Source: a virus
Direction: 5' to 3' (one strand)
Length of the DNA stretch: 62,985 nucleotides
Virus record (IMG/VR): IMGVR_UViG_3300034137_000009
Coordinates: 1-62,985 of that record
Shown in pieces: positions 1 through 62,985 of this stretch. The position numbers and the translations under genes were made by a program. Within the stretch, counting starts at the first letter, position 1. Every line of letters begins with the position of its first letter. The notes below the pieces were generated by a model. That model made no database searches. It was given only the letters and a program-made list of their open reading frames with translations, and was not told where the DNA came from.

Positions 1-11
1 AAGGCTCCATC

Positions 12-671
12 ATGTCTGTCTCCACCATCACCAGCACCATCGTCGCCGACGCTCTCGCGGGTGACGCGCTGTCCTACGCGTCGGCCGACGTCAAGATCAA
101 GGCCTCCGTCCGCACGGCCCTGGCCGACCTGGCCAAGACCGCCATCATGAACAGCGACCTGGCCGGGGCGCAGGCGGCCCTCGCGGCCCAGGACCTGATC
201 AAGGGCGCGAAGATCGTCAACAAGGTCGAGGTCGACTACGCAGGCATCATCGCTCGCAAGATCGCAGTCCTCCGTGCGGCGGCCGACCGGCTCGAGGCTG
301 GCGCGGCCAACCTGCCGGACGGCGTCGAGGTGTCGACCGACGACATCGAGGCCGCCGAGGTCGACCTCGACACGGTCTTCGACGAGGCCTCCAAGATCAT
401 CGACGGCCTCAAGTTCACCTCCGGCGAGCGTGCGGCGGGTGTCGACCTGCAGGCGCACCTCGACGAGTTCCTCGCGACCGTCCAGCCTGGCTTCTACACG
501 GTCCAGCAGATCGTCAAGTTCCAGTCCGAGGTCGCACCGTCCGGTCTGGCCTCGCCCGGTGCCGTCGCTAGCCGTCTGTTCCCGGCCTCCGGCAAGGAGA
601 CCTCGTTCACCGGTGACTTCATCGTCTGCGAGCGCACGGCCAACACGCCTCGCGGCATCGAGGTCAACTAG
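12..671 (+). CDS. Hypothetical protein, paralogue of the 5079-6137 gene
   Basis: 219 residues, Ala-rich and mostly helical in appearance. The last ~65 residues (PGFYTVQQI, then SPGAVASRLFP) match the C-terminus of the protein at 5079-6137 (PGTFLTVAEI, then SAGAISSRLFP) in order and spacing. A weaker match runs through the middle (MNSDLAGAQ versus VNSTDIQLA). I therefore read the two as paralogues sharing a C-terminal domain that resembles a small winged-helix fold, which is inference. ATG at 12 has a short purine-rich sequence (aagg) upstream at the window edge. A branched hairpin follows the stop. No known function. Confidence 0.8.
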   Translation: MSVSTITSTIVADALAGDALSYASADVKIKASVRTALADLAKTAIMNSDLAGAQAALAAQDLIKGAKIVNKVEVDYAGIIARKIAVLRAAADRLEAGAANLPDGVEVSTDDIEAAEVDLDTVFDEASKIIDGLKFTSGERAAGVDLQAHLDEFLATVQPGFYTVQQIVKFQSEVAPSGLASPGAVASRLFPASGKETSFTGDFIVCERTANTPRGIEVN

Positions 672-685
672 CACCATCGGCTAGC

Positions 686-749
686 GGCAGCCCCACCCAG
701 CCCACACGGCCAGCATCGGTGTACCCGGTGCTGGCCTTGTGGCGCTGCC
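686..749 (+). terminator. Multi-part hairpin after the first gene
   Basis: Core stem GGCCAGCA (708-715) pairs with TGCTGGCC (729-736). It is extended by CCAC (702-705) with GTGG (739-742) and GGCAG (686-690) with CTGCC (745-749). There is no T-tract, as is common for terminators in high-GC hosts. It lies between a stop codon and the next ribosome binding site, so a terminator or an mRNA-stabilising role is likely. Confidence 0.6.
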
Positions 750-784
750 ACCATCCATCTCCCGATTACCTCGGAGGCTCGACC

Positions 785-1063
785 ATGACTCTCGCCATTA
801 CCTTCTTCGGTACCGCGCCCAAGGCCCTCCCGACGGAGGCCAACATCACCGGTACTGCCCTCACCCGACGCGCAGCCAGCGTGTCCACCATCGTGGAGCA
901 GGACTGCGACTTCTACCTCCCGATCTCGTCCGTCGCCTTCGACGGCAACACCTACTACCTCTGGGAGGTCGACCGCAGCACCGAGACCGCGTGGGTGTTC
1001 TCGCCCGACTCCCTCACGATGATGCAGGTGTCCTGGATGGACGCCTGCTGCCTGGGCGGCTAG
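785..1063 (+). CDS. Hypothetical protein
   Basis: 92 residues. ATG at 785 is chosen over the in-frame ATG at 719 because TCGGAGG lies about 9 nt upstream and the 719 start falls inside the preceding hairpin. The protein looks like a small beta-rich domain (FYLPISSVAF, then YYLWEVD) with a Cys pair near the C-terminus (DACCLGG). No family recognised. The motif CDFYLP recurs as SDFYLP in the 6300-6689 protein, so the two may be distantly related. Confidence 0.75.
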   Translation: MTLAITFFGTAPKALPTEANITGTALTRRAASVSTIVEQDCDFYLPISSVAFDGNTYYLWEVDRSTETAWVFSPDSLTMMQVSWMDACCLGG

Positions 1064-1094
1064 CCGCATCCAGTCACCACTCGCCGTTCTGCGG

Positions 1095-1135
1095 CCCGTT
1101 CGGCCCCGGCCTAGGCACCGGGTAGGCCGAACGGG
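1095..1135 (+). terminator. 11-bp perfect intergenic stem
   Basis: CCCGTTCGGCC (1095-1105) is perfectly complementary to GGCCGAACGGG (1125-1135) around a 19-nt loop. It sits in the 211-nt gap between two small genes. It could be a terminator or an RNA stability element. Confidence 0.6.
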
Positions 1136-1274
1136 TCGCAGGCCCGCACACGGCCGCACAACCGGCCTAGCGTCCCGCTCCCGTTCCCCGTCCCACCGTC
1201 GCCCTCCCGGCACCGGCGGGACTGGGTGTGGTCGCGAGTCCACAACCCTTCCCGACACCTCATCGGAGGCTCCA

Positions 1275-1670
1275 ATGCACATCTTCGACAGCACCAAGGT
1301 CGTTCTCACCGCGAACGTCCGCTCGTTCCTCGGCAACCACCTGGCTGACGTGACCTGGGTCGAGCAGTCCGACACCGAGGGCAACCGCTGGTACGCCTGC
1401 TTCCGCCTCGACACCGACGGCGCGCCGGTCGACCTGCCGCAGTTGGAGGTCGACGACCTCCCGAACGCTGCCCGCGTGGCCGGGGAGTTGCTCTCCGGCA
1501 GCCTCCTCATCGTGCAGGCGCTCACGACCGCCGAGAACCTCGGCAAGATCGTTCTCCACCGGACCAAGTGTTCGCTCTGGAACACCGACCAGTACGAGGA
1601 CTGCGACGCCCTCCACACGACAGGCACCCCCCAGACCGGTCTCATGCTCACCCCCCAGATGGCGGTCTGA
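1275..1670 (+). CDS. Hypothetical protein
   Basis: 131 residues. ATG at 1275 follows TCGGAGG at 1262-1268. Mixed alpha/beta composition, no signal peptide or membrane segment. No motif I can name. Its stop lies only 2 nt before the ATG of the 44-residue gene at 1673, so the two are probably translated together. Confidence 0.78.
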   Translation: MHIFDSTKVVLTANVRSFLGNHLADVTWVEQSDTEGNRWYACFRLDTDGAPVDLPQLEVDDLPNAARVAGELLSGSLLIVQALTTAENLGKIVLHRTKCSLWNTDQYEDCDALHTTGTPQTGLMLTPQMAV

Positions 1671-1672
1671 TC

Positions 1673-1807
1673 ATGACGTACGTCGTCCACATCTCCCCCG
1701 GTCACACGGTCACCACCAACTCCTTCACCGAGGCCCTCAAGGTCGTCGAGCGCTGGACGGCCCAGACCGGGCGCGTTCCGGTGATCCGAGGCACCCGCCT
1801 CCGCTAG
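1673..1807 (+). CDS. Small hypothetical protein (44 aa)
   Basis: ATG at 1673, two bases after the preceding stop codon, consistent with translational coupling. Sequence begins MTYVVHISPGHTVTTNSF and ends in a basic tail. The reading frame is open further upstream but no better start is seen. No family recognised. Followed by a strong hairpin at 1813-1854. Confidence 0.6.
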   Translation: MTYVVHISPGHTVTTNSFTEALKVVERWTAQTGRVPVIRGTRLR

Positions 1808-1812
1808 CGTTC

Positions 1813-1854
1813 CACCCCCGGCCACCAGGTTGTATGCCTGGTGGCCTTGGGGTG
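1813..1854 (+). terminator. Hairpin terminator candidate
   Basis: GGCCACCAGG (1820-1829) pairs with CCTGGTGGCC (1837-1846). An outer CACCCC/GGGGTG stem extends it. It closes the 1275-1807 gene pair, just upstream of a new promoter-like element. Confidence 0.65.
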
Positions 1855-1880
1855 CTGCACCCACAAGCCACGACTTCACC

Positions 1881-1916
1881 CCCGATCCCCCTGGATCGGG
1901 AGAGCAGTGGTAGAAT
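1881..1916 (+). promoter_or_regulatory. Inverted repeat with extended -10 promoter element
   Basis: TGG followed by TAGAAT (1908-1916) is an extended -10 element. The identical string TGGTAGAATGGTC recurs upstream of the 6754 gene, and a close variant upstream of the 15953 gene. A perfect 8-bp inverted repeat, CCCGATCC (1881-1888) with GGATCGGG (1893-1900), covers the place where a -35 would sit, so it could be an operator or a terminator tail. No -35 consensus is visible. Confidence 0.5.
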
Positions 1917-1967
1917 GGTCACGTACCCAACCCTCACCCCCGACCCAGTCAACGGGAGGCACCACCA

Positions 1968-2513
1968 ATGGCACGACACCTCACGCACGACTCGCGCATC
2001 GCCAACGTCACCCTCACCCCCGAGTACTTCAACGCCGGGCTGCTGGCCTCGGACATGCTCTACGACGCGATGATGGCTCTCAACTCCGGCTCCCCCCGCA
2101 TGGCCGACGGCGCAGGCCCCGAGGCTCGTGCCGCCGCCGCCGCGTACGCGAAGGCCAACGGAGTCCGCGTCCGTCCCGGCACCCCCGGCCCCTTCTACTA
2201 CACCGAGAAGGCGCTGCTCGAGACCCTCAAGTTGCTCTACCCCACGCAGGCCAGGCAGGTTCTCGACCGCGCCATCGAGTGCGGCGAGCGCCCCCGCAGT
2301 GCCGCTGTCTACGTGCTCGAGGAGATCATCCGAGCCGACCGCGAGAGTGCCCTCCAGGACATGCTGGAGGCCCACGACGACGGTCGTCACGTCTCCGGTG
2401 ACCCCTTCTTCATCACCAACTGCCCCGCGTGCAGGCAGGGCACTACCTCCCCCCTGGTCCAGCTCTACCCGGAGCCCACCACGATGGACAGCACCTCTTA
2501 CACCCCCTGGTAG
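1968..2513 (+). CDS. Hypothetical protein
   Basis: 181 residues. ATG at 1968 with GGGAGG at 1951-1956. N-terminal two thirds look helical (ALLETLKLL, VLEEIIRADRE). A C-terminal NCPACRQG is a lone CxxC pair. No family recognised. It is the first gene after the extended -10 element at 1908-1916 and so may head its own transcript. Confidence 0.78.
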   Translation: MARHLTHDSRIANVTLTPEYFNAGLLASDMLYDAMMALNSGSPRMADGAGPEARAAAAAYAKANGVRVRPGTPGPFYYTEKALLETLKLLYPTQARQVLDRAIECGERPRSAAVYVLEEIIRADRESALQDMLEAHDDGRHVSGDPFFITNCPACRQGTTSPLVQLYPEPTTMDSTSYTPW

Positions 2514-2537
2514 ACGCTAGTCTGTCACACCTGCTAC

Positions 2538-2560
2538 CCCCCAGGTCACGTACCTGGGGG
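2538..2560 (+). terminator. Intergenic hairpin
   Basis: CCCCCAGGT (2538-2546) pairs with ACCTGGGGG (2552-2560) around a 5-nt loop, between the stop at 2513 and the GTG at 2606. Confidence 0.6.
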
Positions 2561-2605
2561 CTCCAGGCGTAGTCAGCCTACCTACCCTCACCCACGAGGA
2601 GTCAC

Positions 2606-3100
2606 GTGTCCGAGTCCATCTACCAGCGCCTCATGATCGTCGCGAGGCTGACCGGTACCCCCTACAAGCTCCGGCCTTACGAGCGCGTCCTCTCGATCGA
2701 GGTCACCCCCAAGAAGGTGGCGATCACATCGGAGCGCTTCACCATCGTCGAGTCCCCCCGGTCGGTCAAGCAGACGGCTCGGTTCATCAGCCTCACCGTC
2801 GTCTCCCCCAACAACACCGGTGGCTGGGTGTCCGACTTCGTCACGATGCCGGACCCGGACTTCACCCCCAAGATCATCGACACCACCATCACCTCCCCCC
2901 TCGAGTCCGAGTACAGGGACCGCCTCGCCTACGAGGGCATGTGCTACCGGCCCGGTCGAGGCACCGACTACGAGCGCGTCGGCGAGGAGTTGGTCCGAGC
3001 CTACAACAAGTTGGACGGTACCCCCCGCGAGCAGCGTGTCTTCCGCGACCGTGACGGCAACCTCGACACACCCGAGTCCCCCAGCTACTCCTACTCCTAA
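2606..3100 (+). CDS. Hypothetical protein
   Basis: 164 residues. GTG start at 2606 preceded by GAGGAG. Predicted beta-rich middle (FISLTVVSP, GGWVSDFVTM). No cysteine motif or membrane segment. Not recognised. It is followed within 17 nt by a small membrane-protein gene. Confidence 0.75.
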   Translation: MSESIYQRLMIVARLTGTPYKLRPYERVLSIEVTPKKVAITSERFTIVESPRSVKQTARFISLTVVSPNNTGGWVSDFVTMPDPDFTPKIIDTTITSPLESEYRDRLAYEGMCYRPGRGTDYERVGEELVRAYNKLDGTPREQRVFRDRDGNLDTPESPSYSYS

Positions 3101-3116
3101 CCAGGAAGGCAACACA

Positions 3117-3287
3117 GTGAAGATCAAGCTCACCCCCCGAGGCACACTCGTCTCCCGTCTGGCCGGGGGCGTACTCGTCGTCGGCGTCGGCATCGCCCTC
3201 CCCCACATCAGCCCCTACACCCGCGCACTCGACGCGGCAGCCGTCGCACCCACCCAGTCCCCCGGCGCTACCGGAGCCACCAAGTGA
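3117..3287 (+). CDS. Small membrane protein (56 aa)
   Basis: GTG at 3117 preceded by AGGAAGG. Residues ~10-28 (VSRLAGGVLVVGVGIALP) form one hydrophobic segment after a basic N-terminus. The rest is Ala/Pro-rich, so a single-span or secreted protein is likely. Its stop overlaps the GTG of the next gene (GTGA), implying coupled translation. Function unknown. Confidence 0.65.
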   Translation: MKIKLTPRGTLVSRLAGGVLVVGVGIALPHISPYTRALDAAAVAPTQSPGATGATK

Positions 3288-3655
3288 CCAACCCCACCGA
3301 GCCCACCATCGAGCTGCTCACCGAGGAGCTGTACCTGCTCCGCTACAAGATCACGCTGCCCTCGGGCGTCGTGCTCCTGGTCGACGACGAGACCAACACC
3401 AGCAACCTGACCCGCGCCACCCCCCAGGTCGACGTCTGGGTCAACTTCCCCGAGGGCGCTGGTACGGTCGAGGTCGGTGACACCCCCGCCGACGGCTTTG
3501 CTACCTGGACCTGCGACACCGCCCCCCGCAAGGAACTCTGCGCCTGCCTCGGCGTCGACGGTCGCACCCCCTGTGACCGCGAGGCGGTGCCCCCCGGCAT
3601 CCTCTGCCGCGACTGCCAGCACAACGGCTGCGGTCGCCTCGCCCCGATGCCCTAG
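3284..3655 (+). CDS. Hypothetical protein with Cys-rich C-terminus
   Basis: 123 residues from GTG at 3284, overlapping the previous stop. The C-terminal ~35 residues carry several cysteines (CACLG, CDRE, CRDCQHNGC) in a zinc-ribbon-like arrangement. The N-terminal part is beta-like (YLLRYKITLPSGVVLLVDD). Its stop is at the edge of hairpin repeat copy A. No family recognised. Confidence 0.72.
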   Translation: MTNPTEPTIELLTEELYLLRYKITLPSGVVLLVDDETNTSNLTRATPQVDVWVNFPEGAGTVEVGDTPADGFATWTCDTAPRKELCACLGVDGRTPCDREAVPPGILCRDCQHNGCGRLAPMP

Positions 3656-3720
3656 GTCTGATCGTGCCCCCCAGCCACGTCCTGCACGTGGCTGGGTGGG
3701 GGCGTCCCAGCCCACCACTC
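3655..3720 (+). repeat. Structured intergenic repeat, copy A
   Basis: GGTCTG (3655-3660), then an 11-bp stem CCCAGCCACGT (3670-3680) with ACGTGGCTGGG (3686-3696), an outer C-run/G-run pairing, then CCCAGCCCACCACTC. The same module occurs at 4103, 6984 and 7308. Confidence 0.8.
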
Positions 3721-3740
3721 CGAACCGGAAGGCACCACCC

Positions 3741-4103
3741 GTGACCATCGAGATCAAGGACTGCAGCATCCTCCCCAGCACCGTGTCTGGCCTGTGCGAC
3801 AACATGGACTGGCTCAACGTCGCCAGCATCCTCGGCATCGGCACCAGCCACAATCTCTGGGTTGACAACGCTGGTACCTACTTCTACCTCGTCTCCCCCG
3901 AGCACCAGGGCAGCCGCCAGGGCATCGAGACGTGGTCCCGCACCCCCCAGATCGGCAAGCAGATCGGCTGGAACCGCGAGATCTCCCCCGAGCCCACCGT
4001 CGAGGACCGCTCCCAGGTCATGGCTCTGGCCTACCAGTACGTCGCGCAGCAGGCCATCAACGAGGTGCGCGCCGAGTTCATGAGTTACATCACCCCCCAG
4101 TAG
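3741..4103 (+). CDS. Hypothetical protein
   Basis: 120 residues. GTG at 3741 follows GGAAGG. It is flanked on both sides by hairpin repeat copies A and B. Sequence has a Trp-containing beta-like half and a helical C-terminus (QVMALAYQYVAQQAINEV). No family recognised. Confidence 0.75.
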   Translation: MTIEIKDCSILPSTVSGLCDNMDWLNVASILGIGTSHNLWVDNAGTYFYLVSPEHQGSRQGIETWSRTPQIGKQIGWNREISPEPTVEDRSQVMALAYQYVAQQAINEVRAEFMSYITPQ

Positions 4104-4166
4104 GTCTGAACGTGCCGCCTGCCCCCGTCCTGTACGGGGGCAGGTGGGGCGTACCAGACCACCACC
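4103..4166 (+). repeat. Structured intergenic repeat, copy B
   Basis: GGTCTG (4103-4108) pairs perfectly with CAGACC (4155-4160). Inner stem CCTGCCCCCGT (4118-4128) with ACGGGGGCAGG (4134-4144). The stem bases differ from copy A but still pair, which is compensatory change between copies. Confidence 0.8.
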
Positions 4167-4185
4167 CGAGACACACGGAGGCACC

Positions 4186-4677
4186 ATGCTCAACATCAAG
4201 AAGGTCAACGCTCACGCGGTCAAGATCAACCGGCCCAGTCCTCCCCTTGGCTACACCGGCAACGTGTACCTCACCATCCCGGCCAGCAACATCGGCCTCA
4301 ACCAGCGGGCAGAGGACCCCGAGACGCCCTGGGACACGTACTTCGAGTTCTCCGTCTACGTGGACGGCAACATCTTCCACTACCAGGCGGCGTACAACGA
4401 GCCCGAGGGGTACTGGGAGCTGTCGATGTGGGACAGCTTCCGGCGCTGCGGATCGTGCTCGGCCAACGAGGTTCACACCATCCCCACCGACGCGCAGTTC
4501 TACCTCCGACTGGAGCGGATGAACAGCAATGGCATCTTCCTCGGCTCCCCCGGCCGGGTGTTCGAGGAGGTGTTCGCCAAGCACGGCACCTACAGCGTCT
4601 GCCCGAACGGCACAGGCACCCACCCCCTGACCCGGCCGGAGGCGAACAAGATCGCCATGCGCTACGGGCGGGTCTGA
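4186..4677 (+). CDS. Hypothetical protein
   Basis: 163 residues. ATG at 4186 with CGGAGG upstream is preferred over an in-frame start at 4144 that would lie inside repeat copy B. The first half looks like a beta-sandwich (YFEFSVYVDG, YWELSMWD). There is a CGSC pair mid-protein. No family recognised. The stop overlaps the next ATG (TGATG). Confidence 0.75.
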   Translation: MLNIKKVNAHAVKINRPSPPLGYTGNVYLTIPASNIGLNQRAEDPETPWDTYFEFSVYVDGNIFHYQAAYNEPEGYWELSMWDSFRRCGSCSANEVHTIPTDAQFYLRLERMNSNGIFLGSPGRVFEEVFAKHGTYSVCPNGTGTHPLTRPEANKIAMRYGRV

Positions 4678-4811
4678 TGTCCAAGGTGATCTCCTCCTGG
4701 CCCACCACCCAGGCCGGCTGGTGCGCGCTCTACAAGCGCCTCGACCGGGAGTTCAAGACAACCACCAACTCCCCCCTGCACCACGACAACAGGTGCCCGC
4801 GTTGTAGGTAG
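4677..4811 (+). CDS. Small zinc-finger-like protein (44 aa)
   Basis: ATG at 4677 overlaps the previous TGA by one base. Ends in HHDNRCPRCR, a possible metal-binding His/CxxC tail. Too short to assign. One of many CxxC miniproteins in this window. Confidence 0.55.
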   Translation: MSKVISSWPTTQAGWCALYKRLDREFKTTTNSPLHHDNRCPRCR

Positions 4812-4897
4812 CCCAGCTACTACTTCGCCACTCTAGTAGCACTCGTGCGCCAGATACGGTAAACTAGCCGCATGGCCCACCCGTATCTACACGCCAG

Positions 4898-4941
4898 TCA
4901 CACCCAGTCACAGCCGGTAGTTCGGTTGTGGCTGGGTGTGA
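4898..4941 (+). terminator. 18-bp hairpin terminator candidate
   Basis: TCACACCCAGTCACAGCC (4898-4915) pairs with the 18 bases at 4924-4941, with two G-T wobbles and an 8-nt loop. It lies in the 267-nt gap before the 5079 gene. That gap also holds a possible -10 (TAAACT, 4860-4865) seven bases before an ATG, but no convincing gene. Confidence 0.75.
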
Positions 4942-5078
4942 CGGCTACCCGTAGGGCGATCCCCCCGAAGTCTTGACCGTGCCCCGTGTCTATGGTTGGC
5001 TCAACCGTAGGCGCGGGGGACGGCCAGCAGGCTGTCCCACCACCCGACCCGACACAATGCCCCGGAGGCAAGTTCATC

Positions 5079-6137
5079 ATGGCCCGTCGTCCCCGCAACA
5101 CCGAGTCCACCGACACCACCACCACGGAGGCCACCGAGGCCACCACCACCCCCACCCCCACCGAGGAGAACACCGTGACCGCCACCACCGAGGCCCCCGT
5201 CGAGGCCGACGCCAGCACCGAGGCCGTCGAGGCCACCATCGAGGCGAACGACACCGAGACGCCCGCCGAGACGCCCGCCCCCGCCGAGGTCGACCTCAGC
5301 GCGTTCGAGGCGGCCGTCAAGGCCGCCGTCGAGGCCGGCGAGGAGGAGCGCGACCCCTCCACCGGCACCCTGGCCGAGGCGCTCGTCAAGCCGGTCCAGG
5401 CCGCCTACCGCGAGCTCGAGGGCATCAAGGGCAAGAACGCCGCCAAGAAGTTCCTCAACGAGGCGATGCGCGACGCGGTCAACAGCACCGACATCCAGCT
5501 GGCGCGCAGCTACATGCAGCTCAACGACGCCTGCACCGCCGCCCCCTCCGGCGGCGGAGCGGCCAAGGCCGAGCGCGTTCCGGCTGACCCCACCCAGGCG
5601 CACGTCGACCGCCTCGGCACGCTCTACCTCGCGGCCGAGCTCGTCACCGCCAACCGCCCCGAGAACGTCGACGAGGCGGCCGCGACCGAGAAGCTCGACG
5701 ACCTGCTCGAGTCGGCCCGCGAGCAGGCCGACGGCTACCTCGCCTGGGTGACCCGCACCCCCGTCGCCGAGGGCGAGGAGGACGCGGCCGAGCCCGAGGC
5801 CTCCGCCGTTGTCAAGGCCGCCGTCAAGCTGGCGCTCGGCAAGACCGCGAAGGTCGGCGGCACGACCCGCTCCGCTTCCACCGGCAGCGCGTCGACCGGC
5901 GACGGCACCCGCAAGAACATCGCCAAGCACATCGCGGAGGTGTTCGAGAACGTCGAGCCCGGCACGTTCCTGACCGTCGCCGAGATCCGCAAGGTGAGCA
6001 CGTCCGAGTACCCGGACAGCCCGCCGTCGGCCGGTGCGATCAGCAGCCGCCTGTTCCCCGACAGCGGCAACTGCACGATCGAGGGCATCACCCCCGGCCA
6101 GAACGCCGAGGGCAACCGCGGCGCCTCCAAGCCGTAG
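5079..6137 (+). CDS. Hypothetical protein, larger paralogue of the 12-671 gene
   Basis: 352 residues. ATG at 5079 with CGGAGG upstream. Residues 1-70 are a low-complexity Thr/Glu/Pro/Ala tail. Residues ~70-250 are helical. Residues ~285-352 form the conserved C-terminal module shared with the protein at 12-671 (PGTFLTVAEI, SAGAISSRLFP). The Thr/Glu-rich N-terminus is absent from the smaller copy. The role is unknown; a DNA-binding or scaffold role is possible but unproven. A 13-bp terminator follows. Confidence 0.82.
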   Translation: MARRPRNTESTDTTTTEATEATTTPTPTEENTVTATTEAPVEADASTEAVEATIEANDTETPAETPAPAEVDLSAFEAAVKAAVEAGEEERDPSTGTLAEALVKPVQAAYRELEGIKGKNAAKKFLNEAMRDAVNSTDIQLARSYMQLNDACTAAPSGGGAAKAERVPADPTQAHVDRLGTLYLAAELVTANRPENVDEAAATEKLDDLLESAREQADGYLAWVTRTPVAEGEEDAAEPEASAVVKAAVKLALGKTAKVGGTTRSASTGSASTGDGTRKNIAKHIAEVFENVEPGTFLTVAEIRKVSTSEYPDSPPSAGAISSRLFPDSGNCTIEGITPGQNAEGNRGASKP

Positions 6138-6150
6138 CACCTCCAGGCCT

Positions 6151-6180
6151 CACCCCCGCAGCCAGCAGGCTGCGGGGGTG
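6151..6180 (+). terminator. 13-bp terminator hairpin
   Basis: CACCCCCGCAGCC (6151-6163) pairs perfectly with GGCTGCGGGGGTG (6168-6180) around the tetraloop AGCA, 14 nt after the preceding stop codon. Confidence 0.8.
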
Positions 6181-6299
6181 ACCCTGTCTCGGCACACACG
6201 CGGTTCGTTGGGTCGCCACAAGCGATGTCCACTGGCTCTAGCGTGTGTGCCGGGTCAAGGTCACCCCCGACCTACCCCTACTCTCCCCTAGGAGAAGGC

Positions 6300-6689
6300 A
6301 TGTCCATGCTCATGTCCACTCGCGGCATCGTCGAGGCCTGGGCCACGCGGTCCAACGTCAGCCTCGACAAGCTCAACATCGACAAGGTGCGCGAGGACGC
6401 CTCCCCCGGCGACAGCGACTTCTACCTCCCGAACACCGTCGAGATCGAGATCATCTACGACGGCTCGGTCGACGAGGAGTTCTGCATCGACGAGCTGTAC
6501 GCGGTCAACGTCGTAGACGACTGCCTCGTCCCCGACCTCATCGCCCACGCGGCGAAGTCCGACTCCCCCGAGTGGACCGTCTACGTCAGGCGCGTCTCCG
6601 GCGAGCACGGCGACTACGCCGAGGCCGAGCACCTGTTCGAGCGAACGGGTGACGGCAGCGGTGTCACCGAGGCACTGGGTGACCGGTAG
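6300..6689 (+). CDS. Hypothetical protein
   Basis: 129 residues. ATG at 6300 preceded by TAGGAGAAGG, chosen over an in-frame ATG at 6225. Acidic protein. SDFYLPNTVEIEIIYDG resembles CDFYLPISSVAF in the 785-1063 protein. No family recognised. Confidence 0.75.
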   Translation: MSMLMSTRGIVEAWATRSNVSLDKLNIDKVREDASPGDSDFYLPNTVEIEIIYDGSVDEEFCIDELYAVNVVDDCLVPDLIAHAAKSDSPEWTVYVRRVSGEHGDYAEAEHLFERTGDGSGVTEALGDR

Positions 6690-6710
6690 ACTTAAGTCGT
6701 ATGGTAGAAT
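6690..6710 (+). promoter_or_regulatory. Extended -10 promoter element
   Basis: TGGTAGAATGGTC starts at 6702, with TAGAAT at 6705-6710. It is identical over 13 bases to the element at 1908. The palindrome ACTTAAGT (6690-6697) sits just upstream, where a regulator could bind. No clear -35. Probably drives the 6754 gene and those beyond it. Confidence 0.5.
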
Positions 6711-6753
6711 GGTCCTACGGCACCCGCCTACCCTACTCTCCGATGGAGAAGGC

Positions 6754-6990
6754 ATGACCCACACCGCTACCCCCCAGTGCGTGTTCTGCTCCGCACCCTA
6801 CAGCCGCGCTCGTCTCGACGAGCTCGGCTACATGCACTGCCCCGCCGACCTGTGCGTCGCCAAGTGGCGCAAGCACAAGCTCGAGACTGAGTTCCGTCTC
6901 GACCTCGTTCCCAAGGTCGGGTTCGCCATCACTCACCGCACTGACCCCACCATGGTCACGGCAGGCCGTTCCTCCGGCCGTTCGGTCTGA
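6754..6990 (+). CDS. Small zinc-binding-like protein
   Basis: 78 residues. ATG at 6754 with GGAGAAGG upstream. CVFC near residues 9-12 and HCPADLC near residues 29-35 make a probable four-ligand zinc knuckle. The C-terminus is basic. The final GGTCTGA of the gene is also the first part of hairpin repeat copy C, so the stop codon is inside the repeat. Confidence 0.7.
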   Translation: MTHTATPQCVFCSAPYSRARLDELGYMHCPADLCVAKWRKHKLETEFRLDLVPKVGFAITHRTDPTMVTAGRSSGRSV

Positions 6991-7044
6991 TTGTGCCCCT
7001 CGGTCACGTCTCGCTACGTGACCGGGTGGGGGCATCCCAGCCCA
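6984..7044 (+). repeat. Structured intergenic repeat, copy C
   Basis: GGTCTG (6984-6989) includes part of the upstream stop codon. Stem CTCGGTCACGT (6999-7009) with ACGTGACCGGG (7016-7026), then GTGGGGGCATCCCAGCCCACTC, matching copies A, B and D in layout. Confidence 0.8.
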
Positions 7045-7068
7045 CTCAAGTGACTGTCCTAGGAGGAC

Positions 7069-7314
7069 ATGATGAGCACACCGAAGATGAAGCGTCAGGC
7101 CGATGGCTCGCGTCACCGCGACCGTCGCCACCAGGAGGCGCTGGAGCGCAACCGGCTCCCGATGTGGGAGCGCGCCCTGCTCGATGCAACCGCCCCGGTC
7201 GGGCAGCTCGCCAAGCTCGACGACCGACTCGGTACCGACAGGGGTGCCGCCAAGGAGCGGGCACGACTCATGGCAATGCTGACCCCCGCTCAGCTGGCCG
7301 ACCGGAAGGTCTGA
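7069..7314 (+). CDS. Hypothetical basic protein
   Basis: 81 residues, ATG at 7069 (or 7072) with AGGAGG upstream. Highly basic N-terminus (MKRQADGSRHRDRRHQ) followed by amphipathic helices. A nucleic-acid-binding role is plausible, but no family is recognised. Bracketed by hairpin repeat copies C and D. Confidence 0.72.
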   Translation: MMSTPKMKRQADGSRHRDRRHQEALERNRLPMWERALLDATAPVGQLAKLDDRLGTDRGAAKERARLMAMLTPAQLADRKV

Positions 7315-7372
7315 ACATGCCCCCCAGCCACGGCTCGCCCGTGGCTGGGTGGGGGTGTACCAGCCCACTACT
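7308..7372 (+). repeat. Structured intergenic repeat, copy D
   Basis: GGTCTG (7308-7313) overlaps the stop of the preceding gene. Stem CCCAGCCACGG (7323-7333) with CCGTGGCTGGG (7339-7349), then CCAGCCCACTACTC. Fourth copy of the module. Confidence 0.8.
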
Positions 7373-7391
7373 CCTCACGGAAGGCAACAGC

Positions 7392-8108
7392 ATGGCAAGC
7401 ATCATCTGCCGTAACGGTACCGACCACCAGCACACCTCGGTGCTGGACAGCAAGATCTGCTGGGGCATCGTTCGCCCGCCTGCCCCACCGGCCCCTGTCG
7501 TGCCCCTTACCTGGCGCGAGCGTCCTGCCACCGAGTCGCAGATCAAGTACATCAAGTCGCTGGGCGGTGACGAGGCGCGTGCCCGCCGCATGACGGGCCT
7601 GCAGGCATCCGACGAGATCGACCGACTCAAGAGGAACCCCCGACCCATGACTCCTGTTCAGCCCGAGCGCGACTCGCGTACCAAGATGATCGTCGGCCTC
7701 ATCGACTCCGTCCCCTCCGGCTACTTCGCCGTGCAGGAGGCCGACGGTCGACCGGTGACCTTCATGCGTATCAGCCGTCCGAAGCACGGCAACTTCAAGG
7801 ACGCGATCAAGGTTCAGACCCAGCACGGCCCCGAGTTCAAGGACGCCTGGGCCTACTGGCCCGCGACCGACAAGCTCATGCACATCAGGGGCCCGTGGGG
7901 CGACGTCTCCCCCCAGCTGCTCATGCTCATCGCCGACTGGCAGGGCTCGACCATGCGTTACAGCCGTCTCATCGGCAAGTGCGGCCGCTGCAACCTGGCG
8001 CTGACCGACGACCGCAGCCGCTACTACGGCATCGGTCCTGACTGCGAGCAGGTCTGGCCGTGGTTCATCGACGAGGTCGACGAGATCAAGGGCCCGTACC
8101 GCCGATGA
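7392..8108 (+). CDS. DUF6011-like / DUF3072-like phage protein
   Basis: 238 residues. ATG at 7392 follows GGAAGG; in-frame starts further upstream would run through other genes and repeats and are rejected. Around residues 50-85, ATESQIKYIKSLGG then MTGLQASDEIDRL resembles the short helical motif of DUF3072-type proteins. Near the C-terminus GKCGRCNLALTDDRS followed by YGIGPDC matches the cysteine-containing pattern of DUF6011, usually found at the ends of actinobacterial and phage proteins. The middle is beta-rich. Function unknown; metal binding by the Cys residues is likely. The stop overlaps the next ATG (ATGA). Confidence 0.75.
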   Translation: MASIICRNGTDHQHTSVLDSKICWGIVRPPAPPAPVVPLTWRERPATESQIKYIKSLGGDEARARRMTGLQASDEIDRLKRNPRPMTPVQPERDSRTKMIVGLIDSVPSGYFAVQEADGRPVTFMRISRPKHGNFKDAIKVQTQHGPEFKDAWAYWPATDKLMHIRGPWGDVSPQLLMLIADWQGSTMRYSRLIGKCGRCNLALTDDRSRYYGIGPDCEQVWPWFIDEVDEIKGPYRR

Positions 8109-8599
8109 GCGCCCCCCGGACAGCCGCTAAGGTCGTCGGGGGATTCGTCGCGCTCTGCATTGTAGGCGGCACCGTCCAGTCAGTGCTCGCCCACCCCGTC
8201 GAGTACCGTGATAGGATCGTCACGGTAACGGTCACTGCCCCCCCTCAGGTGATCACCAAGACGGTCGAGGTCCCGGTACCTACCCAGGTGCCGGGGCCTC
8301 GGCGCACGGTTCTGACACCCGCTGCGCTCCCCGAGTCATGCACCGTCCTGGCCGGGACTCTAGAGGACTTCGACCGACGTTCGCTCCTCGTATCTGAGGA
8401 CGGTGGTGAGCTCGAACGGATCGTCACCGATCTCGCTCGTGAGACCGTCGGTCACGACCTCGATCAGCTCAACGCGCTCACCGAGCGCGTTCGTACCCTC
8501 AAGGGTACGATGTCGGACAACCAACTCGCAATGCTCGAGGCCAACCGGGCCTTCACCGAGCACTACGCACTATGCCGGAAGGAGTTGAGCAAGAAGTGA
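8105..8599 (+). CDS. Membrane-anchored or exported hypothetical protein
   Basis: 164 residues from ATG at 8105 (ATGA overlap with the previous gene). Residues ~8-28 (AKVVGGFVALCIVGGTVQSV) form one hydrophobic segment after a short basic head, reading as an uncleaved anchor or signal peptide. Then a Thr/Val/Pro stretch and a helical C-terminal half (LERIVTDLARETVG). A paired Cys in the distal part could make a disulphide outside the membrane. Function unknown. Confidence 0.72.
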   Translation: MSAPRTAAKVVGGFVALCIVGGTVQSVLAHPVEYRDRIVTVTVTAPPQVITKTVEVPVPTQVPGPRRTVLTPAALPESCTVLAGTLEDFDRRSLLVSEDGGELERIVTDLARETVGHDLDQLNALTERVRTLKGTMSDNQLAMLEANRAFTEHYALCRKELSKK

Positions 8600-8778
8600 C
8601 GAAGAGTATCTGCATGTGGTACATCGGCCCAGACAAGCTCGAGTGCGGTGCGCCAGCCGTAACCGATGTCACCGTCAAGACCCGCGTCACCCAGGCGGTC
8701 GTGACCCTGTGCGCCAAGCACAAGGCCATCCACGACGAGAACTGGGCACGCGCCCGCAACTCACCGAAGGCAAGCTGA
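8596..8778 (+). CDS. Small zinc-ribbon-like protein (60 aa)
   Basis: GTG at 8596 overlaps the previous stop (GTGA) and has AAGGAG about 12 nt upstream; an in-frame ATG at 8572 is possible but lacks a better site. Pattern C-WYIG-C, then LCAKH, suggests a C/C/C/H metal site. Similar miniproteins occur throughout the left arm. Confidence 0.65.
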   Translation: MTKSICMWYIGPDKLECGAPAVTDVTVKTRVTQAVVTLCAKHKAIHDENWARARNSPKAS

Positions 8779-8810
8779 CCACCCACTCCCCCACCGGGAA
8801 GGCATCACCA

Positions 8811-10364
8811 ATGACAGAAGCAGTGAAGTCCTGCCTCTCGTGCCCGTCCTACCTGACGGAACCCGCTGAGGTCGTCTCTAAGTTCAAGAAGTCGATCGGT
8901 GCCCCCGTCTGTGGGCGCTTCGGTCACGCGCTCGGCAAGCCCGGCCTGCCCCCCAAGCAGGAGGAGAAGCTGGCGATGCACTACGGCAAGAACTGCCCGG
9001 CCTACGGGGAGCCCCTGCCCCCCGTGCCGCAGGAGCACCGGTTCCAGGTCATGCTCCCCGACCCGGTCGTCGTCTCCCGCACCCCCGACCCCGACATGCA
9101 GGCGCTCGTCAAGACGTGTGCATCCTGCCGTAACTTCGTCCGCGACGACACTGTCGCTACCGAGCTCGGCTGGGCCGCGGGTCTGTGTGCGGCCAAGGGG
9201 AAGCTCATCCTCCCGTCTCGCCAAGTGTTCGAGGCGAAGGACTGCCCGTCGCGTGAGTTCGGCTCGATCCGACAGAACACGACCGGGATGCACCTGCTCC
9301 CCGAATACGAGGACGCGTTTCAGCTGAACGCTGATCCCATCAAGGCCTACTTTAAGGCTAAGGAGGCCGGTGGTATCCCGGACCCCAAGGACTACCCCTC
9401 AGACCGCCCCGTGGCCCCGGACGAGGAGGCATCGGGCATCCGCGCATGGCGGAGGGTAGTTGACCCCGAGGGGTCCGGCAACGAGGTGTTCTTGCCGATC
9501 TACATGTCCTCCCACTTCGACGCCGAGGACCATGCAAAGATTCCCCAGGCTGGTGACGACGAGCACCCCGAGCTCTACGTCGACCACTTCGGCGGCGTCT
9601 TTGCGGCTGCTGTGTCGTGGACCGAGCTCGATGAGACACCCGCCCTGTGGGGTGAGGCCGGTGTCGGTAAGACTGAGCTGTTCCGCCACCTCGCGTACCT
9701 CATGCAGCTTCCGTTCATCCGCATCTCGATCACCGGCAGCACCGAGCTTGACGACCTGGCCGGCAAGATGCACTATGACCCCTCCAAGGGTACGTACTTC
9801 CAGTACGGTCGTCTCCCCCGGTCGTGGGGCAAGCCGTGTGTGCTGTGCATCGACGAGCCGAATGTCGGTCCCCCCGACGTGTGGCAGTTCCTCCGGCCAC
9901 TGACAGACAACAGCAAGCAGCTCGTTCTCGACATGAACGAGGGTGAGACGATGAAGCGTCACACTGACTGCTACCTCGGCATGGCGATGAACCCCGCCTT
10001 CGATCCGAAGAACGTCGGCACGCAGCAGATCGGTGACGCAGACGCCCGTCGCCTGTTCCACGTGTGGGTTCCGCTGCCCCCCGAGGAGCTCGAGCGTGAG
10101 ATCATCGCCAGCCGCGTTGCACTAGACGGGTGGGAGATCGACAAGGGTCGTCTCGACGGAATCATGCAGATCAGCACCGAGCTGCGCGGTCTGTGCCGCG
10201 AGGGTACGCTCCCCATCACCTGGGGTGTGGCGCAGCAGATTAAGGTGGCTCGCGCCCTGCGTTGGTTCACCCCCACAGTCGCCTACCGGCGTGCCGTGGC
10301 CGACTACCTGGAGCCCGAGGCCCAGGACGCCCTCCTGGACGTGGTCCGTGCCAACTTCGCCTAA
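8811..10364 (+). CDS. MoxR-type AAA+ ATPase with duplicated four-cysteine modules
   Basis: 517 residues; ATG at 8811 after GGGAAGG. Residues ~270-480 form a dynein/MoxR-subfamily AAA+ domain: Walker A GEAGVGKT near residue 281, Walker B VLCIDEPN near 343, and the sensor-like AMNPAFDP. Such ATPases normally act with a VWA-domain partner as a chaperone or metal-insertion pair, and a VWA protein is encoded at 11658. The N-terminal ~150 residues are unusual: C8/C11/C34/C62 and C103/C106/C126/C145 form two similar Cys modules (KSCLSCPSYL and KTCASCRNFV), suggesting a duplicated zinc or Fe-S domain. The substrate is unknown. Confidence 0.88.
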   Translation: MTEAVKSCLSCPSYLTEPAEVVSKFKKSIGAPVCGRFGHALGKPGLPPKQEEKLAMHYGKNCPAYGEPLPPVPQEHRFQVMLPDPVVVSRTPDPDMQALVKTCASCRNFVRDDTVATELGWAAGLCAAKGKLILPSRQVFEAKDCPSREFGSIRQNTTGMHLLPEYEDAFQLNADPIKAYFKAKEAGGIPDPKDYPSDRPVAPDEEASGIRAWRRVVDPEGSGNEVFLPIYMSSHFDAEDHAKIPQAGDDEHPELYVDHFGGVFAAAVSWTELDETPALWGEAGVGKTELFRHLAYLMQLPFIRISITGSTELDDLAGKMHYDPSKGTYFQYGRLPRSWGKPCVLCIDEPNVGPPDVWQFLRPLTDNSKQLVLDMNEGETMKRHTDCYLGMAMNPAFDPKNVGTQQIGDADARRLFHVWVPLPPEELEREIIASRVALDGWEIDKGRLDGIMQISTELRGLCREGTLPITWGVAQQIKVARALRWFTPTVAYRRAVADYLEPEAQDALLDVVRANFA

Positions 10365-10371
10365 GCACCCC

Positions 10372-10623
10372 ATGAGTGCCGGACGAGATAACGTCGACAC
10401 CATCTGCTGGCGCACCCACCCACACCAGCCCGACAAGGTTTGCCTCCTGCCGGAGGGTCACCTCATCGTTACCGGTGGCATCGAAGAGCACCTGGTGCGT
10501 GAGCACGGTGTTTCCGTGTGGCAGACGCTCAACATCGGTAATCACTGGCAGGTTCACGAGAACCTGCACAGCGACGTGATCCTCGGTTCGGTCTGGGTAC
10601 ACGAGCATGTCCAAGACGCCTAA
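10372..10623 (+). CDS. Hypothetical protein
   Basis: 83 residues, ATG at 10372, 8 nt after the ATPase stop. His-rich C-terminal half (HLVREHG, HWQVHENLH) and two Cys near the N-terminus. Overlaps the following MerR-like gene by 17 nt. No family recognised. Confidence 0.6.
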   Translation: MSAGRDNVDTICWRTHPHQPDKVCLLPEGHLIVTGGIEEHLVREHGVSVWQTLNIGNHWQVHENLHSDVILGSVWVHEHVQDA

Positions 10624-10900
10624 CGAGGTTCGGCTTCACGCCGACATCTCGTACAGGCAACTTGACCACTGGACGCGCAAGGGGTACATCACCCCCTTTG
10701 AGCGCGACCGAGAGGGTCAGGGTCACGAACGCGAGTACCCCGAAAAGCAGGCCAACAAGGCCCGCTGGATGGGGTGCCTCGTCAAGCTCGGCATCGACGT
10801 TTCCTCCGCCGAGCGCATAGCACGGCTCGTCGTCGAAGGCGAGAACAAGCTCTACCTCGGTCACGGAGTCACCGTGATCGTGGAACCTCATAGACACTGA
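10607..10900 (+). CDS. MerR-like helix-turn-helix DNA-binding protein
   Basis: 97 residues. ADISYRQLDHWTRKGYITP is the classic MerR/excisionase-type winged-helix start (helix, turn, then YITP wing). A helical region follows (LVKLGIDVSSAERIARLVV), as in small MerR-type proteins. No Cys-based sensor domain. Lying between the ATPase and VWA genes, it may regulate phage genes; this is inference. Confidence 0.75.
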   Translation: MSKTPNEVRLHADISYRQLDHWTRKGYITPFERDREGQGHEREYPEKQANKARWMGCLVKLGIDVSSAERIARLVVEGENKLYLGHGVTVIVEPHRH

Positions 10901-10911
10901 GAGGCAATACC

Positions 10912-11484
10912 GTGGGACTCATCGTTTCGCAGGGCTGGACCCCCTTCATCGCCATCATCCAGGACCACCTCCGCATGGCCAGGCCCCAGGTTCTCGGCAA
11001 CTCCAAGAAGGACCAGGAGATTGCCCACTTCGTCTGGGCCGCGCACCGTGCGGCTCGCGGTACGTTCCTATCCTACATCGCCACGACCGAGCGCGCCACG
11101 CTGATGGAGCCGCTGCTGGCCCACAGCGAGCGGAGGTACATCAACATGGTCTCTCCCTCCATGGCGCAGCGCTGGCTAAACGAGATCGAGGACGCCTGGA
11201 AGGCGGGCGAGTTCGAGGAGTACGGTGACGATGATCTGTACTCCCACCTGTGGGAGCAGTTCGTCGAAGTCGTCGTCAAGGGCGAGGACGACTGGTGGAA
11301 CACGGTGTACGAGCCGAGCCGCCGCGAACTCGTCCTGGCCGGGGCTTTCGACCCCCTGCCGCGTGACCGCGAGTACCTCGCCGAGCGCGTCGAGAACCTC
11401 AAGGCCCTCCACACCCCCTACGAGGCCGCGCTCGCCAAGCTGGACGAGGCCGAGGTTACCGAGCTGAACGAGGCACGGCCGTGA
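10912..11484 (+). CDS. Hypothetical protein
   Basis: 190 residues, GTG at 10912 with GAGAGG upstream. Mostly alpha-helical and acidic at the C-terminus (LDEAEVTELNEARP). Located between the MoxR-type and VWA genes and presumably cotranscribed. No domain recognised. Confidence 0.75.
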   Translation: MGLIVSQGWTPFIAIIQDHLRMARPQVLGNSKKDQEIAHFVWAAHRAARGTFLSYIATTERATLMEPLLAHSERRYINMVSPSMAQRWLNEIEDAWKAGEFEEYGDDDLYSHLWEQFVEVVVKGEDDWWNTVYEPSRRELVLAGAFDPLPRDREYLAERVENLKALHTPYEAALAKLDEAEVTELNEARP

Positions 11485-11645
11485 GAATGGTTCGTATTCA
11501 GGCCCGAACTAGCTTTCGGGACAGGGCTAACCCAAACATCTTCATCTACATGCGCCTCTGTGCCTGGCGCACTCGACACTGGGGTGTAGGTAACAGAACA
11601 TCAGTTCGAGTCTACCGGACGGCGTTCCCACCCCCGATCCCCTAA
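11481..11645 (+). CDS. Small basic protein (54 aa)
   Basis: GTG at 11481 overlaps the previous stop (GTGA) and the frame stays open to TAA at 11643-11645. Very Arg-rich (RMVRIQARTSFRDR). It fills the gap up to the ribosome binding site of the VWA gene. Real expression is uncertain, but coupling and length fit its neighbours. Confidence 0.45.
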   Translation: MRMVRIQARTSFRDRANPNIFIYMRLCAWRTRHWGVGNRTSVRVYRTAFPPPIP

Positions 11646-11657
11646 AAGGGAGGCACC

Positions 11658-14540
11658 ATGACAACAACGTCAGCTGACATCTTCAGCACCAAGAACAACG
11701 TCACCCTGTCGGACACCGACGAGAAGGCAAGGCGGGCGGTCAAGGCCTTCCGATCCCTGCAGCCGACGCTCAGCGCCTACGCCCGCGTGCTCACCAAGAA
11801 CCCGCGCATCGTGGTCGAGATGTCGTCCTCGGACAACGGCTCAACCGACGGCCACAAGATCTACTATCGTCCCCCCATCAGCCTCGGCGAGGACGTTCAG
11901 CACGATCGTCGGCTGTGCGACAAGCGCGACGCCGACCTCACCCCCCTGTGCCGGGCGTGCGAGGTGCGCGAGGACACCCTCGTGACTATCTATCACGAGA
12001 TCGCCCACATCGCTTTCGACAGCTTCGCAGAGACGAAGGACGAGGAGCGTGCTGCGCTACTCGAACGTGCTATCAAGGAGCACGGCGGCCGGTACGCCGC
12101 GCTGCTCCGCCGCAAGATCGAGGTGGCCCCGTCCTACGTGAAGAACTCCTACATCGGTATGGCCGGGTTGATCTCCGACTTTCTCCCGTTGCTGGTCAAC
12201 TGCCTGGAGGACGCCCGCGTCAACCGCGAGATGTTCACTGCCCGCAAGGGCACCAAGGTCATGTTCGATGCCAACACCCACCGTATCTTCGAGGGTGGTG
12301 TCGAGCAGCGCGACCCGAAGACCGGCAAGATCATCACGGTGATGTGGAACGAGTACCCGCTCAACATGCAGGCGCTTGTCGGCGTCTTCTGCAAGGCATC
12401 GGACTACAAGTACGACACGTGGTTCGCCCCCCAGGTCGTTCGCGCCCTGGACGACGCCGAGCTGACCAACCTCGTCAACCGTATGCGGACCGTGCGATCC
12501 GCAGCCGGTGTGTACGAGCTGTCCTTCCCCGTGCTGGCGCGCCTGCGTGAGCTCGGGTTCTGCAAGCTTCCCGACGACCCCGAGCCCGAGCCCACCCCCG
12601 AGGAGAACGACGATGCCCCCCAAGAAGAGGACACCGATCAGCCCGACGAGGCTGACGACGACGGAGGGCGAGGAGGAGATGACAAGCCCGATGCCGACTC
12701 CGACGGACCTGCCTCCGACGGCGACGACGATCCCGAGGGAGACGCCCCCGAGTCTGAGTCCGAGGACGAGGCCACTACAGGGGAAGGCACCGATGCCTCC
12801 GATGGCGGTGAGCCCGACTCCAACGATGATGGAGATGCTGGAGGAACAGGCGCAGGCGAGGATTCAGGCGATGAAGAACGAGGCGAAGGTTCTGATGGCG
12901 ATGGAGCCGAGCCCGAGGAGGCTGGAGCCGACGAGCCCAGCGACGATGCCGGAGACGGCGCAGGAGCCGGTGACGACGGGGAGGCCGATGCCCCTTCGGA
13001 CACCGGAGATGGTGAGGCGGCAGAGGGAGCACCTGGCGAGGAAGGTGATAGCGAGCCCGGTGCGGGGTCTGCTGGAGACGGAGCACCAGTTTCACCCGCA
13101 GACGGATCTGGCGACGATGGTGACGCTGGCGACGGCGAGCCTTCCGATGCCCCCGGAGCCGAGTCTGAGGACGGTGCTGGCGACGGGGGTGATCGTGAAG
13201 CGGAAGGGGGTGAAGGTGACACTGATGCAGCAGCCGAGCCCGACGGGGAGGCCGGTTCTCCGACAGCAGCTGGACAGCCCAACGCTGGACACGCCGAGGG
13301 TGACGACCGGGACGGGCACCCCGAAGGTTCTGATGGAGCACGCGAGGACGACGCTGGAGCTGCTCCTGAGGGTGGAGCCGAAGCTGATCCCGCCGGGCCC
13401 TCGGTGGATGGGGATTCTACGGAGGCGGTAGACGACGAGGTGATCGACACCGGTGCTGACAACGGCACCGGTGGGATCAAGGTCAACGAGTCGGACGACC
13501 CCGATCTGCCGATGGGCACCCCCGACGAGGTGAAAGCCGGTCTGGTCAAGTTCGGCGACCACGAGGAGAAGCCCAAGTCGGTTGATCAGGTCCGCGACGA
13601 GATGGCTGTAGACAAGGCCATCGTGCAGGGCGCGTACTTCGAGACGCCGTCGTCTAGGATTCACGGCGTGCGTGAGCACCGGTACGGCAAGCCCGAGATC
13701 GATCGGCACGGCTTCGACTTCAGCCGTGCATGGAAGAACCTCGGTTCGTACTTCGGCTACTCGACAACCGCCCTCGGACAGGACGGGGAGTTTCTCCCCA
13801 CCGAGAGTGTCCTTGGTCCGGCCCTACTGAGGATGCGGGTCGCGTTCTCCGACAACCAGCGTGGCAACATGGCGCGGCACAAGCGTTCGGGCAGGATCAA
13901 CGGCGCTGTACTGGGTAAGCGTGCCCCCCTGGAGGATGGTCGTCTTTTTCAGAAGAAGACCATGCCTGGCAAGAAGGACTACTTCGTGCTCATCGGTATG
14001 GACGTATCTGGTAGCACCGTTGGCCAGAACATCGTGCTCGAGAAGCAGGCCGTCATGGCGCAGGCCGAGCTGTGCAGGCGCATGGGCATCCCCTTCGCCA
14101 TCTTCGCGCACAGTGGCAACCACCACGACAGCCAGAACGGGTCCGTTGGCATCGACCTTGACATCTACATCATCAAGGAGCCCGGTGAGGTGTGGGACGA
14201 CAAGGTCAAGGAGCGTCTGCTCAAGATCGGTCCCGATGCAGCCAACATCGACGGTCACACGATGGAATACTACCGCAAGGTGCTTGACGGTGTGGATGCG
14301 ACCGACAAGATCATCATGTACTACACCGACGGCAAGATGCCTGCGGAGAACTACGATGAGGAGTTGGAAATCCTCCAGCGCGAGCTCCGCATCTGCAAGC
14401 AGAAAGGCTACACCGTCATGGGTGTTGGCATCCGTACCGACTCCCCCGTCCGACACGGCCTCGATACCGTGCAGGTTGACGGTCCGGCCGATGTTGGCAG
14501 GGTCGTGCGTCACCTCGAGAAGAGGTTGACGGGTGCTTAG
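11658..14540 (+). CDS. CobT-like VWA-domain protein with long acidic linker
   Basis: 960 residues, ATG at 11658 with GGGAGG upstream. The N-terminal region has a zinc-protease-like HEIAH near residue 113. Residues ~308-594 are an Asp/Glu/Gly/Ser low-complexity linker. The C-terminal ~200 residues are a VWA domain with intact MIDAS: DVSGS near 781, a Thr in DGHT near 866 and YTDG near 890. This arrangement matches CobT/VWA proteins that work with MoxR-type AAA+ ATPases, here at 8811. It may mediate remodelling or metal insertion on a phage or host target. An overlapping 307-codon frame inside the linker is a compositional shadow. Confidence 0.88.
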   Translation: MTTTSADIFSTKNNVTLSDTDEKARRAVKAFRSLQPTLSAYARVLTKNPRIVVEMSSSDNGSTDGHKIYYRPPISLGEDVQHDRRLCDKRDADLTPLCRACEVREDTLVTIYHEIAHIAFDSFAETKDEERAALLERAIKEHGGRYAALLRRKIEVAPSYVKNSYIGMAGLISDFLPLLVNCLEDARVNREMFTARKGTKVMFDANTHRIFEGGVEQRDPKTGKIITVMWNEYPLNMQALVGVFCKASDYKYDTWFAPQVVRALDDAELTNLVNRMRTVRSAAGVYELSFPVLARLRELGFCKLPDDPEPEPTPEENDDAPQEEDTDQPDEADDDGGRGGDDKPDADSDGPASDGDDDPEGDAPESESEDEATTGEGTDASDGGEPDSNDDGDAGGTGAGEDSGDEERGEGSDGDGAEPEEAGADEPSDDAGDGAGAGDDGEADAPSDTGDGEAAEGAPGEEGDSEPGAGSAGDGAPVSPADGSGDDGDAGDGEPSDAPGAESEDGAGDGGDREAEGGEGDTDAAAEPDGEAGSPTAAGQPNAGHAEGDDRDGHPEGSDGAREDDAGAAPEGGAEADPAGPSVDGDSTEAVDDEVIDTGADNGTGGIKVNESDDPDLPMGTPDEVKAGLVKFGDHEEKPKSVDQVRDEMAVDKAIVQGAYFETPSSRIHGVREHRYGKPEIDRHGFDFSRAWKNLGSYFGYSTTALGQDGEFLPTESVLGPALLRMRVAFSDNQRGNMARHKRSGRINGAVLGKRAPLEDGRLFQKKTMPGKKDYFVLIGMDVSGSTVGQNIVLEKQAVMAQAELCRRMGIPFAIFAHSGNHHDSQNGSVGIDLDIYIIKEPGEVWDDKVKERLLKIGPDAANIDGHTMEYYRKVLDGVDATDKIIMYYTDGKMPAENYDEELEILQRELRICKQKGYTVMGVGIRTDSPVRHGLDTVQVDGPADVGRVVRHLEKRLTGA

Positions 14541-14823
14541 ACAACTGCCCGACAAGCTCGATACCCCGGTCAGGTCATTCGATCCCACCGAAAGGTGGTA
14601 CGAACCTGACCGAGGGTACGGGCGGTGGCTCCGGTACTTCAGAGATAAGTTGCAGCGGGAACTACAGTCGGACCGCTACGACATCCTCGTAGAGGCGGGG
14701 TTGCTGTGTCACAACTACTGGCGCGTGGAAACGGGCCAACTGTGTTGCAGAGGTTGCGGTCCGGTGTTAGCGAAGTCCAGCGGCATCGGTTGCAAGTGCG
14801 ATCACAGATGGTTCTGTTGGTAG
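14533..14823 (+). CDS. Small Cys-rich protein
   Basis: 96 residues; GTG at 14533 overlaps the end of the VWA gene by 8 nt. C-terminal CCRGCGPV then CKCDHRWFC looks like a zinc ribbon. The N-terminal half is rich in Arg, Tyr and Trp. It probably belongs to the MoxR/VWA transcript. A terminator follows at 14852. Confidence 0.65.
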   Translation: MLRQLPDKLDTPVRSFDPTERWYEPDRGYGRWLRYFRDKLQRELQSDRYDILVEAGLLCHNYWRVETGQLCCRGCGPVLAKSSGIGCKCDHRWFCW

Positions 14824-14851
14824 GGTGACGTAGCCCGATAGTCAACTCCAT

Positions 14852-14885
14852 CCCGTGCCCCCTGGTGAAGACCGGGGGGCACGGG
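14852..14885 (+). terminator. 11-bp terminator hairpin
   Basis: CCCGTGCCCCC (14852-14862) pairs with GGGGGCACGGG (14875-14885) around a 12-nt loop. It separates the MoxR/VWA block from the gene and RNA locus that follow. Confidence 0.75.
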
Positions 14886-14946
14886 GTAGGGTCGGCACTA
14901 CACCCCCGGCCACCGAGGCACGGGGTCACCGACCCGAGGAGCACCC

Positions 14947-15396
14947 GTGACCGTCACCGCCGAGGACATCGTCCAGTTCGCCGAGAAGAAGGTCGTCCTG
15001 ACCTACGTCAACGCGGAGGGCGTCGAGACCTCTACCGAGGGGAAGGCCGAGGCCGCGAACGCGCTTGGCATCCTGCTCAAGCCGAAGGGCAAGACCAACC
15101 TCGAGCTCGTGGAGCTGGCGTCCATCGTCGGCGTCGAGCACGCCCCCGAGCCCACCAAGGAGCTCAAGGCCAAGACCCTCAAGGTCGTGGACCACGGGGC
15201 CGCGAAGACCCACCTGCTCGAGCGCCACGGCTACACCCTGTCCGAGGTCAACGGCCTCGACGAGGCAACCGCGCTCGAAGTCCACACCCAGATCGACCAC
15301 CCGGCCGAGGACCTCGGTCACGTCCACGGGCCGAAGGCCTCCGCCGAGAAGGCCGAGGCCATCGAGGCGCAGGCCGCCGAGGCCGACGCGGAGTAG
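14947..15396 (+). CDS. Hypothetical protein upstream of the structured RNA
   Basis: 149 residues, GTG at 14947 preceded by GAGGAG. Composition: charged, Ala/Glu/Lys-rich with a helical acidic tail (KASAEKAEAIEAQAAEADAE). The N-terminal 60 residues look like a compact alpha/beta domain. No family recognised. The stop lies 2 nt before the first helix of the ncRNA candidate, so it is either its upstream cistron or a partner of it. Confidence 0.75.
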   Translation: MTVTAEDIVQFAEKKVVLTYVNAEGVETSTEGKAEAANALGILLKPKGKTNLELVELASIVGVEHAPEPTKELKAKTLKVVDHGAAKTHLLERHGYTLSEVNGLDEATALEVHTQIDHPAEDLGHVHGPKASAEKAEAIEAQAAEADAE

Positions 15397-15893
15397 ACTC
15401 CTATGCCACCACCTCCGACCCCAGGGGAACCCTGAAGGGCCAGAGGGGAACGCCACAGTGGTCGGTGGCCTGGTGGTGGCGTAGGGCATAACAGAACGGA
15501 GTGGTGACGTAGAAGGGTGGCACCACCGCGCTGACTAGGTGGGACGAGGTCAGCACAGGGGCTCATGGGATGAACAGGCAACGGCGTGAAACCCCAGGCA
15601 TGGGGGTCTGTTCATAAACTCGGGGACATCGCCGCCTCGAGTACGCTGGTTCGACTCCAGCGGGGTCCACATCACGCTGGGCTAGCCCGTTGGGCTGTGA
15701 GGACCCCAAGGTCTATCAGTACACGGCGGGTGACGGGAGGGGATGCCCGCCCAGCGTGACCAAACTGCCTGGTTCCTCTGTCGAGGTCTGGCCGGGTAGA
15801 TGCCGTACCAAGCTGCGGCAGCCGGTCTCAAGGTACCGGTCAACGGAAAACTGAGGCGCGTACACCCCCCACAGTCTAACTGTGGGGGGTGTT
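15397..15893 (+). ncRNA. Candidate large structured non-coding RNA (~500 nt)
   Basis: There is no plausible ORF over ~550 nt, but many strong helices in nested or sequential order: 15401-15413/15472-15484 (13 bp, one G-T) enclosing 15415-15420/15460-15465; 15530-15535/15549-15554; 15570-15577/15608-15615 (8 bp, ATGAACAG with CTGTTCAT) enclosing a C4/G4 stem; 15618-15625/15635-15642 (8 bp); 15644-15649/15657-15662 with a T-loop-like TTCGACT; 15662-15668/15701-15707 plus 15672-15675/15697-15700 and 15684-15688/15692-15696; 15725-15730/15746-15751; 15775-15778/15783-15786; 15801-15805/15816-15820; 15822-15826/15835-15839. It ends in a 13-bp terminator. I cannot match it to tRNA, tmRNA, RNase P or a group I intron. 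Large phage RNAs such as GOLLD or ROOL are a comparison to test, not an assignment. Confidence 0.72.
15862..15893 (+). terminator. Terminator at the 3' end of the RNA locus
   Basis: ACACCCCCCACAG (15862-15874) is perfectly paired with CTGTGGGGGGTGT (15880-15892), loop TCTAA, followed by TTGTG. It defines the likely 3' end of the structured RNA. Confidence 0.82.
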
Positions 15894-15920
15894 GTGCTGT
15901 GTAGCCAGTCATGCTAGAAT
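15892..15920 (+). promoter_or_regulatory. Promoter for the 15953 gene
   Basis: TTGTGC (15892-15897), 17-nt spacer, then TAGAAT (15915-15920) with a TGC extension. The -35 begins at the very end of the preceding terminator stem. Same -10 as the elements at 1911 and 6705. Confidence 0.6.
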
Positions 15921-15952
15921 AGCGTTACGGCACACCCCTATCCGGAGGACTT

Positions 15953-16567
15953 ATGCCAGTCTATAACCGGCTTGGATCGTCACGAGACATCGCCAAGCAC
16001 CCGTTCATCGTGATCTGTACCGAGTCCCACTGCACCCTCCACATGTCCGCCCCTTCGTATGAGGAAGGCGTGCGCGTGTACGGTGCCCACCACTGCCCCC
16101 ACCTGGGAGGCCCTACCAAGATCGGATACAGCGTGACACTCACCATCGTAGAGACAGCGTGGCAGAAGCTGGATGCCGTGATGGATCTCATCATGGACCC
16201 CGCCGCATCGACTCTGCCGGAGCAGACCATGCGTGCCAAGTACGAGGCTCGTGGCATGGCCGAGATCATCGCCCTGTTCATGGGTCCGTTCTTCACCACC
16301 CCCGACGACGTGGCGAAGGAGGCGAAGAAGCGCTGGCAGGCCCGCCGTGACGGTGACACCGCATACGAGACGGTCGGCCTCGGTCACCTCAAGTACCAGG
16401 CGCCCCCCGGCGGTCCGCGTGACAAGACTGTCGAGCCCGCGCACAAGCTCACCGACAAGGAGATCGCAGGCATCAAGGCCGCGCTCGGCTCAGGCATGAT
16501 GAAGGACGTGGAGCTCGCCAAGATGTACGGCGTCAGTGTCGCCATCATCCGACAGGTGTCCGCTTGA
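15953..16567 (+). CDS. Hypothetical protein with C-terminal helix-turn-helix
   Basis: 204 residues; ATG at 15953 with CCGGAGG upstream. N-terminal ~60 residues contain CTESHC and HHCPH, a possible zinc site. The C-terminal ~45 residues (LTDKEIAGIKAALGSG, then VELAKMYGVSVAIIRQV) have the shape of a HTH used by sigma-like or resolvase-type DNA binders. Likely a phage DNA-binding regulator, but its target is unknown. A promoter overlaps its stop codon. Confidence 0.72.
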   Translation: MPVYNRLGSSRDIAKHPFIVICTESHCTLHMSAPSYEEGVRVYGAHHCPHLGGPTKIGYSVTLTIVETAWQKLDAVMDLIMDPAASTLPEQTMRAKYEARGMAEIIALFMGPFFTTPDDVAKEAKKRWQARRDGDTAYETVGLGHLKYQAPPGGPRDKTVEPAHKLTDKEIAGIKAALGSGMMKDVELAKMYGVSVAIIRQVSA

Positions 16568-16593
16568 CAAGAGCAAGATGCTAGCACTACCAT
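16564..16593 (+). promoter_or_regulatory. Sigma-70-type promoter
   Basis: TTGACA (16564-16569) with an 18-nt spacer and TACCAT (16588-16593). The -35 overlaps the preceding stop codon. The next gene starts 56 nt downstream. Confidence 0.65.
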
Positions 16594-16648
16594 CGACCCC
16601 CGGCACACCGTTAGTTCTTACCCGGCCCGACAGCCACGGAGTACCCCC

Positions 16649-17194
16649 ATGCAGACGTTCCTGCCTTACCCCGACTACACCGAGTCAGCGAAGGCGCTAG
16701 ATAGCCTGCGGCTCGGCAAGCAGCGCGTCGAAGTGCTGCAGATGCTCAACGTGCTCCACGAGGTGTCGCCCTCGAACGCCTGGTCCAACCACCCCGCCGT
16801 CCGCATGTGGCGCGGCTACGAGCTGCAGCTCGCCGAGTACGGCATGGTCGTCACCGACGAGTGGATCGCACGCGGCAACGCGGACACATGCATGGCGAAG
16901 CTGCAGCAGCACGTCGAGTGGGCCGAGTCCGGCGAGATGCTCAAGCCCGACTGGTTCGGCGACCCCGCGCTTCACGACTCCCACAAGTCCAACCTGCTTC
17001 GCAAGGCCAACCAGTACCTGCTCATCCACACCGACGAGCCTCACGATGAGCACTGGGCGGGCAAGCGCAAGTGTCCCGGCGACGGGTGTCATAAGCCGCA
17101 CAACAAGTGTGAGCCGCTCAGGTACGTCGAGTGGTACCACCCCCTCTTTCCCGGCGTCCCCGACGACCTTTCGTACATCTGGCCGGTCCCGTGA
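16649..17194 (+). CDS. Pyrimidine-dimer DNA glycosylase-like protein (MSMEG_6728 / Pyr_excise family)
   Basis: 181 residues; ATG at 16649 after CGGAG. MQTFLPYPDYTESAKALDSL then LRLGKQRVEVLQ, HPAVRMWRGYE, then HDSHKSNLLRK and a C-terminal YIWP follow the pattern of the family related to T4 endonuclease V, which removes UV-induced cyclobutane pyrimidine dimers by base excision. The N-terminal Thr after Met (MQT) and basic residues fit the family. The central insertion (CPGDGCHKPHNKC) looks like an extra metal-binding loop. Expected role: repair of phage DNA in the infected cell. Confidence 0.85.
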   Translation: MQTFLPYPDYTESAKALDSLRLGKQRVEVLQMLNVLHEVSPSNAWSNHPAVRMWRGYELQLAEYGMVVTDEWIARGNADTCMAKLQQHVEWAESGEMLKPDWFGDPALHDSHKSNLLRKANQYLLIHTDEPHDEHWAGKRKCPGDGCHKPHNKCEPLRYVEWYHPLFPGVPDDLSYIWPVP

Positions 17195-17379
17195 GCATAG
17201 AGGATGCACTCACCCTGTTCATCCGCATCCTGAGTTGTTTGATGCTGATTATGGGACTAGTCTACCTTGTCTACGGCACACTCAACTCAAAGCTGGGGTT
17301 CATCGCACTAGGCGCTATAAACGTCACCTTCGCCTTCATCTCCCTGCTGGTTGAGCTGAGCCGCAACAATGGGGACTAA
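17191..17379 (+). CDS. Small two-span membrane protein (62 aa)
   Basis: GTG at 17191 overlaps the preceding stop (GTGA). Two hydrophobic stretches, near residues 7-27 (LFIRILSCLMLIMGLVYLVY) and 34-54 (GFIALGAINVTFAFISLLV). No family recognised. It could be an accessory membrane protein. The 3' end overlaps the next gene by 11 nt. Confidence 0.65.
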   Translation: MSIEDALTLFIRILSCLMLIMGLVYLVYGTLNSKLGFIALGAINVTFAFISLLVELSRNNGD

Positions 17380-17785
17380 GCGTGTAGACCAGTGCATCAT
17401 CTGCTACCCCGATGAGTGCGTATGCTTCGCGCCTAAGGCGAAGGCCAAGAAGACATCCGCCCCTAAGGCACCCCCGACCGAGAAGCCGGTAGCACAGCCC
17501 GCACCTGTGGCTGCGACCCCTTCTCGGTCGGGGGCAGCACGTGCTGCCATGAAGGCGGCAGTTACCAAGAATGCGGCCAAGAAACACGAGGATAAGTTCA
17601 CCCCCCCGAGGGAGCCTAAGCCACTCCCGGCCAACGCCGAGGAGGTGCTACTCCAATCGGCACTGCGCGCACTCGCGCCGATCATGGCGTACTCCGAACG
17701 TGAGCGTTACAAGATGATCGTCGACTCAACTCCGACGGTTGCGGATCGTACAACGACCTGGAGGATTCGCCATGGACAAGACTGA
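17369..17785 (+). CDS. Hypothetical protein with N-terminal Cys cluster
   Basis: 138 residues; ATG at 17369. N-terminal CIICYPDECVCF is a four-cysteine cluster likely to bind zinc. It is followed by a Lys/Ala/Pro-rich linker and a helical C-terminus. No family recognised. Confidence 0.68.
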   Translation: MGTKRVDQCIICYPDECVCFAPKAKAKKTSAPKAPPTEKPVAQPAPVAATPSRSGAARAAMKAAVTKNAAKKHEDKFTPPREPKPLPANAEEVLLQSALRALAPIMAYSERERYKMIVDSTPTVADRTTTWRIRHGQD

Positions 17786-17933
17786 AATTGAAGCGTTGCT
17801 TGAAGTCATCGAGTACGACAGCAAGAACACCAGCGAGATGTGGTACGAGACGGACTACTGGTGGACCTTCGAGTCCAAGACGGCGCTGCAAAGCGCGATC
17901 ACCCTCGGTCGGGCTCGTGAGGTACTGGGGTGA
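17772..17933 (+). CDS. Small acidic protein (53 aa)
   Basis: ATG at 17772 with GGAGG about 9 nt upstream, overlapping the previous gene by 14 nt; the in-frame start at 17739 is less well placed. Helical and acidic with aromatic residues (WYETDYWWTFE). No family recognised. Confidence 0.6.
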   Translation: MDKTEIEALLEVIEYDSKNTSEMWYETDYWWTFESKTALQSAITLGRAREVLG

Positions 17934-18241
17934 GCCCCGAGTTCTGGTATGCGGCCCGTACCCGTGCCGGAGGCTGGGCACATTCCCTCTATCGGGGGAT
18001 GAACACCTCCAACACGTTCGATAGAGCACAGTGGTTCGACGCCGCTATGCAGCGCGAGCAGGCCCGTCCCCCCATGCGTGAGCGCTTCGGCCCAAAGCCG
18101 TGGGAACGTGACTGGGTGATTCGCTACCTCAACAAGAAGAACTACTACCGCATGTACAGACTCCGCCGTGACATGCGCTGGCTCCGCAAGCAGCTCCGCA
18201 AGCTCGGCATCGACCCCAAGGACGCGGGAGGCTACATCTGA
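17930..18241 (+). CDS. Hypothetical basic protein
   Basis: 103 residues; GTG at 17930 (GTGA overlap). Very basic aromatic C-terminal half (RYLNKKNYYRMYRLRRDMRW), which could bind nucleic acid. No family recognised. The stop overlaps the next ATG. Confidence 0.68.
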   Translation: MSPEFWYAARTRAGGWAHSLYRGMNTSNTFDRAQWFDAAMQREQARPPMRERFGPKPWERDWVIRYLNKKNYYRMYRLRRDMRWLRKQLRKLGIDPKDAGGYI

Positions 18242-18873
18242 TGGGCTACGTCGAGTTTGAGGAAGAGGAAATCGAGCACGATGGTGTAGACGGTGACGGT
18301 CGACCATTCGCAAGGACCCGCACCGTGCGTCTCGGCTTCACCCGCACCTGGATGCCACAGTGTAGCGTCCACCCCGGTGACGACTGGTGTTCGCACATCG
18401 AGGAGTGGATCAAGGATGGCGACGATGCTAGTCTGTTCTGGGACGACGTTGCCCCCATCGACATGACCGGTGTACCAATCCCGGTCCCTGTGATCCCGAC
18501 CGCCGACCAGTGGGTCAATGTGAGGTTCGGTGAGTTTAACTCCGCCGTTCGTGCCTACCCCATCGAGCTCTATACCGAGATCATGTCGGCCGACCAGCCC
18601 GGTATCTTTCTCGGGTTCATCGGCCTCGGTGAGGGTCGGCTCGTCATGCGCCAGATGGTGTGGCAGTGGTTCCAGGGTTATCTGGCTACCGTTCCGAAGA
18701 TTGTGTGCAGTGATCGCAAGCACGGCTTCAAGGAACAACTCGTCTGGGAGAAGGCAATGAATGATCCCAAGCGGAACCTGGAGGAGGCGTTCTGCGTGAC
18801 TAACAAGGGCTCCTGCATGGCCTGCTCGGCCCGCAAGGAAGCCGACACGTTCGACGATCTGGTGCCGTTCTGA
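18241..18873 (+). CDS. Hypothetical acidic protein with SSB-like C-terminal tip
   Basis: 210 residues; ATG at 18241 overlaps the upstream TGA. N-terminus is acidic (YVEFEEEEIEHDG). A C-terminal CMACSARKE could bind metal. The last residues, FDDLVPF, resemble the acidic-hydrophobic tip (DDDIPF) through which SSB proteins recruit partners. The body is not an obvious OB-fold, so I leave the function open. Confidence 0.68.
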   Translation: MGYVEFEEEEIEHDGVDGDGRPFARTRTVRLGFTRTWMPQCSVHPGDDWCSHIEEWIKDGDDASLFWDDVAPIDMTGVPIPVPVIPTADQWVNVRFGEFNSAVRAYPIELYTEIMSADQPGIFLGFIGLGEGRLVMRQMVWQWFQGYLATVPKIVCSDRKHGFKEQLVWEKAMNDPKRNLEEAFCVTNKGSCMACSARKEADTFDDLVPF

Positions 18874-19106
18874 TGCCGCTTCAACCCGACTACAGGTGTA
18901 CAGGCTGCCAGGCCAAGACGAAGCGTGATGATCTCACCGTGAAAAAGTCGGTGTTCCTAGAGATGGGGGCCGGAGGCAAGACTATTCGATCCCGCGTCAC
19001 CGGCTGGTTGTGCCCGTCTTGCGTCGTGATCGACGAGGACTGGAATCGTGAGCGACACGCGGCACCCGGCAACGCCCTCCCCGAGATGAGGCCTCTCAGT
19101 GGCTAG
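18873..19106 (+). CDS. Zinc-ribbon protein (77 aa)
   Basis: ATG at 18873 (TGATG overlap). CTGC near residues 9-12 and CPSC near residues 47-50 give a two-knuckle zinc ribbon with a beta-hairpin between. No partner domain. A GTG for the next gene lies 8 nt before its stop. Confidence 0.7.
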   Translation: MPLQPDYRCTGCQAKTKRDDLTVKKSVFLEMGAGGKTIRSRVTGWLCPSCVVIDEDWNRERHAAPGNALPEMRPLSG

Positions 19107-19659
19107 AGGTGGCGCGTACAAGCCCGGCACCCGTGAGAAGTACACCGACTCGGGAAAGATGTCGGAGAACCGCTACGCCTGGGTTCGCACGATCCTAGGA
19201 CAGATGGTGCTCTACCGTCACGTTGAGGAGCCGCTCGCCAACGAGCCGACAGTTGGCGACACACTCCAGCTCATGATGCCCCGCCCCGGTGGCCGGGCTA
19301 TCAGCATGAACTTTTCCGCACTAACCCTGGCGGAGCTGGAAGCAATACGCGAGTTCTTCAACCTCCTATTCGATCTGGCTACCCCGGTAGTCAAGGCTAG
19401 AGACAAGGTGGCACAGGATGCGTTTGACGCAGGGGATGACTCTTACGCCCGAATCTATCGACAGGTTCCGCAGCTCATTATCCGCAAGGGGCCGGTCGGA
19501 CAACACCGTCAGGGCGTACACGACGGACCTGAGGATGCTGCTGCGGGAGACGAACATGACGGAGATCTCGATGGAGGACTTCGAGGACGTAGCGCTGGAG
19601 TGGCTCCAGTCGAAGAGGAAGACCCTGGCACCGAAGTCGACGGGTCGGAGGCTGACTAG
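19099..19659 (+). CDS. Hypothetical protein overlapping the recombinase gene
   Basis: 186 residues; GTG at 19099. Residues 1-130 have normal protein character (IREFFNLLFDLATPVVKARDK). Residues ~130-186 are encoded within the start of the tyrosine recombinase gene and read as low-complexity Gly/Asp/Glu, like a shadow frame. The two frames overlap by ~240 nt. No earlier stop exists, so either the tail is tolerated or an ancestral end was replaced. Function unknown. Confidence 0.65.
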   Translation: MARGGAYKPGTREKYTDSGKMSENRYAWVRTILGQMVLYRHVEEPLANEPTVGDTLQLMMPRPGGRAISMNFSALTLAELEAIREFFNLLFDLATPVVKARDKVAQDAFDAGDDSYARIYRQVPQLIIRKGPVGQHRQGVHDGPEDAAAGDEHDGDLDGGLRGRSAGVAPVEEEDPGTEVDGSEAD

Positions 19660-20251
19660 CCTTAAGGCCTTCGTCAAGTGGGCCAAGTGGCCTAGCGACA
19701 TGCTCGATGAGTACTCCGCGCCCACCCCAGCCAAGGGCATCCCGCACCCCCTGCCCGAGGGCTTCGACGGAGTCACCCGCATGGTGAACGCGGCCAACAA
19801 CGAGCGGCAGCAGGCGCTCATCACCCTCTGCGGTATGCTCGGGTGTCGCGTCGCCGAGGCGCTCGCTGTTAAGGCTAGCGACTTCGACCTCAACAACATG
19901 ACACTGTCGATCCGCGGCAAGGGCGACAAGACGCGCATCGTACCTATCTCCCCCCGTGCATGGGAGATCCTCTCCCTGCCTGTCACCCGTGCCTATGTGG
20001 CCGGGGACGGAGAGGTCGTCGGACTGCGCGACCGCTTCGCCCGGCGCGTGATCACCGATCTCGGTATCCGCGCTGGACTGCAGCGTCGTGTGTCGAGTCA
20101 TGACCTGCGTGCCACGTTCGGCAGCGCGGTCTACAACAAGACACTCGACCTCCGTGTCACGCAGGAGTTGCTCGGTCACGCGTCGTCTGCTACGACCGAG
20201 CTCTACACCGGCATCAGCATGGACAAAATGCGAGGGGCGGTGGAGCTGTGA
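19418..20251 (+). CDS. Tyrosine recombinase / integrase
   Basis: 277 residues (ATG 19418; ATG 19436 is an alternative). A SAM-like N-terminal core-binding domain (RGRSDNTVRAYTTDL) precedes a catalytic domain with the full set: R in GCRVAEAL near 144, K in the beta-hairpin (IRGKGDKTRI), HDLR near 228-231, H in LGHASS near 253 and Tyr in ELYTG near 262. The length fits XerC/D-like enzymes more than large phage integrases. It may integrate the genome or resolve multimers. No attachment site or repressor gene is recognised nearby. Confidence 0.88.
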   Translation: MRLTQGMTLTPESIDRFRSSLSARGRSDNTVRAYTTDLRMLLRETNMTEISMEDFEDVALEWLQSKRKTLAPKSTGRRLTSLKAFVKWAKWPSDMLDEYSAPTPAKGIPHPLPEGFDGVTRMVNAANNERQQALITLCGMLGCRVAEALAVKASDFDLNNMTLSIRGKGDKTRIVPISPRAWEILSLPVTRAYVAGDGEVVGLRDRFARRVITDLGIRAGLQRRVSSHDLRATFGSAVYNKTLDLRVTQELLGHASSATTELYTGISMDKMRGAVEL

Positions 20252-20300
20252 TGATGGTCCCGTCCAGCGTGCCCGTACCGGGCATTACCCCCGGTATCTA

Positions 20301-20480
20301 ATGAGCCGTCGCTACACCTGCTCACAGTGTCTTAAGGATATCAAGCTGCTAGAGGACGCGATCCTCAAGGAGGACATCGACCGCACTACCAAGCGCCCCC
20401 ACTGGCGTGTACGCTGGTTCGACAACGGAGCCTGCGTTGATCTGTTTTACAAGAAGCGACCGCACGTGGAGGTTCGATGA
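20301..20480 (+). CDS. Small zinc-finger-like protein (59 aa)
   Basis: ATG at 20301. Begins with YTCSQCLKDI, a CxxC pair, and has a further Cys later. Basic overall. A 16-codon frame (20251-20301) starting at the integrase stop ends exactly at this ATG (TAATG), so translation may be relayed through it. Confidence 0.6.
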   Translation: MSRRYTCSQCLKDIKLLEDAILKEDIDRTTKRPHWRVRWFDNGACVDLFYKKRPHVEVR

Positions 20481-20707
20481 AAGAGCTGCTGCTCCGCTTG
20501 ATCGACGCGATCCGTGAGCCCAAGGATCGCGCCTGGCTGAATGGGTACAACACCGCCCACGAAGAGGCCGACGAGTTTATCCAGGGCAAGGAGACTTGGA
20601 TCGTACAGTGCGAGGGTGTGCTGCAGGAGTTCTTCGAGGCTGCTACACCCGAGGTGTGGGAGAAGTTGTCGCCCGATGCTCGTGAGTTCATGAGGACGTG
20701 GGCGTAA
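20477..20707 (+). CDS. Small helical acidic protein (76 aa)
   Basis: ATG at 20477 overlapping the upstream TGA (ATGA). Helical throughout (KELLLRLIDAIREPKDRAW, LQEFFEAATPEVWEKL). No family recognised. Confidence 0.65.
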   Translation: MKELLLRLIDAIREPKDRAWLNGYNTAHEEADEFIQGKETWIVQCEGVLQEFFEAATPEVWEKLSPDAREFMRTWA

Positions 20708-21411
20708 TGGCCGACACCAGGCGCAAGATCACAAGCGGGTTCTGCTCTATCGGTCACTGCGAGGGAACCAAGCCTACCGGGTCGATCAGCGGCACCCCGA
20801 TGAAGACGTGCGAGTGGACCTCCGCCGCGTGTTCGTGCAAGTGTCATGCGGACCTCGATGAGATGTTCCGCATGATGGACATGGAGCGAGTGTCACAGCT
20901 CAATCCGGACTACCGCGAGCCCGAAGAGCTCGAGAAGCTGCGTGCAACCCTGGCCGCGATCCGGGACCAGCGTGCTACCTTTACCCGTCCGGATGCACCG
21001 CCCCCCGTGATCATCGAGAGCCCCGCCCCCGACGTGGTACCCGCCACCGTGCAGCGGTCGTTCGCGGCCACAGCCACCGGTCGGGCCGCCCGTGGGCAGC
21101 TGGAGTCGCAGGTGAAAGAGGCCTGCGACCTGTGGGCGATCACCGGCTCAACCAAGCCATGCACCCCCGGCTGGATTAGCGAGTACATTCAGACCCGATG
21201 GGAGCTGGCTAAGCCGCCGAGTCAGGGGGCTATCAACAGCGTGCTCGAGCGCTGGACCGCCATCGACTTCGCGGTCACGGCGAAGAAGCCCACTCGCTTC
21301 GTCTCCTACACCGAGAACGGTCTGAAGTACGGACTCGAAACACAGAAGGTACGTGCCAAGACGGCGCAGCGTATGGGTACGGCTGCGATGATGAGAGAGG
21401 GTCGGAGATGA
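20707..21411 (+). CDS. Two-domain protein: Cys/His-rich head and winged-helix-like C-terminus
   Basis: 234 residues; ATG at 20707 shares a base with the upstream TAA. The first 55 residues hold CSIGHCEG and CSCKCHAD, a probable zinc domain. A Pro/Ala linker precedes a C-terminal domain (~125-234) with helices such as QLESQVKEACDLWAI, PSQGAINSVLERW and a FVSYTENGL hairpin, resembling a winged helix. It is a candidate DNA-binding regulator; no named family. Confidence 0.68.
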   Translation: MADTRRKITSGFCSIGHCEGTKPTGSISGTPMKTCEWTSAACSCKCHADLDEMFRMMDMERVSQLNPDYREPEELEKLRATLAAIRDQRATFTRPDAPPPVIIESPAPDVVPATVQRSFAATATGRAARGQLESQVKEACDLWAITGSTKPCTPGWISEYIQTRWELAKPPSQGAINSVLERWTAIDFAVTAKKPTRFVSYTENGLKYGLETQKVRAKTAQRMGTAAMMREGRR

Positions 21412-21602
21412 CCGATAGTTCTACATCGGTGACACCTCATAGGGCTGCTTCCGACGCACCGTGCGATCCGTCGTGCGAGGAGGCCGACACCACGGCTGAC
21501 CTGTGCGAGCTGCACCAGGCCGAGTACCGAGAGTGGCTGCGGCAGAAGCGCCAGAAAACCGACTATGATGCATCCGCCCCAACACTATCGGAGGACAGGT
21601 AA
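21408..21602 (+). CDS. Small Cys-containing protein (64 aa)
   Basis: ATG at 21408 (ATGA). CDPSC then LCELH is a possible C/C/C/H zinc site. The rest is charged and probably disordered. Not recognised. Confidence 0.6.
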   Translation: MTDSSTSVTPHRAASDAPCDPSCEEADTTADLCELHQAEYREWLRQKRQKTDYDASAPTLSEDR

Positions 21603-21603
21603 C

Positions 21604-21828
21604 GTGTGCGGCTTCAGTGCAAAGGGTCCGTGGTGTGTCGTCGTTGACGGCGTACCTTACGGTGCCTACACCGAGAACCAGGCTCGCCTCGTTGCGGGCA
21701 TCATCAAGCAGCACCACAACGCCAAGCAGGTGATGTACTTCAAGATGCTCAAGTTCGACGACGCGGCCGAGGACTACTCGGACGCAATCCTCATGGCTCT
21801 CCGTCCCCTTGACAAGGGCGACGGGTAG
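21604..21828 (+). CDS. Hypothetical protein (74 aa)
   Basis: GTG at 21604 with GGAGG upstream. Compact alpha/beta appearance (WCVVVDGVPYGAYTENQARL). It contains two Cys near the N-terminus. The promoter TTGACA for the next transcript lies inside its last codons. Confidence 0.65.
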   Translation: MCGFSAKGPWCVVVDGVPYGAYTENQARLVAGIIKQHHNAKQVMYFKMLKFDDAAEDYSDAILMALRPLDKGDG

Positions 21829-21838
21829 CATGTACCCT
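21809..21838 (+). promoter_or_regulatory. Sigma-70-type promoter
   Basis: TTGACA (21809-21814), 18-nt spacer, TACCCT (21833-21838). Same spacing and similar -10 to the promoter at 16564. Confidence 0.6.
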
Positions 21839-21880
21839 CATGCTGCGTCTCCAGACATGTCGGGTCGGGGTGTCGCAGGG

Positions 21881-21912
21881 CGGGGAGTCGCGGTCACCAT
21901 CGCGGCTCCCCG
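21881..21912 (+). promoter_or_regulatory. Leader hairpin before the 21919 gene
   Basis: CGGGGAG (21881-21887) with CTCCCCG (21906-21912) and CGCG with CGCG inside, loop GTCACCAT. It lies between the promoter at 21809 and the GTG at 21919, so it could attenuate transcription or restrict translation. Confidence 0.55.
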
Positions 21913-21918
21913 TTCCAC

Positions 21919-22230
21919 GTGACCGGTAAGCGCGGCGAGGGTTCCGCGCTCCCCCCGGCACGCCCCCAGGTTGGACTGCCCCCTCGGCCGTTCCTCTACA
22001 CGGTCGATCAGTTGTCGGTCATGCTGGACGTGTCTGAGTCAACGATCCTCAAGGGCTATCTGTACTTCGAGGGCCGTTCCATCGGCTCCCGCATGGCCGG
22101 GCTCATGACCGCTCGCAACATCGCACCGGCGAACGAGAAACCGGATTGGCGGGTTGCCGAGCGGGAGTTCATCAGGTGGATGAAGGTGAAGGGCTTCCGG
22201 CACTACGAAAGGTCGGCGTTCACAAACTAA
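21919..22230 (+). CDS. Helix-turn-helix protein (103 aa)
   Basis: GTG at 21919, with no clear ribosome binding site; the start is uncertain and ATG 22021 is a fallback. YTVDQLSVMLDVSESTILKG is an excisionase/HTH_17-like motif. The C-terminus (VAEREFIRWMKVKGFRH) is the usual last helix of such proteins. Probable DNA-binding regulator or recombination directionality factor; the recombinase lies 1.7 kb upstream. Confidence 0.7.
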   Translation: MTGKRGEGSALPPARPQVGLPPRPFLYTVDQLSVMLDVSESTILKGYLYFEGRSIGSRMAGLMTARNIAPANEKPDWRVAEREFIRWMKVKGFRHYERSAFTN

Positions 22231-22595
22231 TGGTTGGCGTACCGAGATCTGAAGAGAGCGATCAGCCTTTACGAACTGAGTGGCAGGACTGCAATCCACC
22301 TCAGGACCCTATCGAGCATGACTCGCTATCATGGACGTTCGCATCTGCGGCAGAAATCATGCGCGATCTGGACAACGCTCGCGGGCGTGGTTTGTCGTAC
22401 CATTCATCTGGTACTGCGGTCGACTACTTCGGTGGCATACCAGTAGTCAGGTTCGAGTGGCGTGACGAGGCGGTCGAAAAGCCCGTCGAACGATGCTGCA
22501 AGGCCGGTACCGAGGCATACCCGAAGCCGTGTCCCTGGCATACCAAGAACCACGGGGGTGGACCGCGTGACCGTCACGGTAAGCCCAAGTTCTGA
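22230..22595 (+). CDS. Hypothetical protein
   Basis: 121 residues; ATG at 22230 shares a base with the upstream stop (TAATG). C-terminal CCKAGTEAYPKPCPWHTKN holds three Cys and a His, a possible zinc site. No family recognised. Confidence 0.6.
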   Translation: MVGVPRSEESDQPLRTEWQDCNPPQDPIEHDSLSWTFASAAEIMRDLDNARGRGLSYHSSGTAVDYFGGIPVVRFEWRDEAVEKPVERCCKAGTEAYPKPCPWHTKNHGGGPRDRHGKPKF

Positions 22596-22610
22596 CACCG
22601 ATAGTGCAGG

Positions 22611-22639
22611 TTGCCATGTGGGATTGGCGGGGGTAGGGT
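22611..22639 (+). promoter_or_regulatory. Promoter implying a leaderless transcript
   Basis: TTGCCA (22611-22616), 17-nt spacer, TAGGGT (22634-22639). The GTG start of the next gene is at 22646, seven bases after the -10, where transcription would begin. Confidence 0.6.
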
Positions 22640-22645
22640 TGGCAC

Positions 22646-23092
22646 GTGTCCGCTAAAGCTCTGAAGTACGCCGAGGAGACGCTCCGCGTCCACGCCGTCC
22701 ACAACGAGGCGCTCGCCGCCCGTGCAACACTGGAAGAGACGCTCGACGAACTGAAGACGGTACGCGACAAGCGACGGGACCTCGAGTTCCGCATTGCTGA
22801 CTGCGAGCAGGAGGTGGCCTCCGACGAGCGCGGCCGCCACCCCGACATGAGCGCGACAGCCATGGAAAAGCACCTCAAGGCCGCGCTCTACAAGACCGAC
22901 AGCTGGCGTAACCTGCGCGAGCAACTGTCGAAGGTGATCGGGGACATCGAGGGGCTGGAGCACGACAAGCACCTCGCCGACACCGACATCAAGATCGCAA
23001 TATCCCGCATGGGAGAGCTGGGTGGATACCTGTCCTACCTGGCGGAGGTCAAGCGTGCGGCAAACACACGAGAAGCCGGAGCAAGCGAATGA
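22646..23092 (+). CDS. Coiled-coil protein, probably leaderless
   Basis: 148 residues; GTG at 22646. Long heptad-like helices (ARATLEETLDELKTVRDKR, LREQLSKVIGDIEGLEHDK). It directly precedes and overlaps the SSB-like gene (GAATGA), so a role alongside ssDNA handling is possible. No family recognised. Confidence 0.7.
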   Translation: MSAKALKYAEETLRVHAVHNEALAARATLEETLDELKTVRDKRRDLEFRIADCEQEVASDERGRHPDMSATAMEKHLKAALYKTDSWRNLREQLSKVIGDIEGLEHDKHLADTDIKIAISRMGELGGYLSYLAEVKRAANTREAGASE

Positions 23093-24066
23093 CCGTGGAC
23101 ACCACCGGCGGCGGAGCCGTCGTGCCTTACGACCCCGACATGTACGGGGACGTGGGCCTCGAGGACGTGGGTGCGGCTGACGTCGTTATCCCCCGCCTGT
23201 CGATCAACCACCTCGACGGCACCTTCAAGGACAACCTCAGCAAGGCGGAGTACCCGAAGCTCAAGGTGATCCTGCTGGGGCTCGTCAAGCAGCGGATCAT
23301 GTGGAAGTCCGAGGTTGAGGACGGCGACAAGCCGCTCTGCAAGTCCCCCGACTTCGAGCACGGCTTCCCGAACGTCCGCGCCGATGCGACGCCGGACAAG
23401 CGCTTCCCGTGGGACGAGTCCAACTTCAACCACGCGGACTTCCCGCCGGAGAAGGGCATCAACGACCTCACGACGCTCCCCTGCAACAACTGCGTCTTCA
23501 AGGAGTGGGGTACGGACAAGAACGGCAAGTCCACCCCGCCGCCCTGCACCGAGCAGCACACCTACCCGCTGCTGTTCTCGTCCGACGACGGTGAGTCCTA
23601 CAGCCCGGCGCTCCTGTCGCTGCAGCGCACCGGCATCAAGCCGAGCCGGCAGTACATCAGTAGCTTCGCGCAGAGCAAGACCCCGATGTTCACCGTCTTC
23701 ACGGAGCTGTCGCTGACCCAGCAGTCCCGTGGCACGGTGCGCTACGCGGTGCCGAACCTCCGCCGCCAGGAGGCCACCGACCGCGAGATGTGGCGCGAGT
23801 ACGCGGACCAGTACCGGACCATCCGCGACTTCGTCCGTGCAGCCCCGCGCAAGCGTGACGAGGAAGGTGACGACACGGCTGTGGTCGTGCCGACTCCGAA
23901 CGTGAACACGGGTCCTACTGCGGCTGCCACTGCCCCTGCGGCACCGGCGGCATCTTCCGCCCCTGCGTCGACACCTGCCTCTGCGCCTGCCCCGAGTGCC
24001 CCGGTGCCGACCCCGGCAGCCCCGGTGTCCGTGACGACTGGTGACGACGAGGACCTGCCGTTCTGA
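23089..24066 (+). CDS. SSB-like single-stranded DNA-binding protein
   Basis: 325 residues; ATG at 23089. The globular part spans ~30-260, with a CNNC motif and a later PCTEQH (possible zinc site). A ~60-residue Ala/Pro/Ser/Thr linker follows, ending in GDDEDLPF, which closely mimics the DDDIPF tip of bacterial SSB. That order (core, flexible linker, acidic tip) is the SSB plan, although I cannot see an OB-fold signature directly. Located among replication and recombination genes. The stop is followed by a combined hairpin/promoter. Confidence 0.6.
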   Translation: MTVDTTGGGAVVPYDPDMYGDVGLEDVGAADVVIPRLSINHLDGTFKDNLSKAEYPKLKVILLGLVKQRIMWKSEVEDGDKPLCKSPDFEHGFPNVRADATPDKRFPWDESNFNHADFPPEKGINDLTTLPCNNCVFKEWGTDKNGKSTPPPCTEQHTYPLLFSSDDGESYSPALLSLQRTGIKPSRQYISSFAQSKTPMFTVFTELSLTQQSRGTVRYAVPNLRRQEATDREMWREYADQYRTIRDFVRAAPRKRDEEGDDTAVVVPTPNVNTGPTAAATAPAAPAASSAPASTPASAPAPSAPVPTPAAPVSVTTGDDEDLPF

Positions 24067-24075
24067 TGTAGGTAG

Positions 24076-24116
24076 TTGACAACGGGGGGCAGTCAGAGTT
24101 AGGCTGCCCCCCGTTG
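24076..24116 (+). promoter_or_regulatory. Promoter embedded in a 13-bp inverted repeat
   Basis: TTGACA (24076-24081), 18-nt spacer, TAGGCT (24100-24105). The same DNA forms a perfect 13-bp hairpin: 24080-24092 with 24104-24116, loop of 11. It probably terminates the SSB-like transcript and starts the GP88 one. Confidence 0.7.
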
Positions 24117-24142
24117 TCGCACCCCGACCCGAAGGACAGGTT

Positions 24143-25030
24143 GTGCCCGAACTCCTCACGCAGAACTCCGAGCTCAGACCGCTCGGCATCTTCAACTGGA
24201 CGATCCCCGCGTTCGTCGTTCAGCTCAGCAACGGCAAGCACATGAACGTCTGCCCGAACGCAGGCGTCTGCGCATCGGTCTGCTACGCCCGCAACGGGAC
24301 GTACAACTTCCCCTCGGTCAAGCAGGCCCACACCACCAAGCTCGAGTGGTACCTCAACGACCCCGAGGACCTGGAGCGGCGCATGATCACCGAGATCAAC
24401 GGGCGTCAGCGCTACCGAGGCGGCAAGTGGGTTCGCATCCACGACAGCGGAGACTTTTTCTCCGAGCCATACCTGCTCATGTGGCTGCGGATCGCCAAGG
24501 CGTGCCCCGACGTGACCTTCTACTGCTACACCAAGGAGGTCGCCATGTTCCGCCGCGTGGTCGAGCGTGGTGTCGAGGTTCGCAAGACCCCGGAGGGCAG
24601 GTTCATCGCCGAGACTCCGGACGGAAAGCAGTTCATCTCGGATCACCCCGAGATCTCCCGCCGTGTCGCCGTCGAGAGCATCGACCCCGACGCCATGCCG
24701 CGCAACTTCAAGTACATCTTCTCGATGGGCGGCAAGCAGGACGACATGCTCGACAAGGAGGTCGACCGTCACGCCGAGATCTTCTCCACGTTCAAGAAGC
24801 TGTGGGAAGCGGGGTACGACGACCAGGAGGACGACGACCGTCAGTGCGTCACGAACTCCAACATCAAGGTCGGGATCGTTGAGAACAACATTCCGGCCTT
24901 CAAGAAGAAGCTCGGCGGCAAGACCTTCGGTGAGCTGCAGCACGAGCGCGACGCCGCCCGCTTCGACAAGATCGAGCGTCGTCGTCTAGAGCGTCTCGCG
25001 GCGGACCCCGAGACAGCCGCTACGGTCTAG
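24143..25030 (+). CDS. GP88-family protein (mycobacteriophage gene 88 type)
   Basis: 295 residues; GTG at 24143 with AAGGACAGG upstream. CPNAGVCASVCYARNGTYNF near residues 37-56, KWVRIHDSGDFFSEPYLLMW, then TFYCYTKEV match the conserved Cys-rich and SGDF motifs of the GP88 family, common in actinophages. The biochemical role is not established. The clustered cysteines may bind a metal or Fe-S centre. It has its own promoter. Confidence 0.8.
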   Translation: MPELLTQNSELRPLGIFNWTIPAFVVQLSNGKHMNVCPNAGVCASVCYARNGTYNFPSVKQAHTTKLEWYLNDPEDLERRMITEINGRQRYRGGKWVRIHDSGDFFSEPYLLMWLRIAKACPDVTFYCYTKEVAMFRRVVERGVEVRKTPEGRFIAETPDGKQFISDHPEISRRVAVESIDPDAMPRNFKYIFSMGGKQDDMLDKEVDRHAEIFSTFKKLWEAGYDDQEDDDRQCVTNSNIKVGIVENNIPAFKKKLGGKTFGELQHERDAARFDKIERRRLERLAADPETAATV

Positions 25031-25097
25031 GCGGCCGGGATAATGCCTCGTGCGCCGCCGCGAGCACCATAGTTGAGTACATTCTAGCACGCCATTG

Positions 25098-25126
25098 TTG
25101 ATCCATCCCCGGCCAGACACTAGTCT
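25098..25126 (+). promoter_or_regulatory. Sigma-70-type promoter
   Basis: TTGATC (25098-25103), 17-nt spacer, TAGTCT (25121-25126). The next gene starts ~110 nt downstream, leaving room for a leader RNA. Confidence 0.6.
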
Positions 25127-25160
25127 GTTGTACCGGGCGAAGTCCCCCAGACGCACAACC

Positions 25161-25206
25161 CACGGTGGCCCCCCAAGGTTACACATGCCAACAGGGGGCC
25201 ACTGTG
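25161..25206 (+). promoter_or_regulatory. 13-bp leader hairpin before the 25240 gene
   Basis: CACGGTGGCCCCC (25161-25173) pairs with GGGGGCCACTGTG (25194-25206), with one G-T wobble. It falls inside the predicted 5' leader, so an attenuator or stability element is likely. Confidence 0.6.
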
Positions 25207-25239
25207 GTGTCCGACCCGACCCGACACTAGGAGTACAGA

Positions 25240-25776
25240 ATGATCTTTGGTGACGTTCCCGACGAGGTGAAGCAGGCCATGGAGGCGCAGATGGAGCGCG
25301 CCGAGATGGCCGGTACGGCCTTCCGTCACGACATCAACCGCCTCATCCGCAACCTCCCGCAGGACGACCTGCTCACGTTCAAGAACCTCATGCGCCACAT
25401 GCAGGAGAGCCTGTCGACCGCGTTCTACCTAGAGGGCGTCGCGGCCACGACACTGGAGCTCAGGTACGATCTGTGCGGTGGCTGCGGCAAGAACCACGAG
25501 CAGGACCTGCTGGGCGCGCCCCGTGAGGACCCCACCGAGGGCACAGAGCAGCTCGAGCTGGAGTTCGACGGTCTCACCACCGATGAAGCGGTGGACCGTG
25601 TGGCGCTGATGGACGAGTACAACCTCTACGAGGGCGCCGACAAGGACGGCAAGCCCACGGGCGAAATCTTCTGCCGGGGCTGTGATACCCAGGTTGCTAG
25701 TCTGGAGGACCGGATGCTGCGTCCGTCTGGCGTCCGTGGCTGCCCCGGTTGCCAGCACAAGGCGAAGTTCGGCTGA
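25240..25776 (+). CDS. Protein with two zinc-ribbon pairs
   Basis: 178 residues; ATG at 25240 preceded by TAGGAG. The helical N-terminal ~75 residues (LIRNLPQDDLLTFKNLMRHM) are followed by CGGCGKNHEQDLL, an acidic stretch, then CRGCDTQV and CPGCQHK at the end. Probably a zinc-binding adaptor; no named family. Confidence 0.75.
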   Translation: MIFGDVPDEVKQAMEAQMERAEMAGTAFRHDINRLIRNLPQDDLLTFKNLMRHMQESLSTAFYLEGVAATTLELRYDLCGGCGKNHEQDLLGAPREDPTEGTEQLELEFDGLTTDEAVDRVALMDEYNLYEGADKDGKPTGEIFCRGCDTQVASLEDRMLRPSGVRGCPGCQHKAKFG

Positions 25777-26066
25777 TGCCCGGTGGTCACAAGCAGCGAC
25801 CCGAGCGCTCGCTTATGGTCTGCCCGTCCTGCAAGCAGGACAAGTGTACGGAGTGCGTGGACGTACTCCGGTCTGTCTTCACCGATACGACGATCTGCCA
25901 GTGCCGTCGGCAGGGTCACGCCGGTGAGCCCCGCGACCGACAGATCGCTGATCCCGAGACGGGTACTGTCTACACGCCCGATGGCAAGGTGGAGATCAGC
26001 GGCACCTTCAGCACCTACTCCGGAGAGGAGAAATGGGAACGTGTGGAAGGTAATCATCCAGCGTGA
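25776..26066 (+). CDS. Cys-rich hypothetical protein (96 aa)
   Basis: ATG at 25776 (TGATG overlap). CPSCKQDKCTEC and ICQC near the N-terminus form a probable zinc ribbon. The distal half is beta-like (VYTPDGKVEISGTF). Overlaps the next gene by 26 nt. Confidence 0.65.
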   Translation: MPGGHKQRPERSLMVCPSCKQDKCTECVDVLRSVFTDTTICQCRRQGHAGEPRDRQIADPETGTVYTPDGKVEISGTFSTYSGEEKWERVEGNHPA

Positions 26067-26205
26067 CGAGGAGAAGGACACGCTCGTCGACCTGTCCGAG
26101 GACACCAAGGACCACGAGCTCATCAACGCTGTGTTGGCTGTCCAGGACATCATCCTCCGTCGCGGCTACCGCTCCGTTAAGGTGGTGATGAAGGGTGGCA
26201 AGTGA
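26041..26205 (+). CDS. Small hypothetical protein (54 aa)
   Basis: GTG at 26041 with GGAGAGGAG upstream. MWKVIIQRDEEKDTLVDLS, then a helix and a RSVKVVMKGGK strand: a small alpha/beta protein. Not recognised. Confidence 0.55.
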   Translation: MWKVIIQRDEEKDTLVDLSEDTKDHELINAVLAVQDIILRRGYRSVKVVMKGGK

Positions 26206-26407
26206 GCCGTGCGCCCTCGGGTGCGGAAGGCCGGTAAACCCCCACGACCTTGGCACGTGGAAGGAGGTCACCGGCTTCGTCGGTGGCCCACGCAAAGACT
26301 CAATGCGACTCCGTCAGGATACCGGTCGGGTCGCGCACAACTCCTGCGTCGAAAAGGTCAACGCGGGTCAGGACATCTTTCAGGAGGATATCTTCAGTGG
26401 CAACTGA
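26195..26407 (+). CDS. Small zinc-finger-like protein (70 aa)
   Basis: GTG at 26195 inside the end of the previous gene. CALGCGRPV near the N-terminus and NSC further on could bind metal. A ribosome binding site for the next gene (AGGAGG) lies within its last codons. Confidence 0.58.
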   Translation: MASEPCALGCGRPVNPHDLGTWKEVTGFVGGPRKDSMRLRQDTGRVAHNSCVEKVNAGQDIFQEDIFSGN

Positions 26408-26600
26408 TCTAGAGATCAAGGAGGCCGAAGACCGTGGGTACAAGGCCTGCGTCGACGGCGATCCGTTCTCCAGCAACCCGTACGGTCTGAGCACCGCTCA
26501 GGGTACACCGAACAGGGTGCTGATCATCGCGTGGCGACGCGGCTTCCACAACGCGGAGAAGGACGCGGGGAATGACGAGCCCTTCAAGTCCAAGTCCTAA
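26397..26600 (+). CDS. Rmf/CrpP-fold small protein
   Basis: 67 residues; GTG at 26397 with AGGAGG at 26382-26387. AEDRGYKACVDGDPFSSNPY then IIAWRRGFHNAE follows the ribosome modulation factor pattern (RGY-A-G, NPY, W-GW/F). In bacteria RMF pairs ribosomes during hibernation. Related phage proteins are often labelled Rmf/CrpP. Whether this one touches ribosomes is untested. Confidence 0.65.
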   Translation: MATDLEIKEAEDRGYKACVDGDPFSSNPYGLSTAQGTPNRVLIIAWRRGFHNAEKDAGNDEPFKSKS

Positions 26601-26802
26601 GGCGAACAACGCCTACCAGTACCGTCCCCCCAAGGAGGACGAGTACCCGGACCCGGTTATCCCCTACCTCTCGTGTACCTGCCCCTGGGTACACAACCTC
26701 ACCCCCGACCAGGCAACCGACGAGGAGTTCATACGATGCCTGAGGCTGATACACAGCACGCGCCCGACGGGGACACACTTCGTGTCGAAGAAACTGAAGT
26801 AA
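26572..26802 (+). CDS. Hypothetical protein (76 aa)
   Basis: ATG at 26572, overlapping the previous gene by 29 nt. Pro-rich N-terminus, CTCPW in the middle, basic C-terminus. No family recognised. Confidence 0.58.
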   Translation: MTSPSSPSPKANNAYQYRPPKEDEYPDPVIPYLSCTCPWVHNLTPDQATDEEFIRCLRLIHSTRPTGTHFVSKKLK

Positions 26803-27146
26803 CGCTAGTACTCACGGTCCCCTGCGGGTACGGCGTCGACCACGACGAGCACGAGTTCCCCGAGGACTGGGTCTTCGGTGGTGCCAACGGCCTCGACCCT
26901 CGTGCGGACGCCCGTTGGCGTCCGACCACCTACACGTACTTCAGCGAGCGGCTCGATGTTTTGGCGGCAACGCAAACTCCCCTGTGCGACGACCAAGCCA
27001 TCGACGAGTTCACTGTAGTCTCGACGTACGGCCCGGCCTTCAACCCGAAGTACATCTACGCGCTTCGACCTGGCGCGGACAAGCCCGAGCGTCTCATGGT
27101 CACCTACGACAAGGCTACCGACACCGTCACCGAGGAGGAGCGGTGA
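26736..27146 (+). CDS. Hypothetical protein
   Basis: 136 residues; ATG at 26736 with CGAGGAG upstream, overlapping the previous gene by 67 nt. Beta-rich (EVTLVLTVPCGYGV, EFTVVSTYGPAF). No family recognised. Confidence 0.68.
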   Translation: MPEADTQHAPDGDTLRVEETEVTLVLTVPCGYGVDHDEHEFPEDWVFGGANGLDPRADARWRPTTYTYFSERLDVLAATQTPLCDDQAIDEFTVVSTYGPAFNPKYIYALRPGADKPERLMVTYDKATDTVTEEER

Positions 27147-27313
27147 AACGGCTCCACATCAGCCTCGTCTACGACGAGACGGCACGTCTTGCGCCGGATA
27201 CGGAAGCTCTAGGTAAGGCAATTCAGGACCTCTACCACGCCGCACATCACAATGCTGGTGTTTCGTTCGATGTTGCAAGAAACAACTGGAACGAAGAACA
27301 TGAGGATGAGTAG
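27143..27313 (+). CDS. Small hypothetical protein (56 aa)
   Basis: GTG at 27143 (GTGA overlap) with GGAGGAG upstream. MKRLHISLVYDETARL, a short strand, followed by a helix rich in His and Asn. Not recognised. Confidence 0.58.
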   Translation: MKRLHISLVYDETARLAPDTEALGKAIQDLYHAAHHNAGVSFDVARNNWNEEHEDE

Positions 27314-27697
27314 ATGGGAGCACATGGAGTAGCCCTCGGAAAGCACCCCACCGCAAAGCTCGACCCCCTGGACCGCCGCATTGTCGGCTGGTTAGGTGCC
27401 ATGGATCTTTGGTCGAAGCGTGAGATCGCGGCGGCGTTCGGCATAGCCGAGCGCACCGTCCGCAAGCATGAAGTCACCTACGGAGGACAGGTATGGCAGC
27501 GACCGAACGAAAGTCCCTCGAGCCCTGGTTGCTCGACAGCATCGCCTTCTACCCTCACCAGATCGAGGGTGTCCGAGACCTCGCCCGACGCAACTCCTTC
27601 CTCCTCGCCGACGACATGGGACTTGGAAAGTCCCTCCAGGCCCTCACCGTCTTCACCGTTGACGTTGTCCGAGGATGGGCTCGAACCGCACTGGTAG
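27314..27697 (+). CDS. Helix-turn-helix protein running into the helicase gene
   Basis: 127 codons from ATG 27314, the base after the preceding stop. Residues ~18-55 (LDPLDRRIVGWLGAM, SKREIAAAFGIAERTVRKHE) form a clear HTH. From about residue 60 on, the frame overlaps the SNF2 helicase gene by 205 nt and becomes Ser/Pro-rich, like a shadow. The functional part is probably the N-terminal 60 residues. Confidence 0.65.
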   Translation: MGAHGVALGKHPTAKLDPLDRRIVGWLGAMDLWSKREIAAAFGIAERTVRKHEVTYGGQVWQRPNESPSSPGCSTASPSTLTRSRVSETSPDATPSSSPTTWDLESPSRPSPSSPLTLSEDGLEPHW

Positions 27698-28935
27698 TCG
27701 CCCCCGTTACCCTCAAGGGCAACTGGCAAGACGAGATCGAGAAGTTCACTCGGTTCCCAGCCGTCGTGCTCAACGGCACAAAGGCACAGCGCGAAAAGCA
27801 GATCATTGACTTTGTCGGGATCGAAGGCCCCAAGATCATGGTCGTCAACTACGAACAGGTTGTCGCACACTACGACACGCTCGACGCCCTCAAGTTCGAC
27901 GTGGCTATCTTCGACGAGTGTCACTACCTCAAGAACCCCAAGGCTAAGCGCACCAAGGCCTGCCTGTCGCTTTACAGCCGTCGGTCGTTCATGTTGACCG
28001 GTACCCCGATGCTCAACCACGTGGACGAGCTGTGGTCGATCCTGCACCGCATTGACCCGAAGGCCTACCCCAAGTACTGGGGGTTCCTCAACAGGTACGC
28101 CGTCTTCGGCGGCTACAAGGACAAGCAAATCGTAGGGGTCAAGAATGAAAAGGAGCTCACCGAGCGCCTACAGGGGGTCATGCTTCGACGGCTCAAGCAG
28201 GACGTGCTTGATCTGCCTGACGTACAGATCATCGAGCGCCGTGTGGACCTTCTTCCGCAGCAGCGCAAGCTCTACGATGAGGTTGCTAACGAGATGCGTC
28301 TACCGCAGCCTGACGGCGCGGACCCGCAGGACATCGAGAACGCTCTCACGAAGTTCCTCAGGCTCAAGCAGATCTGTGGTACTACGCTCCCATTCACCGG
28401 TGAGGATCATTCGGGCAAACTCGATCTCGCGACGGAGGACGATCTGGAGCTGCTCGAGAACGGACATCGACTCGTAGTCTTCACACAATTCCGTGACGTG
28501 CAGGCCGCCTACGCCAAGAGGATCGCGGCCATGACTAACGGGGACGTACCGATCTTCCAGCTCCACGGTGACATCGCGCAGACCGAGCGGCAGCCTACCG
28601 TCAAGACGTGGTCCTCTACCACCACCCCCGGTGTGATCGTCTGTATGCTGCAGGTCGCCGGTGTCGGCCTCAACATGGTGGCGGCGAGGCATGGGTCGTT
28701 CATCGACGAACTGTTCGTCCCCGGCCTCAACAAGCAGGCCATTGACCGCCTGCACCGCATCGGGCAGAACACGACGCAGCCGGTGCAGATTCGTAAGTAC
28801 ATCTGCCGCAACACGATTGAGAACCGCGTACAGCAGATTCTCCGCACGAAGTCGAAGTTGTTCGGCGAGATTGTGGAGTCCGATCCCGACTGGAAGCGCA
28901 AGCTTCTCAAAGTCATGATGGAGGACGAGGAATGA
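27493..28935 (+). CDS. SNF2-family DNA helicase/translocase
   Basis: 480 residues; ATG at 27493 with CGGAGGACAGG upstream. Helicase motifs in order: YPHQIEGV (Q-like), I DDMGLGKS near 40-48, II DECHYLKN near 141, III LTGTPM, and VI QAIDRLHRIGQ near 418. It lacks extra chromatin-type domains, as usual for phage SNF2 proteins. It is expected to move along duplex DNA using ATP during replication or recombination. A winged-helix-like gene overlaps its end. Confidence 0.92.
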   Translation: MAATERKSLEPWLLDSIAFYPHQIEGVRDLARRNSFLLADDMGLGKSLQALTVFTVDVVRGWARTALVVAPVTLKGNWQDEIEKFTRFPAVVLNGTKAQREKQIIDFVGIEGPKIMVVNYEQVVAHYDTLDALKFDVAIFDECHYLKNPKAKRTKACLSLYSRRSFMLTGTPMLNHVDELWSILHRIDPKAYPKYWGFLNRYAVFGGYKDKQIVGVKNEKELTERLQGVMLRRLKQDVLDLPDVQIIERRVDLLPQQRKLYDEVANEMRLPQPDGADPQDIENALTKFLRLKQICGTTLPFTGEDHSGKLDLATEDDLELLENGHRLVVFTQFRDVQAAYAKRIAAMTNGDVPIFQLHGDIAQTERQPTVKTWSSTTTPGVIVCMLQVAGVGLNMVAARHGSFIDELFVPGLNKQAIDRLHRIGQNTTQPVQIRKYICRNTIENRVQQILRTKSKLFGEIVESDPDWKRKLLKVMMEDEE

Positions 28936-29255
28936 ACGTCGTCCCGCCTCCCGCCTGCGACTGCTATGCCTGCACGTTCTGGGATGCCGTCGACGACGGT
29001 AGGGTTCTGCCATCATGGAAGGACTACAGCAGGGCTTCGCTTTACGAAGACCTGGTTCATCTAGTTGAGCGCACCATCGGGCAGGGTAAGGAGATGTCTA
29101 TCTCGGAGGTGTGGCGACAGCAAAGGTTCCGTGGTCCGACGGACTACAACATGCTGAGAAAGGTCATGCACGATATGGCACGACATGGACTGATTGTTTG
29201 CGTCCACGTCGACCGTGCAGGTAAGTGTCGACGATACGGAAGGATTGAGACATGA
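28932..29255 (+). CDS. Hypothetical protein, winged-helix-like
   Basis: 107 residues; ATG at 28932 (ATGA overlap). N-terminal CDCYACTFW has three Cys. The C-terminal ~60 residues (SISEVWRQQRF, YNMLRKVMHDMARHGLIVCV) look like a winged helix. Function unknown. Confidence 0.65.
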   Translation: MNVVPPPACDCYACTFWDAVDDGRVLPSWKDYSRASLYEDLVHLVERTIGQGKEMSISEVWRQQRFRGPTDYNMLRKVMHDMARHGLIVCVHVDRAGKCRRYGRIET

Positions 29256-29416
29256 TGTTCTATCTCAAGCTCGCAAGGCTCCGGTTGTGGCGACGCTACC
29301 GTCGGCACTTCCTGTCGACGTTCGAGATGTCGGTGCTACCGGACCTCACCGTGCCGGAGGTGCTGATGATCGCATCGGCCTACGAAAAGGCGATCAAGAA
29401 CGGGATGGCTAGGTGA
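29252..29416 (+). CDS. Small basic protein (54 aa)
   Basis: ATG at 29252 overlaps the upstream TGA (ATGA), and its own TGA overlaps the next GTG. MMFYLKLARLRLWRRYRRHF is strongly basic and hydrophobic, possibly membrane- or nucleic-acid-associated. Too short for firm assignment. Confidence 0.58.
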   Translation: MMFYLKLARLRLWRRYRRHFLSTFEMSVLPDLTVPEVLMIASAYEKAIKNGMAR

Positions 29417-29571
29417 GTAGCATCAGCATCAACCTCTCCGTTCACACCGAGGACCAGTCAAAGGCGCTCAAGGCCGCCGAGGTGCTGGCCCGCACGGCCG
29501 CCGGACTCGTTCTGGACGGGATCGACGTAAACATGTCCATGTACCAGCACAACGACGAAGAGGATGACTGA
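29413..29571 (+). CDS. Small hypothetical protein (52 aa)
   Basis: GTG at 29413 (GTGA). MSSISINLSVHTEDQSKALK then an Ala-rich helix and an acidic tail. The stop shares a base with the next ATG (TGATG). Part of an unbroken chain of overlapping genes from 28932 to 32411. Confidence 0.58.
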   Translation: MSSISINLSVHTEDQSKALKAAEVLARTAAGLVLDGIDVNMSMYQHNDEEDD

Positions 29572-29855
29572 TGTTCGACAGAGGTTCCGAGAGCTACAAG
29601 ACCGACATCAAGCTGGGGGAGAAGTACCGTGACAAGATCACGGGGTTCGAGGGCACGGCCGTCGTGATCTCTTTCTTCCAGCACGCCTGCGAGCGCGTGT
29701 CGCTTCGCACCCTCAACAAGGACATGGAGATCGTCGAGCAGTCCTTCGACGCCCCCGAGCTCGTCCACGTCGCAACCGGGAGGCAGCCCGGTACGTCGCG
29801 TACCGGTGGTGTGCGTCCGACGCCGGGCCGCGCCCAGGAGCCGGGGCGGAGGTGA
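29571..29855 (+). CDS. Hypothetical small beta-barrel-like protein
   Basis: 94 residues; ATG at 29571. LGEKYRDKITGFEGTAVVIS then a CERVSLRT strand reads as an SH3-like fold frequent in phage accessory proteins. The C-terminal 25 residues are Arg/Gly/Pro-rich and flexible. Confidence 0.65.
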   Translation: MFDRGSESYKTDIKLGEKYRDKITGFEGTAVVISFFQHACERVSLRTLNKDMEIVEQSFDAPELVHVATGRQPGTSRTGGVRPTPGRAQEPGRR

Positions 29856-30046
29856 CCGTCGACCCCGACACCGATCGACTCATGACGGTGAAGGAGGTGG
29901 CGGAGTTCTTCTCGGTCACGCAGTACACCGTCAGGCAGTGGATCAACAACGGCACCCTCAAAGGTGCTAAGGTCAATGACAAGTGGCGGGTGGCCCGATC
30001 CGAGGTCATCCGATACGCCAAGACACTCTACGAGGAGACAAAGTGA
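29852..30046 (+). CDS. Excisionase/MerR-type HTH protein (64 aa)
   Basis: GTG at 29852 (GTGA). LMTVKEVAEFFSVTQYTVRQ, then WINNGTLKGAKVNDKWRV is the standard HTH_17 fold of excisionases. Could be the directionality factor for the recombinase at 19418 or a transcription regulator. The stop overlaps the next start. Confidence 0.8.
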   Translation: MTVDPDTDRLMTVKEVAEFFSVTQYTVRQWINNGTLKGAKVNDKWRVARSEVIRYAKTLYEETK

Positions 30047-30621
30047 TCCTGACCCCCGACACCCGCATGATCTGGGTCGACATCGAAACGACCGGGCTCG
30101 ACCCTCTGAACGACACGATCCTCGAGGTGGGGTTCTGTGTAACCGACACCGAACTCAAGGTCGTGTCCGAGTTCGACGTGCTGATCTGGGATGCCGGATC
30201 GCAGACGTACGTCGACAAGGCCGACACGTTCGTCAAGAAGATGCACGGCCCCGATGGTACCGATCTGTTCCGCATCGCTAAGGAGGAGGGCATTCGTTGG
30301 GCCGACGCCGAGCGCGCTCTTCTCGGATGGATGGCCGAGGTCGGGGTTACGAAGGACGACCCCCTGTGTGGGTCCTCGGTCCACTTTGACCGTGGCTTCC
30401 TCAAGGACCAGCTCGACACCATTGAGTCACAGTTCAGCCACCGCAACATCGACAACAGCACCATCAAGGAGCTGTGCCGCAGGTACAACCCGAACGTCTA
30501 CGCGAGCGTCGACGAGTTCACACACCCCAAGAAGCTGCACCGTGCAATGCCCGATCTGGCGGACACGATCGAGGAGCACGGCTTCTACATGGACAACTTC
30601 CTCTGGGTGGCTGCCCGATGA
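30043..30621 (+). CDS. orn: Oligoribonuclease-like DEDD exonuclease
   Basis: 192 residues; GTG at 30043 (GTGA). MIWVDIETTGLDPLNDTILE carries the first catalytic Asp/Glu. IDNSTIKELCRRYNP and HRAMPDLADTIEEHGFYMDN correspond to the Orn motifs STLKEL and H-A-D. Orn degrades 2-5-nt RNA, including linear cyclic-di-GMP products. Here it may recycle nucleotides or alter host signalling. A DnaQ-type DNA exonuclease is the alternative. Confidence 0.85.
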   Translation: MILTPDTRMIWVDIETTGLDPLNDTILEVGFCVTDTELKVVSEFDVLIWDAGSQTYVDKADTFVKKMHGPDGTDLFRIAKEEGIRWADAERALLGWMAEVGVTKDDPLCGSSVHFDRGFLKDQLDTIESQFSHRNIDNSTIKELCRRYNPNVYASVDEFTHPKKLHRAMPDLADTIEEHGFYMDNFLWVAAR

Positions 30622-30869
30622 GCACTACCCTGCACGAGAACGAGAAGCGTACAGTCCACCTCTACGGTAAGCCGTACCACTGGATCAAGGTCGACGGACG
30701 GCTCACCCTCGTGGCCGGTTACCGCACCGAGGACGACGAGTTCCGTGACGGCATCATCCAGCGTCTGCTGGCCAGCGGGATGCCGCACAAGATGATCACC
30801 GACGAGATGATCGAAAAGATCATCGAGGATGCACGTGAGCGTGCGGCGGCGGCCGAGGAGGAGAAGTAA
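30618..30869 (+). CDS. Hypothetical acidic protein (83 aa)
   Basis: ATG at 30618 (ATGA). N-terminal beta-hairpin (YHWIKVDGRLTLVAGYRT), then a long charged helix ending AAAAEEEK. Not recognised. Its stop shares a base with the next ATG. Confidence 0.62.
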   Translation: MSTTLHENEKRTVHLYGKPYHWIKVDGRLTLVAGYRTEDDEFRDGIIQRLLASGMPHKMITDEMIEKIIEDARERAAAAEEEK

Positions 30870-31000
30870 TGGAGCTCATCGACGTGACATTGACATACGT
30901 CAACGGCGAAGGGGAGACGACGCACTACACGGTTCAGGTGCCGGACCACAACTCGGTGGCTAGGATCATCTCGGTGATGGATGAGGAGACGGAGTACTAG
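30869..31000 (+). CDS. Small hypothetical protein (43 aa)
   Basis: ATG at 30869 (TAATG), stop TAG shares its last base with the next GTG. MELIDVTLTYVNGEGETTHY: two short strands and a helix. Supported mainly by start-stop coupling on both sides and a GGAGGAG site upstream. Confidence 0.55.
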   Translation: MELIDVTLTYVNGEGETTHYTVQVPDHNSVARIISVMDEETEY

Positions 31001-31290
31001 TGGCTATCAGCGCACAGCAGGGTTCGGCGCGAAGGACCTGTGAGGTCTGTGGTGCAACGATCGAGGTCATGGCCTTCAAGGGCACCGGGGTGTGTGGTGA
31101 GAACCACATGAAGACGCGAGTCAGGCTTATCGCATCCGACATCGGTTGGGAGCCCATGGTGGAGCCCGAGGACACGCACGGGGATGAGGACGGCGGCAAC
31201 TCGGTGCCGGTCGAGCCAACCCCCAAGACGCCGACTCCGGCTGGCATGGTGGCTACTCCGGTTGCCGCTCCGCCCCAGTTCTCGGCATGA
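31000..31290 (+). CDS. Hypothetical protein with N-terminal CxxC
   Basis: 96 residues; GTG at 31000 (TAGTG). CEVCGATI and VCGEN suggest a zinc site, followed by a Pro/Thr/Val-rich flexible tail. Overlaps the sliding clamp start. Possibly a clamp-associated accessory; this is only positional inference. Confidence 0.6.
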   Translation: MAISAQQGSARRTCEVCGATIEVMAFKGTGVCGENHMKTRVRLIASDIGWEPMVEPEDTHGDEDGGNSVPVEPTPKTPTPAGMVATPVAAPPQFSA

Positions 31291-32411
31291 CGACGAAGGT
31301 TGAGTTCGAAACGGCCACTATCGCCGAGGCAATCAAGGCCGCCGACCGCGTAGCCCCGACCAAGGGTGCTGCCTTCGACAAGGCGCACGGGATCGTCATT
31401 GAGATCGACCCCGGCTCATCCACGGTCGTCGTCAGGTCAACCAACGGCGACCTGTTCTACATGTCCTGGGTTGACCACGTGGCGGTGGAGGGTGAGGCTA
31501 CGACCTGGCGCGTACCCAGCAAGGTTTTCACACAGGTCGTCACCTCGCTCCCGTACGGCACCGGCAAGACCGTTTCGTTCGAGGAGTCGACAAAGGGGCA
31601 GATCAACATGGTCTGCGGGCGGACCAAGGCGCGCTTTGGTCTGATCCATCACGCTGACTACCCAATGTGGGCGGCGTTCGATCCCGATGGACTCTTCCCG
31701 GCGTCTGACTTGGGCGGGACCATCGGCATGGTCGAGTGGGCCGCGGCCAAGGTAGAGATCCCCCTGTGCGGGGTTCACTTCGACGGCAAACAGGTCGTCG
31801 CCACAGATCGCTATCGTCTGGTGCGGGTGCCCCTGACGATCAGTGATCTGGACCGCCCGATCACCGTTCCCGCCGGTCTACTCTCGCAGGTGATCAAGCA
31901 GACCGGTGAGGTGATGATCGGCACGGACGGCAATCAGCTACTGGTTATGCCGGACGAGTACACGCAGATCAGGTGTGTGATCTTCGACGAGAAATACCAG
32001 AACGTCGAGCGGGTCATGAGCAACCACCGCGACTACCCCGAGTCGGTAGAGTTCTCCCGGGATAGCTTCGTCGAGGTGATCAACAGGACGATGGCCTTCC
32101 AGGGTAACGGTCGGGAGGTTCCGCTCCTGCGCACCTTCCTCGGCAACGAGGAGATCCGTGTCATGATGGCGAACAAGGAGCAGGGGATGCTCGGCGACGT
32201 TCTCGAGATCGCCGGGCAGGCAACGCACGACATGTGCGAGATCAAGTTCACGCCCAAGAACCTGCTCGACGCCCTGGCCAACTGCCCGAACGACCGCATC
32301 AGAATGCACTACAACCCCGACCGTACCAACGGACTCATCTACATCACCTCGGGTACAAGCTTCGAGGTGTGGGTCATGCCACGGGCTGAGGTTGGCGAGT
32401 CGAATGGGTAG
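31287..32411 (+). CDS. dnaN: DNA polymerase III beta-subunit-like sliding clamp
   Basis: 374 residues; ATG at 31287. Three-domain clamp layout: IVIEIDPGSSTVVVRSTNGD, then CGVHFDGKQVVATDRYRLVR (the conserved ATD-RL pattern of domain 2), and a third domain ending FEVWVMPR. Length matches bacterial DnaN. It would tether polymerase to DNA. No polymerase gene is visible in this window, so it may load with host or distal phage components. Confidence 0.88.
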   Translation: MTTKVEFETATIAEAIKAADRVAPTKGAAFDKAHGIVIEIDPGSSTVVVRSTNGDLFYMSWVDHVAVEGEATTWRVPSKVFTQVVTSLPYGTGKTVSFEESTKGQINMVCGRTKARFGLIHHADYPMWAAFDPDGLFPASDLGGTIGMVEWAAAKVEIPLCGVHFDGKQVVATDRYRLVRVPLTISDLDRPITVPAGLLSQVIKQTGEVMIGTDGNQLLVMPDEYTQIRCVIFDEKYQNVERVMSNHRDYPESVEFSRDSFVEVINRTMAFQGNGREVPLLRTFLGNEEIRVMMANKEQGMLGDVLEIAGQATHDMCEIKFTPKNLLDALANCPNDRIRMHYNPDRTNGLIYITSGTSFEVWVMPRAEVGESNG

Positions 32412-32664
32412 CCCGATCCGGCCCCCGAACCCCGGCCTGCCATGGCCCGGCGGACCGTCCGTACGGGCGCGTGCGGCCCTCAATGACGCCGGGGGTACAC
32501 CGGCACGCCCCCGCGTGCAGGACGCCGCTACGGGGCTAGGAAAAGCAGTCCTTACCTTGCTCGTCATAATGGTCTTTGCCATCTGCCTGGCGTTCCTCGC
32601 AATGGTCCTAGGTGTACTCACCTACCTGGCCGTGGATACCTGGCAGGCGGTGGCAGAACTGTGA
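32404..32664 (+). CDS. Small membrane protein (86 aa)
   Basis: ATG at 32404 overlaps the clamp gene; a TTG at 32392 is possible. Pro/Gly-rich cytoplasmic start, then one hydrophobic segment (VLTLLVIMVFAICLAFLAMV) near residues 49-75. Function unknown. Confidence 0.62.
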   Translation: MGSPIRPPNPGLPWPGGPSVRARAALNDAGGTPARPRVQDAATGLGKAVLTLLVIMVFAICLAFLAMVLGVLTYLAVDTWQAVAEL

Positions 32665-33185
32665 CTGACTACCAGTACTTCGTGCTCAACGTTAACCCGG
32701 AACCATGGGCCATCGGTCCAGTCGGTTATGCACGACGCAACGGCAAGATGAGCGCCTACGTCGGGCAGAACAAGCAGCTCGACGCCTACAAGCAGGCGAT
32801 CAAGGAAGAGCTTGGCACCGGCCACAAGATGCTAGAGGGACCGGTAGATCTGCGGTTCTACTTCTGGCGCGTGCGTGACGAGTACACTACCCCTCAGGGT
32901 CGCGCTCATCGCAAGCACGAGGCCGATGCAACCAACATGCAGAAGGCTACCGAGGATGCGCTCCAGGGTGTGCTCTTCGCCAATGACAAGGACGTGCAGC
33001 ACGTCGAGTCGTGGATCATCGCACAGGGTCCCGACGTGGAGCCTCGCGTCGTGGTCGGGGTCAAGCGCTACGAGGAGGACTACCTGCTCCCCGACGGCGT
33101 GCTAGTAGCACTCGCTAACCAGCCCGAGCTGCCGTTCGACGACGACAGCATGTCCTGGTCACCCCCCGAGGAGGGGATGTTCTGA
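32661..33185 (+). CDS. RusA-like Holliday junction resolvase
   Basis: 174 residues; GTG at 32661 (GTGA). HEADATNMQKATEDALQGVL followed by FANDKDVQHVE is the RusA signature (D-xN--KA--DALNGV---DD-QV), carrying the acidic metal ligands. RusA enzymes cut branched replication and recombination DNA. The acidic C-terminal tail (PELPFDDDSMSW, EEGMF) is an addition. Placed after the clamp and before a methyltransferase. Confidence 0.83.
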   Translation: MTDYQYFVLNVNPEPWAIGPVGYARRNGKMSAYVGQNKQLDAYKQAIKEELGTGHKMLEGPVDLRFYFWRVRDEYTTPQGRAHRKHEADATNMQKATEDALQGVLFANDKDVQHVESWIIAQGPDVEPRVVVGVKRYEEDYLLPDGVLVALANQPELPFDDDSMSWSPPEEGMF

Positions 33186-33514
33186 TGCTAGAGGTTACGG
33201 GGTGGCTCACCGACCCCGACAACGACAACTTCATCGGTGACGAGAAGTTCGTCGTCCAGATCAAGATGGTTCGCGAGAACAGCGACGACACCGCCGACTA
33301 CTCGGTGAAGTTCATCGTCGATGAGGAAACCGAGATCGCCATGCGTCACCGTGTGATCACGGCCTTCCCGTACACCAAGTACAATAAGTTGGCGCTCCTG
33401 CGCTTTGCCCTCTACACCCTCGACAAGGAAGACTTGGTGGTCCCGTATGGGGAAGTTGGTACATCAGATCTGGCATGGCGACAGCGCGGACCTGGGCGCT
33501 CGCTTCCACGCTAA
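33185..33514 (+). CDS. Hypothetical protein
   Basis: 109 residues; ATG at 33185 (TGATG). Beta-rich with acidic loops (KFVVQIKMVRENSDD, YSVKFIVDEETEI). The last ~20 residues overlap the methyltransferase start. No family recognised. Confidence 0.65.
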   Translation: MLEVTGWLTDPDNDNFIGDEKFVVQIKMVRENSDDTADYSVKFIVDEETEIAMRHRVITAFPYTKYNKLALLRFALYTLDKEDLVVPYGEVGTSDLAWRQRGPGRSLPR

Positions 33515-34181
33515 GCGTGGCATCCAGTCCATCATCACCGATCCGCCCTTCGGTGTGGACAACCAGTCAAACATGGCGGTGACTAAGGAGGGCAAGGAGC
33601 ACGCTCGCAAGATCGCCAACGACGAGTCCCCCGAGGTAGCCATCGCTACCTTCCGTCGTGTGATGGAGGCGATGATCCCTGGGATGAAGGACAACTCCGA
33701 CATCTACATCTTTACGAGTCACCAGGTACTGCAGGAGTGGCTGGTGTTCACACAGGAGCTGCTCGTCCCCCACGGGTTCCGCCGTAAGGCGATCTTAGTG
33801 TGGGAAAAGGACGGACCGGGTATGGGTGACCTCGAGACGTGGGGCATGGGCTGCGAGTTCGTGCTGTACTACAAGAGGGGTAACCGTGAGCGGTCGGACA
33901 AGCGACGCAACAACGTGCTACATGTGCCTCAACTCAGGCCATCGGAGCTCATCCATCCACATGAAAAGCCCCTGCCCCTGCTCGAGCTCCTCATCAAGCA
34001 CAGCACGGACCCTGGCGACCTGGTTGTGGACCCGTTCGGTGGGAGTGGTAGTCTGGTGCGTGCTGCACAGCGTACCGGGCGTCACGGTGTCGGAATCGAG
34101 TACGACGAGCTGAACTACCAAAAGGCGCTCAAGAAGCTCACCGAGGGTGAGGGTGCCGGGATGGACTTCGGCGACGACTAA
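33447..34181 (+). CDS. DNA methyltransferase, beta-type N6-adenine/N4-cytosine
   Basis: 244 residues; ATG at 33447 chosen because QIWHGDSAD is the usual start of the catalytic core. Catalytic DPPFG near residue 34 precedes the SAM-binding VVDPFGGSGSL near ~194, the order typical of beta-class enzymes. HPHEKPLPLLELLI is the other conserved block. It probably modifies phage DNA against restriction; no cognate endonuclease is nearby. A bidirectional terminator follows. Confidence 0.9.
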   Translation: MGKLVHQIWHGDSADLGARFHAKRGIQSIITDPPFGVDNQSNMAVTKEGKEHARKIANDESPEVAIATFRRVMEAMIPGMKDNSDIYIFTSHQVLQEWLVFTQELLVPHGFRRKAILVWEKDGPGMGDLETWGMGCEFVLYYKRGNRERSDKRRNNVLHVPQLRPSELIHPHEKPLPLLELLIKHSTDPGDLVVDPFGGSGSLVRAAQRTGRHGVGIEYDELNYQKALKKLTEGEGAGMDFGDD

Positions 34182-34188
34182 CACACGA

Positions 34189-34226
34189 CAACGCCCCCGC
34201 ACCTGATCAGGAGTGCGGGGGCGTTG
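34189..34226. terminator. Bidirectional terminator between converging arms
   Basis: CAACGCCCCCGCAC (34189-34202) pairs perfectly with GTGCGGGGGCGTTG (34213-34226), loop of 10. It separates the plus-strand arm from the minus-strand surface module. Confidence 0.88.
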
Positions 34227-34237
34227 TTGCTTGTGCG

Positions 34238-34597
34238 CTAGATGCCCCCACCCGCGTCGATGCGCGAGATGGCGTAGCGGAGTGCCACAATAAGAACACG
34301 GGCCAAGGTTCGTACCGATGTGGTGAGTTGCAGCAGGCTCATCGTACCCGTTGTGTCCGCGATCTTCTGCAGGTCAACGAACATGGCCTGTGATCGGGTA
34401 CTAAGAGCCGTCGGGGGAAGGGGCCGGGCCGCCATGGCCGCTGCCTCATCAGCGTAGTAGTCCCACCCGTCCACCGGGAGAACGGTAGGTGGCTCGTCGA
34501 GCGTGAGGGTGTAACCCGGCCCGTAGACGCGCTCGCCGTACTCAAGATCGCCGCCTCTCCACCGGTAGAAGCCTGCGCCTCGCTGCGGGGTGGTCAT
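34238..34597 (-). CDS. Hypothetical virion-associated protein
   Basis: 119 residues; ATG at 34597. Starts MTTPQRGAGFYRW and has a helical C-terminus. Last gene of the minus-strand surface module, overlapping the BspA-like gene by 4 nt. It may be an accessory of the tail fibre. Confidence 0.65.
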   Translation of the reverse strand: MTTPQRGAGFYRWRGGDLEYGERVYGPGYTLTLDEPPTVLPVDGWDYYADEAAAMAARPLPPTALSTRSQAMFVDLQKIADTTGTMSLLQLTTSVRTLARVLIVALRYAISRIDAGGGI

Positions 34598-36165
34598 GAA
34601 CCAGTCACCGTCCAGCCCTTCGCCGTTGCGATTGTCGGGTCGTCGCCGGCTGTGCCGTAGTTACCCGCGACGGCGAGCGTCTGCGCCCCGGAAGCGATGC
34701 CGAGGCTGGTGTAGAGGGCGTTAAGAGCGGCGGCGCTCAGGTTGTTGTTCTGGAAGAACGGCGACGTAGAGGGGAAGCCGTACTTGAGGCCGGTCAGGAT
34801 CACCGACGTGAGGGACGCCGCCGCGTTAAACATCAGGGTGGTCGCGGTTGTGTTGGGGCATGACGACATGTCGATGCTGACGGTCCGGAGCGCGAAGCAA
34901 CCCTGGAACATGCCAGTGAAGTTGGCGACCCTGCTCGTGTTGAGCGGCGGGACGTCGGTGAGACCGCTGCAGTTGATGAACATGTTGTTGGTCGAGGTGG
35001 CGCTACTCATGTCGTACGCGGGGATCGTGCGCATGTTCTGGCAGGCCTGGAACATGGTTCCGAAGTTGACGCCCTTGCTGGTGTCCATCGTGGGGCCGAC
35101 AAGCAGCGAGACGCAGTTGACGAACATGGTGCCGAAGTCCGTGACCGACGGGGTGGTGATCGTCGGGGGCACGCGCAGGGACCGGCACTCCTGGAACATG
35201 CCGGAGCACGAGGTGTTCAGCGGCATGTCCATCGCCGGGAACTCAGTCATGATCAAACAGCTGCTGAACATGCCCCCTGCCTGCGTGACCTTGAGCAGAT
35301 TGTAGGTCGGGACGTACGAGAGATTCCAGCACCCGGCGAACATGTTCACGGTGGAAATCGCGGCTGAGGTGTCGAAGGCCGGAGCCTCGCGGAGGTTGAC
35401 GCACGACGCGAACATGTTCGAGAAGTTCGTGACCTTGCTCGAGTTAAACAGCGGGACACTGCGCAGGGCCGTGCAGTTGGAGAACAGCTCGGCGAACGTA
35501 GTGCAGTTGGTCGTGTCGAAGGTGTCGACGAATTCCAGAGCCGGGTCGTTCGTGAAGCACCGGAACATACCGCTGAGGGTAGCGGTCCACTTCGTGCCGA
35601 CGATGCGACGCAGGTTCACCGCCTCGCGACAAGCGTCGCCGAACTGGCCGTTCATGGACGTTGGCCCGACCCAGGTGAGCTGGTACGTGCCGTTCCTCAT
35701 GGTACTCGACGTGCTGATGACAGCGCTGATGAGGTTGCGGCAGCAGATCGCGATGTCGCGCCAGTGGACGGTTCCACCGGAGGTCATGCCGGTCGGGACG
35801 GAGTTGAGGAGCACGGTGTTGAGCTGCTGCCCGGCCTGCGGAGTGATCGTAACGACGGCCTGGCGCCAGCCCTCGCTGGTCGTAGTGTTCGCCGGCAGAC
35901 TCGCGAAAGAGTAGGTGCGCTCGGCCTTTGCCCCGCTGGCGTAGTTCGTGACGGTGCCGTCGCCCCAGTCGACGGTGTACGCGCCGCTCACGGTCACGGC
36001 GAACGCGCTGTTGCCGTTGGGGAAGACGGCGGCCAGCAGGACGATCTTCTCGTCGACGCCCTCGGTGAGTGTTGGCAGCGGAAGCCAGTCCGTAGGACGG
36101 GTCCAGAACGTCGGGTAGTTGACCTTGCCGGAGGCCCGACTTCGACTGGCGCGGGTGACACTCAC
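34594..36165 (-). CDS. BspA-like (DUF285) repeat surface protein
   Basis: 523 residues; GTG at 36165. YTVDWGDGTVTNYASG near residue 65 is a PKD-like domain start. Residues ~190-460 contain about ten repeats of ~23 residues with the frame MF--C--L--(A/V)P---T, such as MFASCVNLREAPAFDTS and MFAGCWNLSYVPTYN. This is the BspA/DUF285 leucine-rich-like repeat used by bacterial and protist surface adhesins. In a phage it is likely part of a receptor-binding fibre. It lies next to a collagen-like gene. Confidence 0.85.
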   Translation of the reverse strand: MSVTRASRSRASGKVNYPTFWTRPTDWLPLPTLTEGVDEKIVLLAAVFPNGNSAFAVTVSGAYTVDWGDGTVTNYASGAKAERTYSFASLPANTTTSEGWRQAVVTITPQAGQQLNTVLLNSVPTGMTSGGTVHWRDIAICCRNLISAVISTSSTMRNGTYQLTWVGPTSMNGQFGDACREAVNLRRIVGTKWTATLSGMFRCFTNDPALEFVDTFDTTNCTTFAELFSNCTALRSVPLFNSSKVTNFSNMFASCVNLREAPAFDTSAAISTVNMFAGCWNLSYVPTYNLLKVTQAGGMFSSCLIMTEFPAMDMPLNTSCSGMFQECRSLRVPPTITTPSVTDFGTMFVNCVSLLVGPTMDTSKGVNFGTMFQACQNMRTIPAYDMSSATSTNNMFINCSGLTDVPPLNTSRVANFTGMFQGCFALRTVSIDMSSCPNTTATTLMFNAAASLTSVILTGLKYGFPSTSPFFQNNNLSAAALNALYTSLGIASGAQTLAVAGNYGTAGDDPTIATAKGWTVTGS

Positions 36166-36497
36166 GGCGTGATCTCCTGTCCAAAGAGGCTGAAGGCCAT
36201 GTTCGGGTCACTTGTGCGAACGGTCACCACATCGGTGGCGGCCAGAGTCAACCCGATGGTGAAGAACGCAGCATCTGCCGGATCGACGCCGACACCCGGC
36301 AGGATAGTGTGCTTGGTCGCAACCGCCTCACCGGCAGGCCGAACGTAAACCCACACCGGAACAGACGGCACAGTGCCGGTGTTGGCGACGCTCAGCGTTG
36401 AGACAACTGCCGACTTACCCACACCCACCACGTAGAGGTCGGTATTCACGTTGGCGGCAGGTGATACCTGCCCGAGAACCTTGTATGCAGTAGCCAT
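36162..36497 (-). CDS. Virion structural protein, beta-sandwich-like
   Basis: 111 residues; ATG at 36497. Alternating beta pattern (TDLYVVGVGKSAVVSTLSV, VPVWVYVRP), typical of small tail-fibre accessory proteins. Overlaps the next gene by 4 nt. No enzyme motif. Confidence 0.65.
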   Translation of the reverse strand: MATAYKVLGQVSPAANVNTDLYVVGVGKSAVVSTLSVANTGTVPSVPVWVYVRPAGEAVATKHTILPGVGVDPADAAFFTIGLTLAATDVVTVRTSDPNMAFSLFGQEITP

Positions 36498-36498
36498 G

Positions 36499-37281
36499 TT
36501 AGGCTCCCATCAGAAGAAAGGGGCTCATGTCGCCACCCCCGGTCGGGGCATCTGCCCACTCGACATCGTAGTTGGCGGCGGTGCGCTTGCGCGGAACCTG
36601 CCCGACCAGACCGCCAACGGGCAGCCCTGGTCCGGCCGCTCCGGTGTCACCCTTGACACCCTGAATGCCCTGCGCCCCGGTGTCACCCTTGACACCCTGG
36701 ATGCCCTGTGCGCCGGTGTCGCCCTTGAGTCCCTGGATACCCTGGGCGCCGGTGTCGCCCTTGTCGCCCTTGAGTCCCTGGATACCCTGCGCACCGGGAT
36801 CACCCTTCAGACCCTGGATACCCTGGGCACCCGTGTCGCCCTTGAGTCCCTGGATACCCTGCGCGCCGGGGTCACCCTTGTCGCCCTTGAGTCCCTGAGG
36901 TCCGATGTCACCCTGCGGTCCCTGGATGCCCTGTGCGCCGGTGTCGCCCTTGAGTCCCTGGATACCCTGAGCACCGGTGTCGCCCTTTAGTCCCTGGGCA
37001 CCGGTGTCACCCTTGACGCCCTGGATGCCCTGGATTCCCTGAGCGCCAGTGTCACCCCTAGGACCCTGGATGCCCTGGATTCCCTGTGAGCCGGGATCGC
37101 CCTTGTCACCCTTGATACCCTGCACGCCCTGGGGACCACGCGTTGTTAGTTCGATGGTCGTGAGGCTAGGCACTACCGGCTGAGCAAGGACCCTCGACGA
37201 GACGACCGCGATAACCTCGACACCGGGCTGGTCCGACGGGACGACTGAGACGGAGGTACTGAGAACCTCTACATCTGTCAT
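36499..37281 (-). CDS. Collagen-like tail fibre protein
   Basis: 260 residues; ATG at 37281 chosen because it overlaps the preceding stop (ATGA) and skips a low-quality leader. Residues ~47-230 are uninterrupted Gly-X-Y triplets, mostly [10 protein letters not shown] and GLKGD units, expected to form a collagen triple helix as in known phage fibres. The N-terminal ~45 residues form a beta domain; the C-terminal end carries the distal peptide [10 protein letters not shown]. Recombination within the triplet repeats can vary its length. Confidence 0.87.
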
Positions 37282-37631
37282 ACCCGCGTGACCTCCTTGA
37301 CCACCGTGACCGTGCCTCGCAGATAGGTGTTCACCTCGCCGGTTGCCGTTACCTGAAGCTGAACGTCCCACACACCACCGGTCGTGAGTGCAGAGGTCTG
37401 CGCTGAGGTGAGCGTCAGCAGAACCGACCCACGGTTAGCCAGGACAGACTGATCCGGGATAGAGGTCGAAAACTCCGCCAGGACGGTGGGGGCATCCGTG
37501 TTGGAGCGAATCTGCGCCTTCGCGATCTGCCCGGTGAGGTCGATGTATGTACCACCCTCATCCCGGAGCCGGAAGAACACACGGAAGGTGTCGCCCTGGT
37601 AGATCTGAATATCGTACGTGCCCGGTATCAC
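37278..37631 (-). CDS. Tail/baseplate upper-protein-like virion protein
   Basis: 117 residues; GTG at 37631 with CGGAGG upstream. [20 protein letters not shown] then [14 protein letters not shown] matches the beta-rich N-terminal domain seen in baseplate and fibre-anchoring proteins. First gene of the surface module; it probably anchors the fibre. Confidence 0.7.
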
Positions 37632-37738
37632 CAGGAACCTCCGCTGAATGCTGGGCTGATTGTAGAGGAGGTCGTAGGACCAGACAGCACCGATAGCTCC
37701 TCATCTTCGCCAGGGACTACCACACTAGCCCCATACGC

Positions 37739-37753
37739 GCTAGCATGGCTAGC
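37739..37753. promoter_or_regulatory. Operator-like inverted repeat in the divergent region
   Basis: GCTAGC-ATG-GCTAGC: two palindromic hexamers with a 3-nt gap, in the 156-nt space between the minus-strand surface module and the plus-strand WhiB gene. It could bind a regulator that controls both directions; promoters here are not clear. Confidence 0.45.
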
Positions 37754-37787
37754 ACGGCCCGACAACTACGCGAGAGGCACCCGTACT

Positions 37788-38233
37788 GTGAGTGAGAATC
37801 CGGACACCCCGCCGACCGAAGAGCCTAAGGCTCCGACCGTCGAGCCCGAGGTCGAGCAGATCATCGAGGAGGACGACGGCGTACCCGAGGTAAGTCCCTT
37901 CACGATGTTCATGGGTGACGAGGACCGCATGTTCGACTTCAGACCTCGCCCGGTGGATGAGCCCGAGGTGGAGCCGGAGCCGGTCCCAAAAGAGGTCTCC
38001 TCGCCTCCTTCCTCGCCGAAGAAGCCGACGTAAGCTGGCAGAGCGAGGCTGCCTGCAAGGACGAGGACCCCGAGTTGTTCTTCCCCGAAAAGGGGCAATC
38101 AGCTATGGGGAACAAGGCGATCATGATTTGCTTCTCGTGCTCCGTACGTGCGGAGTGCAAGGAGTATCGGGTAAGCACCGGCTCGGACTACGGCATTTGG
38201 GCTGGCGAGTTCACTAAGCGACACGGAAAGTAG
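37788..38233 (+). CDS. whiB: WhiB-family protein, probably made by -1 frameshift
   Basis: GTG at 37788 opens an 81-codon acidic/Pro-rich frame (stop 38031-38033). The WhiB domain lies in the -1 frame, open from 37961 to 38233, and has no ATG, GTG or TTG before its conserved core. Its motifs are SWQSEAACKDEDPELFFPE, MICFSCSVRAECKEY and DYGIWAG: four cysteines and the G-I-W turn. The heptamer CCCAAAA (37985-37991, codons CCA AAA) links the frames and would give a ~148-residue fusion with a ~68-residue acidic leader. WhiB proteins bind a 4Fe-4S cluster and modify host sigma factor activity. A sequencing error is the main alternative. Confidence 0.82.
37985..37991 (+). other. Slippery heptamer C CCA AAA
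   Basis: The zero-frame codons are CCA and AAA, preceded by C. This is an exact X XXY YYZ site; slipping back one base continues straight into the WhiB frame. Confidence 0.7.
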
Positions 38234-38237
38234 GACC

Positions 38238-39425
38238 ATGAGGCCCAAGTCATTGAGCGCATCCGCGCTCAGCGTAGCGGAGCTGTGCCTGGCAAGGTAC
38301 AAGGCCGAGCAGATTGAGCGCGGTAGGGGTGCCGGTAACTCGGCGGCATCGGTGGGAACATCAGTACACGGTGCACTCGAGATGTTCGTCAAGGCAACGC
38401 GGCCTGAGTTGGGCGGCAACCCGGCCATGGGTGGGCTCGACACCATCGAGATGTTCTACCGCACCTCGTACATGGACACCTTCAACACCTCGGATGCGTC
38501 CGGCGAGTTCTACGACGACGGTTGGGACCTCGTCAAGAAGTGGCACGGCCGTCAGGACTGGGAGGGCGTAACTGTCCTGTCGGCTGAGGTAAAGGAGAAC
38601 TTTCCCGTCAAGGCGATGTTTGAGGGGTCGCAGATCGAGATCCCCTTCAACTACATCTGGGACCGGCACGACCAGATCGGACCTACCGAGTATCGCGTCG
38701 TGGACTACAAGACGAACCGGTGGGGCATCCGACCCGACGACCTCAAGAAGAAGATCCAGGCGCGGTGCTACGGTCTTGCCGCGCAGATCAAGTACCCCGA
38801 GGCTACACGTATCTGGGTGCAGTTCGACATGCTGCGTCACGACCCGGTCGGCATCGTCTACTCTCGCGACGAGAACATCGCTACCTGGCGGTTCATCCGT
38901 GATCTGACCCAGCGTATCCTCGACACCCCGGTGGACGCGGTGAAGGAGACACTCAACCCCGAGTGTCGGTTCTGCGTTCGCAAGCTCAAGTGCTCGGCGC
39001 TTCAGGCAAACATCGCGGTCGGCGGTGCCCTCGGCATCACGTCAGCCAAGGAGGCCGTCGACATTCGGGCAACCCTGGAGTACCAGAAGTCGGCTATCGA
39101 GTCCGCTATCCGCGACCTCGATGAGATTGTGCTTACCGAGGCGCGGGCGACCGACGTGCTCGAGTTCGAGTCCGACATGAACCGCCTCAAGATCGGCGTG
39201 TCCGGCCGACGTGGCGTGGACGCCGAGCGTGCCCGCATGGTTCTCGGTGACGACCTGTTCGGAAAGTACGGCTCCGCATCTATCACCCTGGGCACGGTGG
39301 AGAAGCTCCTCAAGGGGAAGGACCTCACCGAAGACCAGAAGAAGCAGCTCCGCGGGCTCATCAAGGTGCAGACCGGCGAGCCACGGGTCAAGGTAGAGCC
39401 CAAGAACAGTCTCGAGGAGGACTAA
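38238..39425 (+). CDS. Cas4/RecB-like PD-(D/E)XK nuclease
   Basis: 395 residues; ATG at 38238, 5 nt after the WhiB stop. GTSVHGALEMF near 37-47, the metal-binding VVDYKTNR near 154, and QARCYGLAAQ give the PD-(D/E)XK/RecB nuclease fold. AELC near residue 17 and CRFCVRKLKC near 243 make the four-cysteine Fe-S arrangement of Cas4/AddB nucleases. A C-terminal ~120-residue helical region is extra. Likely a recombination exonuclease; no CRISPR array is present. Confidence 0.87.
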   Translation: MRPKSLSASALSVAELCLARYKAEQIERGRGAGNSAASVGTSVHGALEMFVKATRPELGGNPAMGGLDTIEMFYRTSYMDTFNTSDASGEFYDDGWDLVKKWHGRQDWEGVTVLSAEVKENFPVKAMFEGSQIEIPFNYIWDRHDQIGPTEYRVVDYKTNRWGIRPDDLKKKIQARCYGLAAQIKYPEATRIWVQFDMLRHDPVGIVYSRDENIATWRFIRDLTQRILDTPVDAVKETLNPECRFCVRKLKCSALQANIAVGGALGITSAKEAVDIRATLEYQKSAIESAIRDLDEIVLTEARATDVLEFESDMNRLKIGVSGRRGVDAERARMVLGDDLFGKYGSASITLGTVEKLLKGKDLTEDQKKQLRGLIKVQTGEPRVKVEPKNSLEED

Positions 39426-39427
39426 CC

Positions 39428-39444
39428 GGTGGGATCGGCCCACC
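39428..39444 (+). terminator. Short hairpin after the nuclease gene
   Basis: GGTGGG and CCCACC (39428-39444) around ATCGG, 3 nt after the stop. Weak terminator or spacer. Confidence 0.4.
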
Positions 39445-39533
39445 CTCACCCCCGTCCCGGCCACCGCCGGGAGCCACACGGCCCTCTCGTGCCTATGACG
39501 GGGGATGGCAAACCTACCACTAGAGAGGATGCT

Positions 39534-39722
39534 ATGGCCGCACCGCGTAAGAGGACATACGTCAACTGTCCAAACTGCAACGCCGAGATAAGCGTAACAA
39601 AAAGCAGCAAGGACAACGTAGTCTGTCCCGACTGTGACACGATCATCGCGCTCAGCGTGCTACACGACGGTCGACGCCTCCCACCACCGGTGGATGGGAG
39701 CAAGTTCGACATCATCGGCTAG
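39534..39722 (+). CDS. Zinc-ribbon miniprotein (62 aa)
   Basis: ATG at 39534 with GAGAGG upstream; the 39429 start is rejected because it falls in the hairpin. CPNC (12-15) and CPDC (31-34) with a beta-hairpin between is a classic zinc ribbon. It ends the plus-strand island; a terminator follows. Confidence 0.75.
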   Translation: MAAPRKRTYVNCPNCNAEISVTKSSKDNVVCPDCDTIIALSVLHDGRRLPPPVDGSKFDIIG

Positions 39723-39729
39723 AGCGACT

Positions 39730-39762
39730 CGACCCCCGCACCCGGTCAGGGTACGGGGGTCG
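39730..39762. terminator. Bidirectional terminator
   Basis: CGACCCCCG (39730-39738) pairs with CGGGGGTCG (39754-39762). Lies between the plus-strand island and the minus-strand lysis genes, so it can serve both. Confidence 0.8.
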
Positions 39763-39783
39763 AATCTTGCCACCCCAAGTGGT

Positions 39784-40263
39784 CTATTTCTTGACATACA
39801 CCTGACAGTTCACCTGCTTGATAGCAGCCGCGTATTCGCCAAATGCCTCGGCGTACTCCTGCCCGGCCTTTGTTCCGGCTGGTGTGTCGGACGCCCCGAT
39901 CTTACTCACACGCGCCAGGAGTGCGATGAACTCTCGGTTGTTGGTGTTGCGGTCCTCGCAGGTGTCGACGAGTGCCTTCTCTACCCTCACCTGGTTGGTG
40001 TTGATCGTGTGCTGCTGCAGGAAAAGCGCGACCCCGAACCCCGCCACGAGAAGGCCGGAACAGATGGCCTTGAGTCGATTCTTGCTAGCCTGCCGGTCGA
40101 TCTCTTCGCGTGTCGGTCGCGTCTCCACCGCGTGTGCCAGCGCGATGATGCTTGCGTTGAGCGCCTCGAGCTTTTCGGTCTGGTGCGCCAGCATGGCCGC
40201 GTCCATCGCAACGAATGACCCAACTGCCTTACGTCGTTCGGGAACGCCGGGAGGGGTTGGCAC
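39784..40263 (-). CDS. Membrane protein of the lysis cluster (159 aa)
   Basis: GTG at 40263 with AAGGAG 8-13 nt upstream. Cytoplasmic helical N-terminus with coiled-coil character, one hydrophobic segment near residues 66-83 (LKAICSGLLVAGFGVALFL), then a soluble domain with two Cys. Topology suits a spanin-like or signal-arrest protein, but neither is provable here. Confidence 0.6.
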   Translation of the reverse strand: MPTPPGVPERRKAVGSFVAMDAAMLAHQTEKLEALNASIIALAHAVETRPTREEIDRQASKNRLKAICSGLLVAGFGVALFLQQHTINTNQVRVEKALVDTCEDRNTNNREFIALLARVSKIGASDTPAGTKAGQEYAEAFGEYAAAIKQVNCQVYVKK

Positions 40264-40432
40264 GCGGTGTCTCCTTCAGCTTTTCTACGCGTTCCGCAAA
40301 GGCGCGGTTCGTCTCTTGCAGCTCCAATGCTACCCGGCGTAGGTCACCAAGGGTAGCATTGAGCATTATGTCCTGCGGCGAAGCGTACTCTTCCGAGGGC
40401 TTAGATCTGAACATCTGCCGCCACCACCCCAT
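40229..40432 (-). CDS. Small coiled-coil protein of the lysis cluster (67 aa)
   Basis: ATG at 40432 with AGAAGG upstream. DLRRVALELQETNRAFAERV forms a heptad-like helix with a basic tail. No membrane segment. Overlaps the next gene by 35 nt. Function unknown. Confidence 0.55.
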   Translation of the reverse strand: MGWWRQMFRSKPSEEYASPQDIMLNATLGDLRRVALELQETNRAFAERVEKLKETPRANPSRRSRTT

Positions 40433-40434
40433 GT

Positions 40435-40779
40435 CTACGACCTTCTGGTCGGAGTACGCTTGACAGGCTTAGCAGGGAAACGATCCTCGTCACTGAGAAC
40501 CTGTAGCGTCTCACCCATTAGCCGGTTGAGCTCCGTGAGGGGGGGTACAACTTCCTTACGGATCGTATCGTTGAGCGTCTGGTTTTGCTCGCGTAGGTTT
40601 CTATTCTCCTCGCGGAGCCTATCCCTCTCGCTGTTGGTACCGAGCTTGTCGAAGATGATCAGTGCGAGAACTACGGCAAATGGGCCACCCTTGAGTAGTG
40701 CGTCAAGGATGCCACTACCCGATGGATCAGCCGCCTGTGCGTAGACCCCGGCGGTTACAAGGCCGAGGTAGTGATGCAT
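40435..40779 (-). CDS. Membrane plus coiled-coil protein of the lysis cluster
   Basis: 114 residues; ATG at 40779, adjacent to the previous stop. One hydrophobic segment near residues 31-46 (GPFAVVLALIIFDKL), then a coiled coil (RDRLREENRNLREQN) and a basic tail. It resembles holin-like proteins of actinophages. Confidence 0.6.
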   Translation of the reverse strand: MHHYLGLVTAGVYAQAADPSGSGILDALLKGGPFAVVLALIIFDKLGTNSERDRLREENRNLREQNQTLNDTIRKEVVPPLTELNRLMGETLQVLSDEDRFPAKPVKRTPTRRS

Positions 40780-41079
40780 CTACCCGACCGGGACCAGTGT
40801 GTACTTCGACTCGCCACACACCTCGAGAACCTCCTTGGTGCGCTGCGTGTACGCCTGGCACACGGCGGTCAAAATCTCACCACCGATCTTTGTGTTGACC
40901 AGGTTCTCACGCTTGGCCTCTTCCTGACGAACAACCAGGGCGATCACTGAGATCCAGAGCACAAGTCCGATAATGCCGATCATCGTCACGATGTTACCCA
41001 GGCGACGCCGGGCGATGTTCGAGAGCTCAAGCTCCTCCCGAACCCTCGCCATCTCATCGCGCAGCATGGTGGTCGGCAT
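40780..41079 (-). CDS. Single-span membrane protein of the lysis cluster (99 aa)
   Basis: ATG at 41079. Charged helical N-terminus, a hydrophobic segment near residues 28-49 (NIVTMIGIIGLVLWISVIAL), then an outside domain with two Cys. It could be an accessory holin or antiholin. Confidence 0.6.
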   Translation of the reverse strand: MPTTMLRDEMARVREELELSNIARRRLGNIVTMIGIIGLVLWISVIALVVRQEEAKRENLVNTKIGGEILTAVCQAYTQRTKEVLEVCGESKYTLVPVG

Positions 41080-41081
41080 GT

Positions 41082-41819
41082 CTACAGCTTGGCGAGGATC
41101 GCGTTGAGCTTCGCGTCGAGGGCCTTCTGGTTGTCCTCGATCCGGGTGAAGGTGTCAGCGATGCTGATGTTCTCGGGGTCCTCGTCCAGCACCCTGCCGT
41201 TCTTGTCACGCTTGCGGACACCACCCGTGATCGTGAGCCGCAGCTCGTCGATCTCACGACGGAATGCGGCGGCGATCTGCCCCTCGGAGGTGTTGAGCTC
41301 CGCCTTGACCCACTCGCGGTCGGCCTGGTCCATCTTGTCACTCCTGTTCGTGTGGGTGGCGGCACCGATTGTGCCATTGCGGATCTTGTCGGCGACCCGC
41401 TTCACATCAGCGGCGCTTCCCTTGATCTCGAAGTGCATCTCGTCGTAGCCGATCAGCTGACGCACGACGCTCTCGAGCTCCAGGAGGATCTTCTTGATCT
41501 CTCGGAACTGTGCGGGGGTGAAGGTGCCGGAGACACCGTTCGGGTGGTCGGGGGCACGCCAGTCGATAGCGGTGCCACTGCCGTGACAGCTGATGTTGTT
41601 GGCGTTCCGGTTGAGCCGGAAGTTGTGACCCCAACAGCCGAAGCCATTTCCGAAGGGCTCCACGCGGTTATCGAGCTGTGCAACGAGGTAGCTGAACACC
41701 ACCGCCACGTCGCCCGACTTCACGCCGGCCGGGAACGGCTTACCCCGGTAGTAGAAGGGCTCGACGCCGATGTCGGATCGGTCAGACGAGGCGGGCCAGC
41801 CGTTGTAAGAGTAGTGCAT
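41082..41819 (-). CDS. Endolysin, M15-family peptidase
   Basis: 245 residues from ATG 41819 (GTG 41843 is possible). NISCHGSGTAIDWRAPDHPN and DEMHFEI are the M15 zinc-binding H, D and H motifs of VanY/L-Ala-D-Glu or D-Ala-D-Ala peptidases that cut cell-wall peptide stems. The C-terminal ~90 residues are helical (EWVKAELNTSEGQ, IRIEDNQKAL-type), perhaps for wall binding or oligomerisation. No second lytic domain and no LysB-type esterase is seen nearby. It follows the holin gene. Confidence 0.88.
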   Translation of the reverse strand: MHYSYNGWPASSDRSDIGVEPFYYRGKPFPAGVKSGDVAVVFSYLVAQLDNRVEPFGNGFGCWGHNFRLNRNANNISCHGSGTAIDWRAPDHPNGVSGTFTPAQFREIKKILLELESVVRQLIGYDEMHFEIKGSAADVKRVADKIRNGTIGAATHTNRSDKMDQADREWVKAELNTSEGQIAAAFRREIDELRLTITGGVRKRDKNGRVLDEDPENISIADTFTRIEDNQKALDAKLNAILAKL

Positions 41820-41820
41820 G

Positions 41821-42177
41821 TCAGCGACCTGCCGACTCGGCACCCTTGTCGTTGGCGGTCAGGTCGGGCTGTCCGAGACCAAAGCCGGCGGTCTTGTTGG
41901 CGACCACGCCAGCCACGCCGGTCGGCTTGAGGAAGCCGTAGTAGGCGACGATGCTGGACAGGAACGCGTTGGCCGTCTGCTCGACGAAGTTGCCGAAGTC
42001 GAAGCCCCCATCGGCGGCGGCAAGGTAGGCCAGCGAGCCGACGATAGCGGAGACGAGCAGGTTGAGAACGGACTTGAGGCCCTGGTTGGCGGTGCGCTTG
42101 CTGATCACCCCGACGATCAGCGGGACGAGCAGGCCGAGCCAGCGGGCCGCGTCCACGGGGTCGATGTTCTCAAACAC
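41821..42177 (-). CDS. Holin
   Basis: 118 residues; ATG at 42177. Hydrophobic segments near residues 14-26 (LGLLVPLIVGVIS) and 37-54 (SVLNLLVSAIVGSLAYLA), with a third weaker one near 65-85. Small multi-span protein directly upstream of the endolysin, as expected of a holin. The C-terminus is polar. Confidence 0.75.
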   Translation of the reverse strand: MFENIDPVDAARWLGLLVPLIVGVISKRTANQGLKSVLNLLVSAIVGSLAYLAAADGGFDFGNFVEQTANAFLSSIVAYYGFLKPTGVAGVVANKTAGFGLGQPDLTANDKGAESAGR

Positions 42178-42212
42178 TTGGGGACCTCCAGATCCTGTGT
42201 TGTCGGGCTAGG

Positions 42213-43493
42213 CTAGGCGTCGTCGGTCGGGGGGTCAACCACGGAGGGATCAAACCTCGGTAGCACGTCCCTAGCGTCCTCTGTAATGTCCACGACCTCC
42301 GCGACGATGTCCTTCTTCAGGCCATTGCGGTTGACATTCTCCAGCTTCTGCCGCAGTCTCTTGAGGCGCTCCTCAGCGTCGTCACGCTCGACCACGATGG
42401 TGGCAACGTGCTGTGTGTACGCCTCGTGTTCCTCGCGGGTAAGCCGGTGCGCCTCCTGCTCCTCGTGGAGCATGTGCCGCGTGTCACGCAACTCGAAACG
42501 AAGCTCCTCGATCTTGTCAATGAGCTTGTCGTAGCGCTCGGTAGGTGTTGTCACCGTGTACTCATAGGCCGCGTGGAACGTGCAGGCGATGGACGCCCAG
42601 GCCGGTGCCTGGCGATAGATCTGAACCTCACCGCCGGGGAAGATTCGCATCTCACAAGGTGTGCCATCAGCCATTGTAGAGAAGATGAGGTTGAGGTTCG
42701 GCCTGTAACCGACCGGCAGGGTGAACGCGGTTACCGCAGTTGTACCACCAGCAATGAGTCCACGCATGACGACAAGACCATCTGCGGTCTTGCGGAATCC
42801 CGAGGCGCCAAACCCAGCATCGCCGTAGTTAGACCATCCGTTAACAAAGGCGGGCTGTCCGGCGGCACCGAAGGCCCTCCATGCGGGGTCACCACCGGAA
42901 ATCCTCTCCCATGCAGACCAGCTACCAGCCTGTGTTGGATCACCCCCGGCGCAGTAGCGGGTCCAGCCGGGCTGATAGGCACCGTTGACAGTCATCTGCC
43001 AGGCGATCTGTCGCTGGTACGTTGTCCCGGTGGTCGGGTTGCTGTGGGCCATGACCTCGATGAGATACCAGTCCGTCGTAGGCATAGCCGACGAGTTGGC
43101 CGTCTCCCAAAACCCCGAGGTGTAGTTGGCGTTCGGGCTTGCACCCATCGTGGAAACCTCACCCGCTACCGGTGTCGAGCTGCCCCGGCCACGCGGAAGG
43201 CTACCGTCAACGTAGGGCAGAGCACCCACCACATCAGTGATGTACTTGTCACCCGACGGACCCTCTACACGAACGCGCTGTCCGTTGGCTGAGGGCTGCA
43301 GGCTACCCATGCTGACGTTGATCGGCGTGGTGTCACCCGCCATGAGCACCGACGCCTTGCGGGTGGCACGGTTGTAGGACTGCACAATACCGTACTGCAC
43401 CGCCGGGCGCAGTCTAGCGACCTCGGTCTGTGTGATCCGACGCACGGCGTCACGCAGACGCGTAGCAAAGGCAACGTCCTCAAAACCAGTCAT
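42213..43493 (-). CDS. Minor tail protein with head-fibre and coiled-coil domains
   Basis: 426 residues; ATG at 43493. Residues ~30-70 (YGIVQSYNRATRKASVLMAG) look like an OB/spike-type domain. Residues ~115-205 include WTRYCAGGDPTQAGSWSAW, a knob-type motif shared by phage fibre and pyocin proteins. ADGLVVMRGLIAGGTTAV, then FTLPVGYRP, is a fibre beta domain. The C-terminal ~100 residues are a long coiled coil (TREEHEAYTQHVATIVVERD). Likely part of the distal tail. Confidence 0.75.
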   Translation of the reverse strand: MTGFEDVAFATRLRDAVRRITQTEVARLRPAVQYGIVQSYNRATRKASVLMAGDTTPINVSMGSLQPSANGQRVRVEGPSGDKYITDVVGALPYVDGSLPRGRGSSTPVAGEVSTMGASPNANYTSGFWETANSSAMPTTDWYLIEVMAHSNPTTGTTYQRQIAWQMTVNGAYQPGWTRYCAGGDPTQAGSWSAWERISGGDPAWRAFGAAGQPAFVNGWSNYGDAGFGASGFRKTADGLVVMRGLIAGGTTAVTAFTLPVGYRPNLNLIFSTMADGTPCEMRIFPGGEVQIYRQAPAWASIACTFHAAYEYTVTTPTERYDKLIDKIEELRFELRDTRHMLHEEQEAHRLTREEHEAYTQHVATIVVERDDAEERLKRLRQKLENVNRNGLKKDIVAEVVDITEDARDVLPRFDPSVVDPPTDDA

Positions 43494-43494
43494 A

Positions 43495-46398
43495 TCAGCT
43501 CACCATCGTTACGCGCTTGCCCACCGGGTTCATCTTACCCAGGACTAGCGGAATAGAGAAGGACGACAGCAGAAAGCGGGTCGGATCGCCGGGGTTCGGG
43601 TCAGGATCACGGAACTCCACGATCTCACCGACCTCCAGCCACGGGAGCACGAGGGTCGACAGCGAAAGCTCGAACTCCTCAAGCGCGTGAATCTTCAGGA
43701 GTGAGTTAGCAACGTCGAGCGCCTGTGCCTGGGTCGTGATGAACGACGACGAGTACTCGTACACACGAGCACCGATCTTGTCAATCGAGGTAGGACTAGA
43801 GGCGCTAGTGTTCTTCGCCTCGGCGCTTACGGGGATGGTGTCAGACGACCCGCCAACGACGACGATGTGGTTGTAGAGACGTGCGTCACGTGTAGTCTTG
43901 GAGTAGGACTCTACGTTGCCATCACCGATAGAGGCCTTAGACCGCGACCTAGTCCTGGCAGCGGTGTAGAGTCCCGCCACGTCGGCATCGGTGAGCTGAC
44001 GGTTGTAGACCACCATCTCATCGTAGGCCGCACCCTTGTAGATATTCGAGTTTACCTGGCTGTTGTCCATAGCGTACAGGTAACCGCTGGTGTCAGCGCT
44101 GTAGAGAACGGTACCCGTCGGTACTGGATCACCGATGTTCCACCCACGAAGAGCGATAGTTCCGTTCGAGCGCTTGATGTTGATATTCCTGAAGTAGCCA
44201 TACCGCGTCTTGCTGGCCGCATCACCCTCACATGCGAGGTCGATGTTGTTGATGGTGCTACCTACGAGTCCCGCAAGACTAAGACGACGTGTTGCCCAGG
44301 CATTGACCGCGCCGGGCGGGGTGTCGTAAAAGGTAACACCGTTCTGATCCGAGGGATTTGGCACGCGGAGGGGGTTGGTAGAACTCTCGAGGTCAACGAA
44401 GTACTTGTCGGTCACATCATTGACGCGAATCTCATACTCGAGGTAGTCACCGGTCTGTACCGTGTAACCACCAATACCAAGACCCAGGTAGACGTACTTA
44501 TTAGTCACGGAGCCGTTGCTACCGGTTGTGGTAGAGAGCTGGAGCGCATTCACCCCGTGGTTCGACGGAAGGGCACCTACCGCACTGTCCGAGTACAGCG
44601 TTCCGTTGACGTAGCACTTGCCACGTCCGTTTGACTTGACGGCAAAGACAATGTGGACCCACTCGCCAGGCACGACAACCGGCCCATCCACGATGGAGGT
44701 CCAGCCGTCGTTCGGGGAGGCAAACAGGGCAATCTTGTTAACCATGCTGGCCGTCTGGGTGCCATTGGCAGTACCGAAGTGGTAAATGCAGTACGGTACG
44801 TTCGTCCAGCCGGGGTTGCCCTTGAAGAGGGGCTGAATCGCGTAGTCGGCCGGGGTAGGTCCGGGCCTGTACCACATCTCGATAGTGTACTCGGTCAGAG
44901 CAAGACGCGGGTCGTTCTGGACTACGAACAGATTGTTGGTGTTGAGCGACTCTACCGCCGTGTTACCGCTACCCGTCTCGGCTAGCGCACCGGCAACACC
45001 CATTCTCAGGCTAGATGGCGACTGGTAGACCCCGTCCACGCCGCGAAGGGATGAGTCACGAAGTACCGTACTGCCCTGTGACTCACCAAACCGCCAGTAG
45101 GCGAGCGGACGCAGGTCCATCACGGCCTCGGGGTACGCAGAGGTGGTGTAGACCGAGGAACCGGCCTCAAAGGTGAACACCGTGGGGCTCGTAGACGGGT
45201 CCCTGTATTCCTGCAGACGCATATACCCCTGGCCGTCAAAGAAGATCTCGTAACCGTACGCGGTAGCGATGTCGTTGCACGCATCCCAGCGCGGGGCACC
45301 ACGGTCGAAGCTGAACTCACGCTGGATCGTCTTGCCGGTGACCGGAAAGATAAACTTCGTGATCCCCGCGTTGAGTGCGATCGTACGGATGAGACCCTCG
45401 ACCGACTGCCCCGAGGTGAACGTCGTGTTTTGGGTGAACTTGCTAGTAAGCAGCTTCTTGGCGTAGTCACGTCCGGTGATCTGTACCGTGCCAGGGAAGT
45501 CCTGCGTTGTGATCTGGTCGATCATGAACTCGCCGACCTGCGTCTCCCAGCTCAGGTCCTGACCGCGAACGAACAGCCATTTGACGCCGTTGTTAATGAG
45601 AATACGTGCCTGTGTACCGGTCAGTCCAAAGTCATGAATGTGGACCCAGTGAGCCCCGTTGCCGTTCGGGTTTTCCTCAGCAAGGGCAGTGAATGCACTT
45701 GCATCATTTGAGAGTCTAGCAATAGGAACCGCTGTGCTGCGGTAGGAAGTTGGCACCGTACCGGAATCTGAGGAAAGCGTTTCCGTAGTCCAGCCGGCAG
45801 CGACCGGGTGGTTAGCCCCGGTTGGGGCGATGCTGTAACCAGTCTGCGTTCTAGTTGTACCGATGAGTGGGACGCTTGAGCTGGTGTTATCGTTGCCACT
45901 CGTAAACACCGAGATACCCGCATTGTAGCAGGCAACGGCAAGGGAACCCTTAGTAAGTGTGACACCACCACCGTCAAAGACTACGATGTCATAACCGTAG
46001 CACTGCTCGACGGTTGTAACAGAAGTCATAATCTTGACATTGGTGTAGCCCAGCGCCTGGATAGCGCCAACAAGTCCGGCACTACCACTCCACTCGACTA
46101 CCAAGATGCGTGGCTGACGCTTGACCCCTCGGTAGTTGATGCCACGGTAGGGCTTGATCACCTTGTCGTACCAGAACCCGCCCGGGTAGTTGTCCAGGCG
46201 GCCCGACAGGTTCTCGAGCGTGAGGTCGATGGCACGACGCTCGGAACGCCCCTGGTCGACGGAGACAGAACCGGCCGTCAGCGGTGCATCCCGCATCCAG
46301 ATGGTCGTACCATCTGACTCGTAGATGTCCACACGAGCGGTCGTGTAGGTAACCGCCGCCTCGACGGCCTCGGCGATGTGCAGGGGCGGGTTCGGCAC
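43495..46398 (-). CDS. Minor tail protein with LamG-like domain
   Basis: 967 residues; ATG at 46398, overlapping the upstream stop. N-terminal ~100 residues and the region near 300-370 (GEFMIDQITTQDFPGTVQIT, RDYAKKLL) are typical siphovirus baseplate beta domains. Around residues 500-630, YTIEMWYRPGP and GEWVHIVFAVKSNGRG form a concanavalin/LamG-like jellyroll often used for glycan binding. The C-terminal part returns to tail-hub character (EFELSLSTLVLPWLEVGEIV). Likely host-surface contact. Confidence 0.78.
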   Translation of the reverse strand: MPNPPLHIAEAVEAAVTYTTARVDIYESDGTTIWMRDAPLTAGSVSVDQGRSERRAIDLTLENLSGRLDNYPGGFWYDKVIKPYRGINYRGVKRQPRILVVEWSGSAGLVGAIQALGYTNVKIMTSVTTVEQCYGYDIVVFDGGGVTLTKGSLAVACYNAGISVFTSGNDNTSSSVPLIGTTRTQTGYSIAPTGANHPVAAGWTTETLSSDSGTVPTSYRSTAVPIARLSNDASAFTALAEENPNGNGAHWVHIHDFGLTGTQARILINNGVKWLFVRGQDLSWETQVGEFMIDQITTQDFPGTVQITGRDYAKKLLTSKFTQNTTFTSGQSVEGLIRTIALNAGITKFIFPVTGKTIQREFSFDRGAPRWDACNDIATAYGYEIFFDGQGYMRLQEYRDPSTSPTVFTFEAGSSVYTTSAYPEAVMDLRPLAYWRFGESQGSTVLRDSSLRGVDGVYQSPSSLRMGVAGALAETGSGNTAVESLNTNNLFVVQNDPRLALTEYTIEMWYRPGPTPADYAIQPLFKGNPGWTNVPYCIYHFGTANGTQTASMVNKIALFASPNDGWTSIVDGPVVVPGEWVHIVFAVKSNGRGKCYVNGTLYSDSAVGALPSNHGVNALQLSTTTGSNGSVTNKYVYLGLGIGGYTVQTGDYLEYEIRVNDVTDKYFVDLESSTNPLRVPNPSDQNGVTFYDTPPGAVNAWATRRLSLAGLVGSTINNIDLACEGDAASKTRYGYFRNINIKRSNGTIALRGWNIGDPVPTGTVLYSADTSGYLYAMDNSQVNSNIYKGAAYDEMVVYNRQLTDADVAGLYTAARTRSRSKASIGDGNVESYSKTTRDARLYNHIVVVGGSSDTIPVSAEAKNTSASSPTSIDKIGARVYEYSSSFITTQAQALDVANSLLKIHALEEFELSLSTLVLPWLEVGEIVEFRDPDPNPGDPTRFLLSSFSIPLVLGKMNPVGKRVTMVS

Positions 46399-49300
46399 TA
46401 CACGACCTCCTCGTAGGTGAAGCTCACCTTAGCGTGCTCGATGCCACCGGTACCGGCCATGCGCTCGGTCGACACGTTACCGAGGCTGATGAGCCAGTAG
46501 TCACGGAACGGAGACCGGAGGTAGTAAGCCTCACGGCTAGCCTTAATCGTCTCAAGCTCGCCGCGCTGAGTAGCAGCGGTGCGTCCATTAAGAGACTCGT
46601 GGATCGACGCGCTGATCGAACCGGACACACCCAGGTGGGTGCCGTAGTCCTTCTTGCGACCGCGACCGATGATGTTGAAGGTCTCCTCCTGGTACTCGTC
46701 TGTGAACGAGTCGGAAGTAACGTGGTCGAGGCGGTACACGCGGGCGGCGTCGTCGGGGTGAATCAGCCAGTAGTACTGCGTGTAGAGGACAGGCGTAGTC
46801 TGCGGCACCTTGTTGCCCTCCAGCGTGGCACCGAACCTCACGACCTCCTGCACCACGGCGTACTCGTAGGCTACCCCACTTGCGGGGTAGTAGTCGTCGA
46901 AGGTGTAGTTCGGCAGATCGAGGCGGTTCTCGTACACCAGACCCCAGACCCCGCCCACGCGACGACGGTACACCAACCAGCCGGTCCACTCCGTCTCGCG
47001 GGTGCCGTTCGTCCAGGTGATGCGAACCCGACCGAGATCGTTGAAGTTGGCTGCGTTGACGGTGAACGAACCTGCAGTCGGAATAGCGAAGGTAGTGGTG
47101 AAGGTGTTGGTTGCAGTCGACGAAAGCGCACCGGTGTCGCTGACCGTGACCTGCACCGTGTAGACTGTGTTGTTGACGAGGACGGTACCGCTGGGCGTGT
47201 ATGAGGTAGCCGCACTCGCTACGACGCCGGTGTCGTGAACAACGGTACTGCCGGCCCTGATCACCACACGGTAGTTGGCCTGTGCGCGGGTACCTGCGTA
47301 GGTCCAGCTAACGGTAGGCTGTCCGGACTGGATGGTCGAGGCATCGGCAGGTGCCGTGATGGCAACAGTCGGCGCGTCGTCGATGATGAAGGTCTGGTAT
47401 GCGGAGTACGCACCAAGGACATCATCGGAATCATAGAGTCGAACGCGCCAGCGCAGCAGTACACCCTTGTACTGGCTGGCGATAACGAACGTGTAGCCCT
47501 GGGCCGCGCCAGCCTGCTTGCCGGTGTCGTAGAGGACAACACCGTCGGAGTTGCGCTCGACCGTAGCCTGGAATGCAGTCTGCACATCGGTGGGCGACGT
47601 GTCACTGAAGTTCCAGTTTGTCGTCATGTTACCAGTAGTGCCGAACTGACGGATTGCACCACCCGTCGGGGTGAGGTTGATCGCCGTTGGCGGGTGGCTG
47701 ACGGTGAAGGTGTTGGTAGCCGTGTAGTCAGAGTACTGACCACCGCTCGTGTTGAGCGCACGGGCCCTGATGTACCACGTACCCTGGAACAGCTCGGCCG
47801 CACCGGAAACTGCCTCAGTGGTCGCACCGGAGACACGTGCGTCGCCGCCCGGCTCGAGAATGGTACGGAGGTTGGAGGTGAACGCCGCGTCGCGTGCGAT
47901 CTGGAACTCAGCACGCTGCGTGCTCTGTCCCGTACCCGATCCGGTAACGAGTATCAGACCAAGCGTCGGAAGGTCGGTGGTTACCGTCGCACCGGTCGTG
48001 GGGGTAAGGGTCGTGGGGGTCGGAGGAGTCGTGTAGAAGATCCTGTCAGGGGCGTATGAACCCTGAAGAGATGCATCCTTAGTCGCTACACTCCATACCC
48101 CACGTACGCCCCTCTCAAAGGCATTCGCGGGGATCGAAACGGAGGCCGCGGCACTCGTGATGAAGGTCTCTGTGGTAACAAAGATGCTACCGTTCCACCA
48201 GTACGGGGTTCCGGACACGGTGTAGCGCAGAGCGTATGCTGTCTGCGCGTCACCCTGCGGGTCGCTGTGCGTCCACGAGAACGTGTTGGCAACACGTGTG
48301 TCGAGTCCCGCACCATCTGCCGGTGCACCGAGAGTAGGTGCGTTCGGAGCCGAGTTGGAGTTGATGGCCTGGTCGGCAGCATAGGGACCGGTAAGACCAC
48401 CGGCATCCCTGGTAGAGACACTCCACACGTAGGAGCCGCCAGGCCACTTCCCGGCGGGGAAGGTGTATGCCGGGGTGGTGCTCGTGTTGTAGACCTCCGT
48501 CGACTGCCATGAGGCCGTAGTGACATTGTAGTACTCGTACGCACCGGCACCGAGCTTGCGACGGAAAGAGAACGCAGACTGCGTGTCGCCAGCGTCGGGG
48601 TCGCTCAGCGTCCAGGACGCGGTAAAGCCGTTGTTGTACGTGCCTGTCGAGTTAGCAGCGGGGGTGAGGTTGGTCGGTGCGTTCGGAGCCGTGTTGTTGG
48701 GCGGAATCGCCAGGGTGTACGTGTCGAAGGAGGTTCCGACGTAGGGAGTCGTAGCCGTTGAGTCAACGGGAACATTTCCACCGGGGAAGTTGGTCGTTGC
48801 GCGAAGGGGACCAACCTGCCCGGCCACGTTGTTGACGCCGCGATTGTGACCGTGTGGGAGTACCGGAGTAGATGTAGGCAGAGCCCCTAAAATCGCCGTA
48901 CTACCACTGAAGCTAGCAAAGGTACCAAGAAAGCGCACCAAAACACTGTCAGCTGGTACACCGGTCAGTGCTGGGAAGGCAACCTGTCCATTTGCATATG
49001 GGGTGTCGCGGTTAGCGGCAAGCCTGATAGCCGAGATGGGGGGAGGATTAGTAATAGCGATCACGGCACCCTGCGAACTTCCAGAGTTTGGTGCCGTAAG
49101 GGTTTCAGTAGCGCTCTGTGCAATCCTAGCAAGAATAAGCTCTAGATCGGTGCCAAGAAGACGACGTTCGAGCTCGGTCCAACCGGCCGGGGTTGCACCA
49201 GCGCCGGCCGAATCGAGAAGTAGGTGTGCAATGAGAAGCGTACCTTCATCGTGCGGGGGCATACCTGTGTCATTGTACTGGGCACCGATATTAGGTGCAG

Positions 49301-50039
49301 ACTCTGTAGCGGCCGGTCCCTCAGTGGCGTTAAATGCCAGGGTACCGCCACCCCAAAGAAGTCCCCGAGCGCCACGCGGTGCGGGACTTGCGTTTTGGGC
49401 CGCCTTAAAGACAATCTGCCCGGTTGCGGCGTTGCCACCCGTGCCCATAGAAAACGTTGTTGCCATTGTGGTGCTGCCGGTACCGGTCACAGCACGAGTT
49501 GCAAATCCAGTTCCCATATTTGCACTACCACCAACACCACCGGCAGTTCCACGGTAGGTGGCGGGAGCGTTAGCACCATTCGGACCAGGACCGGTCTGCG
49601 AAGCACTACTCTGTGCGTTAAAAGCGTGGACAATTCCTGGACCGGTAAAGGTCTGCGATGGTGCGGTCCCTGAGCCGCCGCTAACCGCAAAGGGTACAAG
49701 AACGGGATTGGTCTGGTCGATACCCGCGTACGCAACCATTGTACCTATTGGGTAGCACTGGCTACCCTGACCCGTCACTACAAAACTGTGCAGAGTACCC
49801 GGCGTGTCCGAGGCAGTTGCAATCTTGTAGGCACAGTAAAGTGGACCGGGACCGGTACCGACCTTAACCCACCCAGCGGGGGTTGTAAAGTCACCATTCT
49901 GCCCGAAGGCAATGCTGTTGTATGTGGCGAACGTAACGACTAGCAGATCACCAGGCCGCACATTGGCCGGAACGTAAGCATCCAGCTGTGTACCGACGTA
50001 ACTGTGTCCGTTGTCGCGCCCCGCGTAGTGAGCAGTCAT
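46398..50039 (-). CDS. Minor tail protein with fibronectin-III-like repeats
   Basis: 1213 residues; ATG at 50039, 2 nt after the tape measure gene ends. A beta-rich N-terminal region of ~450 residues is followed by several fibronectin-III or Ig-like repeats, with recurring starts such as NAPTNLTPAANS, NAPTLGAPADGAG and PTAINLTPTGGA and WxxSDP-type strands. The last ~150 residues (TQYYWLIHPDDAARVYRLDH) are a conserved distal-tail-like domain. Position after the tape measure fits a distal tail protein. Confidence 0.77.
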   Translation of the reverse strand: MTAHYAGRDNGHSYVGTQLDAYVPANVRPGDLLVVTFATYNSIAFGQNGDFTTPAGWVKVGTGPGPLYCAYKIATASDTPGTLHSFVVTGQGSQCYPIGTMVAYAGIDQTNPVLVPFAVSGGSGTAPSQTFTGPGIVHAFNAQSSASQTGPGPNGANAPATYRGTAGGVGGSANMGTGFATRAVTGTGSTTMATTFSMGTGGNAATGQIVFKAAQNASPAPRGARGLLWGGGTLAFNATEGPAATESAPNIGAQYNDTGMPPHDEGTLLIAHLLLDSAGAGATPAGWTELERRLLGTDLELILARIAQSATETLTAPNSGSSQGAVIAITNPPPISAIRLAANRDTPYANGQVAFPALTGVPADSVLVRFLGTFASFSGSTAILGALPTSTPVLPHGHNRGVNNVAGQVGPLRATTNFPGGNVPVDSTATTPYVGTSFDTYTLAIPPNNTAPNAPTNLTPAANSTGTYNNGFTASWTLSDPDAGDTQSAFSFRRKLGAGAYEYYNVTTASWQSTEVYNTSTTPAYTFPAGKWPGGSYVWSVSTRDAGGLTGPYAADQAINSNSAPNAPTLGAPADGAGLDTRVANTFSWTHSDPQGDAQTAYALRYTVSGTPYWWNGSIFVTTETFITSAAASVSIPANAFERGVRGVWSVATKDASLQGSYAPDRIFYTTPPTPTTLTPTTGATVTTDLPTLGLILVTGSGTGQSTQRAEFQIARDAAFTSNLRTILEPGGDARVSGATTEAVSGAAELFQGTWYIRARALNTSGGQYSDYTATNTFTVSHPPTAINLTPTGGAIRQFGTTGNMTTNWNFSDTSPTDVQTAFQATVERNSDGVVLYDTGKQAGAAQGYTFVIASQYKGVLLRWRVRLYDSDDVLGAYSAYQTFIIDDAPTVAITAPADASTIQSGQPTVSWTYAGTRAQANYRVVIRAGSTVVHDTGVVASAATSYTPSGTVLVNNTVYTVQVTVSDTGALSSTATNTFTTTFAIPTAGSFTVNAANFNDLGRVRITWTNGTRETEWTGWLVYRRRVGGVWGLVYENRLDLPNYTFDDYYPASGVAYEYAVVQEVVRFGATLEGNKVPQTTPVLYTQYYWLIHPDDAARVYRLDHVTSDSFTDEYQEETFNIIGRGRKKDYGTHLGVSGSISASIHESLNGRTAATQRGELETIKASREAYYLRSPFRDYWLISLGNVSTERMAGTGGIEHAKVSFTYEEVV

Positions 50040-50041
50040 GT

Positions 50042-53000
50042 CTAACCCGCCAGGTTCTCGAGGTTGCGGAGGAACGCCTCGGCATCGTCACCGGACTTGA
50101 TGTTCGGCAGAACCAGATCGCCGTTGATGTTGATGGTACGCGCTCCGTTGCTCTGGTTGGCCGGGACGGGTGCCTGCTGGGTCACCGACGCTACACGACC
50201 GGCCGCCGATGCGACGAGCCCCGTGGCGGCCCCTCCACCGCCCGTGGGGAGGTTCTCGATGCGGTTGACGGTGATGCCACGGTCGAGGGATTCCTTTACC
50301 CCGGCGGTGACGGTAGCGATAGCACGGAAGCCGTCGTCGAGACGCCCGAAGAACTGCGTAAGCGGGACGACGGCCTCGGGACCACGCTCACCGATGATGG
50401 CGTTGGTGGCGTTGTTCACGATGCCACCCTTCGCCATCTTCAGCGTAAGGCCGTACATGTCGGCGTACGCGAGCTGGCGCGGCGTCAGCTGCGAGCTCGA
50501 CATGTGCTGGATGAGCCAGTCATTCTCCGGCGTCTGCTTCGGCAGCGGGTGCGCAGCGATAGACTTCTCGAGCGCAATTGCAGCCGGGTTAACGAAGGCC
50601 GCCAGCGCGTCGGCACCGGGCGCCTTGCCGTTACCGAACGCGGTAGAGCCCGTAGCGGACTCGGTGGCGGGAACGTCCGGCGCACTGGTAGCGGCGGCCT
50701 GCGCCTGGGCGATAGCATCCGCATTAGCCTGGGCAGCAGCCGCAGCTGCACCGGCAGCGGCCGCAGCGTTGTTTGCAGCCTCAAGTGCCTGGTTCGCCGT
50801 CTCCTGTGCGCTAGCGACCTGGGTACGCAGCTCATCGAGGACACCACCGATAGACTCGGCAAGGGACGCGATAGCCTCGACCAGGGTCTGCGTGTCCTCA
50901 CGACGGTTCACGTCGTGGTCGGTCAGTAGATCGGTGAGGGAAGTCTGCGCCTCGACGAGGGCGCTAGCCTCCGTAGCCCAGTTCTCGACAACGGCCGCGT
51001 GGTTGGCGGTCAGCAGCTCGATGAGCGCGGTGTTAGCGTCCGTGTCGAATATAAGCCGTGCATCGTAGAGCTCCTGTGCCTTCGCGAGGCCCTCGGTGTG
51101 GAGCGTAGTAAGCTGCTCACCCAGGGTCGCCGTCTGTGCCGTGATGGCGTCGACGATACCGCTGTTACCGAGCGTGATGCCCCCGATGATCTGTCCGGCC
51201 GTGGTGCGCTCACCCTCGAGCCACATCGTCTCCCAGCGGGCCGCACGGAGCGCGCTGTCGAGGTTGAGCTGGTTGACCGCCGAGGCGGTAGACGTAAGCG
51301 CGTCCATGAGGGGGCCGAGGGGCATAACCGCCTCGGGACCGGCCTCACCGATCACCGCAGTCGTTGCACGACGGACGATACCACCCTCGGCGAGCATCGG
51401 CATCCTGGTCGGGACAACACCACCCTCGGCAAGGGCCGCGTGAACGTGGTTCCAGTGGTTGCCGGGCTCACCGGGACGACCCCAGGCGTAGCCGGGAACC
51501 TGGCGACCGTTCTTGATGTTGAAGGGGGCACCCGCGAGGATAACCTCCTTCAGACTACCGGCAATCGGCATGAGGGCGTTGAAGATGGCACGCAGGCCAG
51601 AGTTGCCGAATCCCTGGTTCTTGTGAACGGCGGGACCACCGTGGGGCTGGTAGTCAACAGCGCGACCGGTCTGGTGGTAGGAGCCACCGTCACCGGGACG
51701 CACGGTAGAGGTAATGACCTTGTCGAGGCCGGGGGCGTTCGCGTTGAGCCAGTTGTCGATACCCCTCCACCCGGAACCGGCCGGAGCGCCGTTACCAGGG
51801 GAGAGAGCGGGACCGGAAGAACCAGCGGCGGCAGCTGCCGCACGAGCCTCGGCCTCAGCCTTCTTGTCGTACTTGTCGGACTCGCCCTTGGCCCAGTTGT
51901 AGAAGGCGTTCTTGCGGTTGTTAGCGATCTCACGAACCGGACCGCGAAGATCGGTCGCGTCCATCGCCAGGTCGTAACCCTTGAGGAACGGCGCCAGCGC
52001 GGCCATGACCGCACCCTTCTGAATCGCGCTACCGACCGCCGCGACACCAGATGCAACCGCCCCGGCGGCGTCCTTAACGGCCCCCCCGACGCTACCGGCA
52101 GCGTCCCTGGCCTTGTCGAGGATGCCACCGTTCTCGTACTGCGGGACGTTGAGTCCGAGGTCCTTAGTCAGCTGGGCGTGCAGCTGGGTAGCCCGACCCC
52201 GGAAGCGCGGGTCGGTCGGCACAACGTACTCTGGGTGGCTAGAGCTTCCCTCACCGACGATGGCACGAGCGCCCTTGGTCTTGAAGCCAGCACCAACCGT
52301 GGTCTGCGGAACGTAACCACCGACGGCCAGCTGCGGAATCTGCGGGATGAGGTCGATCTTGAGGCCGATGCCGAGCTTGGACCCGACCGCGTTAAGGCCC
52401 TTGAACAGCGTGTTGATCGCGCTGGTGACCGCGTTAATACCACCGATGATCTTGTTAATACCGCCCTTGCCGTACTGATCCCACAGGGAACCAAGGCCGC
52501 TCATGAAGGCCTTCCAGGCGGGCTGAACAACCTTGTCCCAGAGGAACGTGAACGAGTTGCCAAGAATAGTAAGTGCGGTACCGATTCCGTCGAGAACCGG
52601 CTTACCGAGGGACCTCCACGCCGTGCCGAGGTAGCCCGTGAACCTGTCCCACAACGGCTTGATAACGAGAGCGTAAACATCCTCGAATGCCTGACCGAGA
52701 ACCTTGAGGGCAACACCGATACCGTCGAGGACCTCCTTGCCAAACTTCCATCCGGCCTTGAGTCCACCGGTGAAGGCGTTCCATGCCGGGCTGATCACCT
52801 TCGTCCAGATGAGCTCGAAACCCTCACCCATGATCTTGAGGGCACCCACGATGGCGATGAGCAAGACCAGGCCCACCGTCTCCCATACCCGCTTGACGGT
52901 GCCCCACCACAGGTTCCAGACCGGCTCGACAACCTTCTCCCAGACCCACTTGACGGCGGTGCCGAGGGCCTCGAACAGGGTGCCGATGGCGGAGAACAGC

Positions 53001-56000
53001 GGCTTGAGAACGGTGTTATAGATGAACTCGAACGTAGCACCCATCGCCTTGAAGGTTGCGACGATAAGGTCGAAGATCGGGCTTGCGACGTTCTCCCACA
53101 GGAACTTAACGACGGCCCACAGGGCCTTGAACACGCCCTCGATAATCCCACCGAAGAACTTGAAGATGCCGATTACCACGTTGAGCACGGCCTGGATGGG
53201 ACCGGGCATCGCGTCATAGAAGTCCTGAGAGATGTCCTTGACGCCACCCCAGATGCCCTTGATTGCTGCCCAGATGAGAACACCGGCGGCCTTGATGATG
53301 TCCCAGATGCCCTTGAACAGACCCTCGACAATCCCCCACAGGATCTTGGGCACGTTCTCAAAGATGTTCTTGACCTGGTCCCACATCGCCTTGACGATGG
53401 TGACCACGCCGTCCTTGATCATAGCAAAGTCGCCGGTGAAGATGCCGATGAGCACCTGAACGACACCGCGCACCATGTCGATGAAGTTGGCGAACGACTT
53501 AATGACAAAGTCGAGCACCGGGCCGAGCGTCTCAGCAAGCACGGAAGAAATCAGCTTGAGCGCCGCGAGGAGCGGCACAGCAATCACCGCAACGATGATC
53601 TTGAGAACATTCCACAGCGCCTCGAGTGCGGGCATGATCAGCGGGAAGAATGCCGACACCGCCGGACCAAGCTCAGTCCACGCGGTCTTGAACGCCGTGA
53701 GGACGGCTCCCCAGATTGCCTTGAAATCCTCGGCGAAGAAGCCGTAGATCGCCTTGAGCCCACCCCAGAAAGCGTTGACCCCCACCATGATGCCAGACCA
53801 CATGGAGGAGAAGAATCCACCGACGGGGGCGAATGTCTCGGACAGCCAGGTGCCAGCAACGGCGGCACCACCGAACGGGTTACCCCCAGTGAACAGCTCC
53901 TTGACCGAGGTCCAGATCGGAATGACGTACGGGCCGACGTTGTCCTTGATCCAGGTCCAGGTCTTGCGCCACATGTCCTTGATCGGACCGAACATGTCAA
54001 ACTGGCCGAGCATCCCAGCGGTGTCGAGCGCGATACCCTTGGTGAATTCGTCGATAGCCTTTGACTGGTCCTCCAGGAGCGGACGACCGGGCAGCGCCTC
54101 ACGACCGATCTGCGCGTTACCGCCGACCTCCGGGAAGTTACCACCCTCAGCGTCCATGAAGTTCTGCTCAGCCGGACTAGGCTTCGGACCCTTTGCCGCA
54201 GCCGCAGCGGTGTTGATGTCAGCCGCAGTAGAGTTCATGCTACGGAGGGCGGCCTCCACCTCGCGAATAGCGTCGGCGACCTCCTCGTAGGACTGCTTGA
54301 CCTTATCAAGCTTCGCCTGCTCAGCATCGTACTGGGCCTGCACGGCGTCGCGGGCGATCTCCGCCTTCTTGATAGCCGCCTCCTGCGCCTCGACGGCTGC
54401 GGTAGCCGCAGCAATCTTCGGCGTGAGGGCGTCCATCGCGGCCTGCTCGGTCTTGATCCCGGCCACGATGGTGTCGAAGGACATCTCCTTCTGCGTGTTG
54501 GTGAGCTTCTCGATCTCGTGGAGGGCAGGGCCGAACTCGATGTCGTACTTGAGCTGCATAATCTCGCCCTGCGTCTGCAGCTTAGCGAGTGCGGCCTCAA
54601 GCTCGTCAATCTTCGCCTTCTCGCGGTCGTACGCCGCGTTAGCCGCATCACGAGTAGCGGCGGCCTCCTTGACGACGGCCTCCTGCCTACGAACCGCCGC
54701 CTCAGCCTGGTTGTAGGAAGGCGTGAGCTGGTCGATTGCCGCCTTCTCACGGTTGATCCCGGCAATGATCTCATCGAACGGCAGCTCGTTCTTCGCGTTA
54801 GCCAGTTCCTCGATCTGCCGCGTCAGCGGGTCGAAGTTGATCGAGTTTTCGAGATCGAGTCGCTCGCCCTCGCGGGCCAGCGCGTCGAGCTCCTTCTGCA
54901 GCTTCGCAATGCCGGTCTGGTCCATGGACGCCTCGAGCTGTGCCCGCTGCTTCTCCATGGCATTGAGGTTGTCCATCATCGGACCGGTGATGTCGCTGCC
55001 CGCGCCGGCCAGACGAAGGTCGGAGATCTCGGACTGCCCACGCTCGATGTCGCCCTGAAGCTCGCCGAGCTTCTTGCGGACATCGTCGATAGAACCGCCC
55101 GCGTCCTCCATCTTCATCATCTCGAGGCGAAGACGCTTCTGTGCCATCTGGTTCTCGAAGATCGCATCGGACATGGCCCCCATGCCCTTGATGGGCGTAG
55201 AGGCGTAGTCCTGCATGGCCTGCTTGTGGGCGTCGATCTCACCCCTGATGTCGGAAAGCTTAGCTTCGAGCTGGTCGAGGGTGTTCTTCTCCCTGTCGTA
55301 TGCTGCGGCGGCGGCATCGGCAGCGGCCTTGCTAGCCGCCCCCGTCTGGAGGATCTGCAGACGGAGCTTCTTCTGTGCTAGGTCGTTAGCAAAGATCGCG
55401 TCCTGCTGCTTGCCCATACCGATCAGCGGGGCAGTCGCATACGCCTCGAGCTTGTCCTTGTGTCCATCGTACTGTGCCTGCAGATCCTGCAGGTGGTCAC
55501 GAAGTCCGTCGAGAATAGCGTTCTGCTTGTCGAGTGAGGCGTTCGCCTCATCGAGACGGGCCTTCCAGCGGGCGACAACACGCTCCTGGCCCTGTACCAC
55601 GGCGTTCTGCCTAGCGAGCTCGGCGTTGAGCCCGCTCAGGTCACTGACAAGAGCATCGAACACCGGGAGGGCCGCGGGCTTGGCCTTCTTGACCTCCTCG
55701 CGCTCCTTGTTCCACTCACCGCCGCCCATGGAGGCGGCCATCTTCTTGTACGCAGCGAGATCACTCTTAGCCTTGGCCAGGATGCCGCCTGTGTTGCGCG
55801 CCATGAGCGCGTACTGCCCCGTGACAGCCGCCATACCGTTGGTGACATTCTCAACCAACGAGGGGCTGTGGTGTGCGAACGGGTTGAAGTAGCTGAACAT
55901 GTCGTAGACCGCAAGTGCGGCCTGACGAACGATGTCGACTACCGCCTGGAAGGCGTTGCGGACACCGAGGGGCAGCATGTTGAAGGACTTGATGATAGCG

Positions 56001-58765
56001 TTGGTGACGCCGCCGAAGTAGCCGGGCAGCGAGGAGAACCAGTCAACGATCCCACGCACGAATCCGCCAGTACCGCCGACGATGTCACGGTAGACAGATG
56101 CAATCTGGTCACGGAACAGGTAGAGAAGTCCGATAGCCCCGAGGACGGCCCAGCCGATCGGACCAGACAGTGCAACCGCGAGGGCGCGACCGATCAGCGC
56201 AAAGGACCGAACGCCCCCCGTAGCAAGGGCTATGAGAATACGGAAGCCACCGGCGAACAGCCCGGCAAGTGCGCCGGGTGAGGTCGCGAGAATGCGGATG
56301 CCAGCAACGCCAGCCGCCGCGGCCATGCCGATGGTTGCCGCGCCGACCTGGGCGATGAGGATGAGCGCCCGCCATGCCGCCGCGAATGCACCGCCGATGC
56401 CGAAGGTGATCACCGGCAGTGCGGCCATCATGGTGGACCACAGAACGGGAATCAGCGTGGTAAGGGTTGCGGTTCCGTACCGCATGAGGAACAGAACCGA
56501 GTTCCAGGCGGCCACCCATGCCGCCCCGATGGCGGTGGTCATGGCTGCGAGCCCGGCCATCATGCCCGCCCACAGCGGTCCTGTTACGGCGGCAAAGGTA
56601 GCGGTCGCGTAGCGCATGAGGAACAGGACTGTGTTCCACGCACCAGCGATAGCGTTACCGATGGAGATAGTCAGGTACCGCAGCATGAACATCATGCTGC
56701 CCCACAGCTGCCCGATCGGACCCGTGAGCGTCAGCAGCAGGTACCGCATGAGGAACAGCGTGCTAGCCCATGCAGCGGTGATCCCGCCGCCGATGGAGAT
56801 GGTCAGGTACCGCAGCATGAACATCATGCTGCCCCAGGCGGACGCAAGGGCGGGACCGGCAATGGCGGTGAAGGCCGTCAGGGCCGCGAGGAAACCTCGC
56901 CAGATGATGGTGCCGAACTCGACAAAGCTGAGCATGAGGTAGCGCAGCATGAAGAGTACGCTGCCCCACGCCGACGCAAGCGCCGCACCAGCGGGTGCGA
57001 GGACGGTTGCCATCGTGACCAGGAACCCGCGCCAGAGCATTGTGACCGCGTAGGCGAACGCACGGAACTGGGCACCGAACAGAAACCAGATGCCGGTCCA
57101 CACGGTGCTGAGCGCGGTACCGCCTGCAACGATGATCGTGGCAAGAAGCGGGAACAGACCGGTCAGCATAGCTGCAGTGCTCTGCGCGAGGTACACCATG
57201 ACAGCGGCAGAACGAACAGCGAACGTAGCGAAGGCAAGTGCGGCGGTACCGGCCCAGCCAACGATGGCGGGGATGGTCGAGAACAGCGCAACGGGCAGTG
57301 TGATCACTGCACCGAGGATGCCGAACAGGCCAGACATAATGGCACCGAAGGGTGCGGCGGCCATGAAGACCAGACCGCGACCGATGGCAAAGAACGGGGT
57401 CGACAGACCAACGGTGAACTTGGCGAGCGTGACGCCGAGGAGCATGAACGCACCGGTGAGCCGGGTCACCAGACCGAACACCATGACGAACGCGAGTGCC
57501 GCACCAACCATCTTGAGAATGGCGGGGTTCATCTCGCTGATGCGCTGACCGAGCATGGCGAACTGCTGTCCGGCGTACACCAAAACAGGAATGAGCGGCT
57601 GGATGATGTCAGCCATCACGTTCTGGAAGATAACACCGATCTGCTTCATCTTCTGCGGGTTCGACTCCAGGACAGCGTTGAGCTCGCGCACACGCTGCTG
57701 GTAGTTGCGAACCTCGCTACTGGTTGCGTTAAGCGCCTTCTGGTAGTACCCGTTCTTGTTGATGATGTCGCGCATGAGAACATCGAACCGGCTGATCTGG
57801 TACCGGCTAGCGATGTAGGTACTGACGACCGACTTCTGCGCATCGTCGAGGCCCTCAAACTTGCGGGCCAGCAGCTCGAGGCGCTGTGCGGCATTGAGGG
57901 ACTTCCAGCCCACCTCGGCGGTGCCAATGCCCATCTTGTGCAGCAGCTTGCTAGCGTCGTCGGTCGGGGCAAGCAGTCGGCTGATGATGGTCTTCAGTGC
58001 ATTACCGGCGTTCGCGGCCGTACCAGATGCAGGCACCAGGGCAGCCATCATCGCAGCCAGGTGACGCACGTCGACCCCAGCGGTTCGTGCCACACCCGCC
58101 GCACGCGCCAGGCCCTGCACGAGGCCCTGCATGGAGACACCGGTCTGGTTCTCCACCATGTTCAGGGTGTCGATGGTCTTGGCCAGCTCCTCAGTGGACT
58201 GACCGTACTGCGCCTGAATGGCGATGAGGGCGGTGGTAGCCTCCGCGGCCTCCATCTCACCCAAGACCATAGTCTCCATGGTGAGCTTGACGCTCTTTGC
58301 CAGGGCTAGACCAGATGCACCAGCAGCTGCCCAGTCGGCGGCGATGTTGATAACGTCCTTCTGCGCAACACCGAACCGGTTGGACAGCGCCTCAAAGGCA
58401 CGCTCTAGTGCGGGAATCTCGGTCTTTGCGAGCTGCTGAAAGACCTCGGACCCGTCGCCGTAGACCTTACGAACGCGGGTCATAGCTTTCTCGTTATCGA
58501 GAGCAAACTTGACCGCAGCGGCGCCGGCGATAGCCAACGGGATACCGAAGTTGTAGTGGATCTGACGACCGGTCGCCTGCATTGCGGTACCCCACCGAGT
58601 ACCGGCCTGCATGGCGCGAGCAAAGCTGTTACCGGCCAGGGCAGAAGTACGGTTGGACCGGTTGACCGAGGCGTCAAACGCGGCGATCTCACCACGCATC
58701 TGCCGCATCTGCCGCATACCGTTCGCGGCGAGAACGCGGATCGTGATATTCGCGTAGGCGTTCAA
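50042..58765 (-). CDS. Tape measure protein with embedded M15-like peptidase domain
   Basis: 2907 residues; ATG at 58765. Residues ~60-360 are the TP901-type tape measure domain (MTRVRKVYGDGSEVFQQLAK). A hydrophobic block follows, including a tandem repeat around 585-770. Long coiled coils (~1080-1500) have duplicated modules, then Trp-rich helical repeats to ~2100. Near 2330-2445, RPGDGGSYHQTGRAVDYQPH then NHWNHVHAAL is an M15-like zinc peptidase site. The AIIGERGPEAVVPL motif recurs. It sets tail length (by the usual ~1.5 A per residue rule, about 430 nm) and may open the cell wall. Confidence 0.92.
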   Translation of the reverse strand: MNAYANITIRVLAANGMRQMRQMRGEIAAFDASVNRSNRTSALAGNSFARAMQAGTRWGTAMQATGRQIHYNFGIPLAIAGAAAVKFALDNEKAMTRVRKVYGDGSEVFQQLAKTEIPALERAFEALSNRFGVAQKDVINIAADWAAAGASGLALAKSVKLTMETMVLGEMEAAEATTALIAIQAQYGQSTEELAKTIDTLNMVENQTGVSMQGLVQGLARAAGVARTAGVDVRHLAAMMAALVPASGTAANAGNALKTIISRLLAPTDDASKLLHKMGIGTAEVGWKSLNAAQRLELLARKFEGLDDAQKSVVSTYIASRYQISRFDVLMRDIINKNGYYQKALNATSSEVRNYQQRVRELNAVLESNPQKMKQIGVIFQNVMADIIQPLIPVLVYAGQQFAMLGQRISEMNPAILKMVGAALAFVMVFGLVTRLTGAFMLLGVTLAKFTVGLSTPFFAIGRGLVFMAAAPFGAIMSGLFGILGAVITLPVALFSTIPAIVGWAGTAALAFATFAVRSAAVMVYLAQSTAAMLTGLFPLLATIIVAGGTALSTVWTGIWFLFGAQFRAFAYAVTMLWRGFLVTMATVLAPAGAALASAWGSVLFMLRYLMLSFVEFGTIIWRGFLAALTAFTAIAGPALASAWGSMMFMLRYLTISIGGGITAAWASTLFLMRYLLLTLTGPIGQLWGSMMFMLRYLTISIGNAIAGAWNTVLFLMRYATATFAAVTGPLWAGMMAGLAAMTTAIGAAWVAAWNSVLFLMRYGTATLTTLIPVLWSTMMAALPVITFGIGGAFAAAWRALILIAQVGAATIGMAAAAGVAGIRILATSPGALAGLFAGGFRILIALATGGVRSFALIGRALAVALSGPIGWAVLGAIGLLYLFRDQIASVYRDIVGGTGGFVRGIVDWFSSLPGYFGGVTNAIIKSFNMLPLGVRNAFQAVVDIVRQAALAVYDMFSYFNPFAHHSPSLVENVTNGMAAVTGQYALMARNTGGILAKAKSDLAAYKKMAASMGGGEWNKEREEVKKAKPAALPVFDALVSDLSGLNAELARQNAVVQGQERVVARWKARLDEANASLDKQNAILDGLRDHLQDLQAQYDGHKDKLEAYATAPLIGMGKQQDAIFANDLAQKKLRLQILQTGAASKAAADAAAAAYDREKNTLDQLEAKLSDIRGEIDAHKQAMQDYASTPIKGMGAMSDAIFENQMAQKRLRLEMMKMEDAGGSIDDVRKKLGELQGDIERGQSEISDLRLAGAGSDITGPMMDNLNAMEKQRAQLEASMDQTGIAKLQKELDALAREGERLDLENSINFDPLTRQIEELANAKNELPFDEIIAGINREKAAIDQLTPSYNQAEAAVRRQEAVVKEAAATRDAANAAYDREKAKIDELEAALAKLQTQGEIMQLKYDIEFGPALHEIEKLTNTQKEMSFDTIVAGIKTEQAAMDALTPKIAAATAAVEAQEAAIKKAEIARDAVQAQYDAEQAKLDKVKQSYEEVADAIREVEAALRSMNSTAADINTAAAAAKGPKPSPAEQNFMDAEGGNFPEVGGNAQIGREALPGRPLLEDQSKAIDEFTKGIALDTAGMLGQFDMFGPIKDMWRKTWTWIKDNVGPYVIPIWTSVKELFTGGNPFGGAAVAGTWLSETFAPVGGFFSSMWSGIMVGVNAFWGGLKAIYGFFAEDFKAIWGAVLTAFKTAWTELGPAVSAFFPLIMPALEALWNVLKIIVAVIAVPLLAALKLISSVLAETLGPVLDFVIKSFANFIDMVRGVVQVLIGIFTGDFAMIKDGVVTIVKAMWDQVKNIFENVPKILWGIVEGLFKGIWDIIKAAGVLIWAAIKGIWGGVKDISQDFYDAMPGPIQAVLNVVIGIFKFFGGIIEGVFKALWAVVKFLWENVASPIFDLIVATFKAMGATFEFIYNTVLKPLFSAIGTLFEALGTAVKWVWEKVVEPVWNLWWGTVKRVWETVGLVLLIAIVGALKIMGEGFELIWTKVISPAWNAFTGGLKAGWKFGKEVLDGIGVALKVLGQAFEDVYALVIKPLWDRFTGYLGTAWRSLGKPVLDGIGTALTILGNSFTFLWDKVVQPAWKAFMSGLGSLWDQYGKGGINKIIGGINAVTSAINTLFKGLNAVGSKLGIGLKIDLIPQIPQLAVGGYVPQTTVGAGFKTKGARAIVGEGSSSHPEYVVPTDPRFRGRATQLHAQLTKDLGLNVPQYENGGILDKARDAAGSVGGAVKDAAGAVASGVAAVGSAIQKGAVMAALAPFLKGYDLAMDATDLRGPVREIANNRKNAFYNWAKGESDKYDKKAEAEARAAAAAAGSSGPALSPGNGAPAGSGWRGIDNWLNANAPGLDKVITSTVRPGDGGSYHQTGRAVDYQPHGGPAVHKNQGFGNSGLRAIFNALMPIAGSLKEVILAGAPFNIKNGRQVPGYAWGRPGEPGNHWNHVHAALAEGGVVPTRMPMLAEGGIVRRATTAVIGEAGPEAVMPLGPLMDALTSTASAVNQLNLDSALRAARWETMWLEGERTTAGQIIGGITLGNSGIVDAITAQTATLGEQLTTLHTEGLAKAQELYDARLIFDTDANTALIELLTANHAAVVENWATEASALVEAQTSLTDLLTDHDVNRREDTQTLVEAIASLAESIGGVLDELRTQVASAQETANQALEAANNAAAAAGAAAAAAQANADAIAQAQAAATSAPDVPATESATGSTAFGNGKAPGADALAAFVNPAAIALEKSIAAHPLPKQTPENDWLIQHMSSSQLTPRQLAYADMYGLTLKMAKGGIVNNATNAIIGERGPEAVVPLTQFFGRLDDGFRAIATVTAGVKESLDRGITVNRIENLPTGGGGAATGLVASAAGRVASVTQQAPVPANQSNGARTININGDLVLPNIKSGDDAEAFLRNLENLAG

Positions 58766-58834
58766 GAACGAGGCCTCCAGACCTATCAGTCCGTGATGGG
58801 CCTCTGGTGCCCTACAACTGACGGATGATACACG

Positions 58835-58867
58835 ACACCCCCGGCGCTATGGAAGCACCGGGGGTGT
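58835..58867 (-). terminator. 10-bp hairpin between tail chaperone and tape measure
   Basis: ACACCCCCGG (58835-58844) with CCGGGGGTGT (58858-58867), loop of 13. It lies just after the frameshifted chaperone stop. It may partly terminate or process the late transcript. Confidence 0.65.
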
Positions 58868-58874
58868 ACGTGAT

Positions 58875-59632
58875 CTAGCGGCGGCCTGCCACCCGACCTC
58901 CGCCGCCCTTGCCACGCTTGGATTCGACCTCGCGCTTGCGCGCTTCCTTCGCCTCGTGCTCATTGCGCTTAGCGAAGATGTAACGCCAGGCCTCTAGAAG
59001 ATCGGGGTGCTGGTCGTAGAGGCCACCCGCCCACGGGAGGTGGGACCACTTCATCGACTCGCACAGTACAAACAGGCGAATCGAGGTGAGCGGGTTGTCG
59101 ACGGCCTTGCCCTCGACGAACAGCGCTACCTGTTCTTCTAGGAGACGTTTCCCCGCTCGCGCTCCTCCGCGATCTTACGCATCTCCTGCAGGTTCTCGAT
59201 CTCGCGGTCGATGTCCTCCACGGACATCTCGGCCATGAGCCAGGGGTTGGCCTTGCGGACGGCCTTCTCGAGGTCCTCGATGAGGACCGGGTCGGCGAGC
59301 TCGAGGAAGTCCTTGAAGGCCCGCTCGGTGTACGGGATCGGCTGACCGCCGCGGGTGAGGTACCAGTCGGTGACCGACGAGCGGAGCAGCTCGTGACGCT
59401 CCTGGCTCGGGTCCACCTTCATGCGAGCGTTGCCGCTGTTGCGCTCCAGGACGAGGTCGCGCTGGGTGTGCTTCTGGAACTTTGCCTTCTTGCCCTCGTT
59501 CATGATCTCGAACTCGATGTACTGCTTGCCGTCCGGGAAGTACCAGCGCTCGGTCTTGGCGAAGCCGAAGTAGTCCTCGTAGACCGGCTGCTCGACCTCG
59601 AGCTGCGGGGTGTCCTGCGTGGGGGTGCTCAT
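58875..59632 (-). CDS. Tail assembly chaperone, frameshifted long form (G-T)
   Basis: The zero-frame gene (59138-59632) ends ERERGNVS. At GGGAAAC (minus strand, + coordinates 59147-59153, codons GGA AAC), slipping back one base continues through an open -1 frame to a stop at 58875: after the slip it reads LLEEQVALFVEGK, then SIRLFVLCESMKW and a basic Gly-rich tail (RGKGGGGRVAGRR). The fusion is about 252 residues. This matches the conserved chaperone frameshift of long-tailed phages, which helps the tape measure protein assemble. Confidence 0.9.
59138..59632 (-). CDS. Tail assembly chaperone, short form (G)
   Basis: 164 residues; ATG at 59632. Acidic helical protein (VEDIDREIENLQEMRKIAEE at the C-terminus). 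It is located between the major tail protein and the tape measure gene, the invariant place for this gene in siphoviruses. Both the short and long products are expected. Confidence 0.88.
   Translation of the reverse strand: MSTPTQDTPQLEVEQPVYEDYFGFAKTERWYFPDGKQYIEFEIMNEGKKAKFQKHTQRDLVLERNSGNARMKVDPSQERHELLRSSVTDWYLTRGGQPIPYTERAFKDFLELADPVLIEDLEKAVRKANPWLMAEMSVEDIDREIENLQEMRKIAEERERGNVS
59147..59153 (-). other. Slippery heptamer G GGA AAC
   Basis: Reads GGGAAAC on the minus strand in phase with the chaperone codons GGA AAC, the X XXY YYZ form used for -1 frameshifting. Confidence 0.88.
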
Positions 59633-59731
59633 AGCCTGTGACCCTCCAAGAGTCTTCGTGGCTTCGGGTGTCGGGTGAACCTACCCTCGACCGGTCGGAA
59701 CGGTCAAGGGACCTATCGGGCCTCTCACCAC

Positions 59732-59767
59732 CTCGGCCCCCGTACCCTTGCGGGTGCGGGGGCCGAG
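59732..59767 (-). terminator. 11-bp terminator after the major tail protein
   Basis: CTCGGCCCCCG (59732-59742) pairs with CGGGGGCCGAG (59757-59767). A hairpin at this place can lower transcription beyond the highly expressed tail tube gene. Confidence 0.78.
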
Positions 59768-59789
59768 ATAGCCGAGGTAGCGGTCTGTG

Positions 59790-60806
59790 CTAGGCGATGG
59801 TCGCCACGGTACCGGCGCGCTTGACGACAGCCGTCATGATCGGCGTGGCGTTGTTCGGACGAACGGCCTGACCCTCGACGTCGTTCTCGATCACGTCGTC
59901 ACCCGAGTGCTCCAGGCTGAACGGCGAGAGCATGTAGTTCGGGATCGTGAGGGTGAGGCTGTTCTTGGTCGTCGGGGTACCACCGACGATGTCCTCGTAG
60001 GACTGCGCCGTGATCACGAGCTGCTGCTTGGCGGTCAGACCACCGGGCTGCGTCGCGGTCGAGACACCGTACACGGCCTGACGCCACAGGGCGGAAGACG
60101 TGTGACGGATGCCGAAGGACGCCGTGATCTCGCGACGCTTCGGCGTGAGGTCACCCAGGTAGAAAGAACCCAGGCGGTAGTCGTCGTCCTCGAAGTTGTT
60201 GGTGATGTCGAGGCTGAACGACTTGGCCGGCAGGCTCACTGCGTTGTAGGTGATGCCGATGTTCGTACCGACCGTCAGGGGCGCGGTGTCGAAGAGCGGG
60301 GTCGCCGTCTTCGTCGCACCAGCGACCTGACGAGCACCGATCAGACCGAGGGTGCCCATGAGGTACCCGTTGGCGTCGGCCTCGAGGTGGAACGTGTTGG
60401 CGACGCAGTCCGTGTAGTTGTACGTCTCCAGCGTCCCACCGATGTTCTCCTCCACCGACAGGTACGGCAGGGCCGAGGTGTCCGAGGGGGTGATGGTGTC
60501 CGTGACGATGCCAGTGGCGACAGCGCTGGTTGCCGAGCCGAGGCAGGCACGCAGCATGGTCGGCAGCGACCCGTAGCGGACGTAGAACTCGTAGTCGCCG
60601 GACCACGAGACGGCGCCGAGGTAGGCGTCGCGCACGTCACGCCCGCCACCGATCTCGGCGTCGGGGATGAGCAGCTCGCGGGACGGACCGAGGGAACCGG
60701 ACCGCAGCGGAACACCGACACCAGCGGTACCGGTGTCAGCGTTGAAGGTACCCTGCGCGGTCTGCGACCTGAGGATGACCTGGCCGGACTGGGACTGGAA
60801 GCCCAT
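59790..60806 (-). CDS. Major tail (tube) protein
   Basis: 338 residues; ATG at 60806. Beta-rich (DYEFYVRYGSLPTMLRACLG, FSLDITNNFEDDDYRLGSFY), with the pattern of siphovirus tube proteins of actinophages. It lies between the tail completion genes and the chaperone pair and is followed by a strong terminator, consistent with high expression. It polymerises around the tape measure protein. Confidence 0.87.
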   Translation of the reverse strand: MGFQSQSGQVILRSQTAQGTFNADTGTAGVGVPLRSGSLGPSRELLIPDAEIGGGRDVRDAYLGAVSWSGDYEFYVRYGSLPTMLRACLGSATSAVATGIVTDTITPSDTSALPYLSVEENIGGTLETYNYTDCVANTFHLEADANGYLMGTLGLIGARQVAGATKTATPLFDTAPLTVGTNIGITYNAVSLPAKSFSLDITNNFEDDDYRLGSFYLGDLTPKRREITASFGIRHTSSALWRQAVYGVSTATQPGGLTAKQQLVITAQSYEDIVGGTPTTKNSLTLTIPNYMLSPFSLEHSGDDVIENDVEGQAVRPNNATPIMTAVVKRAGTVATIA

Positions 60807-60809
60807 GTG

Positions 60810-61145
60810 CTACGCCTCCTTCGGCGCGTCGTCGGACGCCTTGGCGGACGCCTTGGCGGCGGCCTCCGCGGCCTTCTGGGCGGCGACGGCTCGCTCCATG
60901 TCGGCCTTCGCGGCCTCCAGGGGCGCACCAGCACCGGTCTTCACGTTCGCGGCCTTCGCCGACTCCTTGACGGCGATGAGCTCGACGTCGAGTCGAGCCT
61001 CCTCGGCGCGGAGCCGTGCGGCCGTCTCGTCGTTGACGAGGGCGCGCTCGCGCTCCTCGCGCAGGGCGGTGGCCGCGGCCAGCTCCTGCCGCTTCTTCTC
61101 GACGCTCTCCTGCAGCTTCTGCAGGTCCTCGTCACTCGTGGGCAT
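60810..61145 (-). CDS. Coiled-coil hypothetical structural protein
   Basis: 111 residues; ATG at 61145. Almost entirely helical and Ala/Glu/Lys-rich (DLQKLQESVEKKRQELAAAT). Ends next to the major tail protein start. Not a normal member of this gene order, so its role is unclear. Confidence 0.68.
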   Translation of the reverse strand: MPTSDEDLQKLQESVEKKRQELAAATALREERERALVNDETAARLRAEEARLDVELIAVKESAKAANVKTGAGAPLEAAKADMERAVAAQKAAEAAAKASAKASDDAPKEA

Positions 61146-61640
61146 CTACACGGTCTCCGTCTCTAGCCAGAACTCCAGGGTGGACAAGTACAGGAAGTCT
61201 CCGTCGATCTCATTGCTGAAGAACCGCTGGGATCTGATTCCCCAACGCCTGGCCCTCTCCACACTGTCGTTCATCGTGACCGACAGCGAGGACAACCCTA
61301 CGCGCAGGGGTTCGTCCCGGTACAGCATGGAGCGGATCATCTTCGACAACACGGAGTGTCGTGCGAGTCCCCTTTCCTCGTTGAAGTCCTTGACGAACGC
61401 CTGCACCGCGATCAGGTAGGTCTGCAGGGTTGGCTCGTTTCGACCCATAGGCTGGCCCATGATCTGCATGGACTCGCTATCGGGCTCCCAGGTTGCGGCG
61501 ATGATGCCAGCAGACACCTGAGGATCGGACTCACGAAGGGGACGACGAAACACGCGAATCTGCTCGTCAAGCAGCCCCGTACGGAGCGCGACTAGGTTGA
61601 CCGCGTTGTTGGGAAAAACGACTGTGTCTTCGCTGATCAT
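61146..61640 (-). CDS. Tail terminator-like protein
   Basis: 164 residues; ATG at 61640. Alpha/beta protein (QTYLIAVQAFVKDFNEERG, ARHSVLSKMIRSML) typical in position and size of the ring protein that stops tube growth. Upstream of the tail tube gene. Confidence 0.75.
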   Translation of the reverse strand: MISEDTVVFPNNAVNLVALRTGLLDEQIRVFRRPLRESDPQVSAGIIAATWEPDSESMQIMGQPMGRNEPTLQTYLIAVQAFVKDFNEERGLARHSVLSKMIRSMLYRDEPLRVGLSSLSVTMNDSVERARRWGIRSQRFFSNEIDGDFLYLSTLEFWLETETV

Positions 61641-62164
61641 CGCCCGAACCTTGAACCCTTGATGGAACCGGCAAGGGCGGTGAGGATGAACGTAAGGTCC
61701 TGCGGTCCGATGGCGGCCACGGGGCGCGGAGGTGTGGCGCGCTGACCCGCCTCGGCCTTCTTGCCCATCTGTGCCGTCTTAACCTTCTTCGCCAGCTCGC
61801 CGGTGGGCTTGTTGGGCTTCATCTGAAGAGTAGCACCGGCCGCGTGTACCTGCAAGTCCGACGGTGCGCCAACGATGTAGGCCTCGAGCTCACCGGTCCT
61901 TTTGTTGATCGGACCGGTGGCACCATATCCCTGTGAAGAACGAATCTGCTGGGTAGCCTCAGCAAGCGGAAGCCATCCCCCGCCGACTGCGTCGTCACCC
62001 TCGTTAGCGAACCTGTCCTTGGCTCGCTTGCGCAGGTAGGGGTCCACGACGGCACCGAGAAACCCGGCCACAGCGACAGGGTTAAGTGCAGTGTCAAGAC
62101 GCTTGAGCATTTTCTGAACACCGGCGCTGTCACCGATGATGGCAACGTCCATCGAGGTGGGCAC
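61637..62164 (-). CDS. Head-tail or tail completion protein (HK97 gp10-like)
   Basis: 175 residues; ATG at 62164. LRKRAKDRFANEGDD, GGGWLPLAEATQQIRSS and INKRTGELEAYIVGAP follow the pattern of phage virion morphogenesis/gp10-type proteins. It overlaps its neighbours by a few bases. Assignment rests on motif order and position. Confidence 0.72.
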   Translation of the reverse strand: MPTSMDVAIIGDSAGVQKMLKRLDTALNPVAVAGFLGAVVDPYLRKRAKDRFANEGDDAVGGGWLPLAEATQQIRSSQGYGATGPINKRTGELEAYIVGAPSDLQVHAAGATLQMKPNKPTGELAKKVKTAQMGKKAEAGQRATPPRPVAAIGPQDLTFILTALAGSIKGSRFGR

Positions 62165-62634
62165 TAGAAGAACCCTCTCCTCGGAGCGACCCGGTTGTAG
62201 AATGCCTCGACGTGGGACTCGCGGTCGAGGTTAGCGATGAGTGCGAATGCATTGGAGGACACGCTGTGGTCCTGAGGGTTTGCCGTCTCCTCGTTGATGG
62301 GAGCTCCCGGAAGCAACTGCTCGCCCGTGGCGATGGCTACCAGCGTGAGCTCAACACTGTCAACGAGGTTCTGGCCGTATGCGTTGAGACGCTCATCCTC
62401 GGCGGAGATCGTAGCGGCGAGAATCAGCCGACCGGAGGCTAGATGAGCGTTGAGACGCTTCAGGAGGAGGACGACGGGGCGGGGGACGCTAGCGACATCG
62501 ACCGGAGTCTCATACTGAAATCCGATCTTGCTGTCGATCTCGTCCGCCGCATCATTTACGTACTTCAGCGGGTCAAGCTGTCCACCGGTCGGAATGTCAC
62601 CGATCAGCAGATCCTGAACCGTGCAGTACGCCAC
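62164..62634 (-). CDS. Head-tail connector protein
   Basis: 156 residues; ATG at 62634 with GGAGGAGGG upstream. Helical opening (CTVQDLLIGDIPTGGQLDPL, KYVNDAADEIDSKIG) resembles gp6/gp15-type connectors that dock under the portal. The stop overlaps the next gene. Position matches. Confidence 0.75.
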   Translation of the reverse strand: MAYCTVQDLLIGDIPTGGQLDPLKYVNDAADEIDSKIGFQYETPVDVASVPRPVVLLLKRLNAHLASGRLILAATISAEDERLNAYGQNLVDSVELTLVAIATGEQLLPGAPINEETANPQDHSVSSNAFALIANLDRESHVEAFYNRVAPRRGFF

Positions 62635-62670
62635 GTCGTCGCCCTCCTCCTGTTGCGGTTGGTGCTGGTA

Positions 62671-62979
62671 CTACTCGGGCGTGCGAGCGGGGGCCTTCTG
62701 CGGGACCCGACTGCCGGACACCTTCGGCTTCTCGGCGTCGGACGCCTCGGCCTTGTCGTCCCCGGCGTCCGCACCGAGCACCTCGGTCTTGACACCCTGA
62801 CCGCTCGTGGTGGCGTAGACGACCGGGGTCGAAGCGCCACTACCGAGGGTCTGCTCGTTGTTCTCCTCCGGCGGCGTACCGTCGAAGGCGAACTGGTTGT
62901 CGAGCAGGTGCTTGTGCGACTCGAGCTCCGGACCGCTCTCGGCGAGCAGCGGCTTCTCGGTGTCGCTGGCGTGGGTCAT
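62671..62979 (-). CDS. Hypothetical structural-region protein
   Basis: 102 residues; ATG at 62979, only 6 nt from the window end. Acidic and low in hydrophobic residues, with an Ala/Lys/Pro-rich tail, so probably disordered. It sits where a capsid-accessory gene would be, upstream of the connector gene. No family recognised. Confidence 0.65.
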   Translation of the reverse strand: MTHASDTEKPLLAESGPELESHKHLLDNQFAFDGTPPEENNEQTLGSGASTPVVYATTSGQGVKTEVLGADAGDDKAEASDAEKPKVSGSRVPQKAPARTPE

Positions 62980-62985
62980 GTACTC

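What the first reader, a model, noticed from the sequence alone, without database searches (positions are those of the whole stretch)
15397..15893. Large structured RNA locus in an otherwise gene-packed phage arm
This is the only non-coding stretch above 300 nt in the window. It holds at least ten independent helices, several of 8-13 bp (for example 15401-15413/15472-15484 and 15570-15577/15608-15615), a T-loop-like hairpin (TTCGACT) and a clean terminator at the 3' end. It does not fit tRNA, tmRNA, RNase P or a group I intron. A promoter for the next gene starts right after the terminator, so the RNA is a separate unit. It could be a new member of the large phage RNA class (as with GOLLD/ROOL) or something else.
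Basis: partly seen in the sequence, partly recalled or inferred. Interest (0 to 1): 0.9.

Follow-up and report, generated by a model that had tools for sequence, protein, structure and literature searches.

The report
Phage RNA with tRNA-like processing domain
A roughly 500-base non-coding RNA in an uncultured actinobacterial phage carries a tRNA look-alike that lacks an anticodon arm; similar look-alikes turn up unannotated in many related and some well-studied phages (including the abundant mystery RNA of mycobacteriophage D29), where they probably mark the spot at which the host's tRNA-maturing enzymes cut phage transcripts.

Summary
In detail: 15397-15893 is non-coding and strongly structured (z = -4.4). 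The 'T-loop-like hairpin' is one arm of a complete tRNA-like structure (TLS, 15559-15669): a 6-bp acceptor stacked on a 6-bp T-arm (12 bp, as in tRNA), two further arms, no anticodon arm. None of 10,000 shuffles of the region contains such a core. It is not a GOLLD, ROOL, tRNA or tmRNA by Rfam or ARAGORN. There is no sequence homologue, but the same kind of TLS occurs, unannotated, in Gordonia, Rhodococcus, Microbacterium and cluster A Mycobacterium phages. There compensatory changes support it, and G1-C72, purine-73 and C74 are invariant in the 12 scan hits. In cluster A phages it lies in the abundant right-end non-coding RNA of D29/L5, whose function is unknown. In the phages related to this window, the place behind one conserved gene (phrog_6708) holds a TLS, a tRNA, or a self-cleaving pistol ribozyme 6-14 nt after the stop codon. 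Best explanation: the TLS is a transcript-processing signal cut by host RNase P (and RNase Z), giving a defined hairpin-capped 3' end. The TLS is well supported; RNase P cleavage is inferred. The claimed 'clean terminator' and 'promoter' are only partly supported.

The parts
14947..15396 (+). upstream gene (phrog_6646, unknown function); stop codon 3 nt before the first RNA helix
15399..15486 (+). 5' domain: 15-bp helix 15399-15413/15472-15486 enclosing two small hairpins
   Evidence: z -2.7
15501..15526 (+). hairpin, 6 bp 15501-15506/15521-15526
   Evidence: p 0.82
15530..15554 (+). hairpin, 7 bp 15530-15536/15548-15554, ending 4 nt before the tRNA-like structure; would cap the upstream RNA if the TLS is cut at its 5' end
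   Evidence: p 0.99; compare hairpins directly before the TLS in Kvothe, Minos, Woes, Perlina, Casend, G001
15559..15669 (+). tRNA-like structure (TLS), 111 nt: acceptor 15559-15564/15663-15668 (G1-C72, G3.U70); first arm 15570-15579/15606-15615; second (variable-like) arm 15618-15625/15635-15642; T-arm 15644-15649/15657-15662 with loop TTCGACT; discriminator A 15669
   Evidence: z -3.0; 0/10000 shuffles
15558..15559 (+). predicted RNase P cleavage site (between these bases)
   Evidence: inference from RNase P rules in PMC11143913
15669..15671 (+). A73-C74-A75; purine-73 and C74 are invariant in the TLS set
15672..15759 (+). 3' domain: 11-bp helix TCACGCTGGGC/GCCCAGCGTGA starting 2 nt after the TLS 3' end, with an inner hairpin; DocB7 and Perlina have a comparable closed helix just after their TLS
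   Evidence: z -3.4
15765..15799 (+). hairpin, 10 + 4 bp
   Evidence: p 0.98
15801..15820 (+). hairpin, 7 bp
   Evidence: p 0.94
15825..15857 (+). hairpin, 6 + 3 bp
   Evidence: p 0.89
15862..15892 (+). 14-bp G+C-rich hairpin at the 3' end; probable terminator or 3' cap, but no U-run
   Evidence: z -6.4
15953..16567 (+). downstream gene (phrog_5406, unknown function)

Best explanation
15397-15893 is a structured non-coding RNA, either its own transcript or the 3' UTR of the gene before it, built around an anticodon-less tRNA mimic (15559-15669). Most likely the mimic is a processing signal. Host RNase P recognises the acceptor/T-arm stack, G1-C72 and A73-C74, and cuts between 15558 and 15559; RNase Z or exonucleases trim the other side after A73. 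This leaves an upstream RNA whose 3' end is a stable hairpin, a released tRNA-like RNA, and a downstream hairpin-rich RNA ending in the 15862-15892 hairpin. Shown by computation: non-coding, structured, tRNA-like core, the same kind of core in other actinophages with compensatory changes, same genomic niche in relatives as tRNAs and pistol ribozymes. Inferred: transcription, cleavage by RNase P/Z, stabilisation of the products.
For: (1) TLS core found in 0 of 10,000 shuffles of the region and 0.2 times per shuffled whole window. (2) The same descriptor finds 20 hits in 28 related phages plus the window against 2.6 per shuffle; setting aside 6 known tRNAs and 2 that I judge chance matches leaves 12 TLS in 11 genomes, and all 12 have G1-C72, purine-73 and C74, which the descriptor did not ask for (C at 74 in 15% of shuffled hits). 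(3) Compensatory changes in Gordonia TLS: 144/144 cells paired, 10 of 24 pairs changed on both sides, covariation 0.51 against 0.18 shuffled; in cluster A mycobacteriophages 63/63 cells paired, 6 of 16 pairs changed on both sides. (4) The invariant features are those RNase P reads: T-arm, 12-bp stack as ruler, G+1/C+72, R73C74 pairing; hairpins of acceptor stem + T-stem + T-loop are sufficient substrates (PMC11143913). In Katyusha and Demosthenes the TLS consists of only the acceptor/T-arm minihelix. (5) Acceptor identity otherwise drifts freely, against a conserved aminoacylation identity. (6) Directly behind the phrog_6708 gene relatives carry a pistol self-cleaving ribozyme 6-14 nt after the stop (TIN2, TIN4, GTE7, GMA7; also Gibbles and G005), a TLS (Minos, ASerpRocky, Demosthenes, DocB7) or a tRNA (Perlina): different devices that all cut RNA at that place. 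(7) Cluster A phage TLS lies in the right-end ncRNA for which Northern blots show a ~500-nt RNA and 100-400-nt pieces (PMC5712189).
Against: No transcript, cleavage or RNase P assay exists for any of these TLS. The window RNA is known from one genome and has no sequence homologue, so its own helices cannot be tested by covariation. N-1 is G here, not U. CCA is not encoded (ACA). In the window the TLS follows phrog_6646, not phrog_6708. GTE7 and GMA7 have both a pistol ribozyme and a TLS, so the two are not simply alternatives. The stack is 11 rather than 12 bp in the Gordonia class A and cluster A TLS. The 8-row minihelix alignment was chosen by pairing, so only its unselected features count. 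The other ~380 nt of the RNA are unexplained by this mechanism.
Confidence: 0.5

Rival explanations
1. The tRNA-like RNA is itself the effector: matured, possibly CCA-tailed, it accumulates and acts as a decoy or inhibitor of a host tRNA-binding factor (for example a tRNA-targeting defence enzyme).
For: Stable, highly abundant and growth-inhibitory ncRNA is reported for the cluster A phages that carry a TLS (PMC5712189); the TLS arms are compact and conserved within phage groups.
Against: The body arms vary between phages and are absent in Katyusha and Demosthenes; acceptor sequences are not conserved across phages; no protein partner known.
Confidence: 0.25
2. A relic: a decayed phage tRNA or tmRNA gene, or a captured host tRNA 3' end used as attP core by the integrase gene at 19418-20251.
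For: TLS share a niche with real tRNAs (Perlina) and a real tmRNA (G005, Gibbles); an integrase gene lies 3.5 kb downstream; the window acceptor has G3.U70 as in tRNA-Ala and tmRNA.
Against: The 25-nt T-arm/acceptor sequence has no exact match in one genome each of 84,980 bacterial and archaeal species, so no exact attB was found; compensatory changes show continuing selection on the anticodon-less form in other phages.
Confidence: 0.1
3. A new large ornate RNA (GOLLD/ROOL-like scaffold or cage) in which the tRNA-like fold is only one structural module.
For: About 500 nt, many helices, phage genome; comparable long structured loci in G003, G007 and DocB7.
Against: No Rfam GOLLD/ROOL similarity at E <= 10; relatives keep the TLS while the flanking domains differ.
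Confidence: 0.08
4. A (possibly permuted) tmRNA: GGGGTCC 15662-15668 could pair with GGACCCC 15702-15708 as in permuted tmRNA genes.
For: Exact 7-bp complement; permissive Rfam match to beta_tmRNA, 12.7 bits, E 0.18.
Against: Far below the gathering score of 84; ARAGORN finds no tmRNA; GGACC pairs locally with GGTCT (p 0.91).
Confidence: 0.03

Closest known systems
Right-end ncRNA of cluster A mycobacteriophages L5/D29/StarStuff (PMC5712189)
   Same: Phage ncRNA of about 500 nt of unknown function; D29 carries the same kind of anticodon-less TLS (GGGTAG/CTACCC acceptor, TTCGATT T-loop, A73 C74), matched in 137 phage records
   Different: No sequence similarity to the window RNA; stands at the genome end behind its own promoter; TLS stack 11 bp
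Phage RNAs cut by RNase P: C4 antisense RNA of P1/P7, phage M3 RNA, T4 tRNA precursors (PMC11143913)
   Same: Phage transcripts that use tRNA-like form as an RNase P site
   Different: Compared through the literature only; here the TLS keeps a canonical T-loop and R73C74 but no anticodon arm, and cleavage is not demonstrated
MALAT1/NEAT1 with tRNA-like 3' element (PMC12941219 abstract; details from memory)
   Same: Works like: stable 3' structure followed by a tRNA-like element that makes the tRNA-processing machinery form the 3' end
   Different: Eukaryotic, unrelated; triple helix instead of hairpin
tRNA-associated theta ribozymes of gut phages (PMC10879173) and pistol ribozyme (RF02679)
   Same: Phages using RNA cleavage elements at tRNA-type loci; pistol ribozymes occupy the TLS place behind phrog_6708 in relatives
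   Different: Self-cleaving ribozymes; the window RNA shows no ribozyme match
tmRNA (RF00023, RF01850)
   Same: tRNA-like acceptor/T-arm with G3.U70
   Different: No tag reading frame called, no tmRNA match; G3.U70 not kept in other TLS
GOLLD and ROOL
   Same: Large structured phage RNA
   Different: No match to either family; tRNA-like core instead

Membership tests
tRNA (RF00005) | Match to tRNA model / ARAGORN call | tested here: not met
tRNA (RF00005) | 12-bp acceptor/T-arm stack with 7-nt T-loop | tested here: met
tRNA (RF00005) | Anticodon arm (5-bp stem, 7-nt loop) | tested here: not met
   first arm is 10 bp with a large internal loop
tmRNA (RF00023/RF01850) | Covariance-model match and tag reading frame | tested here: not met
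   (12.7 bits vs 84)
GOLLD / ROOL | Covariance-model match | tested here: not met
Pistol and other Rfam self-cleaving ribozymes | Covariance-model match | tested here: not met
   for the window RNA (met in relatives)
Actinophage anticodon-less TLS (group described here) | 11-12 bp acceptor/T stack, T-loop T[TG]CRANY, G1-C72, R73, C74, no anticodon arm, no tRNA model match | tested here: met
Actinophage anticodon-less TLS (group described here) | Compensatory changes in the window RNA's own close relatives | not testable with these tools
   no homologue of the window RNA found
RNase P substrate | Cleavage 5' of G1 by RNase P | not testable with these tools
   needs biochemistry

The most novel reading that the evidence does not exclude
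Actinobacteriophages share a general way of making RNA 3' ends and stable ncRNAs in which anticodon-less tRNA mimics (cut by host RNase P), true tRNAs and self-cleaving pistol ribozymes serve as interchangeable cutters behind phage genes, and the abundant D29/L5 ncRNA is one product of it.
Probability: 0.35. Interest if true: 0.85.

Novelty: new variant of a known kind. Interest (0 to 1): 0.7.

Why it matters
Standard tRNA finders and Rfam miss these elements, and in nearly all records I looked at they are not annotated, although over 130 mycobacteriophage and about 50 Gordonia phage records match them. They give a concrete, testable handle on the unexplained abundant ncRNA of L5/D29, and suggest that phages use tRNA mimics and ribozymes as interchangeable RNA-cutting sites.

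Tried and rejected
Sequence homologues of the RNA: none in INPHARED phages, plasmids or the related records searched; DocB7 and Perlina RNAs likewise found only themselves. Flanking-protein relatives in IMG/VR: none for the downstream gene, one weak for the upstream gene. Pattern scans of IMG/VR with the T-arm plus 3' flank: none; with GTAGCTGG...GGTTCGANTCC: after a filter for acceptor and T-arm pairing only DocB7 itself was convincing. Permuted tmRNA: rejected. Host tRNA / attP core: no exact 25-mer in species genomes. Alanine identity as a general role: G3.U70 is not kept in other TLS. Coding sequence: rejected. Pistol or other ribozyme in the window, at the RNA or behind its own phrog_6708 gene: none. 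The first descriptors were looser and gave coding-region chance hits; a stricter one replaced them. Papers: no earlier description of such phage TLS found, but only open-licence papers are held.

Full report
What was claimed and what is there. The stretch begins right after the TAG of the ORF 14947-15396 (phrog_6646) and ends 59 nt before the ORF 15953-16567 (phrog_5406). It is not coding: no frame on either strand has a positive codon score and its short ORFs match no PHROG. It folds better than all 100 shuffles, z -4.4, and the individual domains have z-scores of -1.6 to -6.4. The 3' hairpin is strong (14 bp) but is followed by TGTTGTGCTGTG, so it is not a textbook intrinsic terminator, and no sigma-70-like promoter was found around it.

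The central domain. The hairpin with TTCGACT is the T-arm of a complete tRNA-like structure, 15559-15669. GGGCTC (15559-15564) pairs with GGGTCC (15663-15668) and stacks on the 6-bp T-arm, giving the 12 bp of tRNA (6+6 instead of 7+5). Between them lie a 10-bp arm (15570-15615) and an 8-bp variable-like arm (15618-15642). There is no anticodon arm. The discriminator is A, followed by CA. Mean pair probabilities are 0.98 or more for acceptor, T-arm and both arms. A descriptor for such a core was met in 0 of 10,000 dinucleotide shuffles of the region and 0.2 times per shuffle of the whole window. ARAGORN and Rfam call neither tRNA nor tmRNA.

Related phages. The window is an IMG/VR virus record whose AAA-ATPase and CobT-like proteins belong with Gordonia, Tsukamurella and Rhodococcus phages of roughly 72-83 kb. 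No homologue of the RNA itself was found by sequence. At the same place in its closest relative G001 (L011) only about 85 nt with a hairpin separate the two genes. Searching 28 related phages (mostly one or two 20-kb stretches each) and the window for the core gave 20 hits against 2.6 in shuffled sequence. Six are known tRNAs and two I judge chance matches. The other 12 (11 genomes, some close sisters) all have G1-C72, purine 73 and C74, although the descriptor asked for none of these. ARAGORN calls the G001 element a tRNA-Gln, but it has one long arm and no D-arm in the predicted fold, and Rfam does not call it. Perlina has one more with an acceptor mismatch. Folded alone, most give the same shape: acceptor, one or two arms, T-arm.

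Compensatory changes. In the Demosthenesvirus, Woesvirus and Getseptimavirus group (ASerpRocky, Kvothe, Minos, GMA7, GTE7, Amore2) every cell of 24 pairs is paired and ten pairs change on both sides, spread over acceptor, first arm, second arm and T-arm; shuffles and slid partners do far worse. BLAST finds this element in about 50 Gordonia phage records, nearly all without annotation there. In Katyusha and Demosthenes the middle is missing and only the acceptor/T-arm minihelix remains, with T-loop TGCGAGT. A Microbacterium phage (Casend) has a one-arm version. The cross-phage 12-bp minihelix alignment was selected by pairing and is only illustrative.

Link to D29/L5. Because WC1 and cluster A phages are reported to make abundant ncRNAs of unknown function (PMC10986025; PMC5712189), I looked at D29. 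On the minus strand at 48084-47980, in the right-end non-coding region, lies the same kind of TLS. 137 phage records carry a match. Among D29, SWU1, Centaur and BiancaTri92 the T-stem and the first arm show compensatory changes, with all cells paired; the acceptor does not vary in these four. Neither ARAGORN nor Rfam recognises it. For D29 alone an alternative fold without the T-arm is 1.1 kcal/mol better than the tRNA-like one. In L5 the RNA starts at 51,672 and mostly ends at 51,140-51,190, and is cut into 100-400-nt pieces. Counted from the right genome end, the SWU1 TLS (1069-1173 nt) overlaps that L5 zone (1107-1157 nt, taking the L5 length of 52,297 from memory). I could not read L5 itself, so this positional match is approximate.

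The locus in relatives. Behind the phrog_6708 gene, Rfam finds pistol self-cleaving ribozymes in TIN2 (35.8 bits), TIN4 (61.5), GTE7 (48.1), GMA7 (44.1), Gibbles and G005 (36.9 each); in the first four they begin 6-14 nt after the stop codon. In Demosthenes, ASerpRocky, Minos and DocB7 a TLS begins 16-141 nt after it, and in Perlina a tRNA 69 nt after it. G005 and Gibbles also carry a TLS, a tRNA-Leu and a tmRNA. Different devices for cutting RNA thus occupy one niche, although some phages (GTE7, GMA7) carry more than one. In the window the RNA follows a different gene.

How it most likely works. RNase P measures the 12-bp acceptor/T stack, binds the T-arm, stacks on G1-C72 and pairs with R73-C74; [quoted passage not shown] These are the features that stay constant here while other acceptor positions drift. 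I infer that host RNase P cuts before 15559 and RNase Z or exonucleases trim after 15669. In many of these phages (Kvothe, Minos, Woes, Perlina, Casend, G001, and the window at 15530-15554) a stable hairpin stands directly before the TLS, so the cut would leave a hairpin-capped 3' end, much as in MALAT1. This step, and transcription of the window RNA, are not shown.

Limits. One genome, no own homologues, no expression data; the tRNA-like core explains about 110 of 497 nt. The descriptor was written after seeing the first examples; the unselected features and the alignments are the firmer evidence.

Noticed in passing
L065:8387-8317 (TIN4), L057:8796-8716 (TIN2), L064:9625-9557 (GTE7), L063:9731-9663 (GMA7), L069:9650-9577 (Gibbles), L015:4169-4242 (G005): Pistol ribozymes above Rfam's gathering score in the non-coding stretch behind the phrog_6708 gene, 6-14 nt after its stop codon in TIN2, TIN4, GTE7 and GMA7.
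   Followed up: partly
L205 minus strand, D29 48084-47980; SWU1 51405-51301: tRNA-like structure inside the abundant right-end ncRNA region of cluster A mycobacteriophages; loop GGAATG of the first arm is invariant in the four aligned.
   Followed up: partly
L015:4794-5210 and L069:9027-8612: Full tmRNA (tag ADDNVDADYVAAGIADVEAFLADSVLAKA) next to tRNA-Leu and a TLS with TGCAAAT T-loop in Gibbles and G005.
   Followed up: no
window 6138-6300: Second structured non-coding stretch behind the window's own phrog_6708 gene: a G+C-rich hairpin and a long helix CGGCACACACGC/GCGTGTGTGCCG; G002 has a similar GTCTCGGCACAC...GTGTGCCGAGTCA element.
   Followed up: partly
L053:12770-13440 (G007) and L045:3345-4830 (G003): Long non-coding, apparently structured stretches (about 0.6 and 1.5 kb) behind the same gene, holding TLS-like cores and, in G007, a tRNA-Asn.
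   Followed up: no
L060:19091-19223 (Minos): Tandem hairpin repeats GGGTAGTTGAGAGTTGCAACTACCC near one end of the fetched stretch.
   Followed up: no
window 12400-13600: Very long Asp/Glu/Gly/Ala-rich low-complexity stretch inside the CobT/VWA-like gene 11658-14540.
   Followed up: no
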